Part shown: piece by piece, positions 1-27,183 of the stretch | How the letters are laid out: each line of letters starts with the position of its first letter | Position numbering within the stretch: position 1 is the first letter of the stretch | Origin: a virus | Strand: one strand, 5' to 3' | Length of the DNA stretch: 27,183 nucleotides | Virus record (IMG/VR): IMGVR_UViG_3300042449_001179 | Coordinates: 1-27,183 of that record | Position numbers and translations under genes: made by a program | The notes under the pieces: generated by a model | Told to the model about the DNA's origin: nothing | The model's database searches: none | Seen by the model: only the letters and a program-made list of their open reading frames with translations

Positions 1-1
1 C

Positions 2-1756
2 GAAAATACTGCTATTGGGACTTCAGCACTTTATTCTAATGTTTCTGGAAATAATAATGTCGCTATTGGTAGACAAGCCTTAGGTAAAAACCTAGCATCA
101 AACAACACAGCAGTTGGTTTCTGTGCATTAAGAAATAATACAACAGGAGATATAAATACTGCTTTAGGTATAAATGCTTTAGTGGCTAATACAACAGGTG
201 CTTGTAATACTGCTATTGGTGCTGGTGCTATGTCAAGCAATACAGTTGGTTTAAGAAACACAGCTGTTGGTAAGAGTGCCTTAGAAAGTAATGTGACGGG
301 TTGCCGTCTTGTAGCTATAGGTGAAAGAGCATTAAGAGCTAATACCGCTAGCAACAATACAGGTGTAGGAACTTATGCTTTATACTCAAATACTACAGGT
401 AATTACAATACAGCCTTAGGTGGAGCAGCTTTATTTACAAATACTACAGGTACTCTTAATACAGCCATTGGACAATCAGCTTTACAAAATAATGTTATAG
501 GTAGTAATAACACTGCTGTAGGTAGTCAAGCACTGTTCTACAATACAGCCTCAAACAACACAGCAGTTGGTTTCTGTGCATTAAGAAGTAATACAACAGG
601 AACACAAAATACGGCAGTTGGTATAAATGCTTTAAACACAAATACTACCGGTGCTTATAATACCGCAGTAGGTTCAAACTCTTTAAGTTGTAACACTACA
701 GGTGCTAGTAATACTGCTTTAGGATATTCAAGTTTAAGATGTAACACAACAGGTGGAAACAATACAGCTCTTGGTTATCAAGCGTTGTTCTGTAATACAA
801 CCGCGGCCGACAATACTGCAGTCGGTAAGTGTTCATTATTTGCCAATACAACTGGTTCAAATAACGTTGCTGTAGGTTCAAATGCGTTAAAATGTAACAC
901 AATCGCCGTTAGAAACATCGCAATAGGTACAAGTGCATTATCTCGTAATACAAGCTCATCAAATAACATTGCTGTTGGTTATTTAGCTTTAGAATGTAAT
1001 AATGGAGGAACAAACAACACCGCAATTGGTGTTAACGCTTTAAGTGTAAACACCACAGGTATTGATAATACCTCGTTCGGTTCATTATCTTTACAATATA
1101 ATACCACAGGTAATAATAATACCGCACTAGGAAGATATTCATTAAGATGTAATACAACTGGTGCATCTAACACTGCGGTTGGTTTCTGTTCGTTGAGAAG
1201 TGCCACAACTGCGGTATGTAATACAGCAATAGGTATAAATGCGGGTCGTTGCATGACAACAGGAGCATGTAATACCTTTATTGGTGGATTTAACGGAGCG
1301 GGTTTTGAAACACAAAGTGGAAATATCTTTATCTCAGATGGTGCAGGTAATGTTAGAATCTTCGGGTGTAGCACTAACGGAACCGTCGCTGTTGGTACAA
1401 CAACACCAAACACATCTTATAAATTTTTCACTTGTGGTTCAATAGGAGCATCGGGTGATATTGTTGCATTTGTTACCTCAGACTCAAGATTAAAATCCAA
1501 CATCACCGCAATTAAAAACCCAATCGAAAAAATTAAACAAATTGGTGGTTATGAATTCGATTGGAATGAAAAACAAAAACAATACAAAGGTCATGATATT
1601 GGTGTTATCGCACAGGAAATAGAAAAGATTTTACCTGAGATTGTAACAACAAGAGATGATGGTTTTAAAGCCGTTAAATATGATAGAATTGTATCACTAT
1701 TAATTGAAGCAATTAAAGAATTAGAAACACGTGTTTCAAATATAGAAAATGAATAA
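2..1756 (+). CDS. Repeat-rich tail fibre / adhesin with C-terminal S74 intramolecular chaperone (5' partial)
   Basis: The reading frame is open from base 2, so the start lies outside the window; 584 residues are visible. Bases 2 to about 1290 encode roughly 25 tandem repeats of about 17 residues with the core NTAxGxxALxxNTTGxx, a pattern expected to form a stacked trimeric beta structure as in YadA-type heads and marine phage fibres. After a short linker comes a C-terminal S74 peptidase/chaperone domain beginning at SDSRLKSNI, with the family's Ser (codon 1478-1480) and Lys (codon 1493-1495). In this family the domain trimerises the fibre and then cuts itself off just before that Ser, which here would release a 92-residue C-terminal piece. 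A terminal helix (IVSLLIEAIKELETRVSNIE) fits a trimeric coiled coil. The repeats carry unusually many Cys at equivalent positions. It is most likely a host-recognition fibre; which fibre cannot be told. Confidence 0.88.
   Translation, partial: ENTAIGTSALYSNVSGNNNVAIGRQALGKNLASNNTAVGFCALRNNTTGDINTALGINALVANTTGACNTAIGAGAMSSNTVGLRNTAVGKSALESNVTGCRLVAIGERALRANTASNNTGVGTYALYSNTTGNYNTALGGAALFTNTTGTLNTAIGQSALQNNVIGSNNTAVGSQALFYNTASNNTAVGFCALRSNTTGTQNTAVGINALNTNTTGAYNTAVGSNSLSCNTTGASNTALGYSSLRCNTTGGNNTALGYQALFCNTTAADNTAVGKCSLFANTTGSNNVAVGSNALKCNTIAVRNIAIGTSALSRNTSSSNNIAVGYLALECNNGGTNNTAIGVNALSVNTTGIDNTSFGSLSLQYNTTGNNNTALGRYSLRCNTTGASNTAVGFCSLRSATTAVCNTAIGINAGRCMTTGACNTFIGGFNGAGFETQSGNIFISDGAGNVRIFGCSTNGTVAVGTTTPNTSYKFFTCGSIGASGDIVAFVTSDSRLKSNITAIKNPIEKIKQIGGYEFDWNEKQKQYKGHDIGVIAQEIEKILPEIVTTRDDGFKAVKYDRIVSLLIEAIKELETRVSNIENE
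98..601 (+). repeat. Near-identical pair of 51-nt fibre repeat units (98-148 and 551-601)
   Basis: Bases 98-148 and 551-601 match over 51 nt with a single difference (A135 versus G588), whereas other repeat units in this array have diverged heavily at the DNA level. Fifty-one nucleotides is exactly one 17-codon repeat. The copies are 453 nt apart and in the same reading frame, so recombination between them would delete or duplicate whole repeats without a frameshift. Confidence 0.8.
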
Positions 1757-1780
1757 TTATATAATAAAGATTTTTAACTT

Positions 1781-2863
1781 ATGACACTTCCAGCATCGGG
1801 TCCACTATCGTTAGATGATATAAATGTAGAATTGGGTAGAAGTCCAAACGCACTAATATCACTGTTCTCTGCAACTACGGGCGTTTATGCAGCAATTAAC
1901 ACTTGTAGTATTCCATTTCCCGATGGAACTGCACCATACGCCATTTCTGATTGGTATGGGTATAATCATTTGGCGCCTTGTTTAAATTCATATTATGCCA
2001 TGACCGATGGTGGTACTTCAACATCACAAGACATGTTATACTCCAACACTTTAAGTTATGCAACAAGGGTGTCGACAATAAAACCTTCACCCGCGTCTGA
2101 GTTTTCGTTTAGTTTTTGGTTAAAAAGACCTAACGACCAATCTGTTCAAGGATATATTTTTGGGTTGCATAATACTGATTATCAACTTCTTATCTGGTGG
2201 TCATCTCTTTTTGATACTGGAACTTCAACGTATGTTAATAGAATATATTTGGATTATAATGATTATACACCAACAACATCATATTTTGCTTCATCAGTAA
2301 ACCTTAGTGATGCTACTAATCAAAGTATAACGGGTGTTCAAGACAATGCTGAGTGGAATGATTCAAATCAAGGTAATGTTGACGCAAACGGATATAGTTT
2401 AATTACTATTGTTGTTGACTTTGCTAATTGGACAAATAATGATTATGTAAATTGGTATTGGAATGACCAATTATTAGATATCACTTGGGGGTCAAGTGGT
2501 ACTACGTCCAGTTTTACCATCGGAGATAATATTTCAGGTGGTAATGCGCCGAGTTGGACAGGTTCAACTATGTATATAGGTGGTTCTGTTCCTTCAGAAC
2601 TATCATCGGGATGTCAGTTAGATGGATTTGCATTTTTTGTAGATAGAGCTTTGAGTCAAGCAAATGTGACTAGTATTTACAATTCAGGACAAGTGGCACC
2701 ACTTCTTGATTATACTGGTGTCACTACGAGTGTTTTATTTTACAATTTTGAATTAGATGGAGGTACTTTGAGCACTGGACTAGGTGTAGAAACTGGCGGT
2801 CTTTATGATTTTGATTTAGACAAGTTTAATAACCCACAAAGAATTCAAGACCCAGCCGCTTAA
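1781..2863 (+). CDS. Phage tail protein with LamG/concanavalin-like domain
   Basis: This 360-residue protein opens with LPASGPLSLDDINVELG and then AISDWYGYNH near residue 60. That layout (SGxLSLxDI ... ISDWYGY) is common at the N terminus of phage tail and virion proteins that attach other modules. Residues about 85-310 are rich in Trp, Tyr and beta-forming stretches (FSFSFWLKRP, LITIVVDFANW, MYIGGSVPSELSSGCQLDGFAFF). They resemble laminin-G/pentraxin-type jelly rolls, which often bind glycans. The start ATG lies 24 nt after the fibre stop, so the two genes are probably co-transcribed. I infer a second tail-tip or fibre protein that binds the host surface. The LamG assignment is by pattern only; another jelly-roll fold is possible. 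Confidence 0.7.
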   Translation: MTLPASGPLSLDDINVELGRSPNALISLFSATTGVYAAINTCSIPFPDGTAPYAISDWYGYNHLAPCLNSYYAMTDGGTSTSQDMLYSNTLSYATRVSTIKPSPASEFSFSFWLKRPNDQSVQGYIFGLHNTDYQLLIWWSSLFDTGTSTYVNRIYLDYNDYTPTTSYFASSVNLSDATNQSITGVQDNAEWNDSNQGNVDANGYSLITIVVDFANWTNNDYVNWYWNDQLLDITWGSSGTTSSFTIGDNISGGNAPSWTGSTMYIGGSVPSELSSGCQLDGFAFFVDRALSQANVTSIYNSGQVAPLLDYTGVTTSVLFYNFELDGGTLSTGLGVETGGLYDFDLDKFNNPQRIQDPAA

Positions 2864-2885
2864 TATTTTCTTTTATTGAAAATAT
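2863..2885 (+). other. AT-rich hairpin between the LamG gene and the glycosyltransferase cassette
   Basis: ATATTTTC (2863-2870) can pair perfectly with GAAAATAT (2878-2885) across a 7-nt loop, immediately after the TAA stop of the preceding gene. No T-run follows, so a classic intrinsic terminator is unlikely. It may protect or process the mRNA end, or may simply reflect AT-rich sequence. Confidence 0.4.
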
Positions 2886-2901
2886 ATTAATTTATAATAA
2901 T

Positions 2902-3558
2902 ATGCGCAAAGTTTTAATTGGAACACCCTCTTATGACGGAAGAATAGACGTTTGGTTTGCCAATTCATTAATCTCAACCGTAAAGGAATCGATTGAGAAA
3001 GATATTCACGTACATGCCATTTACACTAGTTATGATTCTTTGGTACAAAGGGCGAGAAACTCTTTGGTTAAGTTAGCCTTAGATGGTGGGTATGATGATT
3101 TATTTTTTATTGATTCTGATGTTGAGTGGGAAACTGATTGGTTTTTTAATTTATTAGACAGACCTGAACCAATTGTTGGTGGTGCGTTGGTTAAAAAAAC
3201 TGAGAAGGAAGGATATACTATAAAACTTACTGACAAGGAATTAAAATACTCACAAGACAAAAAAATAATTGAGGTAGATGGTGTTGGAACTGGATTTTTA
3301 AAAGTCTCAAGATTTGCTTTGGAGAAGTTATGGGACGCCTCTGATGAATATCAAAGTGAAGGTGAAACACATAGAATGGTTTTTGACATAAAAGTTGAAA
3401 ACGGAGACCTAATTAGTGAAGATTTTGTTTTGTGTAATAAGTGGAAAAATTTGGGTTACAAAGTATGGGCTGACCCTACCATAACATGCAATCATATAGG
3501 AATAAAAAAATTTAAAGGAAATTTTAAAAAATACATTAAAGAAAATGGATACATTTGA
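2902..3558 (+). CDS. GT-A fold glycosyltransferase (family 2 / Anp1-like)
   Basis: This 218-residue protein would transfer a sugar from a nucleotide-sugar donor. The N terminus (KVLIGTPSYDGRID) and the segment SLVQRARNSLVKLAL are typical of GT-A enzymes that start from a Rossmann-like sheet. DLFFIDSDVEW contains the DXD metal/nucleotide-binding motif at D71-S72-D73. GTGFLKVSR near residue 125 matches the acceptor-side loop of related small phage and bacterial enzymes. There is no signal peptide or membrane segment, so it should be cytoplasmic. It is first in a four-gene cassette, and its last 14 nt overlap the next gene. Sugar and acceptor cannot be read from sequence. Confidence 0.78.
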   Translation: MRKVLIGTPSYDGRIDVWFANSLISTVKESIEKDIHVHAIYTSYDSLVQRARNSLVKLALDGGYDDLFFIDSDVEWETDWFFNLLDRPEPIVGGALVKKTEKEGYTIKLTDKELKYSQDKKIIEVDGVGTGFLKVSRFALEKLWDASDEYQSEGETHRMVFDIKVENGDLISEDFVLCNKWKNLGYKVWADPTITCNHIGIKKFKGNFKKYIKENGYI

Positions 3559-4483
3559 TAGACCAATGGGAGGAACCGAACTGATGTTTGAAGAGCTCCA
3601 AAATAGATTAACCGAAGAACAAAAAGAAAAATTTAGTATCTTTAACTATATTCAAGATGCGGATTTTGATAAATTTACCATATTTTGGAATCAATTGTCA
3701 TATGACCAAGAAGCTGTTTCATTTTTATCGGACCCTGAGATGGTTGAAAAAATTGGACATTTTGTTTTTGTAAGTCATTGGCAGGCGGAAAAATTTCGTC
3801 AAATGTTTGGGATTCCGGGGTATAAGACAAGTGTTATTAAAAATGCTGCTCTTCCAACTGTAAGAAGAAAAACAGGTAAGAGGGATGTTGTAAAACTTTG
3901 TTACACATCAACACCTTGGCGAGGTTTGGACGTTTTGTTGGCAGCATGGGAAACACTAAAACCTGAAAATGCTGAACTTCATGTATTTTCGTCTTGTAAC
4001 ATCTATGGACCCGAGTTTGCTAAAAACGATGAAAATTTTCAAGGTTTATATGATAAATGTGAAGAACTTGATGGTGTTGTATATCGTGGTAGTGTAGACA
4101 ATTTTAGTTTAAGAAAAGAATTACCATATTTTGATATTTTGGCATACCCAAGTACTTTTGAAGAAACTTCATGTATTTCAGTAATTGAATCATTATCTTG
4201 TGGATTAAAAGTGGTAACAAGTAATTTGGGTGCATTACCTGAAACAACTGAAGGTTGGGCAAGAATGTATCCCGTATTAAATTCTCCTGAATTGCATACT
4301 TTGAGATTTGCAAAAATTTTGAATGAAGAAATTGAAAAAATTAGAGAAAATTCAGAGGAATCACATCTTTCATCACAGATGAGTGTTTATAATACAAGAT
4401 GGACGTGGGATTTCAGAATTAATCAATGGAATGAATTGTTTAATGATTTATCAATAGCAATTGATGCTGCACAACCCGAATAA
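3545..4483 (+). CDS. GT4-family (GT-B fold) glycosyltransferase
   Basis: This 312-residue protein has a GT-B layout. The N-terminal half has GGTELMFEEL at residues 9-18. The C-terminal half is a GT4-type Glycos_transf_1 domain with TSTPWRGLDVLLAAW (121-135), RGSV near 181, DILAYPS at 197-203, and the EX7E nucleotide-sugar site at E207 and E215 within FEETSCISVIES. SNLGALPE follows. The protein is shorter than typical GT4 enzymes (350-400 residues), mostly because the N-terminal domain is compact. The ATG at 3545 lies inside the end of the previous gene in another frame, which suggests translational coupling. Donor and acceptor are unknown. Confidence 0.83.
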   Translation: MDTFDRPMGGTELMFEELQNRLTEEQKEKFSIFNYIQDADFDKFTIFWNQLSYDQEAVSFLSDPEMVEKIGHFVFVSHWQAEKFRQMFGIPGYKTSVIKNAALPTVRRKTGKRDVVKLCYTSTPWRGLDVLLAAWETLKPENAELHVFSSCNIYGPEFAKNDENFQGLYDKCEELDGVVYRGSVDNFSLRKELPYFDILAYPSTFEETSCISVIESLSCGLKVVTSNLGALPETTEGWARMYPVLNSPELHTLRFAKILNEEIEKIRENSEESHLSSQMSVYNTRWTWDFRINQWNELFNDLSIAIDAAQPE

Positions 4484-4485
4484 TT

Positions 4486-5307
4486 ATGGTACAAAAAATA
4501 TTTTATAATAGTTCAATGCCAAGGGCTGGTTCAACTTTGATGCAAAACATATTGGGACAAAATCCTGATATGTATACAACCCCAACGTCAGGACTTTTTG
4601 AAATGTTGGCTGCGTCAAGAACAATTTTTACCGATGGGTTGGAATTCAAAGCACAAAATGAAGAACAAATGATGAATGGTTTTAGAGGTTATCTAAAATC
4701 AGGATTATACGGTTTTTTTAATAATATTACCGATAAACCGTATGTTGTTGATAAATGTCGTGGTTGGAATTCTGAATGGGAATTTGTAAATGCGTTTGAC
4801 CCAAATCCAAAGATGATTTGTATGATTAGAGATATCAGAGCGGTTTATGCTTCTTTGGAAAAGAAATTCAGAAAAAATCCTTTAATTGACCACCACTTGG
4901 CTAACTGGGGAAATTTGGTTGGTACTACAACAGATAAGAGAGTTGAGGTTTGGAGTGCAAACCCACCAATTGGTCCGAGTATGGATAGAATATATCAGGT
5001 ATTAGTTCAGGGATTACACAAAAATATTCTTTTTGTAAAGTTTGAAGATTTAACATCAGACCCCGAGACACAAATGAGACGAGTTTATGAATATCTTGAA
5101 TTACCATATTTTCAACACGACTTTAATAACATACAACAAATAACACATGAAGATGATAAGTGGTATGGTATTTTTGGAGACCACATTATAAGACAACAAA
5201 TAAAACCTGTAAAAGAAGATTTCAGAGAAGTTTTAGGACCAAACGCTTGTAAATTAATTGAACAAAGTTATGGATGGTTCTTTAACGATTTTGAATATAA
5301 AATTTAA
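4486..5307 (+). CDS. PAPS-dependent sulfotransferase family protein
   Basis: This 273-residue protein starts with the 5'-phosphosulfate loop: SSMPRAGSTLMQNIL at residues 9-23, the PRxGST form of the P-loop-like motif that binds PAPS. The 3'-phosphate motif follows at ICMIRDIRAVYASLEKKF (111-128), with R115 and S123 spaced as in known sulfotransferases. LFVKFEDLTSDPE near residues 182-194 is the usual family segment before the C-terminal helices. It would move sulfate from host-made PAPS to a sugar or other hydroxyl/amine. It starts 2 nt after the preceding glycosyltransferase (TAATTATG) and ends 2 nt before the next, so it belongs to the same operon. A sulfated glycan is the natural inference; the acceptor is unknown. 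Confidence 0.85.
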   Translation: MVQKIFYNSSMPRAGSTLMQNILGQNPDMYTTPTSGLFEMLAASRTIFTDGLEFKAQNEEQMMNGFRGYLKSGLYGFFNNITDKPYVVDKCRGWNSEWEFVNAFDPNPKMICMIRDIRAVYASLEKKFRKNPLIDHHLANWGNLVGTTTDKRVEVWSANPPIGPSMDRIYQVLVQGLHKNILFVKFEDLTSDPETQMRRVYEYLELPYFQHDFNNIQQITHEDDKWYGIFGDHIIRQQIKPVKEDFREVLGPNACKLIEQSYGWFFNDFEYKI

Positions 5308-5309
5308 TT

Positions 5310-6320
5310 ATGAAAGTAGGTTATAAAACACAAACGGACAATGAATATAAATCGATTAAATTACCCGATAATGAATCAAGTCCTATTATAGTATCAGTAG
5401 CACAAACAAAAGATAATAACATGGAAAATAAATTTTTAGTATGGCACATTGAGGGAGGGTTGGGTAAAAATATTGCCGCGACCGCATTAATTCCTGCAAT
5501 TGCAAAAAAATATCGAAGCAGAAGGTTGGTCATCGTGGCTTCATACCCTGAGGTATTTTTAAATCACCCTGACGTATATAGAGTCTACAGAGTTGGTTTG
5601 ACATCATATTTCTATGATGACTATATCTTAGGTAAAGATACGGTTGTTTTTAGACAAGAGCCGTATTTTCAGAGTGGTCACATTATGAGAAAAAAACATT
5701 TAGTTGAGAATTGGGCGGACATTGTTAATGTTTCCTATGACAAACAACAACCACAACTGTTTATGAATATGATTCAGTCACAGATTGCGGGTGTTTGGAA
5801 TCGTGAAAAACCAATTTTATTGCTTCAAACAGGTGGAGGACAATATCAAGGTCAATCATTAAATTACACTTGGACTCGAGACATGCCAATTGACTTGGCA
5901 AACCACGTAGCGAATAAGTATCAGAATGATTATCATATTATACAATTAACTCGTGAGGGTGGTTATGTAATTCCAAATGTTGAGGTTGTTAACTACCAAT
6001 TAACAAACATGGAACTAATTGGATTGGTTGGAATGTCAACAAAAAGAGTTCTTATTGATTCGAGCGCTCAACACGCCGCGGCGGGATTTGGTTTACCATC
6101 GGTAGTATTTTGGGTAGGAACCGCTCCTGAAAATTTTGGTTACAACATACATACAAACATCAAAACGTTACCACCGGTGGGTAATACTAAGATGGTTGAT
6201 AGTTATTTGTTTGACTATTCTTTTGATGGTGTACCACATGAGTGTCCATATCAAACTGTTGATGAAATGTTTAATTTAACAGATATTGATAAAACTTTAA
6301 CGGAATACTTTAACAAATAA
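5310..6320 (+). CDS. GT9/heptosyltransferase-like glycosyltransferase
   Basis: This 336-residue protein has a GT-B core that begins at about residue 38: FLVWHIEGGLGKNIAATALIPAIA is the Gly-rich first strand-loop-helix of GT9-like enzymes. The C-terminal donor half contains ILLLQTGGGQYQGQ, YHIIQLTRE and VLIDSSAQHAAAGFGLPS followed by VVFWVGTAPENFGY. This matches the DSxxxHxAxAxGxPxVxLFG signature of GT9. The first 37 residues (5310-5420) are polar and outside the fold, so the ATG at 5421 is a possible alternative start; 5310 is preferred because it sits 2 nt after the previous stop. Last gene of the cassette. Confidence 0.72.
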   Translation: MKVGYKTQTDNEYKSIKLPDNESSPIIVSVAQTKDNNMENKFLVWHIEGGLGKNIAATALIPAIAKKYRSRRLVIVASYPEVFLNHPDVYRVYRVGLTSYFYDDYILGKDTVVFRQEPYFQSGHIMRKKHLVENWADIVNVSYDKQQPQLFMNMIQSQIAGVWNREKPILLLQTGGGQYQGQSLNYTWTRDMPIDLANHVANKYQNDYHIIQLTREGGYVIPNVEVVNYQLTNMELIGLVGMSTKRVLIDSSAQHAAAGFGLPSVVFWVGTAPENFGYNIHTNIKTLPPVGNTKMVDSYLFDYSFDGVPHECPYQTVDEMFNLTDIDKTLTEYFNK

Positions 6321-6331
6321 AAAAAACTTAA

Positions 6332-6345
6332 TATTTATATATAAA
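6332..6345 (+). promoter_or_regulatory. TATTTAT motif within an AT palindrome
   Basis: TATTTATA at 6332-6339 overlaps the perfect 12-bp palindrome TTTATATATAAA (6334-6345), 7 nt before the start codon at 6353. It is one of eleven similar sites in this window. A late promoter or RNA hairpin is inferred. Confidence 0.4.
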
Positions 6346-6352
6346 AAAAATT

Positions 6353-6733
6353 ATGTCACACAGATTAATATCAAATAGTTCCGTTGTTTACAACGCACAA
6401 ACACTTCAATCATCAGTATTAACAATTGTCCCAAGACAAGTAAACTTCTTAGATAACGACCAAATGGGTCCCTTTGGTGGCGGTGGTGGAGAAATGCACC
6501 AAGTACAAATCAATGGTGTCCTTTTTGCTGATTATTCTGCCAGTACACAATCACGTTTGGAAGGTATCAATTATACCCTAACCGAAACCGAATGGGATAC
6601 ATTCTACAACTCACAAACATTTCAAGGTACGACACCTTATGATAAAGTTATGGAGTGTAGTTTGTTATATATTAAAGATAATGTACAAACAATGTTCGGA
6701 TTGACTTCGAGTGATTGGATTTACGTAGAGTAA
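6353..6733 (+). CDS. Small phage protein of unknown function, probably virion-associated
   Basis: I do not recognise this 126-residue protein. It has no signal peptide or membrane segment. It carries a Gly loop (FGGGGGE, residues 41-47), a polar N terminus and a compact C-terminal part ending FGLTSSDWIYVE. The composition (many Gln, Thr, Ser and Asn, few charged residues) resembles virion proteins. It starts after an A-rich leader, has its own upstream AT palindrome and is followed by a strong terminator, so it may be transcribed as a single-gene unit. High expression of a minor structural or decoration protein is a guess. Confidence 0.6.
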   Translation: MSHRLISNSSVVYNAQTLQSSVLTIVPRQVNFLDNDQMGPFGGGGGEMHQVQINGVLFADYSASTQSRLEGINYTLTETEWDTFYNSQTFQGTTPYDKVMECSLLYIKDNVQTMFGLTSSDWIYVE

Positions 6734-6761
6734 TTTTTAATAATTAAAACTTAATAGAATT

Positions 6762-6791
6762 AAACCCTATGTTTTCACATAGGGTTTTTTT
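6762..6791 (+). terminator. Rho-independent terminator
   Basis: AAACCCTATG (6762-6771) pairs perfectly with CATAGGGTTT (6778-6787) around a 6-nt loop, and the T-run extends to 6791. It closes the transcript of the gene ending at 6733. Confidence 0.9.
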
Positions 6792-6795
6792 GTAG

Positions 6796-6808
6796 TATTT
6801 ATTATAAA
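6796..6808 (+). promoter_or_regulatory. TATTTAT motif, inverted repeat TTTAT-T-ATAAA
   Basis: GTATTTATT starts at 6795, just after the terminator and about 55 nt before the ATG at 6862. TTTAT (6798-6802) mirrors ATAAA (6804-6808). Because it directly follows a terminator and precedes a gene, this is the clearest place for one of these motifs to act as a promoter. Confidence 0.45.
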
Positions 6809-6861
6809 CCACGCAATGCAACGATTAACAAACATATATCACCCGATAACAATTTAACAAT

Positions 6862-7215
6862 ATGGAATTTTTTATTAGACAAGATAGTGATTTACCAATT
6901 CTTAAAATGGCGGCTGTAAGAGATGGTAGGGATAACTCATGGCAAATTTTTGACGAAGAGTTGGAAAATGCAACAATTAGATTTTCTATGATAGAAGAAT
7001 CAACAGGTATACCAAAAATATTAATGGGTAATGCATATATTGTTGAAAAAACCGCAGTAGAAGTTGATTCAGTCAAAGAATATTACATATATTATAAGTG
7101 GGATTCTCGTGACACAAAAAGAGCAGGTAGGTTTATTGGTGAATTTGTAATAATAAATTCTATGGGTGAACTCATAGCCCCGATTAGAGAAATACTTTAT
7201 ATCAATATTATTTGA
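6862..7215 (+). CDS. Probable baseplate/adaptor protein with BppU-like N-terminal fold
   Basis: This 117-residue protein has the pattern of small phage Ig-like domains such as the BppU N-terminal domain. A short strand (FFIRQDSDLP) is followed by WQIFDEELENATIRFSMIE, then ILMGNAYIV, then YYIYYKWDSRDTKRAGRFIGEFVI and a final strand ending in GELIAPI. The YxW...DTxxAGxFxGEF segment is the most telling part and resembles the end of that fold. In other phages such domains join fibres or adaptors to the baseplate. The protein stands alone between a terminator and the polymerase leader. The match is by pattern, and another Ig-like virion protein is possible. Confidence 0.55.
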   Translation: MEFFIRQDSDLPILKMAAVRDGRDNSWQIFDEELENATIRFSMIEESTGIPKILMGNAYIVEKTAVEVDSVKEYYIYYKWDSRDTKRAGRFIGEFVIINSMGELIAPIREILYINII

Positions 7216-7236
7216 CATCTGAGGATATACTTAATA

Positions 7237-7244
7237 TATTTATT
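7237..7244 (+). promoter_or_regulatory. TATTTATT motif upstream of the DNA polymerase
   Basis: TATTTATT lies 57 nt before the polymerase start and just upstream of the leader hairpins at 7257-7286. Transcription starting shortly downstream would include both hairpins. No inverted repeat is built on this copy. Confidence 0.35.
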
Positions 7245-7256
7245 GAGGAAGAGTAA

Positions 7257-7286
7257 TCTCAACTTAGTTGAGAGTATAATGTCTCA
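7257..7286 (+). promoter_or_regulatory. Two alternative hairpins in the DNA polymerase leader (possible operator)
   Basis: TCTCAAC (7257-7263) can pair with GTTGAGA (7267-7273) across a 3-nt loop. The same middle element, TGAGA (7269-7273), can instead pair with TCTCA (7282-7286) around the 8-nt loop GTATAATG. The two structures exclude each other and lie 15 nt or more upstream of the ATG at 7302. T4 DNA polymerase represses its own translation by binding a leader hairpin with an 8-nt loop, so the second form is a plausible counterpart. The loop sequence differs from T4's, and function is inferred. Confidence 0.5.
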
Positions 7287-7301
7287 AAAAAAAATATTAT
7301 T

Positions 7302-10127
7302 ATGGTATCACAACAAGAAATTGAACAATTCCTACTGGGAGAGGACCCAGAAAAATACATAGTCGCCCTTGAGTATGATTATGCATCAAACAAAATTTAC
7401 AAAGTAATTCACGACCCGATACAGGGTAAGCAAGTTAAATCCGATTCATTTATTCCGTTTGCGTGGGTTGGTGACCTACACAACAAAAATTTTTATAAAA
7501 ATTCAAAAGCGCTTCAAAAAGAATCCATGTCAAAACATGGTATTATGATTGAAAAACTGAGTTCTGAAGGTGACCCTCGTTTAGAAAAAGGTCTTAAATT
7601 TTTAGTTAAAACAACAAAAACATATTCAGACCTCGTTAGTTTTTTCAAAAATGGAGGGTTAGACCCCTGGAATAGAGACAACTCAGATGATATTCATATA
7701 TTACCACCCGTAGAACAATACTTGGTACAGAAAAGTAAAAGACTATTTAAAGGTTTTGAAGAATATGATGAACTCCATAGATTTGTATTCGATATCGAGA
7801 CTACGGGTCTTAAAGCAGAAACCGATAGTATTTTCCTTATCGGAATGAAAGACAATCGTGGTTTTGAAAAAGTAGTTTCAGCACAAAATGAACAAGAAGA
7901 ACGTCAACTGATTATTGATTTTTTTGACACAATAAACCAATTAAAACCCGCACTTATTGGTGGGTATAACTCAGCATTCTTTGACTTTCCATTTATTCTT
8001 AAACGTGCCGAAATATTAAAACTCGATATTAAAAAAATATCCAAGACCCTTAGCCCAACACAACACCTAAGACAAAAAGAAGGGATGTTAAAGTTGGCAA
8101 ATGAAATGGAACCATACACACAAACAATGATGTGGGGTTATAACATTTTGGATATTGCACATGCCGTTAGACGTGCTCAGGCGATTAACTCTGACATTAA
8201 GAGTTGGGGACTTAAGTATATAACTCAATTTATTGGTGCTGAAAAACCAAACCGAGTTTATGTTAAAGGTGATAAAATCGGTAAAACATATTTTTCTAAA
8301 TCAAAATATTATTTCAATCCACAAAGTGGTGGATATCGTGAAGAGGGTGACCCTGGTACTGAAAACATTATGGAAAAATTCCCTAATAAATTTGAAGAGG
8401 TTACGGGTAACTACATCATCGAAAGATACCTTTATGATGATATATGGGAAACCATGATTGTTGATGAAGAATTTAACCAAGCAAACTTTTTGTTGGCTAA
8501 ATTGGTACCAACAACCTATGAACGACTATCAACTATGGGTACCGCCACACTATGGAAAATGATTATGGCTTCGTGGTCATATAAGAATGGGTTAGCAATA
8601 CCGGCAAAAGGAGCTAAAAGACCATTTACGGGTGGTTTATCAAGACTCTTACAGATAGGATATTCTCGTGAAGTATTAAAACTTGACTATTCATCACTAT
8701 ACCCTTCAATTCAGTTGGTTCATGATGTATTCCCTAAGTGTGATGTCACGGGTGTGATGAAGAGTATGTTAAAGTATTTCCGTGATACTCGTATTCGTTA
8801 TAAGAAATTGGCCGAAGAACATTATAAAACTGACCCTAAATTATCATCACAATACGCTCGTAAACAATTACCGATTAAAATCTTTATTAACGCATTCTTT
8901 GGTTCACTGTCAGCCCCACAGGTATTCCCCTGGGGTGATATGGATATGGGTGAACAAATTACATGTACTGGTCGTCAGTATTTAAGACAGATGATTATGT
9001 GGTTTATGAGTCGCGGATATGAACCTTTAGTTATGGATACGGACGGTGTTAACTTTGCAACTCCTCCTGATAGATTGGACTACAAATATGTTGGTAAAGG
9101 TTTAAATGGTTTGGTAATAGAGGGTAAAGAATATATTGGTTCAGAGGCTGATGTTGCCGAGTATAACGATTTATTTATGAGGGACGAGATGGGGTTAGAT
9201 ATTGATGGAATTTGGCCAGCGACAATTAATGTTGCCCGTAAAAACTACGCACTATTGACAGATAAGGGTAAAGTTAAACTGACGGGTAATTCAATTAAAT
9301 CTAAAAAACTACAGACCTATGTATCTGAATTTTTGGATAAAGGTCTAAGGATGTTATTGGATGGTAAAGGTCATGAATTTTTGGAATTTTATTACGAGTA
9401 TGTTGATATGATTTATAATAAACAAGTTCCTATTGGTAAAATAGCCAACAAAGCACGTGTTAAACAAAGTGTTCAAGAATACAAAATACACGTAAATAAA
9501 AGGACTAAGTCTGGTTCATTGATGTCTCGTCAAGCACATATGGAATTATTATTACATAATAATGTATCTGCAGGTCTTGGAGATACTGTTTATTATGTTA
9601 ACAACGGACAAAGGAAGTCTCACGGTGATGTTGTAAAAAAAGGAGATTCTGTAACAATTAACTGTTATTTGGTCAATGAAAAAGACATTGAAATGAACCC
9701 TAATTTATTGGGAGAGTATAATGTTCCTCGTTACTTGGCATCGTTTAACAAACGTATCGAACCACTATTAGTTGTATTTCATCCTGATATTCGTGATGAA
9801 ATTTTAGTTGAAAACCCAAACGATAGAAAGTTTTTTACTAAAACACAATCACAATTGGTTCGTGGATATCCTCGTCGTGATGGTGACCAAGATACTTTAG
9901 ATGAAGTATTAACTTTGTCTGAGACTGAGGTTGAGTTTTGGAATAACGTAAATATCGACCCATTCTATATGTATTTGAGTGGTACCTTAGATTTGGTTAA
10001 CACAGAATATGTTAATAAAAATCAAAAAATTATGGCTGGTTTTGAAAAACCAATCGAAAGGTCGAAAAATTGGGTTGAGTTTTATGAATATACTGACGAC
10101 ATATTTGCCGCACAATATATGAATTAA
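7302..10127 (+). CDS. 43: Family B replicative DNA polymerase (T4 gp43-type)
   Basis: This 941-residue protein, close to T4 gp43 (898), has both activities of the family. The 3'-5' exonuclease shows Exo I DIETTG (164-169), Exo II YNSAFFDFP (222-230) and a probable Exo III YLYDDIWE (376-383). The polymerase half shows motif A DYSSLYPSI (462-470), motif B K521 to G534 (KQLPIKIFINAFFG) and motif C MDTDG (578-582). Motif C departs from the usual GDTDS but keeps both metal-binding Asp. It would copy the phage genome at the replisome. It stands alone after a hairpin-bearing leader, and its last 4 nt overlap the convergent gene ending at 10124. No truncation or intein is seen. Confidence 0.96.
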   Translation: MVSQQEIEQFLLGEDPEKYIVALEYDYASNKIYKVIHDPIQGKQVKSDSFIPFAWVGDLHNKNFYKNSKALQKESMSKHGIMIEKLSSEGDPRLEKGLKFLVKTTKTYSDLVSFFKNGGLDPWNRDNSDDIHILPPVEQYLVQKSKRLFKGFEEYDELHRFVFDIETTGLKAETDSIFLIGMKDNRGFEKVVSAQNEQEERQLIIDFFDTINQLKPALIGGYNSAFFDFPFILKRAEILKLDIKKISKTLSPTQHLRQKEGMLKLANEMEPYTQTMMWGYNILDIAHAVRRAQAINSDIKSWGLKYITQFIGAEKPNRVYVKGDKIGKTYFSKSKYYFNPQSGGYREEGDPGTENIMEKFPNKFEEVTGNYIIERYLYDDIWETMIVDEEFNQANFLLAKLVPTTYERLSTMGTATLWKMIMASWSYKNGLAIPAKGAKRPFTGGLSRLLQIGYSREVLKLDYSSLYPSIQLVHDVFPKCDVTGVMKSMLKYFRDTRIRYKKLAEEHYKTDPKLSSQYARKQLPIKIFINAFFGSLSAPQVFPWGDMDMGEQITCTGRQYLRQMIMWFMSRGYEPLVMDTDGVNFATPPDRLDYKYVGKGLNGLVIEGKEYIGSEADVAEYNDLFMRDEMGLDIDGIWPATINVARKNYALLTDKGKVKLTGNSIKSKKLQTYVSEFLDKGLRMLLDGKGHEFLEFYYEYVDMIYNKQVPIGKIANKARVKQSVQEYKIHVNKRTKSGSLMSRQAHMELLLHNNVSAGLGDTVYYVNNGQRKSHGDVVKKGDSVTINCYLVNEKDIEMNPNLLGEYNVPRYLASFNKRIEPLLVVFHPDIRDEILVENPNDRKFFTKTQSQLVRGYPRRDGDQDTLDEVLTLSETEVEFWNNVNIDPFYMYLSGTLDLVNTEYVNKNQKIMAGFEKPIERSKNWVEFYEYTDDIFAAQYMN

Positions 10128-10459
10128 GAGTCTTTTAGACCGTCAGATGATAAAATATACCATTTGTTAATAACAAACCTTAGTTCGACACAAGCTCCTT
10201 TTTGAATTAATATTTCATTATATTCATCATCTATTTTTTCTTTTGATGAAAATATCAACACATCTGTCATAGCTTTGATGGTTACGTGTTCGGTAGTAGA
10301 CGGGTCAAGCGTTATTACACATTTTGGTATATCTCTAACAATTATTGTGTATTCACCTGATGTGGTATATCCTGAATCGGTAACAACAGAAACATCTGAG
10401 GTTTGTATTGTAATACCGTTAATTACTTTTGTTATTGGGGTTGATTTAAATATTGCCAT
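10124..10459 (-). CDS. Small protein of unknown function
   Basis: I do not recognise this 111-residue protein. It is predicted mostly beta: TKVINGITIQTSDVSVVTDS, YTIIVRDIPKCVITLDP, HVTIKAMTDVLIFSS and a final ACVELRFVINKWYIL. There is no signal peptide or membrane segment. The last strand pattern (VxLxFVxxxWYIL) recalls small beta modules at the ends of phage fibre or decoration proteins. It lies 7 nt downstream of the neck protein gene on the same strand and is probably co-transcribed with it, so a virion role is likely. Its end meets the polymerase gene with a 4-nt convergent overlap. Confidence 0.6.
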   Translation of the reverse strand: MAIFKSTPITKVINGITIQTSDVSVVTDSGYTTSGEYTIIVRDIPKCVITLDPSTTEHVTIKAMTDVLIFSSKEKIDDEYNEILIQKGACVELRFVINKWYILSSDGLKDS

Positions 10460-10466
10460 ATGAAAA

Positions 10467-11579
10467 TTATATCACATACATTTGTCTAGGTAAAGCCCTA
10501 TATTGTAATGACTTGTTAAGTTGTTCAGCAATATTGGCTTGAATCTCCATTTGTTTGTCAGGTCTTAATCTTTCAAGTCTCTGTAACAATTCTTCAATCA
10601 ATTTAGATTTTTCATCTTTTGCTTCTGTAAGTAAAGAATCGTAATCCATTTTTAATTCACTATCAGGTGTCTTAAGGTCTCCTGAATATTTACCCCTAAC
10701 TCTACCTAAGGTTTCTTTAACGTATGCGGTAAACCATCTACGAACCCATGTTTGTGCTGGTGAATTTAATTGTGCCCATCTTAAATTCTCTAATGTAACG
10801 TCTGATGGTAATTTAACTACATCAGGATTTGCAGCTAAACAATCGTCCCTATCGTATGTGTCATAGTACCAATACCACACTCTGTGTGAATTGTTTTGCA
10901 TATTACCAAAATCAAATTTACCGCCAGGTACGTTATACAACATAATGGCTTTTTTACCATCAGGGAGAGCGGTAATTCTGTATGTTAACTCACCTGATAT
11001 AATTCTTCTTTTCAGGTTAATGTCTTGCATTCTCAATAAAATATCAAATGCTGGCGTAATAAAATAGTTACCTGTGGTTCCTAATTGTGAGAATCCGGCA
11101 CCACCACCTAAACCCATACCTCCAAAACCACCAAATCCGCCCATGAACGGGTCAAAATATGCGGAATCAAGTTCAGGACGCGTAAACCATAAAAGTTCAT
11201 TAATTTCACGGCCGGCTGGAATTTCATAGATTTGTTGGTTATTCACCAAATCAAAATAGTCTTTCTTCAAAACCCAAGGCCCACCTGCTTGTAATCCCAC
11301 AATTTTAGAATAAGCATACGTGTATTGTGTCTCCCAATCTAAACTTCTTGTTATTAAGGCATTTGCCAATGATTGTTTATCTAAGTCTAAACCATAAACA
11401 GATGTCCATTGAGATTCAATTAACCAATCAAGAACGTATTGTGAATAATCTTCGACGGATAATTCTAAAAGGGAATCCATCATTTCATCTTCGATTTCCA
11501 CCCCTCTCAAAGGTGCACCCAAAAGGTGTCTGATTCTTGTGTAGAGTTTTGTTCTTTCGTTACCTGTAATAATTGCCAT
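10467..11579 (-). CDS. 13: Neck protein, T4 gp13-like
   Basis: This 370-residue protein starts ERTKLYTRIRHLLGAP followed by VEIEDEMMDSLLELSVEDYSQY. This is the LGAPxxxxEVxDEQxxDxIxxAIxxY pattern of T4-like gp13. The C-terminal part has WVRRWFTAYVKETLGRVRG followed by LKMDYDSLLTEAKDEKSKL, matching the conserved end of gp13 (WxxxYxxAxxKxxxGxxxGK ... LxxEAxxExxxL). In T4, gp13 and gp14 complete the filled head so that the tail can join. The family is about 310 residues; the extra length includes a Gly-rich loop near residues 142-165. It sits among helicase and SOD genes on the minus strand, while its likely partner genes run on the plus strand from 15032. Confidence 0.72.
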   Translation of the reverse strand: MAIITGNERTKLYTRIRHLLGAPLRGVEIEDEMMDSLLELSVEDYSQYVLDWLIESQWTSVYGLDLDKQSLANALITRSLDWETQYTYAYSKIVGLQAGGPWVLKKDYFDLVNNQQIYEIPAGREINELLWFTRPELDSAYFDPFMGGFGGFGGMGLGGGAGFSQLGTTGNYFITPAFDILLRMQDINLKRRIISGELTYRITALPDGKKAIMLYNVPGGKFDFGNMQNNSHRVWYWYYDTYDRDDCLAANPDVVKLPSDVTLENLRWAQLNSPAQTWVRRWFTAYVKETLGRVRGKYSGDLKTPDSELKMDYDSLLTEAKDEKSKLIEELLQRLERLRPDKQMEIQANIAEQLNKSLQYRALPRQMYVI

Positions 11580-11596
11580 AGGAAGTTATTTCCTAT
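11578..11596 (-). promoter_or_regulatory. Hairpin covering the neck gene start codon
   Basis: On the minus strand ATAGGAA (11596-11590) pairs with TTCCTAT (11584-11578), a 7-bp stem with a 5-nt loop. The last two bases of the stem are the A and T of the start codon, so folding would partly hide the start. It overlaps the TATTTATA motif at 11594-11601, so it is only made in full if transcription begins further upstream. Confidence 0.4.
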
Positions 11597-11601
11597 AAAT
11601 A
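11594..11601 (-). promoter_or_regulatory. TATTTATA motif upstream of the neck gene
   Basis: Read on the minus strand this is TATTTATA, 14 nt before the ATG at 11579. It follows the same orientation rule as the other intergenic copies. Confidence 0.35.
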
Positions 11602-11619
11602 TTCTCTTTAATTGAATTA

Positions 11620-13179
11620 TTACTTATTTAACAAATCAGAGGCTGGAAAAGTATAATTACCATTAACAATTTTGGTGTTTTTATTATCAAACACAATTGT
11701 TCCTTTGTTATCGCGGTGGAAGACCAAATAATCTACTTTGTATTTTTTTACATTTCCGGTATCATAAACGGTTATTATACCATTTTTTTCATCTGTTCTT
11801 GAAAATGGTTTAATCTGTGCCGTTTTTTCACCATCGTTTGTTTGAATAATTGCATCGATACCACCAATCATATCGTTAACATCACCTAATTCTCCAACTT
11901 TTTTTACTTCTTGAGTGTTAAAAATTATTTTAAGATTATCAACAGCATTAACTTCTCGTTTGTCTCCGAACTTATTTGTGGTATCTAACCCTGACATTAA
12001 TGTTTTAAAAGTAGATGATTCTGAATTAAAAATTCTATATCTAAATTCAACCAAATATTTTATTAAACGTTCAGTTTCACTCAATTGTACTTGTTGTGGT
12101 TGATTAACCATATTAATGGTATCAACACCATAATTTCTTAAGACCTCGTTAATGTCATTTACTATTGTGCAAAATGCCGTGTAGTTAGTATTAAGTTTAT
12201 TAATTACTGAACGACCGGATTGTTCATAATCATAGACACCTGACATTTGACCTTCACCATATTGATTTTTTTCGTACCAAAAATCCGCGAACACCTCTTT
12301 TAAGATGTTCATAATTGCGAACATAAATTTTTTCTTAACCTCAGGGTTTGTATTAAAAATTTGTCGGTACGTGTTAACTTGAGCTGAGCTACATCCTCTT
12401 GATGTACCTTCCAAAATTATTGTTTTGACATCACGGGTTTCATTAATTTTTTTTTTCGTTTTGGAATCAAATCTAAAATTTACATAACTCCAATTAATAA
12501 CTGAAAAAAAGTTTTTGATGTATTCATCCCTTTTATTTCTGTATTTAAGGTAATATGCATGTTCCCAAACATCCAAACCCAACAAAGGATATCCACCATC
12601 CGTAATTGTATTCATTAATGGGTTATCTTGGTTTTTGGTTGTCATAATTTTTATGTCACCATTTCTTGTTAAAACCAACCAAGCCCAACCTGAACCGAAC
12701 ACTGATTTTGACTTTCTTGTAAATTCTTGTTTGAATTTTTCATAGTCACCATATTTCTTAACAATTTTATCATATACAGGACCACTTGGTTTCTGTTGTT
12801 TTGGAGATAACATATTCCAAAATATTGCGTGGTTATAAGCTCCTCCCGCATTATTATGAACTGTTGTATTATATCTTGAAATACCTTTTATAATGTTTTC
12901 AAGTTCTAAATTTTGGTCTTTAATCTTTTCTAATTCCAAGTTTAATTTTTCAACATACCCCTTATAATGTTTGTTATAGTGGGTATTCATAGTTTCGGCA
13001 TCAATAAATCTTACCAGTGATGTGTATGTGTATGGTAACTTTTCAATTTTAATTTTTGATGTTGTTTCTTTGGCTTCTTGAATTGTTTGACTATTTTCTT
13101 GGTTGAGTTCGGTATTTGGTTCAGTAGATATTAGTTTCTCTAACTCTTCTATTTTTTTTCTTTGTTTTGTGAATTTCAT
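11620..13179 (-). CDS. Mn-type superoxide dismutase fused to a PD-(D/E)XK nuclease-like C-terminal domain
   Basis: This 519-residue protein has three parts. Residues 1-45 are charged and probably helical. Residues 47 to about 240 form a complete Fe/Mn superoxide dismutase: LPYTYTSLVRFIDAETMNTHY, NNAGGAYNHAIFW and DVWEHAYYLKY, with all four metal ligands (H67, H117, D203, H207). Gln184 in NQDNPLM, with Gly113 four residues before H117, follows the Mn rather than the Fe pattern. Residues about 245-519 are not part of any SOD. They include a helical stretch, then VNDMIGGIDAIIQ and KTAQIKPF (D442, Q455, K457) followed by YKVDYLVFH, which resembles a D...(E/Q)xK nuclease core. SODs are normally near 200 residues. 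It lies between the neck and helicase genes. Oxidative protection, a structural role or nuclease activity are all possible. Confidence 0.85.
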   Translation of the reverse strand: MKFTKQRKKIEELEKLISTEPNTELNQENSQTIQEAKETTSKIKIEKLPYTYTSLVRFIDAETMNTHYNKHYKGYVEKLNLELEKIKDQNLELENIIKGISRYNTTVHNNAGGAYNHAIFWNMLSPKQQKPSGPVYDKIVKKYGDYEKFKQEFTRKSKSVFGSGWAWLVLTRNGDIKIMTTKNQDNPLMNTITDGGYPLLGLDVWEHAYYLKYRNKRDEYIKNFFSVINWSYVNFRFDSKTKKKINETRDVKTIILEGTSRGCSSAQVNTYRQIFNTNPEVKKKFMFAIMNILKEVFADFWYEKNQYGEGQMSGVYDYEQSGRSVINKLNTNYTAFCTIVNDINEVLRNYGVDTINMVNQPQQVQLSETERLIKYLVEFRYRIFNSESSTFKTLMSGLDTTNKFGDKREVNAVDNLKIIFNTQEVKKVGELGDVNDMIGGIDAIIQTNDGEKTAQIKPFSRTDEKNGIITVYDTGNVKKYKVDYLVFHRDNKGTIVFDNKNTKIVNGNYTFPASDLLNK

Positions 13180-13193
13180 ATTATTCGTTTTGT

Positions 13194-13213
13194 TATAAAT
13201 AATCTCTTATTTA
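13194..13213 (-). promoter_or_regulatory. TATTTATA motif with hairpin upstream of the SOD fusion gene
   Basis: On the minus strand TATTTATA spans 13201-13194, 14 nt before the start at 13179. TAAATAA (13196-13202) and TTATTTA (13207-13213) form a perfect 7-bp stem with a 4-nt loop, among the best inverted repeats of the set. Confidence 0.45.
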
Positions 13214-13223
13214 GAAATTATCA

Positions 13224-14984
13224 TTATCTTCGTCGAGAAATTGTATCTAAAATTTCTTCTAACGTATTTCCTTTATCTTCATCATCACCCATGACTGTCG
13301 ATATGATTTTTTTCTTTTTATTTAAAATGTTGTAAATTACACCTTCTATTGTGTTATCAAACAACGGATAAAAGATGGACACATTTGATTTTTGTCCGTA
13401 TCGGTATGCTCTGTCTTCTGCCTGTGCGTGGTCTGCAGGTACAAATGATAAATCATTCATAATTACAGCTTCTGCTGCGGTTAATGTAATACCAACACCC
13501 GCAGCTTTTAAATTACCAATGAACACTTTTATTTTGTCGTTTTCTTGGAATTGGTCAACAGAGTTTTGTCTTGCAGGTTTACTCATTGAACCATCAAGTG
13601 TAACGGCAGATTTACCAAAATGTTCTTTTATTTGATTTAGAGTGTTTGTAAAGTTTGTAAAAATAATAACCTTTTTACCTTGTTCAATGACGTTTTCAGC
13701 CACCTCAATGGTTTGTTTTATCTTTTCCTCTGCAATTATTTGTCTTACTTTCATCAACTTTGAGAATTGAACTGTGAGTGATTTTGACTCTTCAGAAGAT
13801 TCGTACCAATCATAGTATTCACCCATTAAGGCTTCGTATTGTTTTGACTTTAAATTAAGATACACTGGTGTAATAATCTTATCGGGTAAGTCTAATATAT
13901 CCTGTTTTAGTCTTCGTAAAACTTGTGGTTTTGTTCTGTCACGTAATTCTTCCAAATTTGATGCTCCGTCTAACTTCCAAACTTTTCTATTACCAACTTT
14001 GAACTGATATCCTTCACAGTATCTTTTAACATATGCCATCCAATTCCAAGCAACGGGTGAGTCCACCAAATCCAAAAGATTAAAATAGTTAATTGGTCTT
14101 GATGTCATTGGTGTGCCGGTTAATAACCAAATACGTTCAATTTTTTTACAAATATCATTAACAATTTTAGTTCTTTGTGCCTGTTTGTTTTGAATGTAAT
14201 GAGCTTCGTCTACCACCACCAAATCAAAATTTTCATTAATGATTTGTGAATTTTTAATATCTTTTGGGTCGTAAAAGTTTTTTAAGATGTCGTAGTTTAC
14301 TATCACATAATCACCCGACTCCCAAATTTTACCTTCAACAATCGATACTTTTCTATCGGTATAGTTTGCAATTTCTCTTTGCCAGTTAATCTTCAAAGAC
14401 GCTGGACAAATAATCAAAGTTTTTTTAGAACCCGTTTCCAAGGCCGCAATAATTGTTGAGGTCGTTTTCCCGAGTCCCATATCGTCTGCCAAAATAAACT
14501 TTTTATTTTCAACCAATTTTTGAACAGCTTCTTTTTGATGTTCAAGTGGTGGACGATGAGAGTATTTTGAATAATCAATTACAACATCTTTAATAGAGTT
14601 GTCTTTTATAATTGCCGCCTTTGGTAACCAAAATTCATGAAGTTCTTCATTTTCAAAAAGTTTTCCAAATATGTGAAAGGCTTTGTCTTTTTCCACCAAT
14701 ATTTTTTCTACATAAATTTTTTCAGGTTGACGGGTTAATAATTTGTCTTCCATCATCATTTTAGAAAAATATTTATCTAACGGAACCCATTTACGTGCTA
14801 TCTTTGGTGTAATCTTATGGAAATCGATAATGTAGTCAGATTGAGGTCTTGTTATTTTGTAATGTTTCTGAGTTTCGACCTTTTTCTTTATTGATAATAT
14901 ATAATTATTATATCCTTCGTATGTTTCTAATATACGAAGTGCCCTAATTTCAGGTATGTTCGATTTTATTGACTGTTCCTGCAT
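13224..14984 (-). CDS. SNF2-family DNA helicase/translocase (SMARCAL1-like)
   Basis: This 586-residue protein carries the SNF2 motor motifs in order: Q-motif-like EHQKEAV (148-154), motif I DDMGLGKTT (167-175), Ia LIICPASLKINW, motif II DEAH (259-262), motif III LLTGTPM (287-293), motif IV KVIIFTNF, motif V near GVGITLTAA, and motif VI QAEDRAYRYGQ (521-531). The compact spacing without long insertions resembles annealing helicases of the SMARCAL1/HARP group and many phage SNF2 proteins. It would move along duplex or branched DNA using ATP, for replication fork or recombination intermediate remodelling. Residues 1-140 are a phage-specific N-terminal region of unknown fold. It heads a minus-strand run of four genes, divergent from 15032. 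Confidence 0.92.
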   Translation of the reverse strand: MQEQSIKSNIPEIRALRILETYEGYNNYILSIKKKVETQKHYKITRPQSDYIIDFHKITPKIARKWVPLDKYFSKMMMEDKLLTRQPEKIYVEKILVEKDKAFHIFGKLFENEELHEFWLPKAAIIKDNSIKDVVIDYSKYSHRPPLEHQKEAVQKLVENKKFILADDMGLGKTTSTIIAALETGSKKTLIICPASLKINWQREIANYTDRKVSIVEGKIWESGDYVIVNYDILKNFYDPKDIKNSQIINENFDLVVVDEAHYIQNKQAQRTKIVNDICKKIERIWLLTGTPMTSRPINYFNLLDLVDSPVAWNWMAYVKRYCEGYQFKVGNRKVWKLDGASNLEELRDRTKPQVLRRLKQDILDLPDKIITPVYLNLKSKQYEALMGEYYDWYESSEESKSLTVQFSKLMKVRQIIAEEKIKQTIEVAENVIEQGKKVIIFTNFTNTLNQIKEHFGKSAVTLDGSMSKPARQNSVDQFQENDKIKVFIGNLKAAGVGITLTAAEAVIMNDLSFVPADHAQAEDRAYRYGQKSNVSIFYPLFDNTIEGVIYNILNKKKKIISTVMGDDEDKGNTLEEILDTISRRR

Positions 14985-15007
14985 CCAATTAAATAAGTTT
15001 AAATATA

Positions 15008-15031
15008 ATTGATTTTGTAGTATTTATCAAT
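15008..15031. promoter_or_regulatory. Divergent intergenic region with TATTTATC / GATAAATA motif
   Basis: GTATTTATC (15020-15028) ends only 3 nt before the ATG at 15032, too close for a -10 element of that gene. Read on the minus strand it is GATAAATAC, near the T4 late promoter consensus TATAAATA, and is well placed (36 nt) for the helicase at 14984. ATTGAT (15008-15013) and ATCAAT (15026-15031) form an inverted repeat around it. Confidence 0.35.
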
Positions 15032-15547
15032 ATGTCTGAGAGATTAGTTCCGATAACAAGATTAGAGAAGTTTTTTGGTCAAGAAGATTTTGCACTTGAA
15101 CTTCAGATGGGTAGAGAATACCTAAATGGTGATTTAAATTTCACTTTGGTTCTCTATAGTGTTGATATACAAAAAACAATTAAAGATGATGTCTATGGTG
15201 AGGTTATTAATAATGGTATTCAATTTCTCCCACCTGTAGAATTTAAAGCCCTTGTGAAAATTAACGAGGCAACTAACCAATATATTAACGGTAGTAAAAT
15301 AATGCAAAATGAACCTGGTAATATGACATTTTCAGTTTATAATGAAGAGTTACGAGAGTTAGAAATTGACATTAAACTTGGTGATTATATTGGTTATTGG
15401 ATAAAAGAAAATGAAGTGAGGTTTTATTCAGTTATTGATGCTGGTACACCTGACTATGATAATAAACATACGTATGGTGGTTACAAAGGTTTTTATTATA
15501 GCTATACCGCAACACCTGTTAGTATAAATGAATTTAATGGATTATAA
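15032..15547 (+). CDS. Probable neck/head-tail connector protein (gp14-like)
   Basis: This 171-residue protein is not clearly recognisable alone. It is beta-rich, and its second half (LKLGDYIGYW-like IKLGDYIGYW, then EVRFYSVIDAG and GGYKGFYYSYTATPV) follows the layout of T4-like gp14, in which a GDLIYxP...FxVxxV segment precedes a final Tyr-rich strand pair. The position supports this: it comes directly before a gp15-like gene and near the gp13-like gene, as in T4 (13-14-15-18-19). Its stop overlaps the next start (TAATG), implying translational coupling. Gp14 joins gp13 at the neck. Another connector or completion protein remains possible. Confidence 0.55.
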   Translation: MSERLVPITRLEKFFGQEDFALELQMGREYLNGDLNFTLVLYSVDIQKTIKDDVYGEVINNGIQFLPPVEFKALVKINEATNQYINGSKIMQNEPGNMTFSVYNEELRELEIDIKLGDYIGYWIKENEVRFYSVIDAGTPDYDNKHTYGGYKGFYYSYTATPVSINEFNGL

Positions 15548-16587
15548 TGGCATTACCACCTAAAAAAATAAAAACAAACATACAACTAACGACAGTCCCA
15601 ACGGGGTTGGCTCGTCGTGAAGAGTTATTGTCTTTTATTACCAAAGATGGAACTTACTTACCTAAGTCTATTTTACATGCAGATTTAGATAGGGGTATGT
15701 TAGATTTCGTAAAAAATGATTTAAAGTGTGTTGTTGAAGGTGCTATTGTACCGTCAGTGGATGTTATTATTACAACACAAAATTGGGCTCAGTTTGCAGA
15801 GACTTGGAATTTCCAAGATTTAAACAGTAATCCTGTACCACCATTCATTACAACTGTTAGACAACCTGAGGTTAAATATGGTTCAAACCCTTCTTTAATA
15901 TATACAATACCAAACAGAAGACAGTTTTATTGGGCTAAAGTACCAACATGGGACGGTCAAAGAAAAGGTATGGACGTATATAAAATACCACAACCAGTTC
16001 CTGTTGATATTACCTATCAAATTAAAATTGTATGTAACAGAATGAGAGAGTTAAATCAATTTAACAAGATTATTCTACAAAAATTTAGTTCAAGACAAGC
16101 CTATACATTCATAAAAGGAAGTTACATTCCAATCGTACTTCAAAACATTTCTGATGATTCTGTTACGGATGTTGATAAAAGAAAATATTATGTTCAAACC
16201 TACGAATTTTTAATGATGGGTTTTTTAATTGATGAAGACGAATTTGAAGTTAAGCCGGCAGTGTCAAGACTTATCCAACTAATTGAGGTCGATACTAAAA
16301 CTAAATCTCGTAAGGTTAAAATTTCACCGTCTAGTAGTTCTACCGACGTTGTGTTTCAATTTGGTAATAATGACACTGGAATGACACAAACATTTAATTA
16401 CACGGCAAATATTTTTCCGACAGGAAATGAAAATATTTCTAGTTGGTCAGCATACATTAACAATGACTATTATGGTGATGATGTTAGTGAAATTCAAATT
16501 AATACTGGCGATGTCTTAAGAATTGAAATTGTTAAGTATACTGCGGGTCAACCATCAACGTTGACTACAAGAGCAACACTTATTTAA
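15547..16587 (+). CDS. 15: Tail completion / proximal sheath stabiliser, T4 gp15-like
   Basis: This 346-residue protein has a central segment typical of T4-like gp15: PFITTVRQPE (near 98-107), then RQFYWAKVP, then PVPVDITYQIKIVCNRMRE followed by LNQFNKIILQKFS. The family has LMPVPYxLxIxLxIxTxxxxxxxQIxEQIxxxFNP at this place. YYVQTYEFLMMGFLIDE follows. In T4, gp15 forms the ring at the head end of the finished tail that caps tube and sheath and docks to the neck. The family is usually 250-290 residues; here residues about 245-346 add a Ser/Thr-rich beta region. It starts on the last base of the previous stop and ends with a 4-nt convergent overlap with the small minus-strand gene at 16584. Confidence 0.62.
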   Translation: MALPPKKIKTNIQLTTVPTGLARREELLSFITKDGTYLPKSILHADLDRGMLDFVKNDLKCVVEGAIVPSVDVIITTQNWAQFAETWNFQDLNSNPVPPFITTVRQPEVKYGSNPSLIYTIPNRRQFYWAKVPTWDGQRKGMDVYKIPQPVPVDITYQIKIVCNRMRELNQFNKIILQKFSSRQAYTFIKGSYIPIVLQNISDDSVTDVDKRKYYVQTYEFLMMGFLIDEDEFEVKPAVSRLIQLIEVDTKTKSRKVKISPSSSSTDVVFQFGNNDTGMTQTFNYTANIFPTGNENISSWSAYINNDYYGDDVSEIQINTGDVLRIEIVKYTAGQPSTLTTRATLI

Positions 16588-16736
16588 TCTTCACCGTATA
16601 TATCTTTTTTTGGAGTACAGTTTTTTATAATCAATTGTTCCAAAAATGCATACATTTTTAATCCGTTTTTATCGCAATATTTTTTTAATATCTCGTGTGT
16701 TTGCTTCGATATTTTAAGATTCTTAATTTCTTTCAT
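16584..16736 (-). CDS. Small ribbon-helix-helix-like protein
   Basis: This 50-residue ORF has the minimal layout of a ribbon-helix-helix DNA-binding protein. A short strand NLKISKQ is followed by helix A THEILKKYCDKNG and helix B KMYAFLEQLIIKNC, with a polar tail ending YGED. It begins at an ATG on the minus strand and is the only minus-strand gene inside the plus-strand tail module. Such proteins bind DNA as dimers through the strand and commonly act as repressors or phage middle/late regulators. Its stop overlaps the stop of the gp15-like gene by 4 nt, and its start faces the sheath gene leader. No toxin or partner gene is next to it. Function is inferred from the pattern. Confidence 0.65.
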   Translation of the reverse strand: MKEIKNLKISKQTHEILKKYCDKNGLKMYAFLEQLIIKNCTPKKDIYGED

Positions 16737-16774
16737 AAAAATAAGGTAGAAAAAAGGTAGATTTTTTTCTCACC

Positions 16775-16786
16775 ATTTAATAAATA
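16775..16786 (-). promoter_or_regulatory. TATTTATT motif upstream of the small RHH gene
   Basis: On the minus strand TATTTATT spans 16786-16779, 42 nt before the ATG at 16736. ATTTA (16775-16779) mirrors TAAAT (16781-16785). In the other direction the plus strand reads AATAAATA, so it might also serve the sheath gene. Confidence 0.35.
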
Positions 16787-16823
16787 TACATATAGAGTAA
16801 AGGTTTTTTCGTTTTTTTTCAAA

Positions 16824-16842
16824 TATTTATACAAAAATAAAT
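16824..16842 (+). promoter_or_regulatory. TATTTATA motif with inverted repeat upstream of the sheath gene
   Basis: TATTTATA (16824-16831) is followed by ATAAAT. ATTTAT (16825-16830) and ATAAAT (16837-16842) form a 6-bp stem with a 6-nt loop, 20 nt before the ATG at 16863. The sheath is expected to be among the most highly expressed late genes, so a late promoter is expected here. Confidence 0.45.
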
Positions 16843-16862
16843 TCCGAAACTAATAAAAAAAA

Positions 16863-19800
16863 ATGGCAACATCTAACAAGGTTTTCGTTTCTCCTGGTGT
16901 ATACACATCAGAAAGAGATTTAAGTTTTGTAGCACAAAGTGTTGGTGTAACAACTTTGGGTATCGTTGGTGAGACTATAACAGGTCCCGCTTTTGAACCT
17001 ATCTTCGTAGCAAACTACGATGAATTTACAGCACTTTTTGGTGGTACAAATCCGACTAAATTCGTAAACACTCAAATCCCAAAGTACGAGGCAGCATACA
17101 TCGCCAAAGCGTATTTATCACAATCTAACCAATTATTCGTAACAAGAGTATTAGGTTTATCGGGCTACGATGCCGGACCTTCATGGTCTATCACAATGCA
17201 GGCAAACGTAGACCCATTAACAATTTCAGCAACTACTGAACAAACTTGGTCTGTAACATTTACAGGTTCAACTGGTGGTACTGTAACTTTCGGGACGTTC
17301 CCATCACCAATTAGTACTTACATTGGTGACACCGTTACATTATTTAACGGAAGTTCAACTACAATGTCAGGTCAATTGGCCTCGTTCATTGTTTCTGCAT
17401 GTACAACCAACTCATTAAGTGCTTCAACTATGGGTCAGTGGGGTATCATGTCAGCATCGACATTTAACTCTTATACAGGCGCGGGTTACACAAATGTAAC
17501 TAATTTCTTAGGTACTTCAGGTACAACCACAGCAAATGCAAACTACACCGCAAGTACTATGGATACTTGGTACTACGCAGCATTTGACCCACAGTCAGGA
17601 GATAACTACGACGGTATCTCATTTAACTCCGTCATTGGTAGTAATTTTGGTTCAACATCAACACCAGGCTCATTCTCAGGTACAGTTTCGGGAACAGTAT
17701 TAAACTTTGTTGCTACGGCATACACTGAATATAATGATGTTGTTGTAGCAACTTTACGTTCAAGAGGTTTGAACTCAGACTCAAGTGGAGGTCCTGTATA
17801 CACAGTGTCGGGTACATCACAAGTCATAATGGACACAACAACAGGCTCATACTCTGACGTATTAGAAAATCCATTCGCATCTTTTGCTATTTCAGGTGTG
17901 ACAAATGACGGAGAAAATTTCAATTTTGAAACATCATTCTCTACTTCTGACCCTGATTATATTTCTAAAGTATTTGGAATGACTAACTTTGGTAAACCAA
18001 GAATCGAAGTTCCATTATTCTTAGAAGAAACATTCTACAACTTAATGAATTGGAGTTATAGAAAAGGTTACATAAGAGGTTTAAACGCTTCTTTAATTTC
18101 ATTACCATCCGCAAGAGAAGATAATGGCACTAACTCATCAATTGCTTGGTACTTGGAGCAATACCAAACACCATCAACACCATTCATAGTTTCTGAACTA
18201 CGTGGTAATACTGTTTATAGATTGTTTAAATTTGTACTTATTTCTGATGGTAATACAGCAAACCAACTTGTAAAAGTTTCAATAGCTAATATGTCATTCA
18301 ATAACATGACATTTGATATCATTGTAAGAGACATTTTTGATACCGATGCTAATCCTGTGGTTCTTGAAAAATTCACAAACTGTACTATGGACCCAGCGTC
18401 TAACAGTTTCGTGGCTAAAAAGATTGGTACTTCAAACGGTGAGTTTGAATTAAAATCATCTTTCATCATGGTTGAAATGGATGAAGACGCACCTATCGAT
18501 TCATTACCTTGTGGTTTTGAAGGATTTAACTTTAGAGAATATCAAGGAGCAAATTCACCTTTTGTTATTTTCAAAACACAATACAATTTTCCAGGTCAAC
18601 AAATTTGGAACCCACCTTTTGGAACAACCACAGGAAGTGATAATACTACATTATCTTCGGGTGATAACATAAGAAAAACGTATTTAGGTGTTTCTAACAC
18701 AGTAGGTATTGATTATGATTTCTTCCAATATAAAGGAAAACAAAATCCAACTAACCTATGTTGTGCTACCGATTCATTACCCTGGAATTACATTACTAAA
18801 GGATTCCATATGGACTCAGGTGCAACTGCTGTTACAATTGCGAATATATACACAACTTCAGGTCAAACGGCATTTGAAGTAGGTGCTGGTTCATTCCAAT
18901 CTGACCCAACAAATCAATCAAACCCATACTACCGAGTTTTTGCAAGAAAATTCACTATAGTAGCTCAAGGTGGTTTCGATGGATGGGATATCTATAGAGA
19001 ATATAGAAGTAACACTGACACATTTATGTTAGGTCAAAATGGTTACTTGAAAGGTGCATCACCACAACAATCAGTACTATATCCAAACGCAACTGGTTGG
19101 GGAGCTTTTAAACAAATTACTGTCGGTGATAACACACAAGACTTTGGTAATACTGATTTTTATTCATATTTACTTGGTCAATTAACATTCGCAAACCCTG
19201 AGGCGGTTAACATTAATGTGTTTGTAACACCAGGTATTGATTATGTAAATAACTCAAACTTGGTTGAACAAGCTATTGATATGATAGAATCAGACAGAGC
19301 GGATTCGTTGTATGTATGTACAACACCTGACTACGACATGTATGCACCAACAACATCAAATTTTCAGGGTGACTTTATATACCCACAAGAGGCGGTAGAT
19401 AATTTAGAGGAATCAAATATAGATTCAAACTACACGGCAACTTACTATCCCTGGATTTTGGTTAGAGATGGTGTTAATAATACTCAAATTTACATTCCTC
19501 CGACATCTGAGGTTGTAAGAAATTTAGCACTTACAGATAATATTGCATTCCCCTGGTTTGCAACTGCTGGTTACACAAGAGGTTTAGTAAATGCGGTTAA
19601 AGCTCGTACCAAACTAACACAAGAAGCGAGAGATACTTTGTATGAAGGTAGAATCAATCCAATTGCAACATTCTCAGACGTAGGAACAGTAATTTGGGGT
19701 AACAAAACTCTTCAAATCAGACAATCGGCACTTGATAGAATTAACGTAAGAAGATTGTTACTACAAGCTCGTAAGTTGATTTCAGCTGTGGCTGTTAGAT

Positions 19801-20045
19801 TGTTGTTCGAACAAAACGACGAACAAGTAAGACAAGACTTCTTGGATTCTGTAAACCCAATTTTGGATTCAATCAGAAGAGATAGAGGTTTAGTAGACTT
19901 CAGAGTAACAGTTTCAAACAGTCCTGAAGATATCGACGCTAACCAATTGGTTGGTAAGATTTACTTAAAACCAACAAGAGCACTTGAATTTATCGACATC
20001 GAATTCTTGATTACTCCAACAGGAGCTTCTTTTGAAGACATTTAA
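16863..20045 (+). CDS. 18: Contractile tail sheath protein (T4 gp18-type), enlarged
   Basis: This 1060-residue protein begins with the sheath signature VFVSPGVYTSERDLSF, then GIVGETITGPAFEPIFV, FTALFGG and AAYIAKAYL. It ends with the highly conserved sheath C-terminal domain: TLYEGRINPIATF, VIWGNKTLQI, INVRRLLLQARKLI, QVRQDFLDSVNPIL and GKIYLKPTRALEFIDIEF. These ends form the interlocking core that contracts around the tube during DNA injection. T4 gp18 has 659 residues. The excess lies mainly in a Ser/Thr/Gly-rich stretch at about residues 110-370 and further material in the middle, presumably surface domains. The start follows an A-rich leader and the gene ends at a hairpin. Confidence 0.96.
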   Translation: MATSNKVFVSPGVYTSERDLSFVAQSVGVTTLGIVGETITGPAFEPIFVANYDEFTALFGGTNPTKFVNTQIPKYEAAYIAKAYLSQSNQLFVTRVLGLSGYDAGPSWSITMQANVDPLTISATTEQTWSVTFTGSTGGTVTFGTFPSPISTYIGDTVTLFNGSSTTMSGQLASFIVSACTTNSLSASTMGQWGIMSASTFNSYTGAGYTNVTNFLGTSGTTTANANYTASTMDTWYYAAFDPQSGDNYDGISFNSVIGSNFGSTSTPGSFSGTVSGTVLNFVATAYTEYNDVVVATLRSRGLNSDSSGGPVYTVSGTSQVIMDTTTGSYSDVLENPFASFAISGVTNDGENFNFETSFSTSDPDYISKVFGMTNFGKPRIEVPLFLEETFYNLMNWSYRKGYIRGLNASLISLPSAREDNGTNSSIAWYLEQYQTPSTPFIVSELRGNTVYRLFKFVLISDGNTANQLVKVSIANMSFNNMTFDIIVRDIFDTDANPVVLEKFTNCTMDPASNSFVAKKIGTSNGEFELKSSFIMVEMDEDAPIDSLPCGFEGFNFREYQGANSPFVIFKTQYNFPGQQIWNPPFGTTTGSDNTTLSSGDNIRKTYLGVSNTVGIDYDFFQYKGKQNPTNLCCATDSLPWNYITKGFHMDSGATAVTIANIYTTSGQTAFEVGAGSFQSDPTNQSNPYYRVFARKFTIVAQGGFDGWDIYREYRSNTDTFMLGQNGYLKGASPQQSVLYPNATGWGAFKQITVGDNTQDFGNTDFYSYLLGQLTFANPEAVNINVFVTPGIDYVNNSNLVEQAIDMIESDRADSLYVCTTPDYDMYAPTTSNFQGDFIYPQEAVDNLEESNIDSNYTATYYPWILVRDGVNNTQIYIPPTSEVVRNLALTDNIAFPWFATAGYTRGLVNAVKARTKLTQEARDTLYEGRINPIATFSDVGTVIWGNKTLQIRQSALDRINVRRLLLQARKLISAVAVRLLFEQNDEQVRQDFLDSVNPILDSIRRDRGLVDFRVTVSNSPEDIDANQLVGKIYLKPTRALEFIDIEFLITPTGASFEDI

Positions 20046-20058
20046 TAATTAAAAATAA

Positions 20059-20085
20059 GGGGGGTTGTTCACCAATCCCTCTTTT
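20059..20085 (+). terminator. Probable intrinsic terminator after the sheath gene
   Basis: GGGGGGTTG (20059-20067) pairs with CAATCCCTC (20073-20081) with two G-T pairs and a 5-nt loop, followed by TTTT (20082-20085). The T-run is short, so it may be partial, letting some transcripts reach the genes at 20106 and beyond. Confidence 0.65.
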
Positions 20086-20105
20086 AGCCTAAACAAAAAA
20101 AAACT

Positions 20106-20255
20106 ATGGAATTTAAAAAATCAAAATTAAATGAAAATCTTAACTTACCTAAAACAGGTAAAAAATCATTTTCAAAGAAATCACAAAATATCATTGTTTC
20201 TGAAGCACAATTAGAAAGATTGATTGAAAAAATCGCAAAAAACAAAAATGTTTAA
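20106..20255 (+). CDS. 49-residue basic protein of unknown function
   Basis: This short ORF starts at an ATG after a nine-A run, the same leader type as the large late genes here. It overlaps the next gene by 8 nt, which suggests that its translation feeds the downstream start. The N-terminal half is Lys/Ser/Asn-rich and disordered-looking (FKKSKLNENLNLPKTGKKSF). The C-terminal half, IIVSEAQLERLIEKIAKNK, is a likely amphipathic helix. It has no signal peptide and no family I recognise. It may be a leader or coupling peptide for the phosphatase, or a small structural or assembly factor. Confidence 0.6.
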   Translation: MEFKKSKLNENLNLPKTGKKSFSKKSQNIIVSEAQLERLIEKIAKNKNV

Positions 20256-21096
20256 AAAAGTTTTAAAAGAGTTTTTAGAAGAAAAACTTTTACGTGAAGG
20301 TTTTGATGATGTTGGTAATCCTGATTTAAAGTACTATGCTTTTGATTGGGATGACAATATTGTTTTTATGCCAACGGAAATTATTGTGGCAACCGCTGAC
20401 GGTGAAGAGGTTGGTATGGGTACCGAAGATTTTGCGGAATATAGAATGGATATCGGTAAAGAACCATTTATGTATAAAGGAAAAGAAGTTGTCGCATTTG
20501 CAAATGACCCCTTTAGGAACTTCAGAAGTGAAGGAGACACTCAGTTCATCGTTGACGCAATGTTAGCTAAACCAGGACCGTCTTGGGATGATTTTGTGGA
20601 GTGTTTAAATGGTGGTTCTATCTTTGCAATTATCACAGCAAGAGGACACAACCCCGAAACACTTAAAGAGGCGACATACAATTACATTGTTACAAATCAC
20701 AACGGTATTTCAAAACAAGAATGTATTTCAAATTTAAAAAAATTCAGAAACATTGCCGAAGAAGGTGAAATGGACGGAAATGAAATTATTATGGAGTACC
20801 TTAATATGTGTAAATTTCACCCTGTAACTTTTGGTGAAGGTTCTGCGACGAACCCTGAGGAAGGAAAAATTAAAGCCCTAAGAGAATTTATCTCACACGT
20901 AAAAGAAATGTCATCAAGGTTAGGTAAACAAGCGTTCTTCAAGAACGATGTGAAAAACAGATTTATACCGGAAATTGGATTTTCTGATGATGACCCTAGA
21001 AATATAGAAAAGATAAAGCAATTCTTAGATACTGAATACTCAGATAAACCAGTAAGAACTTATTTAACTAAAGGAGGAGAAAAAAAAGAAATATAA
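20248..21096 (+). CDS. HAD-like phosphatase
   Basis: From the ATG at 20248 this is a 282-residue protein. HAD motif I is YYAFDWDDNIVF (nucleophile D33, general acid D35). Motif II is AIITARGH with T130. Motif III is probably K207 or K209. Motif IV is GFSDDDPRNIEKI (244-256). It would remove phosphate from a small molecule, nucleic acid end or protein; the T4 kinase/phosphatase belongs to the same superfamily, but no kinase domain is present. An in-frame TTG at 20224 would add eight residues but lies deep in the preceding small gene, so ATG 20248 is preferred. Its place between sheath and tube genes is unusual for an enzyme. Confidence 0.75.
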   Translation: MFKKVLKEFLEEKLLREGFDDVGNPDLKYYAFDWDDNIVFMPTEIIVATADGEEVGMGTEDFAEYRMDIGKEPFMYKGKEVVAFANDPFRNFRSEGDTQFIVDAMLAKPGPSWDDFVECLNGGSIFAIITARGHNPETLKEATYNYIVTNHNGISKQECISNLKKFRNIAEEGEMDGNEIIMEYLNMCKFHPVTFGEGSATNPEEGKIKALREFISHVKEMSSRLGKQAFFKNDVKNRFIPEIGFSDDDPRNIEKIKQFLDTEYSDKPVRTYLTKGGEKKEI

Positions 21097-21180
21097 TTTA
21101 TTTAAGTATTGCTGGAGCTGGATATACATAATCCAAAATTTCCGGAATAAAGTAAATAGAAAAATTTTTCGACATCCGTG

Positions 21181-21196
21181 TATTTATAAGTAAATA
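21181..21196 (+). promoter_or_regulatory. TATTTATA motif with inverted repeat upstream of the tail tube gene
   Basis: TATTTA (21181-21186) and TAAATA (21191-21196) form a 6-bp stem with loop TAAG, 32 nt before the ATG at 21229. The 132-nt gap 21097-21228 has no other gene. Confidence 0.45.
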
Positions 21197-21228
21197 AATT
21201 AAAAAAACGAAAACTAAAAAAAAATACT

Positions 21229-21717
21229 ATGGCTGATTTATTAATGAAAATGCCGATGCCTTACGAACCAAAACGTAAAAATAGATTTATCTTAACGTTC
21301 GATTCTTCTTTGGGCATCAATTCTTGGTTTGTAGAATCTACAACAAGACCACAAATTACAATCAATCCTGTTGAAATTCCATTCTTAAACACATCTACTT
21401 ACGTAGCGGGTAGATTCACGTGGAATACAATAAACGTTACATTCCGTGACCCAATTGGACCATCAGCTGCTCAAGCACTTATGGAGTGGGTACGTCTACA
21501 TGCAGAATCTGTTACAGGTCGTATGGGATACGCAGCAGGTTATAAGAAAAACATTTTCTTGGAAATGTTGGACCCAACAGGTGTTGCTGTTGAAAAATGG
21601 ATTTTACAAGGAACATTCTTAACGGATGTTAACTTTGACTCTTTAGGCTATTCAGATGACAATTTAGCAACTATCTCAGCGACATTACGTCCAGATAGAT
21701 GTGTTTTAGTTTATTAA
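21229..21717 (+). CDS. 19: Tail tube protein (T4 gp19-type)
   Basis: This 162-residue protein, the same size as T4 gp19 (163), has the tube fold order: an N-terminal RKNRFILTFDSSL strand, VESTTRPQITINPVEIPFLN followed by TSTYVAGRFTWNTINVTFRD, a helix AAQALMEWVRLHAES, then YKKNIFLEMLDPTGVAVEKW and the final WILQGTFLTDVNF and LATISATLRPDRCV strands. Stacked hexamers of this protein form the inner tail tube through which DNA passes. It lies downstream of the sheath, as in T4, and is followed by a strong terminator, suggesting high separate expression. Confidence 0.9.
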   Translation: MADLLMKMPMPYEPKRKNRFILTFDSSLGINSWFVESTTRPQITINPVEIPFLNTSTYVAGRFTWNTINVTFRDPIGPSAAQALMEWVRLHAESVTGRMGYAAGYKKNIFLEMLDPTGVAVEKWILQGTFLTDVNFDSLGYSDDNLATISATLRPDRCVLVY

Positions 21718-21751
21718 TAGTATTTACGAAAAAATCAGTGTAGTTATATTT

Positions 21752-21782
21752 AACCATAGGGGAAACTCTATGGTTTTTTTTT
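21752..21782 (+). terminator. Rho-independent terminator after the tail tube gene
   Basis: AACCATAG (21752-21759) pairs perfectly with CTATGGTT (21768-21775) around an 8-nt loop, followed by a T-run to 21782. The next start codon is only 3 nt further on, so the following gene depends on read-through or on a start within this region. Confidence 0.87.
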
Positions 21783-21785
21783 AAT

Positions 21786-22535
21786 ATGACAGATTACTCA
21801 CAATATTTACAAGAAGGTTTTAATTTACCTCACGATGTAGTTGAACTACCATCTCGTGGAAAATTCTATAAAAATAAAAAATCAGCCTTAAAGGTTGGTT
21901 ACCTGACTGCCATGGATGAGAACATCCTTTTGGCTGATAATAGAAATAATGATATCATTTCAACACTTTTGAGAAACAAAATTTACGAACCAGATTTTCA
22001 TCCCGATGAACTTTTGGATTGTGATATTGAGGCTATCCTTATTTTCTTAAGAAATACTGCTTTTGGTTCGGAGTACAAATTGATACTAAGAGACCCAAAA
22101 ACACTTCAAGAGTTTGAGGTATCGACACAACTTGATGAATTAAACATCAAAAAACCTTTACACGAACCTGATGGTGATGGTCTATTTACGTTTATATTAC
22201 CTGTTGGTGGACAGACAGTAAGATGTAAAATGTTAAATGGTTACGACCAAAAAGAGTTGAAAAAATTCGAGGACGCATACCCAAATGGAGTTGTTGCTCC
22301 GGTTCAAACCAAAAGACTCGAAATGCAGATTATATCGATTGATAATACATCTGATAAAGGTGACATTGCAAAATACATCCAACAGATGCCAATTGCAGAT
22401 TCAAAATTCATAAGAAATTCGTTAAAAGATTCTGAACCAAGATTGGATTTGGAACGAGTATTTACAGCCCCGTCAGGAGAAAAAGTGAGCGCCAGAGTCA
22501 CTTTCGGGGCCGAATTTTTTCGTCCTTTCTTCTAA
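21786..22535 (+). CDS. T4-type baseplate hub protein (gp26-like, T4_baseplate family)
   Basis: This 249-residue protein has the family pattern: VVELPSRGKFYKNKK near residues 18-32, then LTAMDENILLADN, a LLRNKI segment, and LLDCDIEAILIFLRNTAFGSEY around residues 77-98. After that come a short beta module with VSTQLDEL and a C-terminal helical part. In T4-like phages this LPSxGxxY ... DxxxILxxLRxxxYG family is a baseplate hub component needed to start tail assembly. The start lies just after a terminator T-run. The exact T4 number is uncertain. Confidence 0.68.
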   Translation: MTDYSQYLQEGFNLPHDVVELPSRGKFYKNKKSALKVGYLTAMDENILLADNRNNDIISTLLRNKIYEPDFHPDELLDCDIEAILIFLRNTAFGSEYKLILRDPKTLQEFEVSTQLDELNIKKPLHEPDGDGLFTFILPVGGQTVRCKMLNGYDQKELKKFEDAYPNGVVAPVQTKRLEMQIISIDNTSDKGDIAKYIQQMPIADSKFIRNSLKDSEPRLDLERVFTAPSGEKVSARVTFGAEFFRPFF

Positions 22536-22548
22536 TTACCGACAAATT

Positions 22549-22707
22549 ATGATGGATGAGTTTTATTACTTATCCAAGTACGTTCACTTCTCATATAGTG
22601 ATATGATAAAGATGCCAATATTTGAAAGAAAATACTTTATTAATAAGCTTGTAACTGAGTTTGAAAAAAAGAATGAACAAGCTGAACAGTCAAGAAATAA
22701 AAGATAA
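22549..22707 (+). CDS. 52-residue conserved T4-like tail-cluster protein
   Basis: The ORF begins at ATG 22549 (ATGATG; 22552 is an equal alternative), 13 nt after the preceding stop. The sequence DEFYYLSKYVHFSYSD followed by MPIFERKYFINKLVTEFEK has the shape of short proteins found next to baseplate and tape-measure genes in many T4-like phages (FSYSxxxxMPxxxRxWFIxRLxEE). These may act as tail assembly chaperones. It is mainly helical with a charged, disordered end (EKKNEQAEQSRNKR). The position directly before the tape measure supports a chaperone role, but no frameshift fusion like that of lambda G/GT is evident. Confidence 0.68.
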   Translation: MMDEFYYLSKYVHFSYSDMIKMPIFERKYFINKLVTEFEKKNEQAEQSRNKR

Positions 22708-22718
22708 GGTATTTATCT
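22702..22718 (+). promoter_or_regulatory. GTATTTATC motif with inverted repeat upstream of the tape measure gene
   Basis: AGATAA (22702-22707) and TTATCT (22713-22718) form a 6-bp stem with a 5-nt loop, overlapping the stop of the 52-residue gene and 11 nt before the ATG at 22730. Confidence 0.4.
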
Positions 22719-22729
22719 AAAAAAACTAA

Positions 22730-24439
22730 ATGTTTTTACAAGACGTAACATCAACAGGAGGAGGGGGGGGACCCTCAATCAGTGACGCAGTAAGTGCGGT
22801 CAGTGATTCTTTTAAAAAATTACAAGACAGTATTTTTGATTTTGAGGACCAAGTATCACGTGTTAATCGTCAGGTATTGGGTCAGGGCTCAATTTATGCC
22901 AAGTCAATGAGGGAACAGTTTGCTAAGGCAACAATGGATGTTTTACAAATTGGTGGAAATTTAGATGACGTAGCTAACACATTTTTAGCAATCAACAAAG
23001 TTATGGGAAAAAACACTATGTTATCTGCTCAAGAATTATCAAACATGGTTGCTTTACAAAAATCTGCAGGTATTACTGCAGATGAAATGGGGTCTCTTAT
23101 TGAGGCATTTGATAGTATAGGTGTTGGTGTTGAGGGTGCTGTAAGTTCTATTGATGACATGGCATCTAAAGCACGTAGTTTGGGATTGAATGTTAATACA
23201 TTTTTAAGCACTACGGCTAAAAACTTAAAATTAGTTAACTCTTACGGATTCAAAGATGGTGTTGATGGACTAACACGAATGGTTGCCCGTGCACAAGCAC
23301 TTCGTATTGATATGTCATCAGTAAAAGGTCTTGCTGCTGATTTATTGAACCCTGAAAAGGCGGTAGAACTTGCCGCTGAGTTCCAAAATTTAGGTGGTGC
23401 CATCGGAGCATTAGGTGACCCGTTCCAACTTATGAACTTAGGTCAAAATGACATGGAGGGTTTACAGAATGCTATTATTAATGCAACAAAGGCTTCTGTA
23501 CAATTTAATGGTCAAACAAAACGTTTTGAAATATCTGCACTTGAAATGAGAAGATTAAGAGCGTTTGCAAGCGCTACGGGTGCTGATTACGAACAACTTG
23601 CGGATAGTGCGGTAAGAGCGGCTAAAGAAACCATGGCGTTTGAAGACATTAAATTCTTGGATGTTGATTCAGATAAAAAACAACTTATTGCTAATTTAGC
23701 TAAACTTAATAAAGACGGTAAATTAGAAATCCAACTTCCTAATATGGATAAAGCTGTCGAGTTAACTGAATTAAATGCAAAACAAATTGAGGATGCATAC
23801 GGCGAATTACAAAAACAACAAGAAACTGGTGAGTTAGATGCTTTAGGTGTTGCCAGAGCACAACTATCAACACTTGAACAGATTGTAGTTACACTTAAAA
23901 CACCTGCGGGAAAATTAGCCGCGAACATAGCCGGTGGACAAAACTACGAAAAGGTGAGTCAAAATGCAAAAAACTTATCTCAACAAGTTCAGCAAGGGTT
24001 AGAAACGTTATTGACGGAAGAAAATTATGAAAGTATTAGTAATTTACTAAGTCAAAAAATAAGTAATACATTAGAACAAATTGATTTTTCATCGTTTGAA
24101 ACGTTAGGTGCCAGTGTTAGTGATTTGGCACAAGAACAATTGATTAATGTTTTTCAAAGAATAAGAACAACATTACTAACACAAGGACCTTTAACAACTA
24201 ATGCTGTTCCGTCAATGGTTCCACAAACAACAAGTAGTCCTGTAAATAATATGACCCCCACTACAAATGCTACCGCGTCTATTAATGTTGAAAACGTGGA
24301 AGTAATACATAAAGGTACCGTTGAAATTAAAGGATTACAAGAGACACTCAACATCGCATCTTTAAGTCAGTCACAATTACAAGAGTTGGGTACAAAAATT
24401 AAATCAGCAATGGGAAGTCAATTCCTTGCTACGGGATAA
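22730..24439 (+). CDS. Tail tape-measure protein (T4 gp29-like role)
   Basis: This 569-residue protein, close in size to T4 gp29 (590), is mostly helical. SFKKLQDSIFDFEDQVSRVN and YAKSMREQFAKATMDV start a long alpha region. The segment ILQIGG-like VLQIGGNLDDVANTFLAIN and the run LSNMVALQKSAGITADEMGSL resemble tape-measure proteins. It carries few Cys or Trp and repeated AxxL heptads. The C-terminal third (about 490-569) is Thr/Pro/Asn-rich and then ends with a helix. In contractile tails this protein fixes tail length and leaves with the DNA. An unusual G8 run (22763-22770) encodes part of a Gly linker at residues 11-15. It sits after the tube and baseplate genes, as expected. Confidence 0.75.
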   Translation: MFLQDVTSTGGGGGPSISDAVSAVSDSFKKLQDSIFDFEDQVSRVNRQVLGQGSIYAKSMREQFAKATMDVLQIGGNLDDVANTFLAINKVMGKNTMLSAQELSNMVALQKSAGITADEMGSLIEAFDSIGVGVEGAVSSIDDMASKARSLGLNVNTFLSTTAKNLKLVNSYGFKDGVDGLTRMVARAQALRIDMSSVKGLAADLLNPEKAVELAAEFQNLGGAIGALGDPFQLMNLGQNDMEGLQNAIINATKASVQFNGQTKRFEISALEMRRLRAFASATGADYEQLADSAVRAAKETMAFEDIKFLDVDSDKKQLIANLAKLNKDGKLEIQLPNMDKAVELTELNAKQIEDAYGELQKQQETGELDALGVARAQLSTLEQIVVTLKTPAGKLAANIAGGQNYEKVSQNAKNLSQQVQQGLETLLTEENYESISNLLSQKISNTLEQIDFSSFETLGASVSDLAQEQLINVFQRIRTTLLTQGPLTTNAVPSMVPQTTSSPVNNMTPTTNATASINVENVEVIHKGTVEIKGLQETLNIASLSQSQLQELGTKIKSAMGSQFLATG

Positions 24440-24458
24440 TAAAAAATCCAATTGAACC

Positions 24459-24474
24459 TATTTATTGATAAATA
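24459..24474 (+). promoter_or_regulatory. Perfect inverted repeat TATTTAT-TG-ATAAATA
   Basis: The two 7-bp arms (24459-24465 and 24468-24474) are perfect complements around a 2-nt centre, 8 nt before the ATG at 24483. This is the most symmetric member of the set and contains both possible orientations of the motif. Confidence 0.5.
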
Positions 24475-24482
24475 CAAAATAG

Positions 24483-27183
24483 ATGGAGAGCCCATTATCG
24501 TTCAAAGGAACAGAAAAGTTTAGAAAAGATTTACTTGTTAAGAATTTACCACCTTACAAGACAAATAACTTTTCTTCGGTTGGCAATGCTGGTGATGCAG
24601 AATTTAGACTAAGAGAATTTAGTGTTGTTGATTCACCAACTCTTGATGAGGTGCAAGATGTTCAAGAACAAAAACTATATGTTAAAAATGCGTATGGACC
24701 TGGTAATAGTTCAGGATATGGTGCTACTGTTGATATTAATAAAGATTATGGGACACAATCAAATTTAGGTCCTTACAGTAATAGTGGTGGTGAACCCGGT
24801 AAAACAACTGAACAATCACAAAAAGATGCATATATTCAGAACACATTTGGTCCTGAAGACGGTTATATTTATGCTCCGACAATACAAAATGTACATAAAG
24901 TAATAGCCGAAAAAGATTCATATTTTAATTATATATCGTCCGTTTATCCATTATCGAGTCTTTTCTTAAGTGAAAATCCGAGAGGTAGTAATGGGTCGTT
25001 AGCACAAGATTCACCTATGATTCAAATAGCTGCTCAGTCTTTAAGGGCAGAATTACAATATAGGATTGCACAAGAAACTTATGAAAATACTTTCGGTAGA
25101 GTTAATTTATTAGATGCGTTAAAAGACCCCTTCCAAGCTGCTGAGATTTTATCGGGAAGAGCGCCTTTAATTGATAGGGATTGGCAAATTTCAGTACCTG
25201 GTAGTTTAGTAGGTAAAGGTTTAGATTTTTTAAGTAGAATTACTGGTGTATATTCACCATATTCATGGATACCTGGTGATTATTTTGCTGTTGATGGTAA
25301 AAAAAGTTTTATAAATCAAACAATTAACCTTGTTGGTAGTTTATTTGGAAGACCACAATTACTACCGACCACAAAAAATGGTTCGGATATTTTCTTAGCA
25401 AACACAGGTCAAGGTTCTGTGTCCGCACTTTTTTCAGCCTTAGAATATAACAACTTTAGACCTGACTACAAAGCTAACTTTATTGGTGATTTAAATTTGG
25501 GTGCACCCAAAGGAAATTACTATGTTGGAAGTAGAACTCAAGACCCTGACAATTTAGTATTTCCAAACAATGAATTACCTGTCGACCCACTTGGAAGAAG
25601 AATTAAAGTGGCGGTTCGTGGATATAGTGAGGTTGCTAAATTATATGAAAATAATCAAAACTTCAATTTTGGACCAGGAGAGGCGGAACCTTCAGACGGT
25701 GCGGGTGAGCAAGGTGGGTTTACGTGGATATCACCAAAAACAAAAGGTAATGCTGGTAAGAAAGTAGGTCAGGGGGGTAGAATTCAGGGTGAAGACCCAA
25801 ATTGGCCGTCAATCAGTTCTCAATTTGATAAGTCGGAATCTACAGACTTTGCACTTCGTCAGGGGTCTATTATGGATGACACCCAAAGATTGGTTGATGC
25901 CGCTGATGGATTACCGGGTAATGCTAGATTAGGTCACGTTGGTAATGCCATTAACCAAACGTCTAAGGTGTTTTGGGATGGTACAAGGGAAATAACTAAA
26001 GGTTCACGAGTAAAGAGGTATGTTGACCAAAATGGAACTCTTGTTGGACGTGAATATTGTCGTGTGTTTACAAAAGACACACCATATATGGCGTATAATG
26101 ACTTACAAAAAACAAGTGGTAATATTCGTAAGTTTACTTATTCGGTTTTAGACAACACATATAACTTAAACATCGCACCGATTAATGGGGATGAATCAAC
26201 AAACATTGTTGATGGTCAAGTAAAAAAATACATGTTATCGTTAGAAAATTTGGCGTGGAGGTCAACAGACCTTCAACAAGATTTACCGGCATGTGAGAAG
26301 GGGCCAAATGGTGGTAGGATAATGTGGTTTCCACCGTATGATTTAAGTGTTGATGAAAGTGTATCTGTTGATTGGAATACAAACGTATTTTTAGGAAGAC
26401 CAGAACCAATCTACACTTATAATAACACAAAAAGAACAGGTAGTATTAAATTTAAAATTGTTGTTGACCACCCATCAATTCTAAATGTTTTGGTAAAAAA
26501 AGAATTACAAAACGTAACGCCAGACTCAGAGGTTACAAAAATTATTGATTCATTCTTTGCTGGATGTAAAGAATATGACATTTATGATTTAGCTAAAAAA
26601 TATACAACCTTAACCTTTAATGAAATTTTTAATGTTGTTGAAAAAACTAAAAATATCGAAGACTTTAAAAAGGCGGTAAAACAAATACCTTCAACAAATT
26701 CACAACAAGCCGATGAGGGCGAAAGTTTGCCAACGTTTGATATTTCTGATTTAAAATTATACTTTGATAATGATGTACCTGACCCCCGCTCAACATCTAC
26801 AACATCTTCAGTTGACTATGAAAATACATTTAACGCCTATTCTGCATCAAAAACTAACTATGTAACCAACGCATCGGAAAATCAAAAACAACCTGTTCAA
26901 ACATTTTTTGATACTGAAATCATTCCAAATTATAACATATTTTTAAATTTCTTGTCAAGACTACAAGAAATTACAGAACAGGGATATCCTGTTACCTTTA
27001 CAATTCAAGGTTCGGCATCATCTCCCGAGACTGACCCATACAATATAAATTTATCAGCAAGACGAGTTGACTCAATTATTAAGTCAATTAGAAATTATCA
27101 GGGTTTAAATCAAATGATTGACAACGGTATGATTAGAATTAATCAAGTTGCTGCTGGTGAACAGAGTGTTGGTCAAACAGGAA
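24483..27183 (+). CDS. Large baseplate / tube-cap-like protein with OmpA-like domain (3' partial)
   Basis: The frame is open from ATG 24483 to the right edge (900 codons plus one base) without a stop. Residues about 1-330 are of unknown fold. A mid region around residues 584-660 (MLSLENLAWRSTD, MWFPPYDLSVDESVSVDW, FLGRPEPIYTYNNTKRTGSI followed by KFKIVVDHPS) resembles the (I/L)GRxExxxTYxxTxRxxxLxFxL segment of tail-tube-cap and LysM-type baseplate proteins such as T4 gp48/gp54. A gp48-like gene next to the tape measure is the T4 order. From about residue 800 an OmpA-like domain appears: FTIQGSASS then YNINLSARRVDSIIKSI, with R861 of the LSxRR motif kept but S846 where the usual peptidoglycan-binding Asp stands. 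It may bind or sense cell wall during infection. The end is missing. Confidence 0.7.
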   Translation, partial: MESPLSFKGTEKFRKDLLVKNLPPYKTNNFSSVGNAGDAEFRLREFSVVDSPTLDEVQDVQEQKLYVKNAYGPGNSSGYGATVDINKDYGTQSNLGPYSNSGGEPGKTTEQSQKDAYIQNTFGPEDGYIYAPTIQNVHKVIAEKDSYFNYISSVYPLSSLFLSENPRGSNGSLAQDSPMIQIAAQSLRAELQYRIAQETYENTFGRVNLLDALKDPFQAAEILSGRAPLIDRDWQISVPGSLVGKGLDFLSRITGVYSPYSWIPGDYFAVDGKKSFINQTINLVGSLFGRPQLLPTTKNGSDIFLANTGQGSVSALFSALEYNNFRPDYKANFIGDLNLGAPKGNYYVGSRTQDPDNLVFPNNELPVDPLGRRIKVAVRGYSEVAKLYENNQNFNFGPGEAEPSDGAGEQGGFTWISPKTKGNAGKKVGQGGRIQGEDPNWPSISSQFDKSESTDFALRQGSIMDDTQRLVDAADGLPGNARLGHVGNAINQTSKVFWDGTREITKGSRVKRYVDQNGTLVGREYCRVFTKDTPYMAYNDLQKTSGNIRKFTYSVLDNTYNLNIAPINGDESTNIVDGQVKKYMLSLENLAWRSTDLQQDLPACEKGPNGGRIMWFPPYDLSVDESVSVDWNTNVFLGRPEPIYTYNNTKRTGSIKFKIVVDHPSILNVLVKKELQNVTPDSEVTKIIDSFFAGCKEYDIYDLAKKYTTLTFNEIFNVVEKTKNIEDFKKAVKQIPSTNSQQADEGESLPTFDISDLKLYFDNDVPDPRSTSTTSSVDYENTFNAYSASKTNYVTNASENQKQPVQTFFDTEIIPNYNIFLNFLSRLQEITEQGYPVTFTIQGSASSPETDPYNINLSARRVDSIIKSIRNYQGLNQMIDNGMIRINQVAAGEQSVGQTG

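What the first reader, a model, noticed from the sequence alone, without database searches (positions are those of the whole stretch)
11620..13179. Phage Mn-superoxide dismutase fused to a nuclease-like domain
The SOD half keeps all four metal ligands (H67, H117, D203, H207) and the Mn-type Gln in NQD, so it should be active. The extra 270 residues end in a D...QxK arrangement (D442, Q455, K457) with flanking strands, like a PD-(D/E)XK nuclease core. SOD is rare in phages, and I know of no described SOD-nuclease fusion. Possible roles are a virion enzyme facing host oxidative defence, or a nuclease whose activity is linked to redox state or a metal supplied by the SOD part.
Basis: partly seen in the sequence, partly recalled or inferred. 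Interest (0 to 1): 0.65.

Follow-up and report, generated by a model that had tools for sequence, protein, structure and literature searches.

The report
Phage superoxide dismutase–nuclease with capsid leader
A family of large viruses that probably infect Bacteroidota carries a conserved gene joining a superoxide-destroying enzyme to a predicted DNA-cutting enzyme, with short tags suggesting that it is loaded into the virus head, cut into two enzymes there and injected into the host with the viral DNA.

Summary
The minus-strand ORF 13179..11620 (519 aa) has an intact Mn-type superoxide dismutase (residues 44-234) followed by a second half. Its last ~130 residues are predicted as a PD-(D/E)XK nuclease fold (pLDDT 91), with E409, D442, Q455 and K457 invariant in 41 homologues. 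The fusion is not a one-off. At least 433 IMG/VR loci encode the C-terminal half. Of 198 loci compared, 133 are SOD+nuclease, 37 nuclease only, 23 zincin+SOD and 5 SOD only. Where neighbours are covered, all occupy one slot between a UvsW-like helicase and a neck gene. The phages are T4-like, up to 322 kb, with a gp21-type prohead protease, gp23 and bS21, matching described Bacteroidetes phages.

The phages' own gp23 has the same motif (LINE|A), and the leader and linker are the only low-confidence segments of the full model. Best explanation: a capsid-targeted internal protein, packaged, cut by the prohead protease into SOD and nuclease, and ejected into the host. Packaging, cleavage and enzyme activities are inferred, not shown. 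No description of such a protein was found.

The parts
11620..13179 (-). whole ORF, 519 aa: leader, Mn-SOD, linker, helical region, PD-(D/E)XK-like nuclease
13051..13179 (-). residues 1-43: N-terminal leader, proposed capsid-targeting sequence; fast-evolving; pLDDT <50 at 18-40
13075..13083 (-). IQE33-35|A36, proposed prohead-protease site in the leader
   Evidence: [LIVMF]xE at this place in 60 of 61 distinct leader/linker sets; exceptions explained by start choice or frameshift
12478..13050 (-). residues 44-234: Mn/Fe superoxide dismutase domain, Mn type; ligands H67, H117, D203, H207; Q184
   Evidence: Pfam PF00081 and PF02777; PDB Mn-SODs; invariance
12394..12462 (-). residues 240-262: linker between the domains; pLDDT <50 at 243-257
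12439..12447 (-). INE245-247|T248, proposed protease site 1 of the linker
   Evidence: 61 of 61 distinct linkers carry [LIVMF]xE here vs 38% expected from shuffling; LNE/INE commonest
12409..12417 (-). ILE255-257|G258, proposed protease site 2 of the linker
   Evidence: 61 of 61 vs 20% expected from shuffling; E nearly invariant in A3
12016..12393 (-). residues 263-388: helical region with invariant C263 and C337 and motif GRSxxNxxNTNYxxFC; role unknown
11623..12015 (-). residues 389-519: PD-(D/E)XK-like nuclease core; E409 (helix), D442 (start of strand), Q455 and K457 (next strand)
   Evidence: AlphaFold2 pLDDT 91; Foldseek; invariance
13224..14984 (-). upstream neighbour: UvsW-like SNF2 helicase, conserved in synteny
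10467..11579 (-). downstream neighbour: head-tail adaptor/neck-like protein, conserved in synteny
   Evidence: weak PHROG 211 match

Best explanation
The gene encodes an internal head (ejection) protein of T4-like huge phages that probably infect Bacteroidota. An N-terminal leader targets the precursor into the prohead. The phage's gp21-type prohead protease cuts after [LI]xE in the leader and at two sites in the linker, removing the leader and separating an active Mn-SOD (about 24 kDa) from a PD-(D/E)XK-type DNase half (about 30 kDa). Both enter the host with the DNA. There the SOD would remove superoxide met by the incoming genome and early phage enzymes, while the nuclease would act on host or competitor DNA or another nucleic-acid target. 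Shown here: both domains, conservation of catalytic residues, the conserved slot and its modular make-up, the motif sites, and the presence of the protease and a gp23 with the same motif. Inferred: packaging, cleavage, enzyme activities and roles in the host.
For: SOD: Pfam; Mn-SODs in PDB; ligands invariant. Nuclease fold: pLDDT 91.1, pTM 0.83; I-Ssp6803I probability 0.99; Hjc; PD-(D/E)XK viral proteins; E, D, Q, K invariant in 41. Leader and linker: (leader site 98% vs 49% shuffled, linker sites 100% vs 20% and 38%); only 18-40 and 243-257 have pLDDT <50; pTM 0.50, domains independent; against more distant relatives the leader or linker changes faster than the domains. Protease and capsid: Peptidase_S77 in 10 of 15 long contigs; Gp23 in 11 of 15; gp23 N-terminus ...LINE|A in all 11 read, at the place expected for the T4 delta-domain cut. 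T4 gp21 cuts after L/I-X-E and CTS propeptides direct proteins into the head: PMC9026906. Leaders of the same kind elsewhere: in the 322-kb contig of L177, 45 of 317 ORFs have [LI][TSN]E at residues 3-14 vs 12.1 shuffled (maximum 23 in 200) and 8.5 internal. Modularity in one slot. SOD-only, nuclease-only and zincin-SOD versions keep an [LI]xE leader or segment in nearly all cases. Host: bS21 on the opposite strand inside the head cassette in 9 of 15 contigs, as in Bacteroidetes phages of PMC9723584.
Against: No virion proteomics or activity data. The [LI]xE motif is short and the leaders are rich in E, so a single match means little; the argument rests on place and conservation. The window contig itself holds neither gp21 nor gp23; these come from relatives (L045 contig about 70-86% identical in most shared genes). 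Leader enrichment is weaker in the second contig tested (7 vs 2.3 shuffled, maximum 6 of 300; 2.3 internal, maximum 7). In L072 and L073 the leader is frameshifted against the body. In many homologues Met follows the leader site, so internal initiation giving a leaderless SOD is possible.
Confidence: 0.6

Rival explanations
1. A bifunctional enzyme made and used in the infected cell, not packaged and not cut: the SOD detoxifies superoxide during infection and the nuclease serves DNA repair, recombination or host DNA breakdown next to UvsW and DNA polymerase. Leader and linker are only flexible tails.
For: Neighbours include a UvsW-like helicase and a B-family DNA polymerase. Other jumbo phages encode free-standing SODs without a known virion role (PA5oct group, Vibrio phage 2.275.O.).
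Against: Position-conserved [LI]xE sites in otherwise variable leader and linker, the same motif in gp23, leader kept in nuclease-only and SOD-only versions. The gene is also next to the neck gene.
Confidence: 0.25
2. The C-terminal half is a catalytically dead nuclease fold that serves as a DNA-binding or structural anchor, holding SOD on packaged DNA or at the neck.
For: No Pfam nuclease family is reached by any of 41 homologues except one RE_MjaI match at E 0.0021; PDB fold matches are weak (best E 6.6e-3); it lies beside a neck gene.
Against: All four putative catalytic residues are invariant in 41 sequences down to 40% identity, hard to explain for a dead enzyme.
Confidence: 0.12
3. A redox- or metal-coupled enzyme: SOD chemistry or its Mn controls the nuclease.
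For: Two cysteines (C263, C337) are invariant in the C-terminal half; the domains are in one chain in most homologues.
Against: 37 of 198 loci have the nuclease half alone and 28 have SOD without it, in the same slot; low-confidence linker and low pTM argue against a fixed interface.
Confidence: 0.03

Closest known systems
T4 internal head proteins (IPI, IPII, IPIII, Alt) with capsid-targeting sequence cut by gp21
   Same: Short N-terminal leader ending in [LI]xE, in phages that have a gp21-type protease and gp23; proposed packaging, cutting and ejection (PMC9026906)
   Different: Cargo is a SOD plus a nuclease in one chain with extra cut sites between them; leader sequence unlike T4's; packaging not shown
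Mn/Fe superoxide dismutase family (PF00081/PF02777)
   Same: Full domain, Mn-type ligands and Gln, dimer motif WEHAYY
   Different: Phage-encoded, with leader and C-terminal nuclease half or N-terminal zincin
PD-(D/E)XK superfamily, E-D-QxK variants such as I-Ssp6803I (2ost) and Hjc
   Same: Predicted alpha-beta-beta-beta core with E in the first helix, D at a strand start and QxK in the next strand
   Different: Extra 125-residue helical region; no sequence-level match to a named nuclease family; not tied to an intron
Uncultured Caudovirales phage protein A0A6J5L953 annotated 'superoxide dismutase' (501 aa)
   Same: Model aligns over the C-terminal half at TM 0.89, 35% identity: evidently the same fusion
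   Different: Deposited with only the SOD named; no description of the second half or leader found
bS21-encoding huge phages of Bacteroidetes (PMC9723584)
   Same: bS21 on the reverse strand inside the terminase-portal-protease-capsid region, up to about 330 kb
   Different: That paper does not mention superoxide
Megavirus chilensis Cu,Zn-SOD (Lartigue et al. 2015, cited in PMC9405923)
   Same: A viral SOD; SOD is listed among virion-packaged enzymes of giant viruses
   Different: Eukaryotic giant virus, unrelated Cu,Zn enzyme, no nuclease

Membership tests
Mn/Fe superoxide dismutase | Sod_Fe_N and Sod_Fe_C domains over curated cut-off | tested here: met
   70.8 and 130.9 bits
Mn/Fe superoxide dismutase | Four metal ligands (H, H, D, H) and second-sphere Gln | tested here: met
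   H67, H117, D203, H207, Q184 present and invariant in 35
Mn/Fe superoxide dismutase | Dismutase activity with Mn or Fe | not testable with these tools
   needs recombinant protein
[quoted passage not shown]
   high-confidence model; best solved-structure matches are members, though no match reaches E 0.001
PD-(D/E)XK nuclease superfamily | Conserved catalytic residues in the right elements (E/D, D, (D/E/Q)xK) | tested here: met
   E409, D442, Q455, K457 invariant in 41
PD-(D/E)XK nuclease superfamily | Sequence-level match to a named nuclease family (supporting, not required) | tested here: not met
   41 members against Pfam: one RE_MjaI match at E 0.0021 only; no PDB sequence relative
PD-(D/E)XK nuclease superfamily | Nuclease activity | not testable with these tools
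   needs assay
T4-type capsid-targeted internal protein | Phage has gp21-type prohead protease and gp23 | tested here: met
   in 10 and 11 of 15 long contigs of relatives; not in the window fragment itself
T4-type capsid-targeted internal protein | N-terminal propeptide with L/I-X-E at its end | tested here: met
T4-type capsid-targeted internal protein | Found in the mature head in cut form and ejected | not testable with these tools
   needs virion mass spectrometry and ejection assay

The most novel reading that the evidence does not exclude
A two-enzyme precursor packaged in a phage head: the prohead protease splits it into a superoxide dismutase and a DNase that are injected together, so the phage brings its own antioxidant and a nuclease into the cell at time zero. 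The slot behaves as a swappable cargo position (zincin, SOD, nuclease in different combinations).
Probability: 0.5. Interest if true: 0.75.

Novelty: new variant of a known kind. Interest (0 to 1): 0.6.

Why it matters
If true, a common group of huge aquatic phages injects a superoxide dismutase together with a nuclease. That would make oxidative stress during phage entry a testable battleground, and would extend T4-type internal proteins from small inhibitors to a multi-enzyme precursor split inside the capsid. The [LI]xE leader also gives a sequence rule for predicting the ejected proteome of these uncultured phages, most of whose proteins have no known function.

Tried and rejected
Chance or assembly artefact: rejected by recurrence in over 100 contig loci and purifying selection. 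Named nuclease family by sequence: Pfam, PHROGs and PDB profile searches gave only sub-threshold matches; the ArsA_ATPase match (E 0.0011) is in 2 of 41 homologues and taken as chance. Cultured-phage homologue of the C-terminal half: none in 50,697 records. Cellular homologue: none in the GTDB scan, which used only two short patterns and is weak evidence of absence. Leaderless homologues (L072, L073, L080): L080 has the leader from a GTG start; L072 and L073 have a frameshifted leader but still read ILKE before Met. Redox or metal coupling: disfavoured because each half occurs alone. Literature: no paper found on a phage SOD-nuclease fusion or a capsid-packaged phage SOD; only open-licence papers are searchable. 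Active-site residues of I-Ssp6803I could not be checked in the papers read.

Full report
WHAT IS THERE. The reported interval holds one ORF on the minus strand, 13179 to 11620, 519 aa. Pfam places the two halves of Mn/Fe superoxide dismutase at 44-125 and 131-234, and the nearest solved structures are bacterial Mn-SODs. The window is a fragment of a contractile-tail phage: tail sheath, tail tube, baseplate hub, B-family DNA polymerase, UvsW-like helicase, neck-like protein. The window's own record is this 27,183-base virus contig.

THE SECOND HALF. Forty-one diverse homologues of residues 256-519 were aligned. E409, D442, Q455 and K457 are invariant. AlphaFold2 on that alignment gives mean pLDDT 91.1 and pTM 0.83. 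Residues of about 389-519 form a long helix with E409, a short strand, a strand starting at D442 and a strand carrying Q455-x-K457, the layout expected of a PD-(D/E)XK core. The best solved-structure matches are the PD-(D/E)XK homing endonuclease I-Ssp6803I (probability 0.99, E 6.6e-3) and archaeal Hjc resolvases; viral matches include several annotated PD-(D/E)XK or resolvase proteins. None of the PDB matches reaches E 0.001, and sequence searches reach no named nuclease family, so this is a new branch placed by fold and active site. The 125 residues before the core are helical, with two invariant cysteines (C263, C337), and have no assigned role.

HOW COMMON. None was found in 50,697 named phage records or, by a weak pattern scan, in 84,980 GTDB genomes. 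One uncultured-phage protein in the viral structure library, labelled only 'superoxide dismutase', is evidently the same fusion. A tblastn survey of the fetched loci classified 198: 133 SOD+nuclease, 37 nuclease only, 23 zincin+SOD and 5 SOD only. In nearly every locus with flanks, the gene lies between the UvsW-like helicase and the neck gene, followed by a 111-aa protein and DNA polymerase. The slot is therefore conserved and the domains in it are interchangeable. Some loci overlap on the same contig (a few contigs were fetched twice), so these are counts of loci, not of independent phages.

WHICH PHAGES. Fifteen long contigs carrying the gene (106-322 kb) were searched. Ten have a gp21-type prohead protease (Peptidase_S77), eleven a gp23 capsid protein and nine a ribosomal protein S21 gene on the opposite strand within the head cassette. 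That arrangement is the one described for huge Bacteroidetes phages of lakes, up to 331 kb (PMC9723584), so a Bacteroidota host is likely. That paper does not mention superoxide.

LEADER AND LINKER. The segment before the SOD and the segment between the two domains vary in sequence. Against more distant relatives the leader or the linker changes faster than the domains. Yet 60 of 61 distinct leader/linker sets carry [LIVMF]xE 8-18 residues before the SOD start (49% expected after shuffling), and all 61 carry it at two places in the linker (20% and 38% expected). In 88 SOD-nuclease proteins the commonest triplets are LTE and LNE in the leader and LNE, INE, ISE, LSE and ITE in the linker. The three apparent leader exceptions are explained by a GTG start (L080) or a frameshift (L072, L073). 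In the full-length model the only segments with pLDDT below 50 are 18-40 and 243-257, exactly the leader and linker, and the low pTM (0.50) fits two independent domains. T4 gp21 cuts head proteins after L/I-X-E, and its internal proteins carry N-terminal capsid-targeting propeptides ending in this motif (PMC9026906). The gp23 proteins of these phages, including that of a SOD-only phage, all read ...LINE|A at the position expected for the T4 delta-domain cut. In the window the proposed sites are IQE35|A, INE247|T and ILE257|G.

A LARGER LEADER CLASS. In the 322-kb contig of L177, 45 of 317 ORFs have [LI][TSN]E within residues 3-14, against 12.1 after shuffling (maximum 23 of 200) and 8.5 at internal positions. 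Many share recognisable leaders such as MKIIITESQY and MKKIIRLxESDLxxIIKRLINEQ. The SOD-nuclease is one of the 45. In the 106-kb contig closest to the window the excess is in the same direction but small (7 vs 2.3).

HOW IT MOST LIKELY WORKS. The precursor is targeted into the prohead by its leader, cut by the phage protease into Mn-SOD and nuclease, and ejected with the DNA. SOD would protect the incoming genome and early enzymes from superoxide; the nuclease would act on host or rival nucleic acid. The first part (domains, sites, protease, slot) is shown at sequence level. Packaging, cutting, activity and function in the host are inferred. Confidence about 0.6 for the packaged-and-processed reading; about 0.93 for an active SOD, 0.9 for the nuclease fold, 0.7 for an active nuclease.

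RIVALS. A cytoplasmic bifunctional enzyme (0.25), a dead nuclease fold as anchor (0.12) and redox or metal coupling (0.03) are set out in the Rival explanations section. The separate occurrence of each domain in the same slot argues most strongly against coupling.

NOVELTY. SOD, PD-(D/E)XK nucleases and T4-type internal proteins are each known. The combination, its conservation across a large phage clade, and the proposed splitting by the prohead protease were not found described in the open-licence literature. I file it as a new variant of a known kind.

Noticed in passing
L010:7659-8744, L027:2396-3487; L234:3298-3684: A small putative zincin (TLAHEWSHEYQ...E) is fused in front of the SOD in 23 loci of the same slot; the 322-kb SOD-nuclease phage has a free-standing relative elsewhere. 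No Pfam family passes its cut-off.
   Followed up: partly
L234-L249 (322-kb contig G003), e.g. L249 end and L235: Dozens of unrelated small proteins share short N-terminal leaders (MKIIITESQY..., MKKIIRLxESDLxxIIKxxINE, MNLQENIxRIxxMMG...E) ending in [LI]xE: a likely capsid-targeted ejection proteome.
   Followed up: partly
L033:5109-7973 and 6130-6936: The UvsW-like gene appears to hold an intein whose middle is overlapped out of frame by a 268-aa ORF resembling a homing endonuclease.
   Followed up: no
window residues C263 and C337 of the ORF (12391-12393 and 12169-12171): Two cysteines invariant in all 41 homologues of the C-terminal half; possible disulfide or metal pair, unexplained.
   Followed up: no
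window 2902-6320: Glycosyltransferase and sulfotransferase genes next to the S74 tail-fibre gene (182-1756).
   Followed up: no
L072 and L073 near 7170-7353 and 5650-5836: Leader of the SOD-nuclease is in another frame than the body in both contigs; sequencing error, decay or internal start.
   Followed up: partly
phage records LC727698, MK797984, OR142618 and others: Jumbo Pseudomonas phages of the PA5oct group encode a distant free-standing SOD, annotated hypothetical in most records.
   Followed up: no
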